Assembly: GCA_013299115.1 (NCBI GenBank)
Contig: JAAFKA010000036.1
Coordinates: forward strand, 1 to 46,848
Direction: 5' to 3'
Source of the DNA: Cytophagales bacterium
GTDB lineage: Bacteria; Bacteroidota; Bacteroidia; Cytophagales; Thermoflexibacteraceae
DNA length: 46,848 nt
The position numbers and the translations under genes are program-made. The stretch's first letter is position 1. Every line of letters begins with the position of its first letter. This document shows positions 1 to 46,848 of the stretch, in pieces. Under the pieces are notes generated by a model. That model saw nothing but the letters and a program-made list of their open reading frames with translations, did not search any database and was not told where the DNA came from.

Positions 1-107
1 ATCGTACTTTCGCTAGTTCCAACTTGCAAAGCAATTTCTTTTTGTGATATATTCCTTGCAAAAAGTGCAGAAATTTCATATCTTTGTTTTAGGGTTAAAT
101 GTGCCAT
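1..107 (-). CDS. IS30-family transposase, N-terminal fragment (runs off the window)
   Basis: The reading frame begins at the ATG whose complement is at 105-107 and is open to the window edge, so only about 35 residues are visible. They start MAHLTLKQRYEISALFARNI and continue with a helix-turn-helix that reads SQKEIALQVGTSEST. This is the usual N-terminal DNA-binding segment of IS30-family transposases (HTH_38), which bind the element ends. The catalytic DDE domain would lie outside the window. The gene points the same way as the truncated methyltransferase behind it, which suggests the element inserted into that gene. Family call is firm from the motif; whether the element is complete cannot be seen. 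Confidence 0.75.
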   Translation of the reverse strand, partial: MAHLTLKQRYEISALFARNISQKEIALQVGTSEST

Positions 108-192
108 AGTTTTATTTTGATTTTTTATTTCGCAATTCAAAAATAAACATAAAATATGACAGTATTTAACCTTTTTTAATTTTCCCCAAATT
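1..192 (-). mobile_element. End of an IS30-type insertion sequence (boundary approximate)
   Basis: About 85 bp of AT-rich sequence lies between the transposase start (107) and the stop codon of the interrupted methyltransferase (193-195). The element's terminal inverted repeat is expected in roughly 140-205. The methyltransferase protein stops matching its family near its last five or six residues, so the junction may lie slightly inside the open frame. The other end and any target duplication are outside the window. Confidence 0.45.
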
Positions 193-636
193 TCATTTCA
201 AACTTGATTCCAAGTTATTAAACAATTCTATAATTTCCCTTTGAGTCTGCCCTTTATTATGCGTAAAAAGTCTTGCCACATTTTCCATTATAAAATATTT
301 AGGTTTTATGATGGATATAATTCTTGCAAATTCTCTAAATAATTGATTTCTTTCGTCTTCAATAAACCTTCTACCAATATTTCCTGCCATACTAAAGCCT
401 TGACATGGGGGACCACCTATCACAACATCAACTTTTTGAGTTGGTATTAACTTAATTATATTTTCTCGTGATAACTCTCTTATATCTTTTTGAATAAGAT
501 TATGATGTGGAAAATTGGCTTTATATGTTTCACAAAAATTACTTTCTCTATCCAAAGAAAAAATATTTTTTAATCCAGCCCTATCAAAGCCAAGAGAAAA
601 TCCACCAGCACCACAAAATAAATCTACATAAGTCAT
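193..636 (-). pseudogene. DNA (cytosine-5) methyltransferase, truncated at the C-terminus
   Basis: The intact part encodes 147 residues starting MTYVDLFCGAGGFSLG. It contains motif I (SAM binding, DLFCGAGG), motif IV with the catalytic cysteine (GGPPCQGFS) and motif VI (ENV), the first half of a C5-methyltransferase. Normal enzymes are 300-400 residues and continue with motif VIII, a target-recognition domain and motifs IX-X; all of these are missing. The frame ends in a TGA at 193-195, just before an IS30-type transposase gene, so insertion of that element is the likely cause. The ATG at 634-636 was chosen because the core motif begins four residues after it; an upstream Met gives an atypical hydrophobic lead. 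No partner restriction gene is visible. Probably inactive. Confidence 0.8.
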
Positions 637-697
637 TAGTATTTGATGTTTTATTTGTATTTGCAAAAATACAAAACAATAAATATAATTATACTTC

Positions 698-987
698 AAA
701 TCCGCAAGGCTTTCAACCTGTGCTTGCGGATTCTCAAATCCGCAAGGCTTTCAACTTCGTGCTTGCGGATTCTCAAATCCGCAAGGCTTTCGGTTGTGAG
801 CAACCGAAAGCACAACCAAATCCGCAAGGCTTTCGGTTGCAGCAACCGAAAACACAACCAAATCCGCAAAACTTTCGGTTGCAGCAACCGAAAACACAAC
901 CAAATCCGCAAAACTTTCGGTTGTAGCAACCGAAAGCACGTGTAAATCCGCAAGGCTTTCGGTTGTGAGCAACCGAAAGCACGTGTA
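698..987. repeat. Seven tandem palindromic repeats, about 38-44 bp each
   Basis: Units start at about 698, 736, 775, 818, 860, 902 and 944. Each begins AAATCCGCAAGG or AAATCCGCAAAA. In units 3-7 an inverted repeat follows (CTTTCGGTTG, 2-4 base loop, CAACCGAAAG). In units 1-2 the hairpin is instead CCGCAAG...CTTGCGG. The loop and flanks vary between units (TGAG, CA, TA). All six frames are low-complexity here, and the open frames that span the array are artefacts of the repeat. The array lies 43 bp beyond the stop codon of the primase-like gene and would form its 3' untranslated region, where it could also stop transcription. A related single hairpin occurs at 46300-46329. Confidence 0.85.
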
Positions 988-1029
988 GGTGTACAATTGT
1001 CAAGGTATGTCGACCATTGCCAACGTACT

Positions 1030-1716
1030 TTACACATCGGCAAAGAACGGAATAAAATCTCCTTGTGTGCAACCGGGTACGGGGATTAGGTTATCTCCAC
1101 GCACATCGCAGCCGAGCAAAGAAGTAATATTTTTGTACCACGTTTGGGTGTATTGCTCCTCTATTTTTGCCAATTCTATCAATAAATGAAAACCTCCTCT
1201 GGTTTTCAGCACCCGTACACAATCCATGTTGATGTGTTTCTTCACTTCATTCAGCGTTGCATTTACTTGTTGAATATCGAAATCCAAATCAAAATACACT
1301 TTGCGAGTACAAGCCGTTTGGATACAATTCATTGCTTCTTGGTGCGGATTGTAACCGTTGTAAGGCTTAGTAATTAATTCAGCACATTTTACCAACAAGT
1401 TTTTAGTTGCCAACTCCATATTTCTTGGGTTTACAGTGATATACAATGCCAATGCCTCTTGTGGTATCACTACCTCTCCCTGTTTATAGCCTCCTATTTC
1501 GCATTCTAACTGCTTTACTTTGTCAAAAAGTAGTTCTTTATTTGTAGTAAACCTTCGCAACTGTGCCTTATCTGCTTTAATATTTTGATTCACATTTTTT
1601 GCATATTTATTGCGTGCAAACAAAGTAACATAATACGTTTCGTTGGGTCGCAAGGCAGGCAACCAATCTATAAAGGTGCGAAAAGTAATTTCGTTTTTAA
1701 TAATTTGATAGTTCAT
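1030..1716 (-). CDS. Small primase-like protein (archaeo-eukaryotic primase fold suspected)
   Basis: 228 residues, beginning MNYQIIKNEITFRTFIDWLP. Three features in the second half match the catalytic signature of archaeo-eukaryotic primases/PrimPol proteins: an acidic pair on a strand (KVYFDLDFD, about residues 138-146), a small-small-x-histidine motif after a strand (TRGGFHLLIEL, about 170-180), and a third region reading DNLIPVPGCTQGD near the C-terminus, which resembles the (R)hPGT-x-x-K/Q segment of viral and plasmid family members. The first half has a conserved-looking segment YYVTLFARNKY. No zinc finger or helicase domain is attached. Function is inferred: nucleotide polymerisation or nucleotide binding. 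The gene is isolated, with a palindromic array just downstream and a hairpin repeat upstream, consistent with mobile DNA. Confidence 0.5.
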   Translation of the reverse strand: MNYQIIKNEITFRTFIDWLPALRPNETYYVTLFARNKYAKNVNQNIKADKAQLRRFTTNKELLFDKVKQLECEIGGYKQGEVVIPQEALALYITVNPRNMELATKNLLVKCAELITKPYNGYNPHQEAMNCIQTACTRKVYFDLDFDIQQVNATLNEVKKHINMDCVRVLKTRGGFHLLIELAKIEEQYTQTWYKNITSLLGCDVRGDNLIPVPGCTQGDFIPFFADV

Positions 1717-1752
1717 TGTATATTTTCAAGTAAAGCCTGATATAATTAAGTA

Positions 1753-1836
1753 AGCACGCAGATAACACTGATTAAGCTGATTTTACGGATAATAAAATCT
1801 GTGTTTTATCCGTAAAATCGGTGTTATCTGTGTGCT
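1753..1836. repeat. Long imperfect hairpin between genes
   Basis: The left arm begins AGCACGCAGATAACACTGAT and continues to ...TTACGGATAA; the right arm is TTATCCGTAAAATC followed by GGTGTTATCTGTGTGCT. The arms pair over more than 30 bases with a small bulge and a loop of about 12. It lies between the primase-like gene start and the end of the large surface-protein gene. Sequences of this form (GCAGATAACAC...GGATAA) are commonly scattered between Bacteroidota genes. It could terminate the surface-protein transcript. Confidence 0.7.
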
Positions 1837-1845
1837 ATTTACTCA

Positions 1846-4800
1846 TCACTCCAAGACATGAATTGCCCCTTTTTTCTCCTTGCTTGTGCCTTTTACAGTC
1901 AAGATATAAAAATAAACTCCCGTAGGCACTACGCTGCCGTTATAGGTGCCGTCCCATTCGTTTTTGTAGTTCACTTTTCTGTAAACTTCGCTGCCCCACC
2001 TATTGACAATTATCAGCGTATTGTCGGGATACCTTTCTATGTTGTCTATGTGGAAAAAGTCATTCAAACCATCGCCATTGGGCGTAATTATATCTACTGC
2101 TTTGGTAACAGGCTCGTCTGCCACTATCACCAGCACTGTATCATAACCCACACAACCCGATGCATCTGTTCCTCGCACAATATATTGGGTAGTACGCAAA
2201 GGTTTTGCCAAAGGCTCACGTGCAGTGGAGTCATCTACGGCATTTTTTGGAGTCCACAAATAATTGATTGCCCCTCCGCCTTGCAAACGAATTTCATAGC
2301 CTATGTTTACAATGGTATCACGTCCTGCGGTTACTCTGGGTGCTTGCAAGACCAAAATCCGTTGCGAAGGCGTGGTATCTCCAAAGCACAAATTGGAAAC
2401 CACTCGTCTGTAAAACGTAGTGCTGTCGGGTGTGCCGTTGAAAATCAAGTTTTGCGTATTGGCGTTGGGTATATTTGTCCAACGGCGTTGGTCGCGGGAC
2501 TGCTGCCACTGGTACTTGAAAATCTTAGTGCCGTCCACAGGAACAGAAGCACGCAAGGTATCTGCTTTGGTTTTTCTGCAAACAACCTGCCCACCCGAAA
2601 CAATGAAATTGTTGGTAATACGTTGATTTACTGTAACTTGTACCACGTTGCTGGTGTCTGCAAAACAACCCGACAAGACAATACGTCTAAATTTGGCTGT
2701 TTCCACTATGTCTTTTGGTATAAAGTTTTTGCTCGAAGCCACACTTCGCCATACAGAGTCCGAAGTTGCTTGCCACACATAACGGTAGGTGCTGTCGCCA
2801 CCTGCGGGTTGCGTACCTGTTAAAGAATCTTTCAAAATTTCGCCTACGCAAATATTTCGATTGTCTGTAATTCGGTTGTTCGACAATTTGTTAATCATTC
2901 TCAACGTAACCACATTGCTTGTGTCTTTTCCGCATTGCAAACCAATGGCAATTCTGCGGAATGAGGTGCTGCGAATTAAACTTGTCGGTTTAAAATCTTT
3001 TTCTTTACCTACCAAAGCCCAATTTCTGTTGTCTGTTGAGTTTTGCCATTCGTATTCGTATTTGCTACCTCCACCTGTTGGCAGAGAACCAATTAATTTT
3101 GGGAGTGTGTCGCCAACACAATACACACTTCTATTGCTACCTTGTATGGTGTTGTTTTCAATCGGATTAACCATTTCAATCTCAATAATGTTGCTCGAAT
3201 CGGAGAAACAGCCATTGAATATTAAACGGCGGAAATAGTATTTGCCTTGTGCCAATTTGCCCGGTTTATAATCTCTCAAATTGCCTAAGGTATCAGGTCT
3301 TTGCCAGTTGATAGAATCGGAGGAAAACACCCAATCGTATTTGAAGTAGCTGCGCGGCGTGGCAGGGCTTGTACCTTTGATAACGGCAGACGAGTCTCCT
3401 ACGCAGTTTAATTGTCTGGGTCCAATTTCGTTTCTACCAAATTTGCGTGAAAACAACACCACTGTTACGTTACTTGTATCTTTGTAACACAAACTTTCAA
3501 CCACCCTTCGGAAGTAAGTAGAGTCTGCATTGAGAGTCGGCTTGTTCAGGTTTAATGTATCTCCTCTGTTTGTCCACGTTTTTTTGTCTATTGAACTTTG
3601 CCACAAAAATTTGTATTTTGCACCACCGCCTACGGGTACAGTACCCAATAAGTTTGTGCCTACACTATCTCCTTCGCACACCACACTTTTGGTGCTGCGT
3701 ACTGTATTGTTCAGGATTTTTGGGTGAATTTGTATAGTCAAAATATTGCTAATGGTAGAGTCGCAACCATTGCGAACTATACGGCGAAAATAAGTCGTTT
3801 TGCTGATACCAACAGGCGTAAAATAATACAAGGTATCTTTTTGAGTTCTGGCGGTGTCTGCCCTTGTCCACTTTTGCCTGTCGAAAGACTGTTGCCATGC
3901 GTATTTGAAAGCAACCGAATCTACTTTGAAACCTTTGATACTGTCTTTCATCACCACGCCATCTCCGTTGGGGCAAACAAAGTGGCTGCTGCCTACCTCA
4001 TTTTTTTGCAACTGCTTGACTACCCGAATCGTAAGCACTGCACTGGTGTCTGGTTTGCCACAAGACCCCTGCACAATACGGCGAAAATACATAGTATCTG
4101 CCGAAATAATAGGAAAATAATTTTGCGTTTTGTCCTCGTCTAACCAAGTGCTTCGGTTTTTAGAACTCTGCCATTGGTATTTGGGTTTGCCATCGCCACC
4201 TGTGGGAACAGACCCAAGCAAGGAATCAGGTTTTGTTTTATCGCAAAGAAAAACTTTTCCTGTTTTTATGGTATTGCCTGCTATTTTTTGGATAAAAGTA
4301 ATTTTTACCACATTGCTCACGTCTTCTTTGCACCTGCCATCTCTTGCTATTCGCCTAAAAGAAGTGGTAGCTGTAATGCCTGTTAGCGTATAATCTTTGG
4401 CTGTGCCTATGTCAATCCAATTGGTATTGTCTGTCGACCTCTGCCACTGGTAAGTAACTTTTAAATTGTTAATTCCACTTTTGGCTTCCTCACCTACTAA
4501 TGTTGGCAATTCGTCGCCTTCGCAGTAGTTTTGCGACTCTTTAATGGTCGTTTTGCTTACTGTGCAAGGATTGACTCTCAACCGAATGACTGAACGAAAC
4601 AAAGTAATATCGGGAACTTTGGAGTTGGTAACTTTCAAACGATAAAGCCCTGCATCGGCTGCGGTAATATCGGGAAAGGTGAGTTCTCGTGCAGTCTGAG
4701 GCACTTCTGTATAGGTAGAACCAACCAATTTTAACCAAGTGTAAGAATTGGTTGTACCGCCAATTCCTAAACCTTGTGAGGTTGTTGCAATAGATACATT

Positions 4801-5511
4801 ATCTCCTTCAGCTTTTATAACTGTAAGTTCAGTAGATATACTGTCTTGCGGTATGTATTTGAGGGCAGTAATTACAATATTGCCTTCCAAACTTTCGAAA
4901 GTAAGTTGGTTATTGTTGATAAGCAACTCTTCAAAATTATTAGTATTAGGAAAAGTTGGTACTTGCCTAATTTGATTTTTAGTTAGATTTAATTTTTTTA
5001 GCTTATCAAGTGCATTTATGGAAGGAAACTTTCCATTTAATTGGTTTTCATGCAAATAAAGCAAAGTTAATTCTTTGAGTGTGGCAATGGCATCTGGCAC
5101 TGTGCCTGTCAATTTATTGTTGTTCAGTCGCAATTCTGTAATGTCTGTCATAGCAAAGAAAGCTGCGGGCAATGTACCCACTAAATTACGCCCACTGAGG
5201 TCTATTTTGGTAACTTTCAATGTGGTGGCATCTAAGGTTACGCCTGACCACTGGGATACAGGTTTGGTAATATCCCAAGGCGCAGTCCATGCAGCACCAG
5301 CCGTTGCTTGATAGAGAGCCAACAAGGCAGCTCTATCGGGACTGTCGGCAGGGGGCGGCGTGGTCTGAAAGAATTTTTTGAAATCATAACTTTCCACCAA
5401 GGTATGTGGTTTTTCGAAATAATTTTCCTTGTATAAATTGGCTTTGGCATTTTGCCCCCAAAGCAACAACAAACTAATAATAGCTATAAAATTTAATTTG
5501 AAATTCCTCAT
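1846..5511 (-). CDS. Secreted LRR/Ig-like repeat protein with gliding-motility C-terminal sorting domain
   Basis: 1221 residues. A signal peptide (about 1-25, hydrophobic FIAIISLLLLWG) is followed by a leucine-rich-repeat block of the plant-like type (about 60-215, with IDLSGRNLVGTLP and LRLNNNKLTGTVP). One Ig-like domain comes next, with the diagnostic DAGLYRLKV. Then eight imperfect repeats of about 90 residues run from about 315 to 1035; each has an N-[TREF]-I/V start, a Cys near position 10, a YxWQxS core, an FRR strand and a late Cys. A PKD-like domain and the C-terminal domain follow, with ITPNGDGLNDFFHI, NRWGSEVY and GVYFYILTV, the gliding-motility-associated domain (TIGR04131 type) that targets cargo to the type IX secretion system. 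Likely a cell-surface adhesin or matrix protein. It stands alone with repeat-rich DNA on both sides. Confidence 0.85.
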   Translation of the reverse strand: MRNFKLNFIAIISLLLLWGQNAKANLYKENYFEKPHTLVESYDFKKFFQTTPPPADSPDRAALLALYQATAGAAWTAPWDITKPVSQWSGVTLDATTLKVTKIDLSGRNLVGTLPAAFFAMTDITELRLNNNKLTGTVPDAIATLKELTLLYLHENQLNGKFPSINALDKLKKLNLTKNQIRQVPTFPNTNNFEELLINNNQLTFESLEGNIVITALKYIPQDSISTELTVIKAEGDNVSIATTSQGLGIGGTTNSYTWLKLVGSTYTEVPQTARELTFPDITAADAGLYRLKVTNSKVPDITLFRSVIRLRVNPCTVSKTTIKESQNYCEGDELPTLVGEEAKSGINNLKVTYQWQRSTDNTNWIDIGTAKDYTLTGITATTSFRRIARDGRCKEDVSNVVKITFIQKIAGNTIKTGKVFLCDKTKPDSLLGSVPTGGDGKPKYQWQSSKNRSTWLDEDKTQNYFPIISADTMYFRRIVQGSCGKPDTSAVLTIRVVKQLQKNEVGSSHFVCPNGDGVVMKDSIKGFKVDSVAFKYAWQQSFDRQKWTRADTARTQKDTLYYFTPVGISKTTYFRRIVRNGCDSTISNILTIQIHPKILNNTVRSTKSVVCEGDSVGTNLLGTVPVGGGAKYKFLWQSSIDKKTWTNRGDTLNLNKPTLNADSTYFRRVVESLCYKDTSNVTVVLFSRKFGRNEIGPRQLNCVGDSSAVIKGTSPATPRSYFKYDWVFSSDSINWQRPDTLGNLRDYKPGKLAQGKYYFRRLIFNGCFSDSSNIIEIEMVNPIENNTIQGSNRSVYCVGDTLPKLIGSLPTGGGSKYEYEWQNSTDNRNWALVGKEKDFKPTSLIRSTSFRRIAIGLQCGKDTSNVVTLRMINKLSNNRITDNRNICVGEILKDSLTGTQPAGGDSTYRYVWQATSDSVWRSVASSKNFIPKDIVETAKFRRIVLSGCFADTSNVVQVTVNQRITNNFIVSGGQVVCRKTKADTLRASVPVDGTKIFKYQWQQSRDQRRWTNIPNANTQNLIFNGTPDSTTFYRRVVSNLCFGDTTPSQRILVLQAPRVTAGRDTIVNIGYEIRLQGGGAINYLWTPKNAVDDSTAREPLAKPLRTTQYIVRGTDASGCVGYDTVLVIVADEPVTKAVDIITPNGDGLNDFFHIDNIERYPDNTLIIVNRWGSEVYRKVNYKNEWDGTYNGSVVPTGVYFYILTVKGTSKEKKGAIHVLE

Positions 5512-5589
5512 AATCTTGTTATGTTTTTGAATAGTAGCAAAGTTGTATAACAGTTTTTAGCACAATGCTTTAAGCTAAGAAATAACTTA

Positions 5590-5791
5590 CAACCTCGAAG
5601 AGGTTGAACAATAATAGCCCTACGTGCAATGTAGGAATAAGGTATAAAGGTACTCTACAACTCCAAAGGGGTTGAACATTAACTTGCACCCATTATGTAA
5701 TTGTTCAACCTCTTCGAGGTTGGATTGAAAAACTAATTTGTTTTCCCTACGTTGCACGTAGGGCTATTGTTGTTCAACCTCTTCGAGGTTG
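5590..5791. repeat. Inverted pair of dispersed palindromic repeats
   Basis: The left copy reads CAACCTCGAAGAGGTTG then AACAATAATAGCCCTACGTG. The right copy (about 5748-5791) is its complement: CACGTAGGGCTATTGTTGTT then CAACCTCTTCGAGGTTG. A third CAACCTCTTCGAGGTTG stands at about 5708-5724, and a related CAACTCCAAAGGGGTTG lies at about 5659-5675. Each 17-mer is itself a palindrome. This arrangement of nested small palindromes in head-to-head orientation is typical of REP-like or miniature repeats. No gene is visible in 5512-6128. Confidence 0.8.
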
Positions 5792-5947
5792 GATTAGAGT
5801 TTCTTAGCTTAACAGCACAGACTAAAATCTATGTTACAAAATTTAGTGCAACTTTTATTTTTGCAAAGATACAATTTCTATTTAACAAAGGTAAATGTTC
5901 TGTAAGATTTTCGTAAGTTTTGCTATTATTGTGATGTAAGTTGCCTA

Positions 5948-6058
5948 CTGTAGAACGGACTTTAGTCCGTTTTTGGCATTTTTGGGGATAAATATGTGAT
6001 TTTGGCACCACAATTTAAATTTTCATTTACAAGTAACGGACTAAAGTCCGTTCTACAG
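5948..6058. repeat. Inverted repeat with CGGACTTTAGTCCG palindromes
   Basis: The left arm CTGTAGAACGGACTTTAGTC is exactly complementary to the right arm ending ...AAGTCCGTTCTACAG, with about 62 bp between them. Each arm contains its own small palindrome. Relatives occur at 20581-20603 (CTGTAGTGCGGACTTCAGTC) and, more degenerate, at about 28957-28979 and 5814-5838, so this is a dispersed family in this genome. Confidence 0.75.
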
Positions 6059-6128
6059 ATTTCACGCAATTTACATTATTAGGAGATTTAGTATAAAAAT
6101 TATACCAAATTTACAATCTTTGTGGGTT

Positions 6129-7226
6129 ATGTTGCTCGACCTTTGGCTTTTATCGCAGTTGTTGCTGCAAATTTGTTGTCTTTTCTTGCTGGCTTACGCT
6201 GTCAAAAATGGTTTTGCTATTGTAAAAAATTGGCAACCTGCGGTGGCAGACGAAAAACAGTTGCTACTCGAACACAAAAATTATTTGATTGGGGCTATTT
6301 CCCAATTAGTTTTAGTTTTTCAGGTCTTGGGGCTTGTTTTTTTTATGCTCACCACCAACAGCCACCTGCCTCCGTTGCTAAAAGGGGCTATGTGTGCCAA
6401 TGGCGTGCTGGCTGCCAATGAATATGGTTTTCCGTTGTTGTACGTAAAAATGGGGAGTATTTTGGTGTACTTTCTATTTTTGAGTTGCAATTATTTAGAC
6501 CAACAAGAACCAGCCTATCCTTTGACTCCGCAAAAATACTGGTTTTTGTTTCCCTCTTTCTTTTTGCTTTGTGCAGATACGGCTTTGCAAGTCTTGTTTT
6601 ACGCCAACCTCAACCCCGATAGAATTGTAACCTGTTGCAGCCTTACTTTTCTGGGCGAAAAAACTACGCTGGCAAATTTAACTGAAAGCCACGAGTTTAC
6701 GACTGTTGTTGTTGGCGTGTTTGTGGGGAGTTTTGTGCTGTTGAATGTTTTGGGGTTGGTAAATTCCCAATACTTTGGTAGCAAATACTTTCCAAGTTTT
6801 AAAAACTTGGAAAGTGTATTAATAAGACTAAACTCCGCAAGGGCTTCAAGCCCTTGCGGAGTTGGGGGTAGCAGCAAACCCCAAAGCATTTATTTTCAGG
6901 CTTTTATCGTCATTCTGTACGTAAGCAGTGGAGTTTTTGCCCTGAAACATAGCTTTGTCAAGTATATTTATGGGTTGCCTACGCACCAATGTTTGTTTGA
7001 TACTTTTTTGCCCAATTACAACAGCATAGGTTTCATTATTTTTGCAGCTTATTATGGTTTGGTTGGTGGTTGGCTATTCAAAATGGTTTGGGTGGCTTAC
7101 AAAAAGCATTTGCAAATTGTCCATTCTTACAACCCAACTTATTTGGAGATTTTTCTATTCGTTTGCCTGTGGCTAAGTTTTGGGTTGCCTGTAGGGTATT
7201 GGTGGGCGTGGGAAGGGAGTTTGTAA
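6129..7226 (+). CDS. Polytopic membrane protein carrying two in-frame palindromic repeats
   Basis: 365 residues with about eight predicted membrane helices (about 5-27, 48-75, 97-120, 134-155, 190-212, 253-270, 295-320, 338-362). I do not recognise a named family; a segment with CANGVLAANEYGFPLLYVKM and the CC pair after the fourth helix look conserved-type. The most striking feature is residues about 220-245, between helices five and six, which are encoded by two adjacent perfect DNA palindromes (6787-6815 and 6831-6862). They read through without a stop and give a low-complexity hydrophilic insert. The ATG at 6129 was preferred over an upstream TTG (6120) because helix one starts right after it. 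It is 99 bp upstream of the TPR gene on the same strand. Function unknown. Confidence 0.7.
   Translation: MLLDLWLLSQLLLQICCLFLLAYAVKNGFAIVKNWQPAVADEKQLLLEHKNYLIGAISQLVLVFQVLGLVFFMLTTNSHLPPLLKGAMCANGVLAANEYGFPLLYVKMGSILVYFLFLSCNYLDQQEPAYPLTPQKYWFLFPSFFLLCADTALQVLFYANLNPDRIVTCCSLTFLGEKTTLANLTESHEFTTVVVGVFVGSFVLLNVLGLVNSQYFGSKYFPSFKNLESVLIRLNSARASSPCGVGGSSKPQSIYFQAFIVILYVSSGVFALKHSFVKYIYGLPTHQCLFDTFLPNYNSIGFIIFAAYYGLVGGWLFKMVWVAYKKHLQIVHSYNPTYLEIFLFVCLWLSFGLPVGYWWAWEGSL
6787..6862. repeat. Two perfect palindromes inside a coding sequence
   Basis: 6787-6815 pairs ACTTTCCAAG with CTTGGAAAGT around a TTTTAAAAA centre. 6831-6862 pairs AACTCCGCAAGGGCTT with AAGCCCTTGCGGAGTT. The first belongs to the same family as the intergenic palindrome at 28912-28944 and the in-gene one at 24777-24809. 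Neither introduces a stop in the frame used by the host gene. Confidence 0.85.
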
Positions 7227-7325
7227 GAGGTTGTTTAATTAAAGTAGAGTTTTAGATACAGTTGCTTTATATAATATTTGCTTTTTTCATAGAAACCTAT
7301 AACTTTGAAAAAACAATTTTGCTTT

Positions 7326-8726
7326 ATGTCAGAAGAAGTTACAGACAAAGACGAAAACTATCACGAGGCTGTGGGTAGGTTTGAGCAAATGCTAAAAGAA
7401 GATGGCAACTTTTTCTTCGACATCAATGCTATTGAGTTTATCATAGACTATTATTTAGACAAGGGCAATGCCGAAAAAGCCTTGTTAGCTTGCAACCACG
7501 CCCTTGCTTTGTATCCTTTTGCTACGCAACTCAATGTAGAAAAAGCAAAAATCTTGCAAGAAATAGGCAAAATAGACGAGGCTTTTGTCTGTATAGAAAT
7601 TGCCGAAAAAATACAACCTTACGACAACGAAGTTAAATTATTGAAGGCAAACTTGTTGCAAATTCGCAAAGAATATGAACAAGCCCTGCACTATTATTTG
7701 GAAATTTTAGACCAAACCGAAGACAAGGCTTTGCTCTATTATCATGTGGGTTGTGCTTATTTCCAACTCAATCGTATGCCCGAAGCCTACCAAAGCCTCA
7801 AAAAATCCTTGCAAATTCAACCTAATGAGCCTACGGTACTCAATTTATTGTTAGACAGTTGCTCTACCAAACAAGATACCGAAGCCTTGATACCTATGTT
7901 TGAGAAAATGATAGACAAAAATCCCTACCACAAGCAACTTTGGTATTATTTGGGAATTGTTTATAATGACCTCCGCCAGTTTGACGATGCCCTCTATGCC
8001 TTAGATTATGCCGTAGTGATTGACGATAATTTTTATGATGCCCATTTTGCTATGGGTCATGTGTATATGAACAGGCAAAAGTACCAACAAGCCTACGAAC
8101 ACTACAAAACAGCGTGGACTCTGAACAAAGAATCGGCAGATGTGAATTGTCATTTGGGGGCTTGTTTAGAAAAATTAGAATTATTTGAAAGTGCCATTAA
8201 CTATTACCGCAAAGCCACCCAAATAGACAGCCACTATGCTGATGCGTGGTTTGGCATGGGGGTTTGCCTGATGAGCAAAGAAAAGTGGTATGAGGCTATT
8301 CATTTTTTTAAGAGAGCAGTCAAATTAGACAAAGAAAACGCAACCTATTGGGTTGCCTTAGCCGAAAGTGAGTACAAAACAGGCAATGTGGTATCGAGTG
8401 TAGAGGCGTACAAACAAGCCGTAGCCATAGCCCCGTTGCAGGCAGATGTGTGGCTGAACTGGTCGTTTATCCACTACGAACAGGGAGATAATGATGCAGC
8501 CATAGACCTCATCATGGAAGGATTAGAGGAAATGCCCGACAATGCCGAAATGCAATATCGGGTGGTGTGTTACCTCATTGCAGCAGGACAATACCAAGAA
8601 GCCGTAAAATTTTTAGAACTTGCCCTTGCTCTCGATTACGACCAGCACAAGGTTTTGTTCGAATTTTTTCCTCGTTTAGAAATCCAAAAAGCTCTACAAA
8701 AATTGATAAATCAGTTTAGGCAGTGA
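7326..8726 (+). CDS. Tetratricopeptide-repeat protein
   Basis: 466 residues made almost entirely of TPR units of 34 residues, at least eleven of them, recognisable by the W/Y-x2-LG-x2-Y and A-x3-Y-x3-A spacing (for example AWFGMGVCLMSKEKWYEAIH and LWYYLGIVYNDLRQFDDALY). There is no signal peptide and no attached enzymatic domain, so a cytoplasmic protein-protein scaffold is the natural reading. The ATG at 7326 begins MSEEVTDKDENYHEA; a TTG at 7305 would add seven residues and is less likely. It precedes arfB by 50 bp on the same strand and could be co-transcribed. Partner proteins cannot be deduced from the sequence. Confidence 0.85.
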   Translation: MSEEVTDKDENYHEAVGRFEQMLKEDGNFFFDINAIEFIIDYYLDKGNAEKALLACNHALALYPFATQLNVEKAKILQEIGKIDEAFVCIEIAEKIQPYDNEVKLLKANLLQIRKEYEQALHYYLEILDQTEDKALLYYHVGCAYFQLNRMPEAYQSLKKSLQIQPNEPTVLNLLLDSCSTKQDTEALIPMFEKMIDKNPYHKQLWYYLGIVYNDLRQFDDALYALDYAVVIDDNFYDAHFAMGHVYMNRQKYQQAYEHYKTAWTLNKESADVNCHLGACLEKLELFESAINYYRKATQIDSHYADAWFGMGVCLMSKEKWYEAIHFFKRAVKLDKENATYWVALAESEYKTGNVVSSVEAYKQAVAIAPLQADVWLNWSFIHYEQGDNDAAIDLIMEGLEEMPDNAEMQYRVVCYLIAAGQYQEAVKFLELALALDYDQHKVLFEFFPRLEIQKALQKLINQFRQ

Positions 8727-8776
8727 AATTTCTGTTTGCATAGGAACAAAACCTACCCAAAGTTGCTTTTACAAAT

Positions 8777-9187
8777 ATGAGTCTATTTAAAGAACGAAAT
8801 TTTGAGTCCGAATTTGAGTTTCAAACATCGAGAAGTGGTGGGGCAGGCGGGCAAAATGTAAACAAAGTAGCCACCAAAGTAGCCCTTCGTTTCCATGTCC
8901 AAAATTCTGTGGTGCTTACCGAAGAAGAAAAACCGTTGGTAATGCAAAAAGCTGCTAATCTGATTACAGACGAAGGTTATTTGCAGTTGGTATCACAAGA
9001 AGCACGTACCCAATTAGCTAACAAAGAGTTAGTTATCAAGAAGTTCTATGCTTTGTTGCAAAAATGTTTCACTAAACAAAAACCTCGTAAACCTACGTCT
9101 ATTCCTTTTGCGGTGCAGCAAAAACGAATAAATAACAAGAAAAAAGCTGCTGCAAAAAAGGCAAACAGAACCGAAAAATGGTGGTAA
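8777..9187 (+). CDS. arfB: Ribosome-rescue peptidyl-tRNA hydrolase ArfB (YaeJ)
   Basis: 136 residues, the family's normal length. The release-factor catalytic loop is plain: SRSGGAGGQNVNKVATKV, with the GGQ that positions water against the peptidyl-tRNA ester. The C-terminus is the basic tail (KQKPRKPTSIP..., KKKAAAKKANR) that in this family enters the empty mRNA channel of stalled ribosomes. It lacks the codon-recognition domain of RF1/RF2, which separates it from true release factors. It acts on ribosomes stalled without a stop codon. It is the last gene of a plus-strand pair with the TPR gene and converges on dxs. Confidence 0.93.
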   Translation: MSLFKERNFESEFEFQTSRSGGAGGQNVNKVATKVALRFHVQNSVVLTEEEKPLVMQKAANLITDEGYLQLVSQEARTQLANKELVIKKFYALLQKCFTKQKPRKPTSIPFAVQQKRINNKKKAAAKKANRTEKWW

Positions 9188-9251
9188 AATAATTGCAAAT
9201 TCTTTCTTTGCGTACCCTGTGCATTACTTTGTGTCCTTTGTGGTTAAAAAA

Positions 9252-11081
9252 CTACAAACAATCGAGTAATATTTTCTTAATTTGCTCCACCCCAAACCCA
9301 CACAATTCATACAATTCTTCGGGTTCTCCATGCTCCACAAATTCATCTGCAATTCCCAAACATTGAAGTTTGGTTTTGAACTGTTTTTGTGCCAAATATT
9401 CTGCCACTGCCGAGCCAAAACCTCCCGCCACTGTTCCATCTTCTATGGTAAGGATAAGGTCAAAATTGGAAGCAACAAAATCCAAAATTTCGTGGTCTAA
9501 GGGCTTTACAAACCGCATAGCATACAAAGCAATAGCCTGATTGTCAAGTGCTTGCAAGGCTTTTTCAGCCAAATTTCCCACTGTGCCTATGCTCAATACA
9601 GCTATTTTTCCTCTGCCTTTTGCGGGTATCACACAATAGCCTTTGCCTATGGGAAGTTGGGTAAAAGGCTGTTGCCAATCTACCAATACGCCCTGCCCAC
9701 GCGGATACCGAATAGCCATAGCTGTCTGATAATCAATAAATTGGGCTGTAAACAGCAAGTTGCGGAGTTCTACTTCGTTCATGGGTGCAGCCACTATCAA
9801 GTTGGGAATACAACGCAAGAAAGCCAAATCGAAAGCCCCATGGTGAGTAGCCCCGTCTGCCCCAACCAGCCCTGCTCGGTCTAAACAAAAAATGACTTTG
9901 AGGCGTTGCAGACAAACATCATGAATAAGTTGGTCGTAACCTCGTTGCAAAAAAGTAGAATAAATATTGCAATAGGGCAAAAAACCATCGGCAGCAAAGC
10001 CCGCAGCCAAAGTTACGGCGTGTTGTTCGGCTATGCCCACATCAAAAGTGCGGTGTGGCAACTCTTTTTGCAGCAACCGCATAGACGACCCCGACAACAT
10101 GGCAGGCGTAATGCCCACAATCTTGTCGTTTGCCTTTGCCAACTCTACCAACGTATGCCCAAAAACATCTTGATATTTTGGTGGTTGTGGTGTGGCAAGA
10201 GGTTTTTTATGAATTTTGCCTGTCAATTTATCGAAAAGCCCTGGTGCATGCCATGTAATTTGGTCGTTTTCGGCTTGGGTGTAGCCCTTGCCTTTGGTGG
10301 TTTGGCAATGCAACAATCGCAAACCTTGCTGTGTTTTTTGCTTTTGCAACAAGGCTACCAAAGTCAATACCTCGTGTCCGTCTGCGTGTCCAATGGTTTG
10401 GAAGTTGAAAAAATCAAAAAACTTTTCTATATTTTGGTATTCGATAGGTTGCTCTTTAATAGCTTGATTATCAATAGTTTGTGTTAGTTCCTTTGCAATA
10501 TTTTTCCCAAATTTTTGGTGCAAAGCTCCTACATTGTGGTCTATCGACATTCCATTGTTGTTGAAAATGAGCAAAATATTGGGTTGCTTTTCCAATCCGC
10601 CTACATGATTCAGGGCTTCGTACACCATACCTGCCGTTAAGCCCCCATCGCCTACTATGGCAATGTGCTGGCGTTGAGCATTGCCCGCCAACTGAGCAGC
10701 CAAAGCAAAACCTGCAACAGCAGACAAAGCAGTGGACGAATGACCTGTACCGAAGGCATCATATACACTTTCGCTGCGTTTAGGAAACCCCGAAATGCCG
10801 TTGAGTTTGCGGTTGGTGTGGAAAAGGTGCTGCCTTTCGGTCAGCAATTTATGTCCATACGCCTGATGCCCTACGTCCCAGACCAATATGTCATTGGGCG
10901 TATCAAAAACATAATGCAAGGCAACCGTTAGCTCTACTACACCTAAACTTGCCCCCAAATGTCCGCCATATTCGGCTACGTGAGCTATAATGCTTTCACG
11001 CAGTTCTTGGCACACCGCAGGCAAAGCAGCCAAAGGAAGTTGCCGTAAATCTTGGGGCGTATAAATGGAGGGAAGGAACAT
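9252..11081 (-). CDS. dxs: 1-deoxy-D-xylulose-5-phosphate synthase
   Basis: 609 residues, slightly short of the usual 620-640. It condenses pyruvate and glyceraldehyde-3-phosphate, with thiamine diphosphate, as the first step of the MEP isoprenoid pathway. The thiamine-binding motif is seen as GDGGLTAGMVYEALN followed by NNNGMSID. The transketolase-type glutamate and histidine are in DVGIAEQHAVTLAAGFA. The N-terminal HLGASLGVVELTVALHYVFD and WDVGHQAYGHK are classic. It is the last gene of the minus-strand run that includes rfbC (49 bp upstream) and the CHASE2 gene. Confidence 0.96.
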   Translation of the reverse strand: MFLPSIYTPQDLRQLPLAALPAVCQELRESIIAHVAEYGGHLGASLGVVELTVALHYVFDTPNDILVWDVGHQAYGHKLLTERQHLFHTNRKLNGISGFPKRSESVYDAFGTGHSSTALSAVAGFALAAQLAGNAQRQHIAIVGDGGLTAGMVYEALNHVGGLEKQPNILLIFNNNGMSIDHNVGALHQKFGKNIAKELTQTIDNQAIKEQPIEYQNIEKFFDFFNFQTIGHADGHEVLTLVALLQKQKTQQGLRLLHCQTTKGKGYTQAENDQITWHAPGLFDKLTGKIHKKPLATPQPPKYQDVFGHTLVELAKANDKIVGITPAMLSGSSMRLLQKELPHRTFDVGIAEQHAVTLAAGFAADGFLPYCNIYSTFLQRGYDQLIHDVCLQRLKVIFCLDRAGLVGADGATHHGAFDLAFLRCIPNLIVAAPMNEVELRNLLFTAQFIDYQTAMAIRYPRGQGVLVDWQQPFTQLPIGKGYCVIPAKGRGKIAVLSIGTVGNLAEKALQALDNQAIALYAMRFVKPLDHEILDFVASNFDLILTIEDGTVAGGFGSAVAEYLAQKQFKTKLQCLGIADEFVEHGEPEELYELCGFGVEQIKKILLDCL

Positions 11082-11130
11082 GAACAGATTAAGTTAAGTT
11101 AGCAAAGGCAAAAGTAATAAATAATTCCAC

Positions 11131-11685
11131 CTACCTATTTTGTTTCCAATACTCACTCCACATAGACAACTTGCTATCTTTGGCAGAGATAGTGAGTTGG
11201 TCTGGGGCTAACTTCCAATCGAGGGCTAATTCGGGAGATGAAAACAAAATTCCTCCTTCATTGGCGGGTGAATAGTAGTTGTCGCACTTGTAAAAAAACT
11301 CTGCAAACGCCGACAAAACCACAAACCCATGTGCAAAACCACGCGGCACAAAAAGTTGTTTTTTGTTCTCTGCCGATAGTTCTATGCTAAAATGTTTGCC
11401 CCACGTAGGCGAATCGGGGCGTATGTCCACCACCATATCCAATACGCTGCCACTCAACACCCTCACCAATTTTGCTTGTGCATGGTCGCCATGTTGGAAG
11501 TGCAACCCACGCAATACGCCATAAGCCGACTTCGATTGGTTGTCTTGCAAAAAATGAACAGCCAACTGGGTAGCCTCCTCAAATTGTTTTTGGTTAAAAC
11601 TTTCAAAAAAGTAACCTCTGGAGTCCTCGAATACTTTGGGTTCGAAAACCCATAAATCTTTGAAATTGGTAGCTATGTAGGGCAT
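11131..11685 (-). CDS. rfbC: dTDP-4-dehydrorhamnose 3,5-epimerase
   Basis: 184 residues, normal for RmlC. This cupin enzyme epimerises dTDP-4-keto-6-deoxyglucose at C3 and C5 during dTDP-rhamnose synthesis. Visible signatures are the start DLWVFEPKVFEDSRGYFFES, the catalytic histidine region GVLRGLHFQ, the strand LVRVLSGSVLDMVVDIRPDS and PRGFAHGFVVLS. The other rhamnose genes (rmlA, B, D) are not in the window, so it is separated from its pathway. It lies 21 bp after the CHASE2 gene and 49 bp before dxs on the same strand, suggesting a shared transcript. Confidence 0.94.
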   Translation of the reverse strand: MPYIATNFKDLWVFEPKVFEDSRGYFFESFNQKQFEEATQLAVHFLQDNQSKSAYGVLRGLHFQHGDHAQAKLVRVLSGSVLDMVVDIRPDSPTWGKHFSIELSAENKKQLFVPRGFAHGFVVLSAFAEFFYKCDNYYSPANEGGILFSSPELALDWKLAPDQLTISAKDSKLSMWSEYWKQNR

Positions 11686-11706
11686 GAACTATTGATTTTT
11701 ATGACA

Positions 11707-12960
11707 TTATTCACCAAAAATACTTTTTCGGAGTATTCGGTTGCGTGCTTTTTCAAATAAAGTAAGGAACAAGCTAAAATAAATTTCCAAAATATCGCCA
11801 CAGAGCAAAACAACGGCAATGGTAGTGGTCAAATCTAACTTGATGTTGTATTGGGCAAAAAACAACAGCCCTATATAGACTAAGAAAATAACTTCGGACA
11901 ACTGAATGACTTTGGTAATGATACCATACCAAATATCCCAAGTAGGGCTAAAATGAATGGAATGAAACATAACCACATTGATATAGCAAAACAAAATAGC
12001 AAAAAACCAATCTGTCCACGCAGGCAATGGGTCTATGTAGTCATCGTGCAACATCATCGAGAGAATGTTTGCGTGTCCTACACCTCCGTACATATCAGGT
12101 GTGGTACGTCCTGCCTGTTTTTCATTCATAGGCGTATAGTATTTGTCATCGTCCCAGACGGTTTGGGTGTATGATTCGCCCAAATAACACATCACAATAA
12201 TCTTATCTTTGACTAAACTACCCTCAAATTTTTCTTCCAACACATCATCTACGTCGAGAACTGTAAACTTATCTAAATTGCCTCTGTAATTGATTATTTC
12301 GTATTGATTGGTACGGGCTTTGAATTTGGCTGCTCTTTCAGGGTCGTATAATTCCATGACTTCGGCAGCAAAACAATATTCATATTCTCCGTTAGTCCGC
12401 AGTTCTTTTGGCGATACATCACGCCAAGTTTCAAACTGCGAGTCGCCAGTAGAAATGGTATTGGCAAAACCATGTCTATCGGCGTGAACGTGAAATTTTG
12501 GGTTAGAAGTCCGCAAAGAATCCCAAACTGTAACGCCATCGGGTCTGTCCGCAGGATTCATTACCTTTGTTATTAGCACCAAATTTTGGGTTTGGGCAAA
12601 AGCCATAGCCAACAAAGAATCTTGTTCGGGTTCTCTCAACTTGCCAAAAAAACTATCTATTCCTATCACACGTGGCTTGTACTTGTTGAGTATCATTATC
12701 TGCTGGGCTATGTCTGCTCGGTCTAATTTGCCAATATTGACAATGACAATATTCGTATCGGCAGCAGGCTCTAAACGCAGGTTGCTGGATTTGGAGAAAA
12801 TAACGTCTGTGGCATTATAGTCTTCCAAAACTTCGCTGAATACATTGAGAAAATCCAGATTGACTACAACCAAACCCAGCAGGTACATCATAAGAAAGAC
12901 GACCACCGTACCAAAAACGTGGGTAAGATTAAAAATATAGCGTAAAAATTTTTTTATCAT
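11707..12960 (-). CDS. CHASE2-domain membrane protein without an output domain
   Basis: 417 residues. One membrane helix near the N-terminus (about 12-33) is followed by a periplasmic CHASE2 sensor domain (about 60-300; ADIAQQIMILNKYKPRVIGI, then DSFFG, and DKIIVMCYLGE are characteristic). Three closely spaced helices follow (about 318-338, 350-372, 378-398). CHASE2 proteins usually carry a cyclase, kinase or GGDEF output after the three helices; here only about 15 residues follow (KARNRILRKSIFGE), so no signalling output is attached. Output might be supplied by a partner. The gene starts 11 bp after the AIPR gene stop and ends 21 bp before rfbC. Confidence 0.85.
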   Translation of the reverse strand: MIKKFLRYIFNLTHVFGTVVVFLMMYLLGLVVVNLDFLNVFSEVLEDYNATDVIFSKSSNLRLEPAADTNIVIVNIGKLDRADIAQQIMILNKYKPRVIGIDSFFGKLREPEQDSLLAMAFAQTQNLVLITKVMNPADRPDGVTVWDSLRTSNPKFHVHADRHGFANTISTGDSQFETWRDVSPKELRTNGEYEYCFAAEVMELYDPERAAKFKARTNQYEIINYRGNLDKFTVLDVDDVLEEKFEGSLVKDKIIVMCYLGESYTQTVWDDDKYYTPMNEKQAGRTTPDMYGGVGHANILSMMLHDDYIDPLPAWTDWFFAILFCYINVVMFHSIHFSPTWDIWYGIITKVIQLSEVIFLVYIGLLFFAQYNIKLDLTTTIAVVLLCGDILEIYFSLFLTLFEKARNRILRKSIFGE

Positions 12961-12971
12961 GAGTTTGGTAG

Positions 12972-14663
12972 TTAGTAGTTACTGTCTAAAAAAGATAGCA
13001 AATCTCCTCGCCTAAAAGTAGCTGCCAATCTTCTTGCTTCTATATTTTCGTATCCGTTTGTGTATAATTTGCCCAGTGCAGCAATTAAGGCATTGTTGGC
13101 TCTGTCAAATAAAGTTTCTTTATTGTTTTCAAAATATTCTTTTGCTTTTGAAAATTCTTTGTGCGAAAATTTATCAAAATTTAAAGTCAAATCTTTTAGC
13201 AGTAGTTCTGCAAGCAACATTGCCATAAAATAATTACTATAAGGCAAATGTGGAAAAGTATCAATAAGCGTAGTTTTCCGCCTTTGGTTGTCGCAAAATC
13301 TATAAATTAATACCGCCAAAACAAGTTGTGAACCATTCATTTTGTCAAAAACTTCGTGATAAAACTTGCCAAATAGTTCTATTCGTTTAAACTTTGCTTG
13401 GTGAGGTTTTCTCCGCCAAATGGCATAAATAGCCTCTGCTGCCACCGAAGAAGAAATAAGGTCATTGGAAATATAGCCCTCTTTCTTTCTTTTGTAAGTA
13501 AAACCCAACTCTTTTATATCTTTTTCTAAACTAATTTGTATGCTATCATTGGCTCGCAAATCTTTCAAATCTACTGGATTTTGGCTATTGGTAGCAATGG
13601 TTACATCATTAATCAATTCGTCTATGCCTTCGCCGTCTAATTCATACAACCTGACTAAAATAAAAACTTGCGAAAAATCAACCGCAGGGTTTTCGTTCAA
13701 AGTATGTTGAATGGTTTTGCAAGACTGCCCCCCGTTGATTATTTGCAAATCATCGACCTTAATAGTCCAATCCGTTTGCTGCAAAGCATTATAAGAAAAT
13801 TTGCTACAAATCATTGTAATTCCATTGTTATAAAAATAAAAATTATCTTTTTTATTTCCTAACAAAGTATCTTTTATAGCTTGATTTACTCTGTTTTTAT
13901 GTATGCCTAAGTATTTGCGAATATTTTTTTCGAGTATCGTGTCGCCATGCGTTGTCAATAAATCTGCTATTTCTTTCACATTCAGTTTGCCAATCAAAAC
14001 CCTCTTAAAATTAAAGTCCTCTTGAAAACTTTTGCCTATTAATTTTAAGGTCGTGTGAATTTGCTTAGGAGATTTCAAACTATTTACCATCTCTGTATGA
14101 TTAAAATGCGTAAACAGCACTTGGTCTGGTGGATAGTTGGCATTTTTTATGTGGTTTTCTCCTTCCTCTGTCCATTTCAGCCCATTATTTGCAAACACAA
14201 CCTCAATAATAGGCACATAACCGTCCAGAATTAAAGAGTGGATTTCTTCTATTTGTGGTTTCAACGCTTTGTTGGCAAGCACAGGTTTCTTAGGGTCGAA
14301 AATAGCACCAATGGCAGCAATTACTTTCTGCACACTATTGGCGGGAAAATTGCTATCTTTTTCTAAATCAAAACCATATTTTCCCTGAAAAATTGTAACA
14401 GGGAACTCATAATTGCGAATATCGCCAATCACTATGGCATCGACTCCAGCATCATTGCCCCCTTCTGTCAAAAACTGTTCGGCTTCTGCCAATTCTATGT
14501 TCAAATAAGTAGCCACTGCCAAACAAACAAAGGCTTTTGCTAATTTTTTCCTTTTTGCCTCCTCGTGTTGCTTGTTATTTTTATCAATCTCCACAAACCA
14601 AAATGGATTTTCTGCAACTATGTTGTGAATACGCTGGTCGACAATATGTTTGTTTATATCCAT
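12972..14663 (-). CDS. AIPR-family (abortive infection phage resistance) protein
   Basis: 563 residues. The central and C-terminal regions match the AIPR family (PF10592). The key stretches are FYFYNNGITMICSKF (about 275-290), the strand DDLQIINGGQSCKTIQHTL (about 305-323) and VATNSQNPVDLKDLRAND-like text (here IATNSQNPVDLKDLRANDS). The N-terminal third has a GGNDAGVDAIVI segment followed by VTIFQGKYG, which resembles the D...(E/Q)xK pattern of restriction-like nucleases. Family members are linked to phage defence, including the original lactococcal abortive-infection type. It is placed between murD (178 bp, hairpin-rich gap) and a CHASE2 gene (11 bp). The neighbours are mostly housekeeping genes, so acquisition into an existing operon is plausible. 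Mechanism not established. Confidence 0.85.
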   Translation of the reverse strand: MDINKHIVDQRIHNIVAENPFWFVEIDKNNKQHEEAKRKKLAKAFVCLAVATYLNIELAEAEQFLTEGGNDAGVDAIVIGDIRNYEFPVTIFQGKYGFDLEKDSNFPANSVQKVIAAIGAIFDPKKPVLANKALKPQIEEIHSLILDGYVPIIEVVFANNGLKWTEEGENHIKNANYPPDQVLFTHFNHTEMVNSLKSPKQIHTTLKLIGKSFQEDFNFKRVLIGKLNVKEIADLLTTHGDTILEKNIRKYLGIHKNRVNQAIKDTLLGNKKDNFYFYNNGITMICSKFSYNALQQTDWTIKVDDLQIINGGQSCKTIQHTLNENPAVDFSQVFILVRLYELDGEGIDELINDVTIATNSQNPVDLKDLRANDSIQISLEKDIKELGFTYKRKKEGYISNDLISSSVAAEAIYAIWRRKPHQAKFKRIELFGKFYHEVFDKMNGSQLVLAVLIYRFCDNQRRKTTLIDTFPHLPYSNYFMAMLLAELLLKDLTLNFDKFSHKEFSKAKEYFENNKETLFDRANNALIAALGKLYTNGYENIEARRLAATFRRGDLLSFLDSNY

Positions 14664-14679
14664 ATTAAGTTAGTGGCAA

Positions 14680-14710
14680 GCAATAACATTTCTCAAAGAA
14701 ATGTTATTGC
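14680..14710. repeat. Perfect 14-bp-arm hairpin before the AIPR gene
   Basis: GCAATAACATTTCT, loop CAA, AGAAATGTTATTGC. It sits 17 bp upstream of the AIPR start codon, in its presumed leader, where it could affect transcription or translation. No T-run follows on the minus strand, so it is not a typical terminator. Confidence 0.7.
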
Positions 14711-14739
14711 TATGTTAGTTGTTACCCAAATTAAAAATT

Positions 14740-14840
14740 AGAGGTTATTACGATAATTTTTGTATAGAAAATTAACCTTTTGATTTTCAGCTAATTGACC
14801 TTGCACCCTAAAGGGTACGGTACAAATCGTAATAACCTCT
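14740..14840. repeat. Inverted repeat flanking 71 bp between murD and the AIPR gene
   Basis: AGAGGTTATTACGAT at 14740-14754 is complementary to ATCGTAATAACCTCT at 14826-14840, which ends 1 bp before the murD stop. Between them lies a smaller palindrome, ACCCTAAAGGGT. The whole structure resembles a miniature inverted-repeat insertion at the murD 3' end. Confidence 0.65.
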
Positions 14841-14841
14841 A

Positions 14842-16176
14842 TTACTTTGTCAATGCTTTGCAAGCTGCCTTAAATTTTTCGCCTCTGTCCTCGTAGTTTT
14901 TGAAAAGGTCGAAACTGGCACACGCAGGCGAAAGCAAGACCACATCACCAGCTTTTGCAAACTCAAAAGCACGTTGTACGGCTGTTTTCACGTCATTGGT
15001 GTCGGCTATTTGCGGTACTTTGTCTTTAAAAAACTTGTAAATTTTGCTATTGTCTTTGCCCATACACACTAAGGCTTTTACGTTTTTTCGTGCCAATTCC
15101 TCTATTTGTTTGTAGTCGTTGCCTTTGTCTGTTCCGCCTGCAATCCAAATAATGGGAGCATCATAACTTCCCAACGCATAGAAAACCGCATCTACATTGG
15201 TTGCCTTCGAGTCGTTGATAAAACGGACTCCGTTAATTTCTACCACAGGCTCTAACCGATGCGAAGTGTTTTTGAAAGTTTTTAGTCCTTCTCTGATTTG
15301 GTCGGCAGTTGCCCCAGCTAACAAGGCTGCGGTAATGGCAGCACTTGCGTTGAGTTGGTTGTGTTTGCCAGGAATGGGCAATTCGTCAAAAACAATAGGC
15401 TTGGTCTGCTTTTTGTCGAGAGTACCTGCGGGTATGGTAATGCCTTTGCCTGTAAACCATTTTTCGTTGATAGGTTTGCAAGTAGCAAAAGGTTCTTCGA
15501 GTTTTATTTCTTTGGCTATGTGTTTGTCATCTGCATTGTAGAGTAGAATATGCTCCTCCTCCATACTTTGAATCAGCCTAAACTTGGCATCTATGTAGTT
15601 TTGCATATCTTTTTCGTACCTATCCAAATGGTCAGGCGTAATATTGAGTAGCATACCAATATGCGGAGCAAATTCATAACAATCGTCTAATTGAAAACTG
15701 CTTACCTCCACCACATACCAGTCGTGTTTGGTGGTCAAAACGGCTTCTGCAAAACTGTTGCCCACGTTGCCCGCCAAGCCTACGTTGATACCTGCCGATT
15801 TGAGTAAGTGGTAAGTGAGCAAAGTAGTAGTTGTTTTGCCGTTTGTGCCTGTAATGCCTATGATTTTGGCTTTGGTATGACGAGCAGCAAACTCTATTTC
15901 GGAAATAATGCGAATAGCCTCATCGCGGATAAGCCGAATAATGGGGGCAGCTTCTGGAATACCAGGGCTTTTGATAACTTCGTTTGCCATCAAAATCACC
16001 TTTTCTGTATGCTTGCCTTCCTCATAGACTATTTGGTTGTCTTCCAATATTTGCTTGTATTTTTGCTCTATTTTGCCCAATTCGGACACAAATACCTTGA
16101 AACCCTTTGCTTTTGCTAACAAAGCTGCCCCTACACCACTTTCGCCTGCCCCTAAAACGACTTTAAAATTGTCCAT
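14842..16176 (-). CDS. murD: UDP-N-acetylmuramoylalanine--D-glutamate ligase
   Basis: 444 residues, standard for MurD. This cytoplasmic ATP-dependent ligase adds D-glutamate to UDP-MurNAc-L-alanine in peptidoglycan synthesis. Seen in order: the nucleotide-sugar domain start VVLGAGESGVGAALLAKAKG, the ATP P-loop GITGTNGKTTTT (about 112-123), MLLNITPDHLDRY, and the C-terminal FINDSKATNVDAV and WIAGGTDKGND signatures. No other mur or fts gene is adjacent, so it has left the usual division cluster. A -7-like TACTTTTG (complement at 16224-16231) lies about 48 bp upstream of the ATG, but I could not find a matching -33 element. Confidence 0.96.
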   Translation of the reverse strand: MDNFKVVLGAGESGVGAALLAKAKGFKVFVSELGKIEQKYKQILEDNQIVYEEGKHTEKVILMANEVIKSPGIPEAAPIIRLIRDEAIRIISEIEFAARHTKAKIIGITGTNGKTTTTLLTYHLLKSAGINVGLAGNVGNSFAEAVLTTKHDWYVVEVSSFQLDDCYEFAPHIGMLLNITPDHLDRYEKDMQNYIDAKFRLIQSMEEEHILLYNADDKHIAKEIKLEEPFATCKPINEKWFTGKGITIPAGTLDKKQTKPIVFDELPIPGKHNQLNASAAITAALLAGATADQIREGLKTFKNTSHRLEPVVEINGVRFINDSKATNVDAVFYALGSYDAPIIWIAGGTDKGNDYKQIEELARKNVKALVCMGKDNSKIYKFFKDKVPQIADTNDVKTAVQRAFEFAKAGDVVLLSPACASFDLFKNYEDRGEKFKAACKALTK

Positions 16177-16331
16177 AGATGATAAAATAAATGATAATGC
16201 TTACTACATATAGCAATGAAACCCAAAAGTATAATTTTTTTGGAATATTTATATGCTAAGGAAGTGGATTTTTTTGATTTTGAAACCAAACCCCAATAAG
16301 GAGCATCTTTGTTATTAGTTAGCAAGTTTGT

Positions 16332-16376
16332 AAAAAAATATCAGGACTTATTGCCTGTTGTCCTGATATTTTTTTG
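16332..16376. terminator. Bidirectional-looking intrinsic terminator
   Basis: An A-run, ATATCAGGAC, a 12-base loop, GTCCTGATAT and a T-run form a strong hairpin flanked by A7 and T7. It lies 42 bp beyond the stop of the minus-strand beta-CASP gene and upstream of murD, so it most likely ends the beta-CASP transcript. Confidence 0.8.
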
Positions 16377-16417
16377 AGGTCGTAGGTGGGAATTGTATTT
16401 TTCATTGCCTTCCTGTT

Positions 16418-17863
16418 TTACAACTCATATTTTTGTCCTTTTTGTGGCAATTCTACGTTTTGGTAGCCATATTCGGCAAGCAAAGCCTGAAAATCTTGCA
16501 TAGATTGGTATTCGCCATGTACTAAAAACAACTTTTTGAGGTTATCTTTTTGTTGGTTTTTTACAAATACAAGCAAGTCATCTTGGTCGCCATGTCCACT
16601 AAACACATCAGTATTGAGTACCGTAGCCAAAACAGGAATAAGTTGGTCGCCAATTCTGATTTCTTTTTTGCCTGTGAGCAAATCATGCCCAATCGTACCT
16701 TCTGAACTATAACCCACCATAAGAATAGTGCAATAAGGATTTTGCAAATTGGCTGCAATGTGGTGCTGCACTCTGCCTCCTTCCATCATGCCCGAAGCCG
16801 AAATAATTACGCAAGGCTGTTGGTAATTGGAAATGGCTTTGCTGGTTTTCAAATCCTCGACATACACCAAATTATCAAAATCAAATAGCACTTCGTTATC
16901 CTCTTTAAAGTCCTGTGCCTCTTTATTAAGTTGTTTCGAGTATTTTTCAAACACTTTGGTACTATGAAAAGCCAACGGACTATCTGAAAAAACCTTAATT
17001 GGTGGCAGTTGCTGTGCCGTAGCCAATTTGTGGAGGGTGTAAAGCAAAGCCTGTGTACGACCCACACTAAACGCAGGAATTATCAGCCGACCAGGTATAT
17101 CCACGCAAGTTTTGGCTATGACCTCCGCCAAAGTTTCTTCGGCTTGTTTCACTGACTGGTGTTTGCGGTTGCCATAAGTGGTTTCGCAGAGCAAGTAATC
17201 TACTTGGGGCAGCGGCTGCGGATTGAGCAACAAAGGGTAATTGTAACGACCAATATCTCCTGAAAAACCAATAGATTTTTTTTGCCCATTTTCATTCACT
17301 TCTATCACAATATGGGCAGCCCCCAGCAAATGGCCTGCGGGCATAAAAGTAATTTCCACACCTTTTTTTACCCTAAATTTGTTATTAAACGAAATAGGAA
17401 CAAATTGTTCTACGGCTTCCTTCACGTGCCTCTCCACATACCATTCGTTTAGCTGCACAGGTGGCTGTTGAGGTGCTTTGTTTTTACGGGTTTTGCCCTT
17501 GTGTTTGTTATAATTGTTCAACCTTTTTTGGTGTATCATTGCCGAGTCTTGCAACAACAACTTGGTCAATTCTAAGGTCGGGGCAGTGCAAAGGACTTGC
17601 CCCTCAAAACCTTCGCGAAAAAGATTGGGAATATTGCCCGAATGGTCTATGTGTGCATGAGTAAGCAGCACCAAATTAACTTCGCTGGGTTCGAAAGGAA
17701 ATACAGAGTAGGAAGGTCTATCAGGATAAGCTACAGGAGTTTCTCTCCGTTCTTTTTCCATATCTAAACCGCAGTCTATCAATACTTTGTAGCCGTCTTC
17801 GAGTTCGAGCAGATACATACTGCCCGTAACCTGACGTGCTGCACCCCAAAAGGTGAGTTGCAT
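16418..17863 (-). CDS. Metallo-beta-lactamase/beta-CASP ribonuclease-like protein
   Basis: 481 residues. The N-terminus reads MQLTFWGAARQVTGSMYLLE, typical of the bacterial CPSF/YsxC-type group. The zinc motif HAHIDHSG (about 75-82) is present, and GHLLGAAHIVIEV and FSGDIGRY supply further metal ligands. The beta-CASP region follows with IIPAFSVGRTQALLYTLH and SASGMMEGGRVQHHI. The C-terminal VFSGHGDQDDLL and LVHGEYQSM form the RNA-specificity (RMMBL) domain. Such enzymes process or degrade RNA; the exact substrate here is unknown. It follows the AAA/nuclease gene by 40 bp on the same strand, so the two may be co-transcribed. A strong terminator lies after it. Confidence 0.9.
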   Translation of the reverse strand: MQLTFWGAARQVTGSMYLLELEDGYKVLIDCGLDMEKERRETPVAYPDRPSYSVFPFEPSEVNLVLLTHAHIDHSGNIPNLFREGFEGQVLCTAPTLELTKLLLQDSAMIHQKRLNNYNKHKGKTRKNKAPQQPPVQLNEWYVERHVKEAVEQFVPISFNNKFRVKKGVEITFMPAGHLLGAAHIVIEVNENGQKKSIGFSGDIGRYNYPLLLNPQPLPQVDYLLCETTYGNRKHQSVKQAEETLAEVIAKTCVDIPGRLIIPAFSVGRTQALLYTLHKLATAQQLPPIKVFSDSPLAFHSTKVFEKYSKQLNKEAQDFKEDNEVLFDFDNLVYVEDLKTSKAISNYQQPCVIISASGMMEGGRVQHHIAANLQNPYCTILMVGYSSEGTIGHDLLTGKKEIRIGDQLIPVLATVLNTDVFSGHGDQDDLLVFVKNQQKDNLKKLFLVHGEYQSMQDFQALLAEYGYQNVELPQKGQKYEL

Positions 17864-17903
17864 AAATAATATTTTTAAATGATGATGTCTTTTATTAGTT
17901 ACT

Positions 17904-19448
17904 TCATTTCTCCACTTTTTCCATCACACACTCCACCACAGTTCTGTTTTCGTAGTCAAAATTCATTCCCACCAAGCAAATTTGTCTATTGTCGGCAAGA
18001 TATTTTTCATAATATTTCTTGTCTTTGATTTGCAACAAAGCCTTTTTGATGCTACTCGAAAACTTAAATTCTATGATGTAAATGTAGTTGGGTACAAAAA
18101 TTACCGCATCAATTCTGCCTTTGTTGGTGTTTTCTTCGGCTTTAATTTCCAAACCCAAAATTTTCAACGTCAAATAAATAATCAGTTGATAATAAGCCTC
18201 TTTTTTCGCAGTTACGATTTGGTAGGGAATTTGGGCAAACAAGATAGTCAAGTTTTCCACAAACAAATCCATATTGCCTGTTTCCAAACTTTTTTTCAGA
18301 TTGTACTTCAATTTTGCTAAACTTACATCTCCCTCAATGTATTCGGCAACCCGAAAATAGTTGAAAGAATCACGCACCTCTTTGTTGGGGTAGTTGAGCA
18401 AAAAATTTTCCTCGTCTAATTTTTCTGTAATAGTCAAGTAGCCTGTTTGAAAAAGCAAAGACACCAAATGTTTTTCTATCTCCTCTATTTTGTATCTTTC
18501 CAATTCAAATACACCAAAAGGCACATCTTGCAAATCCTCTATATACCTGTTATTCAATAGTTTAACCACCATTGTAGGCGTACCTGTACTAAACCAATGA
18601 TTCAGAAATTTGCCCTCGTCCAGAAAGTTAAGTATGGAGTAAGGGTTATAGACACTGTTTGCACCGTCCCAAGAATAGCCATTATACCACCGTTTGATTT
18701 CTGCCAGCAAGTCAGGCATGGGCATATTTTTTTTGCTACTTTCCCTTGCCAAATACTCCGCAAAATACGTTTCTAATTCGGTTTGTGTATAACCCAAAGC
18801 TGTGGCAAAGTAGTCTTTTAAGGTTAAATCAATCAAATTATTGAGGTCAGAAAACAAGGATACTTTGCTAAATTTTGATACACCTGTGAGGAAAATAAAC
18901 TGCAAATCGACAGTCATGCCTTTGAGTGTGCCGAAAAAATGTTTGAGTGTATCTCTATTAAGCGTTGCTTGGGCGGGGTCGTCTATGTAGTCAATAATAC
19001 TTTTGTCGTATTCATCTATCAAAATCACTACATTTTGTTGATATTTTGCCTTTAATGCTATAATCAATTCAGAAAATAAATCTCTTGGCGAATCACCAAC
19101 TAAAACAACATTTTCTTTTTTAGCTTCTCTCCGCAAATAACTTTTTAGTCCTTCGGTCAAAGTATTATCTTTGTAACTAATGTTCAGAAAATCTAAATAA
19201 ATAACAGGATAAGGTTGCCAATCTATTTTATCCTCAATATACAACCCTGCAAATAAATCTTTACGACCTTGGAAAATATACTTAAACGTACTCAATAACA
19301 AAGACTTACCAAAACGGCGAGGACGAGAAAGAAAATAAAAGCCTCTGTTTGCTATCAAAGGCAACAAAAACCTTGTTTTATCAACATAGATACGATTTTC
19401 TTCAATAACAGTTGCAAAGTCATTGAGAGGCAAGGATAATTTCTTCAT
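17904..19448 (-). CDS. AAA-ATPase-like / PD-(D/E)XK nuclease fusion protein
   Basis: 514 residues. The N-terminal half is the AAA-ATPase-like domain (PF09820): the opening [20 protein letters not shown], Walker [16 protein letters not shown] (about 41-55) and Walker-B-like [13 protein letters not shown] (about 140-152). The C-terminal third (about 395-510) is the associated PD-(D/E)XK domain (PF08011): [20 protein letters not shown] carries the D...E-x-K catalytic arrangement. These proteins are abundant and multi-copy in Bacteroidota and are assumed to be mobile or DNA-acting; their biological role is not established. Codon use resembles its neighbours. A plausible promoter lies at 19469-19499. 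Confidence 0.9.
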
Positions 19449-19468
19449 TTAGGTACAAAATTATTTAA

Positions 19469-19499
19469 CAAATTTAGCTATTTTTTTGCTAAAAAGCAA
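19469..19499 (-). promoter_or_regulatory. Bacteroidota-type promoter for the AAA/nuclease gene
   Basis: On the minus strand TTG (complement of 19497-19499) is followed after 20 bases by TAAATTTG (complement of 19469-19476), matching -33/-7 TTTG-N19..21-TAnnTTTG except for one base in the -33 box. It is 21 bp from the start codon. Confidence 0.4.
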
Positions 19500-19589
19500 C
19501 CGAACAAAGTAATTTTCAACTTTTCAGTTTATAAATTGTTTTTTAACTTCAAAATTGCAATATTTGTAACAGTAATAAACTTTTTTATC

Positions 19590-20576
19590 ATGTCAGGAGA
19601 ACTTTTGCTTTTATTAGCAGCCTCAATCGTAGGTTTTGCCGTTTTTATGTATTTCGTCCCTGTCAATTTATGGATAACAGCCGTATTTTCAGGGGTTAGA
19701 GTAGGGCTTTTCGACCTCGTTTTTATGCGACTCCGCAAAGTCCCTCCTCGCATTATTGTAGAGTCTATGATAACCTCTACCAAAGCAGGATTGAATATCA
19801 CCCTTGCAGAGTTAGAAACGCACTATTTGGCAGGAGGTCATGTGCCTTCGGTCATCAAGGCGTTGATTTCGGCAGACAAGGCAAACATAGCCCTAAGTTT
19901 TAAGCAAGCCGCCGCCATAGATTTGGCAGGTCGTGATGTGTTTGAGGCAGTGCAGCTTTCTGTGCAGCCCCAAGTGATTAACACGCCAAAAGTTACAGCA
20001 GTAGCTCAAGACGGTATTCAGTTGATAACCGAAGCAAGAGTTACCTTGCGAGCAAACATAGCCCAATTAGTAGGTGGGGCAGGCGAAGCAACCATTTTGG
20101 CAAGGGTTGGCGAAGGGATTGTAACCTCCATTGGTTCGTCTATGTCGCACAAAGAAGTATTGGAAAATCCCGATAAAATTTCTAAATTGGTACTTTCCAA
20201 AGGACTCGATGCAGGGACAGCTTTTGAAATCTTGTCTATCGATATTGCAGATATAGACGTAGGCGAAAACATTGGTGCAAAACTCCAAATAGACCAGGCA
20301 AATGCAGATTTGAAAGTGGCAGAGGCAAAAGCCGAAGAACGGAGAGCTATGGCAGTGGCAGTAGAGCAAGAAATGAAGGCAAAATCGCAAGCAGCCAGAG
20401 CAAAAGTAATAGAAGCAGAGGCAGAAATTCCTTTGGCTATTGCAGAGGCTTTCAGAGCAGGCAATTTGGGTTTAATGGATTATTACAAACTACAAAACCT
20501 CAATGCAGATACCCAAATGCGTGAATCTATTGCAGGCGGTGCAAAAGAAGTAAAAAAATTAGACATCAGTAAATAA
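19590..20576 (+). CDS. floA: Flotillin-like protein FloA
   Basis: 328 residues from the ATG at 19590 ([20 protein letters not shown]). An upstream start would add 18 hydrophobic residues and is less likely, since family members begin close to the hairpin-like membrane segment. After the membrane-inserted N-terminus come the SPFH/flotillin region ([25 protein letters not shown]-like strand [20 protein letters not shown]) and a C-terminal Ala/Glu-rich coiled coil (about 250-310). FloA scaffolds functional membrane microdomains and oligomerises at the cytoplasmic face. It usually pairs with an NfeD-type protein, which is not adjacent here. The next gene, 117 bp on, is a lipoprotein. Confidence 0.92.
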
Positions 20577-20580
20577 TTCT

Positions 20581-20664
20581 GTAGTGCGGACTTCAGTCCG
20601 CACCTTTGAATGTAACATACGCTTCAGCGTGTGAAAAATGTAACATACGCTTTAGCGTGTGATT
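20581..20664. repeat. Cluster of three short palindromic repeats
   Basis: CTGTAGTGCGGACTTCAGTC...GCAC is a relative of the repeat at 5948-6058. It is followed by two near-identical units, ACATACGCTTCAGCGTGT and ACATACGCTTTAGCGTGT, each a palindrome. The cluster follows the floA stop closely and may act in 3'-end formation. Confidence 0.7.
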
Positions 20665-20693
20665 GAGTTAATTTGGTTTATTATCTTAAAAAC

Positions 20694-21146
20694 ATGAAAA
20701 AAATATCATTTCTCATTCTTACAGTTCTTGTAGGCTTATTTGTTGGTAGTTGCTCCGAAAAAGTAGTGGTATTACCCAAGCCCGACTTTGCCGATTTATT
20801 GGTAAAAGCAAGTCCATTTAAAGGAATTAAGCAAGAAGTAGGGGCACAAGACAATAAAGAAGTTACGATTGAAATTTTGCCTGAAAGCAAACAATCTGTT
20901 ATTTTTAAAGAAGGCAATGTGCAGTTTAGCGTAACGATTGATAGCACAGACTACCAAAATGCTTTTTTGCGAGTTAATCAACAAGTTTCTTCGGCAGGAA
21001 ATATAGTAGGCAGACCAACCAGTGTTACAAGCCCTACAAAACATGGGGTTTTCTTTGCCAAAGACGAAAAAGGAGCAAGTGTGAACATCATACAATTGGG
21101 TGTAAATGCAGGTAACAAAGTTTGGACTTACAACTTGAAAAAATAG
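20694..21146 (+). CDS. Small predicted lipoprotein of unknown function
   Basis: 150 residues starting MKKISFLILTVLVGLFVGSC. The hydrophobic stretch followed by V-G-S-C is a lipobox, so the mature protein would begin at Cys20 and be membrane-anchored, likely facing the periplasm or the surface. The remainder is beta-rich (EVTIEILPESKQSVIF, VQFSVTIDSTDYQNAFLRVN) with no motif I recognise. The ATG at 20694 was chosen because a TTG-type start seven codons upstream would bury the signal sequence. It lies between floA and the glucan phosphorylase-like gene and ends at a clear terminator. Confidence 0.75.
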   Translation: MKKISFLILTVLVGLFVGSCSEKVVVLPKPDFADLLVKASPFKGIKQEVGAQDNKEVTIEILPESKQSVIFKEGNVQFSVTIDSTDYQNAFLRVNQQVSSAGNIVGRPTSVTSPTKHGVFFAKDEKGASVNIIQLGVNAGNKVWTYNLKK

Positions 21147-21170
21147 TTGAGGGTTACTTAATTTATCTGA

Positions 21171-21216
21171 AAGGTGCAAAATAGTTGCTTTGGAAGACAA
21201 CATTTTGCACCTTTTT
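21171..21216 (+). terminator. Intrinsic terminator after the lipoprotein gene
   Basis: AAGGTGCAAAATaGTTG, a 10-base loop and CAACATTTTGCACC, followed by TTTTT. The stem is about 16 bp with one bulge. It begins 24 bp after the stop codon. Confidence 0.8.
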
Positions 21217-21507
21217 AGTTATTAGACAAAAATAAAATTGTATTTTAATCTTGAATTTGCATTTTTTTCAAAACCTTTTTTTACCACAAAGTTTTAAATG
21301 GATAAAGTAAATTATATGGTACTTCGTAGAGCAAGCTATGAAGAAGGAATTAGAGTTTTTGGCTATTTCATAAATAAACTTTTTGTGAAAGTCTAAAAAA
21401 ATATCCCCGCAAGGATTTATAACCCTTGCGAGTAGGCCTCAAAAAACTTTCGCAAGAAGTCTAATCATGTTTCTTTTTGTTGCTATTTTTTTAATAAAAT
21501 TAACTTC
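21217..21507. other. Non-coding stretch before the glucan phosphorylase-like gene
   Basis: AT-rich sequence without a convincing gene. A 33-codon open frame from 21298 has no recognisable features. A palindrome, CGCAAGG...CCTTGCG at about 21408-21430, resembles the CCGCAAGG motif of the array at 698-987. Confidence 0.5.
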
Positions 21508-21541
21508 TTTGTTGTTTTTTAGTAAAAAAAATATACTTTTG
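21508..21541 (+). promoter_or_regulatory. Bacteroidota-type promoter for the glucan phosphorylase-like gene
   Basis: TTTG at 21508-21511 and TACTTTTG at 21534-21541 are separated by 22 bases, close to the -33/-7 consensus. Transcription would start near 21548, about 30 bp before the start codon. Confidence 0.6.
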
Positions 21542-21577
21542 CTAACATTTTATTAAAGTTTAACTATCGAGTAAAAT

Positions 21578-23257
21578 ATGAAATATAACACTTGGCAACA
21601 CCCCTACGACTACAATCCAAAATTTACTAAACGAGTGGCTTATTTTTGTATGGAGTTTGCCCTCCATCAGCCTCTCAAAATTTATTCAGGTGGATTGGGT
21701 TATTTGGCGGGTTCACACATGCGTAGTGCGTATGAACTGAAACAAAATATGATTGGCATTGGCATTTTGTGGAAACATGGCTACTATGACCAAGTTCGCA
21801 ATGCGGACAGGTCTATGCAGGTCATGTTTCAAAACAAAGCCTACAATTATTTGGAGGACACCGAAATTTTGATACCTGTTTACGTTCACCGCCATCAGGT
21901 GTATGTGAAAGTGTATTGCCTCCGTCCTGAAACTTTTGGCACTGTGCCTATTTATCTGCTTTCTACGGATATTCCAGAAAACGACCACTTGGCTCAAACC
22001 ATTACCCACAAGTTGTACGACAAGGATACGGCTGCACGTATAGCCCAAAACATTGTGTTGGGTATAGGCGGGGCAAAATTGGTGGAGGTTTTGGGTGGTG
22101 CAGATGTTTATCACATGAACGAAGCCCATGCGTTGCCTTTGGCTTTTCACCTTTATTCGCAATTTAAAAGTGTGGACAAAGTGCGTGAACACCTTACCTT
22201 TACGACCCACACCCCCGAAAAAGCTGGTAATGAAGAACATTATTTCGAGTTGCTGGAAAAAATGGGCTTTTTTGGTATGTTGCCAGAGCAAGAAGTGCGG
22301 AGAATTACAGGCGTAAAAGGCGAAGTATTTAGCCATAGTTTAGTTGCTTTGCGGTTGGCAAAAATAGCCAATGGCGTATCGCAGTTGCATGGCGAAGTAT
22401 CGAGAGAAATGTGGAAAGACTATGACGGACTTGCACCCATTACAGCCATTACCAATTCGCAAAACAAAAAATACTGGGCAGACACCAAATTGGAGGCAGC
22501 TCTCCAAGAAGGCAATGACGAGGCTTTGCTCAACCGCAAAAAACACCTCAAACAGTGGCTTTTTGAGGTAGTAGCAGACCAAACAGGCAAAATATTTGAC
22601 CCCAACGTGCTTACTATTGTGTGGGCAAGACGTTTTGCGGAGTACAAAAGAGCAGATTTATTGCTACACGACATCAATCGTTTTAACCGAATTATCAACA
22701 GCACTACCCAACCTGTGCAGATAATTTGGGCAGGAAAACCTTATCCGTTTGATGACTACGCCATCAGTGTTTTTAACCATTTGGTAAAATACACGCAAAA
22801 GTTCTCTAATTGTGCGGTTTTGACAGGTTATGAATTGACTTTATCGAAACTTCTCAAATTAGGGGCAGATGTGTGGCTCAACACACCACGCCGCCCTCGT
22901 GAGGCTTCTGGCACCAGTGGCATGACCGCAGCCATGAACGGGGCTATCAATGTTTCTATTAACGATGGTTGGATTCCCGAATTTATCAAGCACGGACACA
23001 ACGGTTTTGTGTTGCCCATAGCCGAAGAAGACGGACATTATGACGAAGTAGATGACTTCGATGCAAAGAATTTGTACGAAATCCTCGAAAAAGAAGTCAT
23101 TGCACTGTACTACAAAGAGCCTAAAAAATGGTTGAAACTGATGAAAACCAGTATGAAAGAAGTAGTGCCTTTCTTCGACTCAGACCGTATGGCTACCGAG
23201 TATTACCAAAAATTGTACGATTATGTCCATGAACCAGCAGAAATGTTGGCTCATTAA
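21578..23257 (+). CDS. Alpha-glucan phosphorylase-like protein (GT35), PLP lysine apparently absent
   Basis: 559 residues, the short form of the alpha-glucan phosphorylase family (TIGR02094 type). Signatures include VAYFCMEFALHQPLKIYSGG, LGYLAGSHM, FTTHTPEKAGNE, VWARRFAEYKRADLL and IIWAGKPYPFDDYAI. Active family members cleave glycogen or maltodextrin with phosphate, using pyridoxal phosphate on a lysine in the motif EASGT-S/N-x-M-K. Here the corresponding text is EASGTSGMTAAMNGA: the lysine position is Thr (codon ACC, about residue 448). Either the enzyme lacks the PLP Schiff base and does a different glucan transfer, or it belongs to a lineage-specific non-PLP branch. It has its own promoter and a terminator at its end; no glycogen genes adjoin it. 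Confidence 0.8.
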   Translation: MKYNTWQHPYDYNPKFTKRVAYFCMEFALHQPLKIYSGGLGYLAGSHMRSAYELKQNMIGIGILWKHGYYDQVRNADRSMQVMFQNKAYNYLEDTEILIPVYVHRHQVYVKVYCLRPETFGTVPIYLLSTDIPENDHLAQTITHKLYDKDTAARIAQNIVLGIGGAKLVEVLGGADVYHMNEAHALPLAFHLYSQFKSVDKVREHLTFTTHTPEKAGNEEHYFELLEKMGFFGMLPEQEVRRITGVKGEVFSHSLVALRLAKIANGVSQLHGEVSREMWKDYDGLAPITAITNSQNKKYWADTKLEAALQEGNDEALLNRKKHLKQWLFEVVADQTGKIFDPNVLTIVWARRFAEYKRADLLLHDINRFNRIINSTTQPVQIIWAGKPYPFDDYAISVFNHLVKYTQKFSNCAVLTGYELTLSKLLKLGADVWLNTPRRPREASGTSGMTAAMNGAINVSINDGWIPEFIKHGHNGFVLPIAEEDGHYDEVDDFDAKNLYEILEKEVIALYYKEPKKWLKLMKTSMKEVVPFFDSDRMATEYYQKLYDYVHEPAEMLAH

Positions 23258-23278
23258 GATAAGTTTTTTGATTATTCA

Positions 23279-23316
23279 AACCTTATAAGGCTTTAAAAAC
23301 CTTATAAGGTTTTTTC
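23279..23316 (+). terminator. Palindrome with T-run after the glucan phosphorylase-like gene
   Basis: AAACCTTATAAGG, a short spacer and AACCTTATAAGGTTTTTT, followed by C and TTTT. It belongs by shape to the AAAC...GTTT palindrome family seen at 24777, 28912 and 46716, here serving as an apparent terminator 21 bp after the stop. Confidence 0.7.
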
Positions 23317-23490
23317 TTTTGAAATTTACTTTGCCTTTATGAATTTCTTACAAATAGAGTAAATTTGTTTAACTTTACAAAATAAATTATGACCAAGCCA
23401 GCTAAACGACGCAAGACTAAACAGTTATAGGTATGCCTGCCGATATTGCAGATAAAATATTTACAGTTTATTACACCACCCAAACCAACC

Positions 23491-23622
23491 TTCCAAGAAG
23501 TTCGCAACAACCTCTTGAAAGAAGAAGTATTTTTTGTAAATTTGTTTAAAACTAAACTCTTATGCAACTACAAATAAACATCACAGACGAAAGCAAAGCA
23601 ATGTTCTTGATAGAATTATTGC
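23491..23622 (+). repeat. First copy of a 130-bp direct repeat (mutase start relic, promoter, antitoxin start)
   Basis: It begins TTCCAAGAAGTTCGCAACAA then CCTCTTGAAAG, which matches codons 8-17 of the methylmalonyl-CoA mutase gene (24727-24756). It then has TAAATTTG, a -7-like box at 23537-23544, and ends with the first 20 codons of the antitoxin-like gene. The second copy is at 23895-24026. Confidence 0.85.
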
Positions 23623-23819
23623 GGAGTTTAGATTATGTGCAAATTATTGGTGAATTGGCAAGTCCGATAGTAGAACAGGAAACAGCAATTTATGAATGGG
23701 ACAACTTAAAGCAAGCAGAAAAAGAGGCTATTGAAGAAGGGATTTTTCAGGCTGATAATAAAATGACTGTTTCAAACGAGGTAATGTTAAACAAAATGGA
23801 ACAATGGCTTATCAAATAA
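23562..23819 (+). CDS. Antitoxin-like protein with a lost toxin
   Basis: 85 residues. The C-terminal half (about 45-85; IYEWDNLKQAEKEAIEEGI, then NEVMLNKMEQWLIK) has the W-D-x-L-x3-E-K-x2-I-x2-G-I layout common in small Bacteroidota antitoxins that precede RelE/ParE-type toxins. No DNA-binding motif is certain. The end of the gene overlaps by 16 bp the ATG of what looks like its toxin, which stops after 19 residues (23804-23863). The gene begins in the duplicated block, which supplies a plausible promoter (TAAATTTG 18 bp upstream). An orphan antitoxin is the best reading; direct family assignment is uncertain. Confidence 0.6.
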   Translation: MQLQINITDESKAMFLIELLRSLDYVQIIGELASPIVEQETAIYEWDNLKQAEKEAIEEGIFQADNKMTVSNEVMLNKMEQWLIK

Positions 23820-23863
23820 CCATTTTTGGCAACAAACAAAACCCAGCTAAACTAAAATTCTGA
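23804..23863 (+). pseudogene. Remnant of a RelE/ParE-like toxin start (19 codons)
   Basis: Starting inside the end of the antitoxin-like gene, an ATG opens MAYQITIFGNKQNPAKLKF and then a TGA. The overlap of toxin start with antitoxin stop is the usual TA layout, and a short beta-strand opening of this kind is typical for RelE-fold toxins. The sequence breaks about 30 bp before the second copy of the 130-bp repeat, so the recombination that created the repeat probably removed the rest. Confidence 0.45.
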
Positions 23864-23894
23864 TATTTAAAATATGTTTACACCCAAACTAATC

Positions 23895-24026
23895 TTCCAA
23901 GAAGTTTGAAATAACCTCTTGAAAGACAAATATTTTCCCCTAAATTTGTTTAAAACTAAACTCTTATGCAACTACAAATCAATAGCACAGACGAAAGCAA
24001 AGCAATGTTCTTGATAGAACTGTTGC
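23895..24026 (+). repeat. Second copy of the 130-bp direct repeat
   Basis: It parallels 23491-23622: a mutase-start relic (now with GAAGTTTGAAATAACC, degenerate), TAAATTTG at 23941-23948, and the antitoxin start ATGCAACTACAAAT..., continuing through ATGTTCTTGATAGAA. After about 20 codons it switches to nucleotidyltransferase sequence. Confidence 0.85.
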
Positions 24027-24322
24027 AAAAAATCAAAACAACTTTGCAGACAATTTATGCTCAACGGCTGGCAAAAGTTATTTTGTTTGGTTCGTATGCT
24101 CGCAACGAGGCAACCGAAAATTCGGATATAGACATTGCTATTATTCTTTATGACAATGAAATGAGCCTATCAAAAGAATTAGAATTATTGAGTAAAAATT
24201 TTATAGATTTGGTTTTACAATCCGATAAAGTAATAGCCAAAATTCCTATCACTTTGCAAAGATTTGAAAATTCTAACAGCTTATTTATTCGCAACATCCG
24301 CAAAGATGGTATAGAAATATGA
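23966..24322 (+). CDS. MNT-type nucleotidyltransferase antitoxin with a borrowed N-terminus
   Basis: 118 residues. The minimal nucleotidyltransferase core is clear: VILFGSYARNEATENSDIDI (about 38-57), giving the G-S-x10-D-x-D metal and nucleotide site. Proteins of this family normally begin near LLQKIKTTLQ. Here the first about 20 residues (MQLQINSTDESKAMFLIELL) are the start of the upstream antitoxin, joined in frame by the duplicated block. The stop overlaps the HEPN gene start by 4 bp (ATGA). In known MntA/HepT pairs the MNT protein transfers AMP to the HEPN toxin and silences it. Whether that holds here depends on the C-terminal partner type. Confidence 0.85.
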   Translation: MQLQINSTDESKAMFLIELLQKIKTTLQTIYAQRLAKVILFGSYARNEATENSDIDIAIILYDNEMSLSKELELLSKNFIDLVLQSDKVIAKIPITLQRFENSNSLFIRNIRKDGIEI

Positions 24323-24693
24323 AGGAAGAAACCGTAAAAATATTAGATAAAGCTACTGACTGTTTGCAGTCTGCACAAGTATTGTTTGCCACACAACATT
24401 TTGAAGCAGCAATTAATAGGGCATATTATTGTATGTTTGATGCAGTTCAGGCACTTTTTTGTGAACAAGATTTATATGTAAAAACACATCAAGGCACAAA
24501 TAGCAAGTTTAATCAACTCTACATAAAAACAGGTTTGTTGCCCAAAGAACTTAGTCAAGATTTTACTAAAATTTTTGAATTAAGACAGGTAAGTGATTAT
24601 GATTTTGAAACTACTCTTACACAAGAAGACGCACAAATGGCTATCGAATGTGCAAGTAAATTTTTATGTGCAATTCAAAATTATTTGCAATAA
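24319..24693 (+). CDS. HEPN-domain protein (UPF0332 type), partner of the MNT protein
   Basis: 124 residues, all alpha-helical. The layout ILDKATDCLQSAQVLFATQ, AAINRAYYCMFDAVQALF and RQVSDYDFETTLTQEDAQMA fits the UPF0332/HEPN family, with R-x3-DYD in place of the R-x4-6-H ribonuclease motif of HepT. This group usually sits next to an MNT nucleotidyltransferase, as here with a 4-bp overlap, so translational coupling and a two-protein complex are expected. RNase activity is not certain, because the canonical histidine is not visible. It ends 12 bp before the mutase ATG, so the module may be read through into the mutase gene. Confidence 0.8.
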   Translation: MKEETVKILDKATDCLQSAQVLFATQHFEAAINRAYYCMFDAVQALFCEQDLYVKTHQGTNSKFNQLYIKTGLLPKELSQDFTKIFELRQVSDYDFETTLTQEDAQMAIECASKFLCAIQNYLQ

Positions 24694-24705
24694 CCATAAC
24701 CCAAT

Positions 24706-26952
24706 ATGACACCACATAAACCCACCTTCCAAGAAGTTCGTAATAACCTCTTGAAAAAAGCAAAAGAACAGCAAACAAACCTACTAAGTCTTAAAGACTT
24801 AGTAGGTTTTAATACTTTCCAAACCGCCGAAAAAATCAACATCAAGCCTGTTTTTACGCACAAAGACGTAGAAAATGCAGAGCATCTCAACTTTTCGGCA
24901 GGAACAGCACCTTATTTGCGAGGACCTTACGCAAGTATGTACCTTACCAAACCCTGGACAATTCGCCAATATGCAGGATTTTCGACAGCCGAAGAAAGCA
25001 ATGCTTTTTATCGGAGAAACCTTGCAGCAGGACAAATGGGTTTGTCCGTTGCCTTCGATTTGGCAACGCACAGAGGTTATGATTCCGACCACCCAAGAGT
25101 AGTGGGAGATGTGGGCAAGGCTGGCGTGGCTATTGACAGTGTGGAGGATATGAAAATCCTTTTTGACCAAATTCCCCTCGATAAAATGTCAGTTTCGATG
25201 ACAATGAATGGGGCAGTATTGCCAATTATGGCGTTTTATATTGTGGCAGCCGAAGAACAAGGCGTAAAACCCGAATTGCTAAGTGGCACAATTCAAAATG
25301 ATATTTTGAAGGAATTTATGGTTCGCAATACCTACATTTATCCGCCATTGCCAAGTATGCGAATTATTGCCGATATTTTTTCTTATACAGCCCAAAATAT
25401 GCCCAAATTCAATTCCATTTCTATTTCTGGGTATCACATTCAGGAGGCAGGCGGAAGTGCGGATATTGAATTGGCTTATACGTTGGCAGATGGTTTGGAA
25501 TATTTGCGAACAGGCATTGCTGCGGGTTTGGATATTGACGATTTTGCTCCTCGTTTGTCGTTTTTTTGGGGAATTGGAATGAATTATTTTATGGAAATTG
25601 CCAAAATGCGTGCAGGTCGGTTGTTGTGGGCAAAAATCGTGAAACAGTTTAATCCAAAAGATGCAAAATCAATGGCATTGCGTACACATTGCCAAACTTC
25701 GGGCTGGTCCTTGACCGAACAAGACCCTTTTAACAATGTGGCACGTACTACGATTGAGGCTTTGGCTGCGGTTTTGGGTGGCACACAGTCTTTGCATACC
25801 AACGCCTTAGATGAAGCTATTGCTCTGCCGACTGATTTTTCTGCAAAAATTGCACGTGATACGCAGCTTTTTATCCAAAAAGAAACGGGAGTTTGTAAGT
25901 CTGTTGATGCTTGGGGAGGTTCGTATTATGTGGAATATTTAACGCAACAATTAGTGGAAAAGGCGTGGGCTTTGATTGAGGAAGTGGAAAAATTGGGTGG
26001 AATGTCAAAGGCAATAGAAACAGGTTTGCCAAAAATGCGGATTGAGGAAGTTGCAGCCCGAAAACAAGCCCGAATTGACGCAGGAAAAGATACGATTGTG
26101 GGCGTAAACAAATTTCAAACAGATGAAAAAACAGAGATAGAATTGTTAGAAGTTGATAATACGGCAGTAAGAAATTCGCAACTTGCACGTTTAGAACAAG
26201 TTAAACAAAATAGAGATAATGAAAAAGTGAAGGAGGCTTTGCGGAAAATTACCCTTGCGTGTAGCCCCCCAACCCCCGAAGGGGGAGTTTTTACTCCCTC
26301 CCCTTCGGGGAGGGTTGGGGTGGGGCTTGTTCCCCCTTCGGGGGTTAGGGGGCTTGGCGGTGGCAATTTATTGCAATTAGCCATAGAAGCAGCCCGTTTG
26401 CGTGCTACCTTAGGCGAAATTTCTGATGCAATGGAAGAAGTTTTTGGCAGACATAAAGCTGTAATTCGTTCTATTTCAGGGGTTTATGCAGGAGAAGCAG
26501 GCACAGACGAAAATTTCCGCAAAGCAAAAGAAATGGCAGATAAATTTGCGGAACTCGAAGGTCGACGTCCTCGAATTATGATTGCCAAAATGGGGCAAGA
26601 CGGACACGACAGAGGTGCAAAAGTGATTGCAACAAGTTTTGCAGACTTAGGTTTTGATGTGGATATGGGTTCTTTATTCCAAACTCCCGAAGAAGTGGCA
26701 CGACAAGCAGCCGAAAATGATGTGCATTTGATTGGTGCAAGCAGTTTGGCAGCAGGACACAAAACTCTCATTCCTCAACTGATTGCGGAACTCAAAAAAA
26801 TAGGTCGTGAGGATATTGCAGTGATTGCAGGTGGCGTAATTCCGCCAAAAGACTACGAATTTTTGTATCAGGCTGGGGTAATTGGTGTTTTTGGACCTGG
26901 TACGGTGATTTCGGTGGCTGCACAGGAGATTTTGGCAAGATTGCAGAATTAA
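24706..26952 (+). CDS. scpA: Methylmalonyl-CoA mutase, carrying two in-frame palindromic insertions
   Basis: 748 residues against about 710-720 usual. It interconverts methylmalonyl-CoA and succinyl-CoA with adenosylcobalamin. The TIM-barrel domain (about 50-510) shows [52 protein letters not shown] and [16 protein letters not shown]. The C-terminal B12 domain (about 615-745) has [13 protein letters not shown] with the cobalt-ligating His near 631. Extra length comes from two DNA palindromes read in frame: 24777-24809 (about residues 25-35) in the N-terminal arm and 26263-26354 (about 520-550, SPPTPEGGV... GVRGLGG) in the interdomain linker. It sits 12 bp after the HEPN gene, and fragments of its own start are repeated twice upstream. 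No small subunit or MeaB gene adjoins it. Confidence 0.93.
24727..24756 (+). repeat. Native copy of the mutase-start segment repeated upstream
   Basis: TTCCAAGAAGTTCGTAATAA then CCTCTTGAAA, codons 8-17 of the mutase gene. Relics of the same segment head both 130-bp repeats (23491 and 23895). In the relics the frame is no longer used. Confidence 0.8.
24777..24809. repeat. 33-bp perfect palindrome inside the mutase gene
   Basis: AAACCTACTAAGTC and GACTTAGTAGGTTT surround TTAAA. The 33-bp length adds exactly eleven codons and keeps the frame. It has the same AAAC-arm-TAAGT/CTT-arm-GTTT plan as the intergenic palindrome at 28912-28944. Confidence 0.85.
26263..26354. repeat. GC-rich inverted repeat inside the mutase gene
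   Basis: The outer arms are AGCCCCCCAACCCCCGAAGG then GGGA, and their complement TCCCCC...GGGGGTTAGGGGGCT; an inner CCCTCCCCTTCGGGGAGGG lies between. Local G+C is far above the roughly 40% around it. Related copies lie at 35433-35500 and, partially, at 37570-37594. Confidence 0.85.
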
Positions 26953-27065
26953 CAACAGGATTGCAGGATTAACAGGATTTTTTTGTTGTCTTCGACAACT
27001 TGTATTGCCTTTGGCAATTTTTACCTTGTTTTTTATTGTCTTTGGCAATTTATTTTTATACGTTT

Positions 27066-27585
27066 GCTTATAATTAATTGCTAAAGGCAATAAAAAAATC
27101 CTGTTAATTCTGTTTTTGCTTATAATTAATTACCGAAGGCAATCAAAAAATCCTGTTAATTCTGTTTTTGCTTATAATTAATTACCGAAGGCAATAAAAA
27201 AATCCTGTTAATTCTGTTTTTGCTTATAATTAATTGCTGAAAGCAATAAAAAAATCCTGTTAATTCTGTTTTTGCTTATAATAAATTGCCGAAGGTAATA
27301 AAAAAATCCTGTTAATTCTGTTTTTGCTTATAATAAATTGCCGAAGGTAATAAAAAAATCCTGTTAATTCTGTTTTTGCTTATAATAAATTGCCGAAGGC
27401 AATCAAAAAATCCTGTTAATCCTGTTTTTGCTTATTATGAACTGCCGAAGGCAATCAAAAAATCCTGTTAATTCTGTTTTTGCTTATTATGAACTGCCGA
27501 AGGCAATCAAAAAATCCTGTTAATTCTGTTTTTGCTTATAATGAATTGCCGAAGGCAATAAAAAAATCTTGTTAATCCTGAAATC
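27066..27585. repeat. Tandem array of ten 52-bp units
   Basis: Units begin GCTTATAATTAATTGCCGAA (varied) at 27066, 27118, 27170, 27222, 27274, 27326, 27378, 27430, 27482 and 27534. Each holds a small palindrome (TTGCCGAAGGCAA), an A-run and TCCTGTTAATTCTG. Unit length is constant, and variants spread in runs (units 5-6 and 8-9 are near-identical), which shows local duplication. The segment 26953-27065, with CAGGATTAACAGGATT and TTGCCTTTGGCAATTTT, is a degenerate edge. The array ends 14 bp before the GxxExxY gene. Confidence 0.9.
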
Positions 27586-27599
27586 TTGTCAAAAATAAT

Positions 27600-27986
27600 A
27601 TGGAAAAATTACAACACGAGGAGATAACCCAAAAAATCATTGGTTGTGCTTATCACGTGCATAATGCGTTGGGGGCAGGTTATTATGAGTTGGTTTATCA
27701 AAAAGCTATGCAAATTGCAATGACAAAAGCAGGGTTGAAAGTTGTGCCTGAATATAGAATAGAAGTGGTTTATGATGGCGAATTTATTGGAGATTATTAT
27801 GCAGATTTTTTGGTAAATGATGTCATTTTATTGGAATTGAAAGCTGTTGAGCATATACAGCCTGCTTTTGAAGTGCAATTAGTCAATAACTTAGCAGGTG
27901 CAAAAATTGATATTGGTTTGCTAATCAATTTTGGGAGTTCGGTAATTGTGAAAAGGAAGTTTAGAATATATAAGAAAACAAAATAA
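27600..27986 (+). CDS. GxxExxY-family protein
   Basis: 128 residues. The name-giving motif is present as GYYELVY (about residues 28-34) within HNALGAGYYELVYQKAM. The second half has a restriction-like fold pattern, YADFLVNDVILLELKAV, with D and E-x-K spacing, followed by LVNNLAGAKIDIGLLINFGS. This family (TIGR04256) is common and multi-copy in Bacteroidota and is presumed to be PD-(D/E)XK nuclease-like; its biological role is unknown. It is immediately preceded by ten tandem repeats ending in TCTTGTTAATCCTG, a type of sequence that I associate with copies of this gene family. The DUF5522 gene begins 3 bp after its stop. Confidence 0.88.
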   Translation: MEKLQHEEITQKIIGCAYHVHNALGAGYYELVYQKAMQIAMTKAGLKVVPEYRIEVVYDGEFIGDYYADFLVNDVILLELKAVEHIQPAFEVQLVNNLAGAKIDIGLLINFGSSVIVKRKFRIYKKTK

Positions 27987-27989
27987 GTA

Positions 27990-28151
27990 ATGAAAAATAC
28001 CAATAAAAACACCCCACTCCAAGAAGGCAAAGACTATTATATAGAAAATGGTTTGTATGTATTTACCACAGCTTACCACCTAAAAAGAGGTTACTGTTGC
28101 AAAAGTGGCTGCCGTCATTGCCCTTACAATTTTAAGAAGCAGGCAAAATAA
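27990..28151 (+). CDS. Small cysteine-rich DUF5522 protein
   Basis: 53 residues. The core DYYIENGLYVFTTAYHLKRG then YCCKSGCRHCPYNF contains four cysteines and a histidine in CC-x3-C-x2-C, a likely metal site. This matches the DUF5522 family, small conserved Bacteroidota proteins of unknown function. The start codon is 3 bp after the GxxExxY stop, and the length fits the family. The gene is short enough to be missed by automated callers. Confidence 0.85.
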   Translation: MKNTNKNTPLQEGKDYYIENGLYVFTTAYHLKRGYCCKSGCRHCPYNFKKQAK

Positions 28152-28196
28152 TTACTTGCAAAGTATTGGATTTATTCATTTATTTTGTTATATTGT

Positions 28197-28310
28197 TTGT
28201 CTAAAGTGATTTCGGTTTCTTAAAACCGAAATTCGTTTTGGTTTTGAGAAACCAAAACCACAGTAATTTGTCTAACGTGATTTCGGTTTTTTAAAACCGA
28301 AACCACAGTA
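28197..28310. repeat. Pair of direct repeats with AAACCGAAA palindromes
   Basis: TTTGTCTAAAGTGATTTCGG...TTTTAACCGAAA-like text occurs at 28197-28231 and again, as TTTGTCTAACGTGATTTCGG, at 28267-28304. Each carries the palindrome TTTCGGTTT-TTAA-AACCGAAA. Between them is TTTTGGTTT...AAACCAAAA. No gene lies in 28152-28353. Confidence 0.75.
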
Positions 28311-28353
28311 ACAGTAATTTTTCATTTCATATTTCATACTTATTTCTAAAAAT

Positions 28354-28905
28354 ATGTTTGGATTTTTCAAAAAGAAAACGCAAGAAGTGCCACAGTTGCA
28401 CTACGACCCTACCAGCATTTCAGTTTTGGATATACGCAAAGGTTTTTTGTTTGACTATGACTTCAAAACTTGGGAAGTTACAGACGAATATGAATATGAC
28501 TGGGGCAACAACCGTTTTAGCTACGAATTTAAAGTAGTTTCTGGCACAGAAACGTATTATCTGCGGGTCGAGCAGTCGCAAAAAACAGTTTGTTACCTTA
28601 CCGACAAGTTGCGGTTTACAAAACTTGGCGAATATGTAGAAAATCATATTCGGCAGGAGGAAAAACCGCCGAGAGAAATTACCTACGAAGGAGTAAAATA
28701 CATCAGAGAAAGAGAAAGCCCTGGTTATTTTAGAAATTTGGAAGATGCTCCTGAAGAAGCAGCCGAAATGCTATCGTGGGAATATATGGACGACTCTGAA
28801 CGTAAAATTTTAATCATAGACCAATGGGACGTTTCGGAGTTTGAGGCTTTGATAGGCATTATTATTCCTGAATTTTCAATTTCTAATATTCTGCCCAGTG
28901 CTTAA
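28354..28905 (+). CDS. DUF4178-domain protein
   Basis: 183 residues, beginning MFGFFKKKTQEVPQLHYDPT. A DUF4178-type beta-rich domain follows: LDIRKGFLFDYDFKTWEVTD (about 25-44), then RFSYEFKVVSGTETYYLRVE and later ILIIDQWDVSEFEAL. The family is of unknown function, often near membrane-remodelling (PspA, flotillin) and polyamine-like genes; none of these is adjacent here, though floA is 8 kb away. No signal peptide. It converges on recA with a shared palindromic terminator. Confidence 0.7.
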   Translation: MFGFFKKKTQEVPQLHYDPTSISVLDIRKGFLFDYDFKTWEVTDEYEYDWGNNRFSYEFKVVSGTETYYLRVEQSQKTVCYLTDKLRFTKLGEYVENHIRQEEKPPREITYEGVKYIRERESPGYFRNLEDAPEEAAEMLSWEYMDDSERKILIIDQWDVSEFEALIGIIIPEFSISNILPSA

Positions 28906-28911
28906 AAAAAT

Positions 28912-28944
28912 AAACTTTCTAAGTTTTAAAAACTTAGAAAGTTT
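28912..28944. terminator. 33-bp palindrome between convergent genes, probable bidirectional terminator
   Basis: AAACTTTCTAAGTTT and AAACTTAGAAAGTTT around TTA. It lies 7 bp after the DUF4178 stop and 44 bp after the recA stop. A short degenerate relative of the 5948 repeat (CAGACTGAAGTCTATGCTACAG) follows at about 28958-28979. Confidence 0.7.
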
Positions 28945-28987
28945 GAATTGTTTTGCACAGACTGAAGTCTATGCTACAGTTTTTTGC

Positions 28988-30085
28988 TTACGATTCTGTT
29001 TCGTCTTCGTCGGGTGCTTCGAAGTCTTCACGTTTTACAGTGAGATTTTTGTAATGGTCGCGAATTTTTTGCTCCAATTCGTCCATGAGTTCAGGATTGT
29101 CGTGCAAAATATTTTTTACGGCATCTCTACCCTGCCCTAGTTTGCTGCTGTTATAAGAAAACCAAGAACCTGATTTTTTAATAATTTCCAAATCGACAGC
29201 CATGTCTATAATTTCGCCAATTTTAGAAATTCCTTCGCCATACATAATATCAAACTCTACTTGTCTGAACGGAGGGGCAACTTTGTTTTTCTGAACTTTT
29301 ACCCTTGTGCGGTTGCCTACGTTGTTGTCGTTGTTGTCTTTCAAAGCACCAATACGGCGAATATCCAAACGAACAGAGGCATAGTATTTGAGGGCATTAC
29401 CACCCGTAGTGGTTTCAGGACTACCAAACATCACGCCAATCTTGTCGCGTAATTGGTTGATAAAAATGCAGCAGCAATTGGTTTTGCTAATAGCACCTGT
29501 CAATTTACGCAAGGCTTGCGACATGAGTCGGGCTTGCAAACCCATTTTGCTGTCGCCCATGTCCCCTTCCAATTCGGCTTTTGGTACAAGTGCAGCCACC
29601 GAGTCTATAACCAAAATATCAATGGCACTTGACCTAATCAAATGTTCAGCAATATCTAAGGCTTGCTCGCCGTTGTCGGGTTGAGATACGAAAAGATTGT
29701 CGAGGTCTATACCCAATTTTTCGGCATAAGCCTTGTCAAATGCGTGTTCTGCATCGATGAAAGCAGCCAAACCGCCAGCTTTTTGGGCTTCGGCTATGCA
29801 GTGCATTGTAAGCGTGGTTTTACCCGAAGACTCTGGTCCGTAAATTTCTACCACTCTGCCGCGTGGCAAACCGCCAACACCCAAGGCGATGTCTAAGGCA
29901 ATAGAGCCTGTAGAGATGGCGGGTACATCATCTACTTTGTCTTCGTTTAGTTTCATTACTGTACCTTTGCCGTAGGCTTTGTCTAATTTGGCAATGGTTA
30001 GCTCCAGCATTTTTACTTTTTCGAGCTTATCTTTGTCTTGTGCTGAACTTGTGATTTCTGCTTTTTCTGATTTTTGCTTTGCCAC
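28988..30085 (-). CDS. recA: Recombinase RecA
   Basis: 365 residues, normal length. It forms ATP-dependent filaments on single-stranded DNA for homologous recombination and stimulates LexA-type self-cleavage. The Walker [11 protein letters not shown] (about 87-96), Walker [11 protein letters not shown] and the RecA signature [14 protein letters not shown] are all present, and the C-terminus is acidic ([13 protein letters not shown]). It has its own promoter at 30124-30154. It is 116 bp downstream of nuoD on the same strand. Confidence 0.98.
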
Positions 30086-30123
30086 AGGATTTATATATTT
30101 GTGTGTGTAAATGACTTTGTTGG

Positions 30124-30154
30124 TAAAGGTAGTATTATTTTTTGGTTTTACAAA
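30124..30154 (-). promoter_or_regulatory. Promoter of recA
   Basis: On the minus strand TTTG (complement of 30151-30154), 19 bases, and TACCTTTA (complement of 30124-30131), one base off the TAnnTTTG box. The start of transcription would fall near 30117, about 32 bp before the start codon. Confidence 0.55.
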
Positions 30155-30201
30155 GTTAAAACAAAAATCAATAATTTACTAATTTATAAATATTTATTTT
30201 T

Positions 30202-31419
30202 TTATCTATCTACCTCGCCCATTACCAAATCCAAAGACCCAACAATGGCTATTAAATCTGCAATTAGGCAGCCCTTTGCTATGATAGGCAAGACCGACAA
30301 GTTGCTGAAACAAGCCGACCTTGCTTTGACTCTATACGGCACATCACTATTGGGCGCACTCACAAAATAAAACCCTAATTCGCCTTTGGGAGTTTCTGCC
30401 CGACTATAAAATTCTATTTTTTGGGCAGTTCGCAATTTTTTTGGAATAGCTGCTTGCGGATTAAATTCCTTAGTTCGTTTCCATTCGCCTTGCAATTTTG
30501 CCACGCATTGCTCTACTATCCGCACTGCCTCCCAACATTCTTGCACCCGAATATAGGTTCTGTCCCAGCAATCTCCCACTTTGCCCATTGCCCCTGTGCC
30601 TATGGGTACGTTAAAATCCAATTCAGGATAGACCGAATACGCATCTACTTTTCGCAAATCGTAACGCAAACCCGAAGCCCGAAGCATAGCTCCTGTTACA
30701 CCATAATTAATGGCTGTATTGCGGGGAAGTACGCCAATATTGGCAGTTCGACTAATAAAAATTGCGTTGTCTATCAATAGCCGTTGCAATTCTACCAATT
30801 TTGGTTTCAGATACTTGACAAACTCCGCACATCTCTCCTCGAAACCTACAGGCAAATCATAGTATAAACCTCCCACCCAAATATAGTTATACAACATTCT
30901 TGCTCCACAAACCCACTCCAACAACCGTAAAATGTGTTCTCTATCACGCATGAGCCACAAAAAAGGCGTAGCTGCCCCAATATCTAAGCCATAAGTACCA
31001 AGAGCAACAAAATGTGAAGCCAATCTGTTTAGTTCTGCCACCAATACGCGGATATATTCTATTCTTTTATGCAGTTTGCCTGTTAAACCCATCATTTTTT
31101 CTACGCCCATCACATAGGCGTGTTCGCCATTCATCGCAGCCACGTAGTCCATTCTATCCACGTAGGGAATAATTTGGTTGTAACTCAAACTTTCGGTGTG
31201 CTTTTCAAAACAACGATGCAAGTAACCAATATGCGGCACCACGTCAAGCACCACCTCGCCGTCTGTCAAAACTTCCAAACGCAAAACCCCATGCGTAGAA
31301 GGGTGTTGGGGACCTACATTGAGCAAGAGTTTTCCTTCGCCTATTTGGTGGATTTGATACCTCGTAGGCTCGGAGTTTTGGAGGTGTTGGCTGTCAAATT
31401 GATATTGGATTTTACGCAT
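30202..31419 (-). CDS. nuoD: NADH-quinone oxidoreductase subunit D
   Basis: 405 residues. The 49-kDa-type subunit of respiratory complex I, which with NuoB forms the quinone site. Seen: LLLNVGPQHPSTHGVLRL, GYLHRCFEKHTESLSYNQ, RMDYVAAMNGEHAY and the C-terminal end with I-A-I-V-G-S-L-D-L-V-M-G-E-V-D-R. The ATG at 31419 is preferred because upstream residues are a run of unrelated hydrophobic sequence. No other nuo gene lies in the window, so this subunit is separated from the usual cluster. The gene is divergent from the membrane protein at 31537. Confidence 0.95.
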   Translation of the reverse strand: MRKIQYQFDSQHLQNSEPTRYQIHQIGEGKLLLNVGPQHPSTHGVLRLEVLTDGEVVLDVVPHIGYLHRCFEKHTESLSYNQIIPYVDRMDYVAAMNGEHAYVMGVEKMMGLTGKLHKRIEYIRVLVAELNRLASHFVALGTYGLDIGAATPFLWLMRDREHILRLLEWVCGARMLYNYIWVGGLYYDLPVGFEERCAEFVKYLKPKLVELQRLLIDNAIFISRTANIGVLPRNTAINYGVTGAMLRASGLRYDLRKVDAYSVYPELDFNVPIGTGAMGKVGDCWDRTYIRVQECWEAVRIVEQCVAKLQGEWKRTKEFNPQAAIPKKLRTAQKIEFYSRAETPKGELGFYFVSAPNSDVPYRVKARSACFSNLSVLPIIAKGCLIADLIAIVGSLDLVMGEVDR

Positions 31420-31536
31420 GGCTATTGATAAAGCAATGAGGGTAACAACAACAAATTTATAAAAAAATATTAAAAAGTGTGGGCATTTTTGTAGTTTTCT
31501 TGCAAATTGCAACTTGTTTTTGTCTATTCTATTTTA

Positions 31537-33600
31537 ATGGCAACCATTCAAGAGGCTTTTTTTTACTTGCCTGTTCTCTACGGCACATTCATTGGCAGTT
31601 ACCTCATTGGTCATTTATTGACTGTGATTTTTGCATTTTCGTTTGCCCAACCTCGCACTGCTGTTTTTTGCAAATTGCTGTTGGGTGTGGTGGTGGCTGT
31701 GGTTGCATACAGCACTTGGCAACGGCAGGGCTTGACTGTTTTGTTGCTGTTTGTGCCTTTGGGTTTGGGCTTGTTGTTTCTGTATTTTTTGCAACGAAAG
31801 ACCGAAAACAAGGTGCTGTTGTTGCCTTTTTTGGAGATAAAATCCTCGCAAATAGGCTTTTATTTGTTAGTTCCTTTTGCTTATTTTTTGTTTCGATTGT
31901 TTTGTTTGGCAGACCTTGCCACCAATAAATTATATGTGCATTGGGGTTTTCAAGACCATTTATTGTATGTACGCAGAGCCGCAGCCCTGCCCATAGGAGA
32001 AAATATTTCGGCAGCTTGGCAATGGGTAGAGCAAACAGGTACAGTGCCTTACCATTATTTTGAGTTGTGGCTGCTGCATTTGCTTACCCAAAGTACGCAA
32101 TTATTATCTGTTTTGCTTTACGATTTGGTGCTGTTTCCCTTCTTTCTTTTTGTGGCTTTGTTGGGCTATTTGTCTGTTTATGAGCAGCTTACCATCAAAA
32201 ATAAAACTCGCAATTATGTATTGGCTTCTTTGCTGGTACTTGCCGTAACAGGTTATACAGATTGTATTGCCTTTGATTTTTGGAAACACGATGCCCTGCA
32301 ACCTTTGGCTACTTTTTTTCATTCTTTTGTCAATGTGTCGTTTATAGCTGCCCCTTATTTGCTCAAATTGGCTGTTCTCAAATGCTTTTTGTTGGCTTTT
32401 TTGGTGCTTTGGTTGCAACAACAACCCAATAAAGCTTTGTTAGTTTTGCTTTGTTTGCCTATAATCAATGCTGCTACTACGCCTGTTGTGGTGGGTGGAA
32501 GCATAGCTTTTGTCTTGTTGAATAGTCGTTATCGGTGGTTGCCTACCTTGCAAACTTCCTTTATTTTGTCTGCCAATATGTTGTTTTCAGTTGCATTTGC
32601 CTTGTTTTATTGGCTGACGGCAAAACAAAATACTCCCGAAGTGGCAACGTATTGGACTTTTCAAAATTATTTTCATAGCCTTGCCACTTGTTTTCCTGCT
32701 GTATTTTTGTTTATAGAAGAAACTTTTTGGCATTTTGCAATTTATTATCTGCCTTTTACGGTCTTTGTTTTGGTTGTAACTTTGCAAAAACCTGCCATGC
32801 GGCAACTTTTCAAAAATTATTGGCGGTTGATAGGGCTGTTTGTGGCGGTGGCTTTGGTGGTGTATGCAGCCCTTTGGCACATACCCGATGCCCACCAAAT
32901 AGGCAAATTGCTATTGTTCACTTCTTTTGAAACTTTGTTTGTCTTGTATTTATTGGCTTTTGTGTCCGTTAAAAACGTGGCAGACTGGGCAAAAGGAACT
33001 TTGGTTGCCGTTGCTTTTGTGTTGATAGTGGTAGCCACCAAAAACTTTATTTCACGCGAGGTTGGGTTGAGCAATGTAGCCAACAAAATTTGGTCTGCTA
33101 AACCTATTGCCTCCAAAATACCTTATTCCCCTGTTTTTTTGCAACGCGTGGCTGCACACTTAGCCCCGCTACGTACTACCCAACCTTCGGGGCTGGTTTT
33201 GGGCATCAGTTTGTGGGCTGCCGAAGATTTTTCTCCGCAGTACGACCTCAACTACGAAACCAACAAAGCACAAGGTTTGTATCTGAATTATATGGGCAAT
33301 GGTTTTGACCTAATCAATGGCAGTTTGTATAAAATAAACTATCCCGATTTTTGGAAAAAAGACCAAAGATTAGCCCATACCATTGGCAATCACCCTGTTA
33401 TAAGATTTAATAAGTTGCAAAACCAACAAAACAAAACGAAGTGGTCTTGTCCACAAACCTTAGCCGAGTTGATAAAAAGCAAAAAAATTAGATTTGCCGT
33501 AGCCACACCCCAAGCAGTGATAGAACCCGAATTAGTGCCCTTGGTGCGAATGGAAATTAAAGATGAAAGAACAGGCGAAAGGTTTTTGTTGTTTAGATAA
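31537..33600 (+). CDS. Large polytopic membrane protein, function unknown
   Basis: 687 residues with roughly twelve to fourteen predicted membrane helices over residues 10-530, beginning MATIQEAFFYLPVLYGTFIG, and a C-terminal soluble part of about 150 residues. The overall plan (many helices, then a soluble tail) is like bacterial glycan-related or GT-C-like membrane proteins, but no catalytic motif such as the DxD loop is convincing, so no function is claimed. The ATG at 31537 starts right before helix one; a TTG at 31507 would add ten residues. It reads on toward the DUF2461 gene 20 bp downstream and may form an operon with it. Confidence 0.6.
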   Translation: MATIQEAFFYLPVLYGTFIGSYLIGHLLTVIFAFSFAQPRTAVFCKLLLGVVVAVVAYSTWQRQGLTVLLLFVPLGLGLLFLYFLQRKTENKVLLLPFLEIKSSQIGFYLLVPFAYFLFRLFCLADLATNKLYVHWGFQDHLLYVRRAAALPIGENISAAWQWVEQTGTVPYHYFELWLLHLLTQSTQLLSVLLYDLVLFPFFLFVALLGYLSVYEQLTIKNKTRNYVLASLLVLAVTGYTDCIAFDFWKHDALQPLATFFHSFVNVSFIAAPYLLKLAVLKCFLLAFLVLWLQQQPNKALLVLLCLPIINAATTPVVVGGSIAFVLLNSRYRWLPTLQTSFILSANMLFSVAFALFYWLTAKQNTPEVATYWTFQNYFHSLATCFPAVFLFIEETFWHFAIYYLPFTVFVLVVTLQKPAMRQLFKNYWRLIGLFVAVALVVYAALWHIPDAHQIGKLLLFTSFETLFVLYLLAFVSVKNVADWAKGTLVAVAFVLIVVATKNFISREVGLSNVANKIWSAKPIASKIPYSPVFLQRVAAHLAPLRTTQPSGLVLGISLWAAEDFSPQYDLNYETNKAQGLYLNYMGNGFDLINGSLYKINYPDFWKKDQRLAHTIGNHPVIRFNKLQNQQNKTKWSCPQTLAELIKSKKIRFAVATPQAVIEPELVPLVRMEIKDERTGERFLLFR

Positions 33601-33620
33601 TCCAAAAAATTACCAAAAAT

Positions 33621-34280
33621 ATGAACTACCTACCCGAATTATTTGAGTTTTTGTTGGCACTCAAAGCCAATAATCACAAAACTTGGTTTGACGAAAATAA
33701 GCCAACTTATCAACAACTCCGCACAGCTTTTACTGCCACAGTAAAAGACTTTCACGCACAGTTGGTTGGCATAGATGCAGCTTTAGCCACAGTAGAACCA
33801 GCCAAATGCCTGTTTCGCATCAATCGTGATATACGGTTTAGCAAAGACAAATCACCTTACAAAACCAATTTTTCGTCTTACATGGCTGCGGGTGGCTCCC
33901 AATCCGAATTGGCGGGCTACTATCTACACATAGAACCAAATAACTGCTTTATGGGCGGCGGCTTGTATATGCCTGCCAATCCTGAACTCAAAAAAGTAAG
34001 ACAAGAAATAGATTACAATGCTCAAGATTTTTTGGCAATCGTACAAAACCCTGATTTTGTGCGTTGTTTTGGCAAGGTGCAAGGCGAAAAGCTAAAAAAT
34101 ACACCAACGGACTATGCCAAAGACCACCCTTTGGCTGAGTATCTAAAATTGAAAGGTTTTTTTGTAGTCCACCACTTACCCATAGAAAAATTGACTACGC
34201 CTGATGCTATTCATTATTTGATAAGTGTTTGCAAAATAATGTATCCATTAAATGAGTTTCTGAACAAGGCAGTGAAGTAG
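33621..34280 (+). CDS. DUF2461-domain protein
   Basis: 219 residues, the normal length of the DUF2461/TIGR02453 family. Recognised by NNHKTWFDENKPTYQQLR-like text near the start (ANNHKTWFDENKPTYQQLR), FRINRDIRFSKDKSPYKTNF in the middle and GGGLYMPANPELKKVRQEID. The family is widespread in bacteria and fungi and its function is not known. It starts 20 bp after the membrane-protein gene. Its stop is 2 bp from the start of a truncated YHS-domain fragment. Confidence 0.92.
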   Translation: MNYLPELFEFLLALKANNHKTWFDENKPTYQQLRTAFTATVKDFHAQLVGIDAALATVEPAKCLFRINRDIRFSKDKSPYKTNFSSYMAAGGSQSELAGYYLHIEPNNCFMGGGLYMPANPELKKVRQEIDYNAQDFLAIVQNPDFVRCFGKVQGEKLKNTPTDYAKDHPLAEYLKLKGFFVVHHLPIEKLTTPDAIHYLISVCKIMYPLNEFLNKAVK

Positions 34281-34282
34281 CT

Positions 34283-34486
34283 ATGTATGAGCCGCAATAT
34301 GGCAGTTATTGTGCTTATGACACAGCAAGTGGCTACAAAGCCCCTACCGAAACCAATACGTGGGCAGTAATCAACGGCAAATTGTATTTTAATTACAATG
34401 AAAAAGTAAAAGTACGTTGGAACAAAGACCAGTCTGCACTGATACAAAAAGCAAACGAACAGTGGCTTGTGATTAAAGACAAATAA
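34283..34486 (+). pseudogene. C-terminal fragment of a YHS-domain protein
   Basis: 67 residues opening MYEPQYGSYCAYDTASGYKA. In YHS-domain proteins the text Y-x-P-Q-Y-G-G/S-Y-C-A-Y lies in the second half of the metal-binding YHS domain and is followed by INGKLYFNYN and W(N)KD, as here. The first half, with the signal peptide and the first cysteine/histidine region, is missing. The fragment begins 2 bp after the DUF2461 stop, suggesting a deletion that removed the 5' half. It could still be translated by coupling, but as an incomplete domain. Confidence 0.7.
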
Positions 34487-34528
34487 TCATAAATTTGCAA
34501 CCTATTGACTATTAACTGTTTACTGAAA

Positions 34529-35266
34529 ATGTGTACCGCAACTTTTTTACCTTACAAAAATGGTTTTTTGCTAACCCACAATCGTGATGAGTTTGTGGGC
34601 AGACCCTTGGCTTTGCCTCTGCAAACCTATACACACACAAACGAATTAGGCGAAAAACTGCAACTGACCTATCCGAAAGACCCAAAAGGTGGCGGAACTT
34701 GGATTTTAGTTGCTGAAAAATTTACGTTGTGCTTGCTAAATGGTGCTTTTGTGCCTTACGTACCCACACCACCTTATCGCAGAAGTCGTGGGCTGGTGTT
34801 GTTAGATTTTTTTGATTATCAAAATATTGAAAAGTTTGCAGCTAATTATAATTTGGTTGGTATTGAACCTTTTACTTTGTGGGTTGTTGAAAATAATTTG
34901 GAGAACGACACAAACAATACGCCTTTGGAATTTGTAGAATTTCGTTGGGATAGCCAAAAATTGCACCAAATAAAATTGGATAGTAAGGCTACACATATTC
35001 GTTCTTCTACGACTTTATATACACCCGAAATTATTCAAAATCGTGAAACTTGGTTTGGGCAGTGGCTGCAAGAAAATCCGAATTATGACGACAAACAAAT
35101 CATTGATTTTCACTTGTTTGGTGGGCAAAATGATGAAAATAGTAACCCCAATAGTAGTTTGATTATGCACCGCAAAGATAAATTAACGGTGAGTATTACG
35201 GCTATTGCGAAGTATGAAAAGGAAAATAGAATGGTTTATAAGGATTTGGTGAAAGGTGAAAAATAA
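34529..35266 (+). CDS. NRDE/TANGO2-family protein
   Basis: 245 residues. The family signature is at the N-terminus: MCTATFLPYKNGFLLTHNRD then EFVGRPLALP, with the catalytic-type N-terminal cysteine after Met removal (NRDE proteins resemble N-terminal-nucleophile folds). Further matches are GGGTWILVAEKFTLCLLNGA and PYRRSRGLVLLDFF. The ATG at 34529 (MCTAT) is chosen over an upstream in-frame start because the Cys2 position is conserved. Proposed roles in this family include haem trafficking and metabolism; substrate unknown here. It precedes the adenine methyltransferase gene by 55 bp. Confidence 0.9.
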   Translation: MCTATFLPYKNGFLLTHNRDEFVGRPLALPLQTYTHTNELGEKLQLTYPKDPKGGGTWILVAEKFTLCLLNGAFVPYVPTPPYRRSRGLVLLDFFDYQNIEKFAANYNLVGIEPFTLWVVENNLENDTNNTPLEFVEFRWDSQKLHQIKLDSKATHIRSSTTLYTPEIIQNRETWFGQWLQENPNYDDKQIIDFHLFGGQNDENSNPNSSLIMHRKDKLTVSITAIAKYEKENRMVYKDLVKGEK

Positions 35267-35321
35267 AAAATTGCTTATATGCGTGATTTTGTGCAAATTG
35301 CGATAAAATTTACGAAAATCT

Positions 35322-37775
35322 ATGTCCTATTTAGCTATTAGAGAAGAAGAACTCAAAAATAAAATAGCCCAAAATTATTTTGGCGAATTTGACTGCACGC
35401 AAATTGTGGGGAATGTGGATTTTTGTGTGAGTAGCCCCCTACCCCCCAAAGGGGGAACTGACGAGATTACGTCAACTCCCCCTTTGGGGGCTGGGGGGCT
35501 TTGGGCAGAAGCCAAAAAAGGCGTATCAGACGTTTACAAATCTGTGGTGCAGTTGATATTGACCATTGGCAAGGCGAGGACTTTTGACAAGGTGCTGCCT
35601 CCGCCTTTTTTGGGTGCTTTTGATGCCGAAAAAATTGCTTTTTTGCCTTACAATGCCATTCAGGAGGTTTTTTACCAAAATGATTTTAACTGGAATGTTG
35701 CCCCTTCTAACCACGAAACCAAAGAGTTTAAGCAAGTTTATGACAAGGTAAAAACCACGATTGAGAACGAAACTTTGCTGTTTTACTACCAAAAAGACGA
35801 CCAAGAACTGCGTGAATTTATCAAGACAAATTTTGTGGTTGGCAACGTGGCAACTTCAAAAGTTAGAATTGACAAAAACAATTTCATTACCATTTATACC
35901 AAGTGGTTGGCTGCGGTCAAGCCCACAATCGTATTGAATTGGGAAATTGCTAAGAAAAATGGAATTATTGACGCAGACTTTTATTTGGCAGATTTGCTTT
36001 CCTCAGAAAATCAAAGTCTGAAAGATACTTTATATGTGTTGTTGAAAAAAGATTACTATGAATTTGAAAAAACTCTCAACGAAATGGGATTTTTTGACCT
36101 CAAACGAACTTCTTTCAACGACAAACAAAAAGCACACACTCAATTTTGGAATAAATATGAAAGACCTCCGAAAGAACAATATTGGGATTATATTGTAGAA
36201 CGTAGAGATTTGCTTGTTCCGCAAGACGTGAGGGAAAGAAAAGGCAGCTTTTTTACACCGCAGATTTGGGTGGAGTTGTCGCAAAAATACCTAAGTGATG
36301 TGTTAGGAGAAGATTGGCAAGATGAATATTACATTTGGGATTGTGCAGCAGGCACAGGCAATTTGCTAACAGGATTGATAAATAAAGACCATATCTGGGC
36401 TTCTACGCTTGATAGGCAAGACGTGGACGTGATGAAAGACAGGATACAAAACGGGGCAAATTTGTGGGAAAAACAAGTTTTTCAGTTTGATTTCCTCAAT
36501 GATAGTTTTGATAAATTGCCAAAAGAATTGCAAGCAATTATCAACAATCCCGAAAAACGCAAGAAATTAGTGGTTTATATCAATCCGCCTTATGCAGAGG
36601 CAGACAACAGGCGAGGCGAAGGGAGAAGTGGCGTAGCTGTTTCGGCTATTCATCAAAAGTATTCCGAAAAAATGGGCTACACCAAACGAGAACTATATGT
36701 GCAGTTTTTGACAAGAATTTATATTGAAATTGGTGGCTGTAAAATTGCAGAATTTTCAAAACTAAAAGCATTGCAAGCACCTAAATTTATTGAGTTTCGT
36801 AACTTTTTTAAGGCAAAATTAGAAAAATGTTTTATTATTCCTGCTCGCACTTTTGATAATGTCAAAGGACAGTTTCCTATTGGTTTCAAAGTGTGGGATA
36901 CGGACAAAAAAGAGGACTTTTTACACATTCAGGCTGATGCTTATGATGAAAAAGAGAAGTTTTTTGCTGTCAAAGAGATTTGGGCTTACGACAATTTTAA
37001 ATTTATCAATGACTGGGTAAAAACATTCAGAAAAACAAACTCCGAATCTATTGCTACCATTATTGGCGTGGGCAGTGATTTTCAAAATCAACGATTGGTG
37101 CGAATAGAAAAACCGAATATGGAAGTGCCAGCCGATAATCATCATTGGCAAATTACAAAAGATAACCTCATACAGTCTGCTATTTACTATGTAGTGCGAA
37201 AAACTATTGCAGCCACGTGGTTTAATGACCGTGACCAATTTCTCTACCCCAACCCAACGTGGGAAACCGACAAAGAATTTCACAACAATTGTTTAACTTA
37301 TACCTTGTTCAATAACAATATCAAGGCAAAACAAGGCACCAATCATTGGATACCGTTTACAGAGGCGGAAGTAGGTAGCAAAGACAAGTTTGAAAGCAAA
37401 TTTATGGCTCATTTTATTGCGGGCAAGCTAAAAGATGCTAAATCAACAGCACTTTTTGAGAAAGAGCAAACTACCAAAAAAGAACCTTTGGAATTTTCGG
37501 CAGAGGCAAAAGCAGTTTTTTCAGCAGGAAAAGAATTATGGAAATATTACCACAAAACCATTCAGAATTCTCCCCCAGCAGAGGGCGGGGGGGCTAATGC
37601 TTCGTTTTATGACATTCGAGAGTATTTTCAGGAAAGAAACCCAGCAGGCAAAATGAACAACAAAAGTGCAAACGAAAAATACAATGAGTTGTTGGCTGCT
37701 TTAAGAGAAAGTTTGGATATTTTGGCAAAGAAAATTGAGCCGAAAATTTATGAACATGGGTTTTTGAAAAGGTAG
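35322..37775 (+). CDS. Large N6-adenine DNA methyltransferase, with in-frame palindromic insertions
   Basis: 817 residues. The SAM motif I is DCAAGTGNLL (about 341-350), preceded by RERKGSFFTPQIWVELSQKY as in type I/IIG methylases. The catalytic motif IV is NPPYAEAD (about 421-428). Long segments before and after could hold target recognition or a nuclease, but I see no clear PD-(D/E)XK. No separate restriction gene is adjacent; a bifunctional or solitary methylase is possible, and phage-defence roles are typical for such proteins. Residues about 38-60 (SPLPPKGGTDEITSTPPLGA then GGL) are encoded by a GC-rich inverted repeat (35433-35500), and residues about 750-758 (PPAEGGGA) by a partial copy. 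Both are read in frame. Confidence 0.8.
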   Translation: MSYLAIREEELKNKIAQNYFGEFDCTQIVGNVDFCVSSPLPPKGGTDEITSTPPLGAGGLWAEAKKGVSDVYKSVVQLILTIGKARTFDKVLPPPFLGAFDAEKIAFLPYNAIQEVFYQNDFNWNVAPSNHETKEFKQVYDKVKTTIENETLLFYYQKDDQELREFIKTNFVVGNVATSKVRIDKNNFITIYTKWLAAVKPTIVLNWEIAKKNGIIDADFYLADLLSSENQSLKDTLYVLLKKDYYEFEKTLNEMGFFDLKRTSFNDKQKAHTQFWNKYERPPKEQYWDYIVERRDLLVPQDVRERKGSFFTPQIWVELSQKYLSDVLGEDWQDEYYIWDCAAGTGNLLTGLINKDHIWASTLDRQDVDVMKDRIQNGANLWEKQVFQFDFLNDSFDKLPKELQAIINNPEKRKKLVVYINPPYAEADNRRGEGRSGVAVSAIHQKYSEKMGYTKRELYVQFLTRIYIEIGGCKIAEFSKLKALQAPKFIEFRNFFKAKLEKCFIIPARTFDNVKGQFPIGFKVWDTDKKEDFLHIQADAYDEKEKFFAVKEIWAYDNFKFINDWVKTFRKTNSESIATIIGVGSDFQNQRLVRIEKPNMEVPADNHHWQITKDNLIQSAIYYVVRKTIAATWFNDRDQFLYPNPTWETDKEFHNNCLTYTLFNNNIKAKQGTNHWIPFTEAEVGSKDKFESKFMAHFIAGKLKDAKSTALFEKEQTTKKEPLEFSAEAKAVFSAGKELWKYYHKTIQNSPPAEGGGANASFYDIREYFQERNPAGKMNNKSANEKYNELLAALRESLDILAKKIEPKIYEHGFLKR
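35433..35500. repeat. GC-rich inverted repeat inside the methyltransferase gene
   Basis: AGCCCCCTACCCCCCAAAGG then GGGAACT, a spacer, and AACTCCCCCTTTGGGGGCTG then GGGGGCT. It is the same family as 26263-26354. A partial copy, CTCCCCCAGCAGAGGGCGGG then GGGGCT, lies at 37570-37594 in the same gene. Confidence 0.85.
37570..37594. repeat. Partial copy of the GC-rich repeat near the methyltransferase C-terminus
   Basis: CTCCCCCAGCAGAGGGCGGG then GGGCT, a degenerate single arm with a GGGGG run. It encodes PPAEGGG in frame. Confidence 0.6.
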
Positions 37776-37799
37776 AAAATTCTAAGAAGTATGCAAGCA

Positions 37800-37824
37800 G
37801 TAACAGTTTTTTGAGAACTGTTAC
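37800..37824 (+). terminator. Hairpin after the methyltransferase gene
   Basis: GTAACAGTT, a short T/G/A-rich loop and AACTGTTAC, 25 bp after the stop codon. No long T-run follows, so it may be a weak terminator or an mRNA-stabilising hairpin. Confidence 0.4.
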
Positions 37825-37865
37825 AGGTGCATGTATCTGTGGCACTGCCAAAAATATAAACAACA

Positions 37866-38915
37866 ATGAAATTACCTCTTTTTTGGATAAAACTCACCAA
37901 TTTTGAATATTGGACTTGGTATATTTTTTATCTGCCTTTGCTGCCTTATTTTGTTTATTTGGCAATCAAGCACCGAAGTCTGACAATGTTTACGGCTGCA
38001 AATCCTTCTATTTTTTTAGGTGGACTTTTTGGCGAAAGCAAAAATGAAATCTTTAAACTCATTCCACAAGAATATTTGCCTAAAACAGTATTTTTTTCGC
38101 AAGGAACAAGTATCAATAAAATTATTGAAACTATTGAAAATCAAGGCTTTAAATTTCCTCTTATCCTGAAACCAGACGTAGGCGAAAGAGGAAACGGCGT
38201 GGAAAAAATGAATAATTTGCAAGCTATTTTTCGCTATTTTGGAGTAGAAAATGAGGTAGAAAAAGCTACAAAAAATATTGAAGTTGCTATGTTGTTGCAA
38301 GAATACGTAAATTTTGAGATAGAATTAGGCATATTTTATTACCGCAAACCCAGCGAAAATACAGGCGTTGTAAGTTCTGTGGTAGGCAAAGAATTTTTGC
38401 AAGTGCAAGGCAACGGAAGTAACACCATACGAGAATTATTAGAACAAAACGACAGAGCAAGGTTTCAATTAGCTGTTTTAACGCAAAAATGGGGAGAAAA
38501 ATTAGATGAGGTTTTGGCAAATGGCGAAATTTGGTTGATAGAACCTATTGGAAATCATTGTAGAGGAACAAAATTTTTAAATTGCAATTATCTCATTAAC
38601 AAGCAATTACACGAAACATTTGATAAAATTTCTAAACAAATTGGCGGTTTTTATTATGGTAGATTCGACATCAGAGTAAAATCTTTGGAAGATTTATATG
38701 CAGGTACAAATATTCGAATAATGGAACTCAACGGTGTAAGTTCAGAACCTGGACATATTTATCACCCAAATTATTCACTGCCAAAAGCCTACAAAGAATT
38801 GGCACAACACTGGGGAATTGCGGCTGAAATTTCTGCTCAAAATATAAAAAGTGGCAAGATGCAAGAACATTCGGCTTGGGAGGTTTGGCTGGCGTATCAA
38901 AGGCATAAAACATAA
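37866..38915 (+). CDS. ATP-grasp family protein (D-Ala-D-Ala ligase-like)
   Basis: 349 residues. The N-terminus has an interfacial helix (WTWYIFYLPLLPYFVYLAI). ATP-grasp features follow: LILKPDVGERGNGVEKM (about 99-115, the ATP-binding lysine and glycine loop), ELGIFYYRKPSENTGVVSSV, RGTKFLNCNY and the C-terminal metal site RFDIRVKSL...IRIMELNGVSSEP (about 270-300), with a conserved E-x-N. Such enzymes join a carboxylate to an amine using ATP; the substrates are not evident. Same-strand neighbours are the adenine methyltransferase (90 bp upstream) and, beyond, a relic gene in the opposite direction. Confidence 0.85.
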   Translation: MKLPLFWIKLTNFEYWTWYIFYLPLLPYFVYLAIKHRSLTMFTAANPSIFLGGLFGESKNEIFKLIPQEYLPKTVFFSQGTSINKIIETIENQGFKFPLILKPDVGERGNGVEKMNNLQAIFRYFGVENEVEKATKNIEVAMLLQEYVNFEIELGIFYYRKPSENTGVVSSVVGKEFLQVQGNGSNTIRELLEQNDRARFQLAVLTQKWGEKLDEVLANGEIWLIEPIGNHCRGTKFLNCNYLINKQLHETFDKISKQIGGFYYGRFDIRVKSLEDLYAGTNIRIMELNGVSSEPGHIYHPNYSLPKAYKELAQHWGIAAEISAQNIKSGKMQEHSAWEVWLAYQRHKT

Positions 38916-38920
38916 ACTTG

Positions 38921-39019
38921 CAAAGTTTCACGCAATTTGTTACTGTTGTCCACTGTCGTAGCAGCAAGGTTTTCGTTTGGCAAAACGCCAACTTCTACAA
39001 ATAATTGGATTTCTATTTT
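38921..39019 (-). pseudogene. Relic of a DUF4276 gene start (second, broken copy)
   Basis: This 99-bp stretch aligns without gaps to the start of the DUF4276 gene (40323-40421), about 85% identical by eye. Read on the minus strand it gives KIEIQLFVEVGVLPNENLAA then TTVDNSNKLRET, against KIEIQLFVEGGVLPNENLAV then ATIDNSNKLRES. The start codon is lost and the rest of the gene is absent. It lies 16 bp downstream of the Uma2 gene stop. This shows that the module was once duplicated here, with Uma2 placed between the two copies. Confidence 0.85.
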
Positions 39020-39035
39020 CTTTTGCTATACTATC

Positions 39036-39701
39036 TTAATTCTCAAAAATCTCCGCCAGCACCACCCTAAAATCTGGCAGCACCTCCTCGCCTGTCAATT
39101 CTTCGTCAAAACTTACTGTTTTTACCACGCCACTTTGTTTATACACATACGTTTGCGTTTCTTTTGGCACTATCAACCAACCCAACGGCACGCCACTTTG
39201 CATATAAAAATCCATTTTTTGCTTTGCCTCTTTCAAACTATCAAACGTAGAAACATATTCCACCACCAAATCTGGCACTATCAAAATCACTTGGTTTTTT
39301 GGTTGCCCTTCCAATTTTGTACGCAAAATATAGGTTATATCGGGCATTTTTACACTGCCATCGTCAAATTTTACAGAGCCACCAGAGTCGTACAATTTAC
39401 CTTTGTTGTCATTTTTAGTTTTATTCCAAAGGAATAGTTCTCCTAAAAGAGATGTCAGATTTCCTTGATTATTTTCGAAATTAGGCATTGGTTTTACGAT
39501 TAAAGTGTATTTTCCTTCAGTTTCAAAGCTAAACAGAGGGTACTGTGCCGCCAATTCGCATAAATCATCGCCATCAAAAGCCTGAATACCCTCAAAGTTC
39601 ATACGTACTGCCTCTATTTCCATATTTTTTGCAATGGCAGTTTCGTATTTGGCTGTAACTTCGTTTAGCATTTCAGGTTGTAAGAAGTCTAAGGTTAGCA
39701 T
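39036..39701 (-). CDS. Uma2-family putative endonuclease (DUF820)
   Basis: 221 residues from the ATG at 39701 (MLTLDFLQPEMLNEVTAKYE); a TTG at 39752 would add 17 residues. The PD-(D/E)XK layout of Uma2 proteins is seen as MPDITYIL, then PDLVVEYVSTFDSLKEAKQK and M-D-F-Y, with acidic residues and the lysine in the expected order. The family is most expanded in cyanobacteria; functions are unproven, and restriction-like DNA cleavage is assumed. It is 66 bp after the DUF4276 stop and may be part of the same transcript. Confidence 0.85.
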   Translation of the reverse strand: MLTLDFLQPEMLNEVTAKYETAIAKNMEIEAVRMNFEGIQAFDGDDLCELAAQYPLFSFETEGKYTLIVKPMPNFENNQGNLTSLLGELFLWNKTKNDNKGKLYDSGGSVKFDDGSVKMPDITYILRTKLEGQPKNQVILIVPDLVVEYVSTFDSLKEAKQKMDFYMQSGVPLGWLIVPKETQTYVYKQSGVVKTVSFDEELTGEEVLPDFRVVLAEIFEN

Positions 39702-39767
39702 ATTTTTTGGGTTCTGGTAGGTAAATATAGGCAATTTTGTTGAGGTTTTCAAAAAAACAGGTGCAAG

Positions 39768-40427
39768 TTACAAACTTTCTATTTTCATTTTTAACAACCT
39801 CACATCTTCAAAATCATTAAGCAATTTGTTAAAATCAAGCAATTTCAATAATTCGGGAGCATCTTTCAATTTGCCATACGAAGCAGGTTTATGTTTGTCT
39901 CTGCGTTTTTCATAAACTTCAAAATATTGCCCAAAAAAGATGTTCAATTTATCACTTGGTTTGCTAATTTCTTCTATATTTTTGCCTTTTAGCAAGCTGT
40001 TTTCTGCAATAATTTTGTCTGTATTTTTGCATTTGTAATCTTTTTGTTTTGCAAATTGTTCTATAATTTCAGGTTGCGATAGCACCCAAGCCTCCATTTC
40101 TTGCACCATAAAAAACACTTTTTCGGCATAGTCAAGCAATACTAATTCATTCAATTTAGCATTTTTTTGACTTTTCGGTGCGTCAAGGTCAATTAATAAC
40201 AAAGAGTTGCTATCTTTTTGGAGGTCTGCCTTAAAATCTTTTGCAGTTTGTTTGTAGCCACTTCGGGGCAAAATAATCAAGTCAAATTTTTCGGGTGTAA
40301 TCAGTTGCGATAACAAATGATGCAAACTTTCACGCAGTTTGTTGCTATTGTCTATGGTTGCAACAGCAAGGTTTTCGTTTGGCAATACGCCACCTTCTAC
40401 GAATAACTGAATTTCTATTTTTACCAT
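39768..40427 (-). CDS. DUF4276 protein, TOPRIM-like partner of the AAA ATPase
   Basis: 219 residues from the ATG at 40427, which overlaps the ATPase stop by 7 bp (ATGGTAA), so translational coupling is expected. An acidic residue after the first strand (IQLFVEGG) and an acidic pair after a later strand (SLLLIDLDAPKS) give the E...D-x-D arrangement of TOPRIM nucleases and primases. MVQEMEAWVLSQPEIIEQFA is the segment typical of DUF4276. In OLD-, PARIS- and Gabija-like defence systems an ABC-type ATPase works with a TOPRIM nuclease; this pairing is analogous. Activity is inferred. Confidence 0.8.
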   Translation of the reverse strand: MVKIEIQLFVEGGVLPNENLAVATIDNSNKLRESLHHLLSQLITPEKFDLIILPRSGYKQTAKDFKADLQKDSNSLLLIDLDAPKSQKNAKLNELVLLDYAEKVFFMVQEMEAWVLSQPEIIEQFAKQKDYKCKNTDKIIAENSLLKGKNIEEISKPSDKLNIFFGQYFEVYEKRRDKHKPASYGKLKDAPELLKLLDFNKLLNDFEDVRLLKMKIESL

Positions 40428-41506
40428 CTTTTGCCACCCAATTTGCCCATTAACCATAATTGTCCTGCCAAGTATTGGTTACTCCATGCTGCAAAGTCAT
40501 CAGCATCGAAAGTTTTTGCAATGCTTTGATTATCAGCATCTTTTTCTATCACAATAATATCTTCCAAATCAAATTCATTTAACAACAAAGGCGAATGTGT
40601 AGAAATAATAAACTGCGAAGTTTTGGCAGCTTCTTTTAGCGTATCTGCAATGGTGCTAATCATATCAGGGTGCAAACCCATATCAGGCTCATCAAGACAA
40701 ACCAAAGAACCTCGTGCAGGATTACAAGTTATTGCTAATAACAACAGAAAACGCAAAGTACCTTCTGAAATATGGTCAGCAAAAATAGTACGATTAAGTT
40801 GCTTTTCTCGCAACATAAAGACACTACGTAGTCCCAACATATCAAAAGTGATGTCTTTAAAATGTGGATTTACTTTTTGCAACAAAGTTTCTATCTTTTC
40901 ATAACTCAAAGTATTATACTTTCTTATAGCCTGTAAAACAGAACTCAAATTTTCGCCACTTGGCAACAAACCTTTTTCAACTGAATAATTAGCGGGTTGG
41001 CGAATAGGACTTTTTAAGGAAGTATCAAAATAAAGATATGTTTTTAGATTTTCTATTTGCTGTTTAATAATTGAAGTTTCAACCTCATCACTTACTTTAT
41101 CTATATGTTTAGATATTTCTGTATTTATGTGTTCATAGAGAAGAAACTTATAAGCTAATTGCAACTCATTTAACTTTTCAAAAGAAATTTCACAAATAGG
41201 ATTGCTGTTAAATGCTGTTTCATTTGTTTTAGATTTAATATGCTCTTTATCAAATTCAAATTGTAGAATAATTTTGTTGTTTTCTATTCCTTGATGCCTA
41301 ACAGCTTCAAATCCGTCCCAATCTCCTAAAATCAGCTTTTCATACCCTTTTCCACACACCGTTTCATACAAAAGTTGCAAGGCTTTGATAACCGTAGATT
41401 TTCCACTGGCGTTGATGCCCACCAAAACATTCAATCCTGGATTGAGTTCTATTTTGGTGGCTTTGCCAAAACTAAAGAAGTTTTCTATGGTAATGCTTTT
41501 TAACAT
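40421..41506 (-). CDS. AAA (OLD/SMC-like) ATPase of a candidate defence operon
   Basis: 361 residues from the ATG at 41506 (MLKSITIENFFSFGKATKIE). ABC-type ATPase motifs: Walker A GINASGKSTVIKAL (about 29-42), the signature-like ISEGTLRFLLLL (about 256-267), Walker B SLVCLDEPDMGLHP (about 278-291) and the H-loop ISTHSPLLLNEFD (about 313-325). The middle segment is helical, with a short coiled coil instead of a long SMC arm. Such proteins (AAA_21 group) act as dimeric DNA- or nucleotide-sensing engines. Overlap with the DUF4276 gene and an 18-bp gap to the upstream membrane-protein gene point to one transcript. Confidence 0.9.
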   Translation of the reverse strand: MLKSITIENFFSFGKATKIELNPGLNVLVGINASGKSTVIKALQLLYETVCGKGYEKLILGDWDGFEAVRHQGIENNKIILQFEFDKEHIKSKTNETAFNSNPICEISFEKLNELQLAYKFLLYEHINTEISKHIDKVSDEVETSIIKQQIENLKTYLYFDTSLKSPIRQPANYSVEKGLLPSGENLSSVLQAIRKYNTLSYEKIETLLQKVNPHFKDITFDMLGLRSVFMLREKQLNRTIFADHISEGTLRFLLLLAITCNPARGSLVCLDEPDMGLHPDMISTIADTLKEAAKTSQFIISTHSPLLLNEFDLEDIIVIEKDADNQSIAKTFDADDFAAWSNQYLAGQLWLMGKLGGKRW

Positions 41507-41524
41507 AATTGCAAGCAAGAGTGA

Positions 41525-42037
41525 TTAAACAGTAAGGTCTTGTACGGGTTTATTGGCTGTTTGCAACAATGATTTTTCCAAAATTTTGACTAAGGGCAGC
41601 AAGGCAAAAAACAAAGCCAATTTGAGGATAAAACTCAAAGAATAACCCACCAAAGAACCATTTTCGTTTAGCAAAGGGTCTATCAGCCACTCCGAAATGA
41701 GGAAAAAAATGGCAGAGGCTATCAAGATGATAGTCGTAGCTTTTTTGCCTATTTTGGTTTTGTTTAGTAAATCATTGGTTTCTTTCAGTTCGTCATTTTT
41801 CTTTACTATGGTTTCGTTGGCTCTGTTGAGTTTGTTTTGCAGCCTATCACTTACCGAAGTCAAGAGTTTGACCTCGCCCAGTAGCTGCTCGTAACTTTGC
41901 GAAAGCACCTCGTACTCCTGCCGAAACTCCTGCGGAGAAATCTCCTCCACGTTTTTTGCCAAGAAATTTTTGGAGGCTACTAATATTCGGTGTTCTTTCT
42001 CAAAAACCTGTCCTTTACTATCATTTTGACGACTCAT
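41525..42037 (-). CDS. Coiled-coil protein with two C-terminal membrane helices
   Basis: 170 residues from the ATG at 42037 (MSRQNDSKGQVFEKEHRILV); a TTG at 42067 is less likely. Residues about 35-95 form a coiled coil (YEQLLGEVKLLTSVSDRLQN and onward, with heptad leucines) similar to the linkers of Bacteroidota signalling proteins. Two membrane helices follow (about 98-120, TTIILIASAIFFLISEWL; about 128-152, GYSLSFILKLALFFALLP) and a short cytoplasmic tail. No enzyme domain. It is first in the compact operon with the AAA ATPase and DUF4276 genes, so it may anchor or sense for the complex, or act as a membrane-damaging effector. Confidence 0.65.
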   Translation of the reverse strand: MSRQNDSKGQVFEKEHRILVASKNFLAKNVEEISPQEFRQEYEVLSQSYEQLLGEVKLLTSVSDRLQNKLNRANETIVKKNDELKETNDLLNKTKIGKKATTIILIASAIFFLISEWLIDPLLNENGSLVGYSLSFILKLALFFALLPLVKILEKSLLQTANKPVQDLTV

Positions 42038-42240
42038 AACGCAATGCCTGTAAGGTGTGAAATACAAAGTTAATCATTTTGCAATATTGCACAAAAATTT
42101 AGAATACTTTGGAAAAAAATAGCAAAAATGTAGGTTACATAAAAAGCATTCTTAGTTCCGCAGATGTAGTACTCGAAAGCAACATTTTTTTTGAGAAATA
42201 TTTCTAATGGAGTCTGTAACATTCATTGTGTGATACTACT

Positions 42241-42287
42241 AAAAGCCTTAATATTTCTCTAGGAAATGTTAGGGCTTTTTAAATTTT
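42241..42287 (+). terminator. Free-standing intrinsic terminator upstream of the ceramidase-like gene
   Basis: AAAAGCCTTAATATTTC, a short loop, GAAATGTTAGGGC and then TTTTTAAATTTTTT. The pairing is about 16 bp with G-T pairs. There is no plus-strand gene for 3.3 kb upstream, so it either ends a short untranslated RNA begun around 42100-42150 or acts as an attenuator in the leader of the gene at 42339. Confidence 0.6.
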
Positions 42288-42338
42288 TTAGTTGCTTTAC
42301 AGTTTTAAAACCCAAAGCTCACAATTACTTAACTACCA

Positions 42339-43685
42339 TTGAAAAAACTACTTTTCTATCTGTTTGCGGTTGTTTTTGTGTTGGTGTTGGCAAGTGCAGC
42401 TTGCCTGACCACCATAGATTATACACCGTATAAAGAGTTAGCTTGTGCAAAACAAACTTTCTCTGCACTTGCCAATCAGCCCATTCAACAGTTGCAATCC
42501 TCGCCAACTACTGGACAAGCCATTCGGGTAGGTTGGGCAAAATGCAACATCACGCCAAGTTTTCCTGTTCGTATGGCGGGTTACGGTATTCGCAAAAAAT
42601 TTGAAGGTGTGCATGATTCTTTGTGGGCAAGGGCAATCGTATTGGAGGGGCAGCGACGCCAAGTGGCTATTGTAGGTTTAGATTTGATGATGGTACACCC
42701 CACAGTGGCAGCAGCCATCAGAACAAGAGCCAAAACTTTATTGCCCCGCCTCGAACAAATCTATTTTACGGCTTCGCATACGCATCATGGGCATGGCGGG
42801 TGGGCTGCGGGTTTGGTAGGTTGGGCTACGCTGGGAGGTTATGACCAACCAATTTTTGACAAAATAGTTTCGCAAACCGTAGAGGCACTGCACCAAGCTA
42901 CCTTGCATTTGCAACCCGCCCAAATTGGCTACACACAGTTGTCGGCTACGGATTTTGTGCAGCACCGCCTTGACCCCAAAAACGGCAAAACTGATGATTG
43001 GTTAAGGCTGTTGAAAATTCAACAAGCAAATGGCAAAACGGCTTTATTTGCTTCTTTTTCTGCCCATAACAATTCCCTAACCCACGATTTGCCTTTACTT
43101 TCCAATGATTATGTAGGTGGATTTTTGCAAAAGATAGAAAAAAAGATAGATTTTGCCCTCTTTGCAGCAGGCATGGTGGCTTCGCACAATGCTGCCTGCG
43201 GTGGCGACCAATATACAGAAGTGCAAAAATGTGGCGAAAGATTGGCAGACCTTGCCCTGTTGGGTTTGCAAACTATCCAAACCAAAAAGTTGGAAACTTT
43301 GCGGTGGGGAACTGCACCGCTTGTGGTGCGTGAGCCCCAACTGCGAATAACAAAAGACCTCAAACTGCGGACTTGGCTTTTTGAGGCTTTGGTAGGAAAA
43401 CTCGATGCCCAAATTACAGGCTTGCAACTCAACGAAATTACGATGCTCGGTATGCCCTGCGACTTTTCAGGCGAATTGTTTAGCAAAATAGCCAAACAAC
43501 CTCGCACACCGTTACTCATCACAAGTTTCAATGGCTCTTATATTGGCTATGTTTCTGACGACCAGTATTTTTTTACTCACCACAGCGAAATCAGAGATAT
43601 GAACTGGGCTGCCCCCGAAAGTGGCGAATATTTTGTGGAGATTTGCAAAAAAATGTGGGAAAAATTGGGGGAAAATTGGGAGTAA
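42339..43685 (+). CDS. Neutral ceramidase-like (N-terminal domain) protein
   Basis: 448 residues. The only plausible start is a TTG at 42339, because the hydrophobic leader KKLLFYLFAVVFVLVLASAA follows directly and the next Met lies about 80 residues on. The mature part reads GWAKCNITPSFPVRMAGYG, VGLDLMMVHP and YFTASHTHHGHGGW (about 145-158), whose histidines fit the zinc site of alkaline/neutral ceramidase N-terminal domains. The second histidine region expected near SAHNNSLTHD is present. The family hydrolyses ceramide-like amides; this short form lacks the C-terminal domain of full ceramidases, so substrate is uncertain. Probably periplasmic, anchored by its leader. Confidence 0.85.
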   Translation: MKKLLFYLFAVVFVLVLASAACLTTIDYTPYKELACAKQTFSALANQPIQQLQSSPTTGQAIRVGWAKCNITPSFPVRMAGYGIRKKFEGVHDSLWARAIVLEGQRRQVAIVGLDLMMVHPTVAAAIRTRAKTLLPRLEQIYFTASHTHHGHGGWAAGLVGWATLGGYDQPIFDKIVSQTVEALHQATLHLQPAQIGYTQLSATDFVQHRLDPKNGKTDDWLRLLKIQQANGKTALFASFSAHNNSLTHDLPLLSNDYVGGFLQKIEKKIDFALFAAGMVASHNAACGGDQYTEVQKCGERLADLALLGLQTIQTKKLETLRWGTAPLVVREPQLRITKDLKLRTWLFEALVGKLDAQITGLQLNEITMLGMPCDFSGELFSKIAKQPRTPLLITSFNGSYIGYVSDDQYFFTHHSEIRDMNWAAPESGEYFVEICKKMWEKLGENWE

Positions 43686-43714
43686 ATAAGCAAATCAAAT
43701 ATTTTCTATAAGCA

Positions 43715-44473
43715 TCAAAATTCAGTATCTTTTTCCAACTCATTCATGCCAATTCCTGCTGCGGTAATAGCCAAAAACGGGGCAAACAAAGCCCCCAAAA
43801 TAGGAATCCATAACAACAAAAGAAAGACCAAGCCAATACCAATGGCAAAAAAACGGTAAAACCAAACTAATTGTCGGCTTTTATTGGGTGCAAGCAGCAC
43901 ATATTCATTGCGATAATCTATCATAGAAAAACCAATGAAATAAGCCTCCACAATTAATAAACAAACTGTAACCAACGGAGATAAAAAGCTAAAAACTAAG
44001 CCAATTAACAACAAAATAATTGTTAAAGATAGTTCGGTTGCCAAATTTCGCAAGTTCAACTGTAAACCTCTCCAACTATCTTTTCGGAGTTGTCCCCAAT
44101 CAAAAGGTCGCGGCGTTTTCCCATGCCAAATTTCTTGTATTCGTTCAGAATATAAAGCTAAGGCTGGCGACAGCAATAAAAGCATTAAAAAACGGTAGAT
44201 TTTAATATAAAACACCAACAGAATCAGGTAAATTAAGGTTTTGAGGGCAGTCTGTAAAATATTTCCCCAACTGTGTTGCAACCAATCGGCAGGCAGCAAA
44301 TTTTCCATGCCTTCAGTAACCGAAGCACCCAACAACCAAAAAACATAGCCCAACCCTCCAAACAAAGCCAGATTGAGCAAAGCAGGCACTATATAGTAGC
44401 CCCATAAACTATGGTGGTTAGTAAATTGCAAGGCTTGACGATAAGCATGAAAAGCAAATACAAAATGTTTCAT
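43715..44473 (-). CDS. EI24/CysZ-like membrane protein
   Basis: 252 residues with four to five membrane helices and the start KHFVFAFHAYRQALQFTNHH, typical of the EI24 domain (PF07264), which includes the sulfate transporter CysZ. The loop GKTPRPFDWGQLRKDSWRGL and the segment EAYFIGFSMIDYRNE are family-like. Sulfate uptake by this particular protein cannot be concluded, as no cys genes are adjacent. It converges with the ceramidase-like gene (29 bp between stops) and diverges from tatA. Confidence 0.82.
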   Translation of the reverse strand: MKHFVFAFHAYRQALQFTNHHSLWGYYIVPALLNLALFGGLGYVFWLLGASVTEGMENLLPADWLQHSWGNILQTALKTLIYLILLVFYIKIYRFLMLLLLSPALALYSERIQEIWHGKTPRPFDWGQLRKDSWRGLQLNLRNLATELSLTIILLLIGLVFSFLSPLVTVCLLIVEAYFIGFSMIDYRNEYVLLAPNKSRQLVWFYRFFAIGIGLVFLLLLWIPILGALFAPFLAITAAGIGMNELEKDTEF

Positions 44474-44510
44474 GGTAGTTATTGGTTTACATAAAAGATT
44501 TTTGAGAAAG

Positions 44511-44544
44511 TACCTCTTGGGTGCTTTGAGTTACCCAAGAGGTA
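44511..44544. repeat. Hairpin in the EI24-tatA divergent region
   Basis: TACCTCTTGGGT, a 10-base loop and ACCCAAGAGGTA. It is a perfect 12-bp stem between two divergently transcribed genes, so it could be a regulator site or another dispersed palindrome. Confidence 0.65.
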
Positions 44545-44551
44545 GCATTTT

Positions 44552-44613
44552 GTCATGCTGAGCATAGCAAAAAATCTGAATCTATTTCATATCCTTCGCT
44601 ATGTTCTGCATAA
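44552..44613. repeat. Imperfect inverted repeat with GTCATGCTGAGC
   Basis: GTCATGCTGAGCATAGCAAA on the left pairs imperfectly with ATCCTTCGCTATGTTCTGCA on the right. Sequences starting GTCATGCTGAGC...AGCGAAGCATCT are widely dispersed in Bacteroidota intergenic DNA; this looks like a decayed, inverted pair. Confidence 0.55.
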
Positions 44614-44713
44614 TAAAACGAAAAACCAAAGATAAGCTAAAAGATTTAGCTTTTGGATGTTTTTAGGCACAAAAAAATTATAGGTAACATGACATATTCT
44701 CAAAGTTATCTTG

Positions 44714-44721
44714 TACTTTTG
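44714..44721 (+). promoter_or_regulatory. Possible -7 box for tatA
   Basis: TACTTTTG fits TAnnTTTG and lies 25 bp upstream of the tatA start codon. No matching -33 TTTG is found at the right distance, so the call is tentative. Confidence 0.35.
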
Positions 44722-44745
44722 TGCAAACGTTTATCTCTACAAATT

Positions 44746-44949
44746 ATGTTCGCAAATCTGTTGTTATTTATCGGAAGTATGGGTGGCTGGGAAGTATTTT
44801 TGATTATTTCTGCCATGCTCTTGTTGTTTGGTGCAAAAAAAATTCCTGAGTTGGCACGTGGTTTAGGGAAAGGAATCAGAGAATTTAAAGATGCTACCAA
44901 AGAAATCAACAAAGAGTTGGAAAGTGGTATGCAAGAGGAGAAAAAATAA
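44746..44949 (+). CDS. tatA: Twin-arginine translocase subunit TatA/E
   Basis: 67 residues from the ATG at 44746 ([20 protein letters not shown]); longer upstream starts would place a non-homologous lead before the helix. The single membrane helix is followed by the TatA hinge and amphipathic helix: [20 protein letters not shown] then [10 protein letters not shown]. TatA multimers form the passage for folded proteins at the inner membrane. No tatB or tatC is adjacent, which is common in Bacteroidota. It ends 17 bp before the di-haem peroxidase lipoprotein gene, likely one transcript. Confidence 0.92.
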
Positions 44950-44966
44950 ATTATTAAGACTTTTCT

Positions 44967-46064
44967 ATGTCTAACTGTTTGTTGTTATTCCTTTTTGCAG
45001 GTTTGGTGGCTTGCGAGCCTACGGTGGTAAATATCAGCCCTACGGGTGCTTATACCCTGCCCAGCGTGCCTGCTCATTTTGGGAGTTATGTCATACCCGC
45101 CGACAATCCCCTCACCTATGAGGGCATAGCTTTGGGCAGACAACTTTTTTATGATACCAGATTATCGGCAGACAATACCATAGCTTGTGCCTCTTGCCAC
45201 CAACAATTAGATGCTTTTACAGACGGCTTGCCTGTGTCCGTAGGCGTGCAAAACCGCAAAAGAAACGTAGGCAGTATGGCGTTGGCAAACTTGTTGTGGC
45301 AACGCAAATTTAATTGGTCGGGCAATGCCAATAGTTTGGAGGAACAAGTGCTGATGCCTTTGCAACACCCCGACGAAATGAATCAATCATTGCCTGTTAC
45401 CATTGCCAAATTGCAAGCCACCAATACCTACCCCGCCTTATTCAAAAAAGCCTTTGGAAATGAGGCAATTACCAGCGAAAATATAGCCAAAGCCTTAGCT
45501 CAGTTTCTCCGCACTTTGGTCAGTGCCGACTCTAAATTTGATAAATTTATTCGCGGCGAGGTGCAATTAACCGAAAGTGAGCAACGAGGGTATGCTTTGT
45601 TTGGGCAGCACCCTTACCCTGAACAAAAGCTAAGGGGAGGCAACTGCGGAGATTGCCATGTTGGTTTTTTGCAAATGGGTTCACGCACTGCTTTTGAGGG
45701 ATTTCACAACAACGGCTTAGACCCCGATGCCACACTCAAACAAGGTTTGGCTGCGGTAACAGGCAATGCAGCCGACAAAGGCAAGTTTAAAGCCCCTTCG
45801 TTGCGAAATATTGCCCTCACTGCACCTTATATGCACGATGGCAGATTCAAAACCTTAGCCGAAGTCCTCGACCACTACAACGACCACGTTAGAATCAGTA
45901 CGACCTTAGACCCTTTGGTTTTGGAGGCAAGTAACAATTTGTTTCCACCAAAAAATGAGGTAAAACTGGGGCTAACCGACCAAGAAAAACAAGACATCAT
46001 TGCTTTTTTGAAAACCTTGACAGACGAAAAATTTATAACCAATAAGGAGTTTGGGAAGCCGTAG
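44967..46064 (+). CDS. Di-haem cytochrome c peroxidase (MauG/CcpA type), predicted lipoprotein
   Basis: 365 residues. A lipobox follows a short hydrophobic stretch (LLLFLFAGLVAC), so the mature protein begins at Cys16. Two c-type haem sites are seen: CASCHQ (about 74-78) and CGDCHV (about 227-231). The methionine of TAPYMHDGRFKTLAEVL (about 288) is the usual axial ligand of the electron-transfer haem. The length and motif spacing match bacterial cytochrome c peroxidases, which reduce hydrogen peroxide in the periplasm. A palindrome-rich stretch follows its stop. Confidence 0.93.
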   Translation: MSNCLLLFLFAGLVACEPTVVNISPTGAYTLPSVPAHFGSYVIPADNPLTYEGIALGRQLFYDTRLSADNTIACASCHQQLDAFTDGLPVSVGVQNRKRNVGSMALANLLWQRKFNWSGNANSLEEQVLMPLQHPDEMNQSLPVTIAKLQATNTYPALFKKAFGNEAITSENIAKALAQFLRTLVSADSKFDKFIRGEVQLTESEQRGYALFGQHPYPEQKLRGGNCGDCHVGFLQMGSRTAFEGFHNNGLDPDATLKQGLAAVTGNAADKGKFKAPSLRNIALTAPYMHDGRFKTLAEVLDHYNDHVRISTTLDPLVLEASNNLFPPKNEVKLGLTDQEKQDIIAFLKTLTDEKFITNKEFGKP

Positions 46065-46094
46065 GTTTGCTTTTGCTACGTTGGCAGTGGTCGA

Positions 46095-46330
46095 TAGACC
46101 CTGCCAATAGTTTCGACCTCCTCTATTCAACCATTGGCAAGGTGCGAAAAGTACGGGGCTGCCTAAGCCATTGCCAAGGTTTCACTAAAAAACTAAGAAA
46201 CTTTGGCAGTGGCTTTTTTGCCCTGCCAATAGTTTCGCCCTCCGCCGTTCAACCCTTGCCAAAGTCTATCGACTATTGGCAAGGGTTCACTAAAATCAGG
46301 TGCTTTTGGTTGCTTACAACCAAAAGTACA
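46095..46330. repeat. Cluster of decayed palindromic repeats after the peroxidase gene
   Basis: About 46170-46214 pairs CCATTGCCAAGGTTTC with GAAACTTTGGCAGTGG. About 46250-46287 pairs AACCCTTGCCAA with TTGGCAAGGGTT. 46300-46329 is GTGCTTTTGGTTG...CAACCAAAAGTAC, the same plan as the hairpins at 698-987. Words such as CCTGCCAATAGTTTCG recur. A 134-codon open frame across here has no coding character and is not called. Confidence 0.75.
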
Positions 46331-46639
46331 CAATATTTTTCAATAAAAAAGACAACCAAAAAAATGAATTTATCATTTTTTGCCTCGAAAATCTTCGAAA
46401 AGTTTCAAAAACAACGGTTTTTTAGAAAAATTTATTTTTTATATTTAATTAAATATATAGCTTTTTCATAAAACTTTGTTTTTAGCTATAAGAAGGTACT
46501 TTTTTGATACTTTTTTAAATATATTGAGTTGGCAAAAAAAGTGTTAAAATTGCGAAAAAAAATTAAAATTTTTACCTCTTGTTATTTGCTGGTCTAAATG
46601 TTAAAATTTGTTTTTTTTATAAACATTTTTAACTTTTTG
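46331..46639. other. AT-rich non-coding stretch
   Basis: About 80% A+T, poly-A and poly-T runs, no open frame with recognisable features on either strand. It separates the palindrome cluster from the promoter at 46640. Confidence 0.6.
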
Positions 46640-46672
46640 TTTGCATTTCTCTTTCAAAACTCCTTACCTTTG
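46640..46672 (+). promoter_or_regulatory. Strong Bacteroidota-type promoter
   Basis: TTTG at 46640-46643, 21 bases, then TACCTTTG at 46665-46672: both boxes match the -33/-7 consensus exactly. Transcription would start near 46679, giving a leader of about 130 bp before the start codon at 46807. Confidence 0.65.
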
Positions 46673-46715
46673 TGCCGTCAAACAGCAAGACCTTTCTTTG
46701 CTTTTGGCACAAAAC

Positions 46716-46744
46716 TTATCAGACACTTTCAAAGTGTCTGATAA
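46716..46744. repeat. Perfect palindrome in the leader of the last gene
   Basis: TTATCAGACACTTT and AAAGTGTCTGATAA around C. It is preceded by AAAC, which fits the AAAC-arm-arm-GTTT palindrome family seen at 24777 and 28912. It lies between the promoter at 46640 and the start at 46807, so it would be a stem in the leader RNA. Confidence 0.75.
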
Positions 46745-46806
46745 ATACTTCTTATCAAACAGATAAGTAGTTCTCTTTTATTCATCTTTTAAACCTTCAT
46801 GAACTC

Positions 46807-46848
46807 ATGAAACAAAAATGGAGTATTTTTCGTGTAAGTCCTTTCGAG
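46807..46848 (+). CDS. Start of a protein gene, runs off the window
   Basis: ATG followed by 13 codons (MKQKWSIFRVSPFE) with no stop to the window edge. Support comes from the perfect promoter 135 bp upstream and the usual long AT-rich leader. Too little is visible to identify the product. An overlapping ATG at 46799 stops after three codons. Confidence 0.4.
   Translation, partial: MKQKWSIFRVSPFE

Follow-up and report, generated by a model that had tools for sequence, protein, structure and literature searches.

The stretch of DNA analysed here (the window: 46,848 nt, contig JAAFKA010000036.1 of Cytophagales bacterium assembly GCA_013299115.1) carries on its forward strand a gene for a putative membrane protein of 368 aa (6120–7226). 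The open reading frame of this gene (6120–7223, 368 codons) contains two neighbouring palindromes, both read in frame, as a previous sequence-only reading of the locus had stated. Searches of Pfam and NCBIfam gave the protein no match at E ≤ 1. The first palindrome (6787–6815) is perfect, as first described, with 14-bp arms around one centre base over 29 bp, and forms the core of a 33-bp unit (6785–6817; A-N...N-T around the core) that is read as YFPSFKNLES and belongs to what we hereafter call family A. The second palindrome, originally placed at 6831–6862, is likewise perfect but ends one base later, yielding a 33-bp family B palindrome with 16-bp arms (6831–6863) read as NSARASSPCGV, a minority reading frame for this family. 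Palindromic elements are given without strand throughout. Both palindromes are real and lie beyond chance expectation: the window has 17 stems of at least 10 bp, against only 0–3 in each of ten first-order shuffles, in which the longest stem measured 9–12 bp.

The palindrome segment is flanked by hydrophobic stretches at residues 190–216 and 256–280, in keeping with the suggested location between membrane helices, a placement that derives from a sliding hydropathy average rather than a topology prediction. The same average, however, makes residues 218–255 only weakly hydrophilic (mean −0.30), less so than the hydrophilic insert initially described. A match to the window gene was identified in 16 of 59 genomes, its own included, and the alignment of oriented loci from the 15 relatives confirmed the anticipated absence of residues ~220–245: all 15 homologues lack the segment containing both palindromes, although the missing stretch comprises ~33–40 residues and not 26. 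Since these homologues are just 31–49% identical over their best segment, the alignment reveals absence of the segment in relatives but no recent event. A separate related-locus search with the window protein returned no relative.

Both palindromes belong to families dispersed through the genome, in line with the earlier suggestion of a multicopy palindrome in coding and non-coding DNA. Family A (CTTTCCAAGTTTTNAAAACTTGGAAAG) is present at 43 places with at most 3 mismatches, as compared with 0 for the reversed control, and family B at 14 places with one pattern (at most 3 mismatches) and 18 with another, both families having copies inside and outside ORFs. A broader family A pattern (at most 2 mismatches) identifies 44 places in this genome and 31 in its genus mate (G001), and is present in 9 of 59 genomes, the remaining seven having 1 to 10. 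Family B occupies 28 places in the genus mate and is present in 3 of 19 genomes. The sequence examined from this genome includes 42 distinct copies of family A and 21 of family B; like REPs, these are palindromes of 20–40 bp in many dispersed copies, here as 33-bp units. Within the window, an intergenic 33-bp variant of family A (28912–28944) shares the plan of the first palindrome, as had been noticed, its changes being compensated in both arms. Two further intergenic 33-bp palindromes with A...T ends lie at 14679–14711 and 46714–46746, the latter perfect over 46716–46744, and a 33-bp palindrome of another family (24777–24809) is read in frame within a methylmalonyl-CoA mutase gene (24706–26949), close to its N-terminal end.

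The size of these units is shared between families of unrelated sequence. We collected 41 odd-length palindromes, with stems of 11 or more and loops of 5 or fewer, from the window and 20 stretches not chosen for palindromes (~447 kb). Counted from the centre, position −16 is A and position +16 is T in 35 of them, compared to 3824 of 40000 random centres (9.6%), and only 7 have an A/T pair at position 17, with pairing falling from 0.88 at position 16 to 0.34 at position 17. The genus mate displays the same but weaker boundary (A 0.82, T 0.77 of 78), and the boundary at 16 was not seen in the 43 even-length palindromes of both genomes. The 33-bp plan fits all six odd palindromes of the window with stems of at least 14 and none of the five with stems of 9 or 10. 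Family A flanks have A at −3 in 80 of 84 sides and at −1 in 81 of 84, with a variable base in between, no other strongly conserved base within 10 of the core and no GTAG/CGTC tag. The outer A is conserved in family B (47/50 sides in this genome, 76/78 in the genus mate), in families D (37/38), F (16/16) and H (18/18) of this genome and, at the matching place, in 9 of 10 sides of the small family I. Measured to the conserved outer base, families A, B, D, F, H and I each total 33 bp; nine family patterns were tried for this boundary, one of which matched 0 copies. As 33 bp correspond to 11 codons, the reading frame would survive a clean insertion. The window also contains tandem clusters of shorter hairpins (723–980 and 28209–28302; e.g. 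CTTTCGGTTG...CAACCGAAAG), and those of them that were tested do not match the 33-bp plan.

Using a simple caller that retains the longest ORFs of at least 150 aa, we located 14 of the 42 distinct family A copies inside ORFs, 25 outside and 3 at ORF ends, while in the genus mate none of 26 copies (31 places known) is inside an ORF (p=0.0005). Family B has 8 of 21 copies inside ORFs, 10 outside and 3 at ends, and 8 of 33 inside ORFs in the genus mate. In-gene copies favour one frame, which is used by 11 of 14 family A copies (FPSLKDLES and variants; p=0.0007 against one third) and by 13 of 16 family B copies from both genomes (TPQGLEALAGL and variants; p=0.0001), p values that count tandem, and hence non-independent, copies. 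The host genes are unrelated and include isoleucyl-, alanyl- and valyl-tRNA synthetases (IleRS, AlaRS and ValRS; all over NCBIfam cut-offs), IcmF (1494.4 bits for a cut-off of 1500) and, as identified by Pfam, a helicase-like AAA protein, a glycosyltransferase, a lantibiotic dehydratase, a FAD oxidase and methylmalonyl-CoA mutase. The helicase-like gene contains two in-frame tandem sets, one of three family A copies (period 42 bp) and one of four copies from another family (period 48 bp); these periods span 14 and 16 codons and are multiples of three. Protein-level convergence, that is, selection on the peptide alone, was considered and rejected on account of the perfect DNA symmetry, which differs between families at one site, and of the reading of the palindrome in other frames elsewhere (NSARASSPCGV, LSKSLRLGK).

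Copies inside genes are nonetheless a minority: across 400 kb not chosen for palindromes, 85% of which is coding, 4 of 39 palindromes fall in ORFs, indicating that coding DNA is strongly depleted of them. This mostly intergenic distribution is what would be expected if the palindromes were host transcription terminators or protein-binding sites under selection, with the in-gene copies being incidental. Terminator function, however, predicts neither a unit fixed at 33 bp whatever the arm sequence, nor in-frame copies in aminoacyl-tRNA synthetases, nor the linkage described below to genes resembling REP-associated tyrosine transposases (RAYT-like genes), and we regard this explanation as improbable.

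The best 9 of 12 matches at E ≤ 1 in this genome were retained as RAYT-like ORFs, dropping one with stops and two at E 0.33 and 0.40 and leaving two IS200-like matches (C35, C20) outside the count. None of the RAYT-like matches reaches the NCBIfam cut-off of 80 bits, the best scoring 70.3. The RAYT-like gene at C16:77682–78389 (NCBIfam REP_Tyr_transpos 56.8 bits, cut-off 80; Pfam Y1_Tnp 18.2, cut-off 23) has family A palindromes on both sides, in tandem on one, and encodes two A-type copies in its own frame (LSKFQKLEK and LSKSLRLGK), located after NHFH (the HUH motif) and before YIHNNP, where we presume the catalytic tyrosine to be. Palindromes are also present on both sides of the RAYT-like genes at C11 (TTACCTATCGGGTGGCT), C74:79463 (AAACCTTATAAGGTCTT) and C28 (TTGTCCGACACCTT), so that these four genes have four different flanking palindromes, the dispersed copies of which were counted genome-wide for family A and seen in the stretches examined for the others. 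Direct and inverted 13-mers common to both 500-bp flanks were found for 7 of 9 RAYT-like ORFs and 2 of 123 controls (p=1e-8), the controls being ORFs of 150–300 aa from control stretches with flanks taken from start codons, as opposed to stop-to-stop for the RAYT-like ORFs; at least one kind of repeat is shared between the flanks of 22 of the 123 controls. No repeat is shared between the 500-bp flanks of the RAYT-like ORF in L075 and the truncated one in L077, and no RAYT was found for family B. The genus mate has five RAYT-like matches, and both of the two examined are flanked by GTAG-type repeats.

Several further features of these loci were observed. The tandem copies near the C16 RAYT-like gene were considered as a CRISPR-like array, a possibility rejected given their period of 46–49 bp and near-identical short linkers in place of varied spacers. 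Near the RAYT array lie additional, incomplete copies of the IcmF gene from its C-terminal portion (G000:C16:77158–77640; L052 near 5710), one of them interrupted by a palindrome replacing some tens of bases. In the window, intergenic GTAG-type REP hairpins (GTAGAACGGACTTTAGTCCGTT) are located upstream of the membrane-protein gene, at 5950–5971 and 6035–6056; in the genus mate, two RAYT-like genes are flanked by this repeat as well.

This genome hence contains several palindrome families built on one 33-bp plan and dispersed between and inside genes, with family A also surrounding a RAYT-like gene. The linkage to a RAYT-like gene and the in-frame copies in unrelated genes support the original suggestion that a mobile palindrome entered the window gene. 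We consider it likely that these elements are short, non-autonomous mobile palindromes of the RAYT-linked REP/TIR-like kind, inserting frame-neutrally into tolerant loops. From the linkage, we infer that a RAYT, an HUH/tyrosine single-strand transposase, would recognize the hairpin on single-stranded DNA and insert the palindrome without duplicating the target. A 33-bp insertion would add 11 codons and keep the frame, allowing copies to survive in tolerant protein loops, mainly in the frame that gives a tolerable peptide, and the window gene would have received two adjacent units in a single loop between membrane helices. No two near-identical genomes differing in the presence of a family A or B copy were found.

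Other inverted repeats accompany the 33-bp palindromes. A GC-rich composite inverted-repeat element, designated family E, lies in frame in the mutase gene of the window (26262–26355), and the family occurs again at 35442–35490, with peptides resembling SPLTPEGG...TPPSGVGGL. Family E falls mostly within ORFs (31 of 33 merged matches in the stretches examined from this genome) and its pattern yields 97 forward and 87 reverse matches here, and 14 and 5 in the genus mate; some copies appear nested in others. A different arrangement, in which a repeated core (GATGACATC or TCCGACACC) is enclosed by outer arms that differ between copies (stems of 28–39 bp), was observed at L289:16226–16296, L291:11844–11908, L292:17605–17685, L297:17335–17391 and L299:14939–15003, and also in stretches of the genus mate. 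The variable outer arms give the impression that elements had entered the loops of hairpins or that a flank had been copied in inverted orientation.

Comparison with the genus mate, in which AlaRS is 93–95% and IleRS 81–83% identical, revealed that conserved genes of both genomes often carry elements at the same site, but of different families (the nearest named AlaRS among the matches listed is that of Thermoflexibacter ruber, at 67%). The sequence examined from this genome contains 54 in-ORF element clusters, 13 of them comparable with the genus mate. At the 8 sites where each of the two protein flanks reaches 80% identity, the genus mate has an element of another family in six, none in two and the same family in none. 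The six comparable clusters among the 14 in-ORF clusters of the genus mate, which are the same six sites, all face another family. The AlaRS and IleRS sites hold family A here and family B in the genus mate, two sites in IcmF and one in ValRS hold family E here and family B there, and the mutase palindrome at 24777–24809 faces AACCCCGCAAGGGTTCTGAACCC... in the genus mate. Both empty sites hold family E here, one in ValRS and the other in the mutase gene (26262–26355). This count leaves out 5 of the 13 comparable sites, in which at least one flank is 40–73% identical; they include the window gene, devoid of elements in the genus mate, and the helicase-like gene, which has another GC-rich inverted repeat there.

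Given that long-block synteny with the genus mate is scant (65 blastn matches of at least 300 bp, mean identity 74%), nucleotide flanks were compared separately. Six palindromes of this genome have both flanks in the genus mate. Another element lies opposite three of them, two within genes and the third upstream of AlaRS, where a 35-bp palindrome stands against an inverted pair of other hairpins; a fourth, in a partial mutase copy, has a counterpart without palindrome. L052:14261 and 14310 were dropped from this comparison because their flank matches were neighbouring repeat copies.

These matched sites may be explained by in-place exchange, whereby an occupied site is preferentially re-used and its resident palindrome replaced by one of another family, so that addresses persist while identities turn over, possibly because the transposase, or template switching, targets the hairpin itself. 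Besides the six of eight sites with another family and none with the same, and the six of six from the side of the genus mate, this reading is favoured by site boundaries that agree within a few bases by inspection, by the differing elements upstream of AlaRS and by the two IcmF sites, which carry different elements in three genomes: in a member of another genus (G002), both are occupied by palindromes of yet another sequence, one of them imperfect. The palindrome loop in AlaRS and IleRS also has roughly the length of its counterpart in the closest outgroups, other outgroups having shorter ones, which hints at replacement and not addition; these two sites resemble a replacement as much as a clean insertion of 33 bp, and in this respect argue against simple insertion as the best explanation. 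On the other hand, the boundaries are not base-exact, an outgroup (G010) has a palindrome at neither IcmF site, and the sample is small, comprising six sites in five genes from stretches that were in part selected because one genome carried an A or B copy, irrespective of the content of the other. The AlaRS, IleRS, mutase and IcmF loops, moreover, vary in length among outgroups without palindromes and could have been filled independently. On balance, we view in-place exchange as a tentative reading, somewhat less probable than its negation. Still more speculative, and in our judgement unlikely, is its extension to one machinery serving many families of identical 33-bp architecture, with occupied addresses re-used by in-place exchange in coding and non-coding DNA alike.

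Independent insertion offers the more modest explanation: with many insertions per lineage and few tolerant loops, selection by itself would lead to shared addresses. The elements do fall in loops that are of variable length among outgroups (8 such sites in AlaRS over 11 outgroups, 19 in IleRS over 12, 4 in the mutase over 11 and 4 in IcmF over 2), at two sites the genus mate has no element, and the 41 odd-length palindromes in ~447 kb denote a high insertion pressure. Yet chance filling of tolerant loops sits uneasily with the lack of any comparable site holding the same family in both genomes, with none of the six comparable in-gene sites of the genus mate being empty in this genome, and with the three-genome coincidence at the two IcmF sites. 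We assign independent insertion alone about an even chance. As a separate observation, the IleRS loop occupied by palindromes here carries, in the member of another genus (L125/L139), an unrelated and far larger in-frame insertion of more than 100 residues.

Whichever route fills these sites, insertion of frame-neutral, RAYT-linked palindromes is the reading we favour, and a fixed, frame-keeping length provides a simple rule by which selfish DNA may enter essential genes without breaking them. What appears to be new is this frame-neutral length, common to several families, together with the way in which the identity of elements turns over while their sites in conserved genes stay fixed; a literature search found no account of 33-bp palindromes inside Cytophagales genes, nor of in-place exchange. 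Related genomes, with their matched sites, provide a testable case for discriminating fresh insertion from mutual replacement, and the link to RAYT-like genes puts an enzyme amenable to study beside repeats of a kind whose spread has mostly been inferred. In-place exchange, if true, would amount to a frame-neutral cassette system repeatedly rewriting 11-residue loops of essential enzymes.

Among known systems, the sequence-only reading had invoked Rickettsia palindromic elements, which (PMC10969869, PMC3733652) the present elements resemble in being inserted in frame in unrelated genes (here AlaRS, IleRS and the helicase-like, glycosyltransferase and dehydratase genes), with a favoured frame and tolerated by the protein. 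The comparison holds only as an analogy: the Rickettsia elements are ~150 bp long (PMC10969869), whereas those reported here are 33 bp long, reside in Bacteroidota and have a linked RAYT-like gene. PARCELs share coding sequence with dyad symmetry, in-frame copies and spread within a genome, but consist of tandem amphipathic motifs of 25 residues (PMC2996958), while the units here are of 11 codons and mostly single. GTAG/CGTC-tagged REPs have an unpaired tag at the hairpin end, where families B, D, F and H end in a conserved A...T. In TnpAREP subclass 2.4, repeats are inserted in frame into the gene of the transposase, between its HUH and Y motifs; subclass 2.6, from Bacteroidetes, has atypical flanking structures with copies elsewhere (PMC6006769). 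The C16 gene shows the former trait and the present host and repeats the latter, a likeness of features, but families A and B lack the GT[AG]G foot and have copies in many unrelated host genes. The closest likeness is to the TIRtrons and TIRYTs of PMC3733652, where RAYT-type genes are flanked by non-GTAG repeats, some of them self-complementary, with dispersed copies. Here too, four RAYT-like genes (C16, C11, C74:79463 and C28) have a dispersed non-GTAG repeat on both sides, that of C16 being self-complementary; family A copies are dispersed, single or clustered, and several families coexist in the genome, different ones beside different transposase genes. The same paper offers a precedent for shared sites, in different REPs near the same recB site in two Xanthomonas species. 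Relative to TIRtrons as described there, the differences are the single 33-bp plan with A...T ends across the families examined and the frequent presence of A, B and E copies within conserved genes. The elements thus fit the published TIRtron description and, in part, the in-frame insertions of TnpAREP subclass 2.4; by analogy, they function like Rickettsia palindromic elements without being one of them, their closer relation being to the repeats of TIRtrons.
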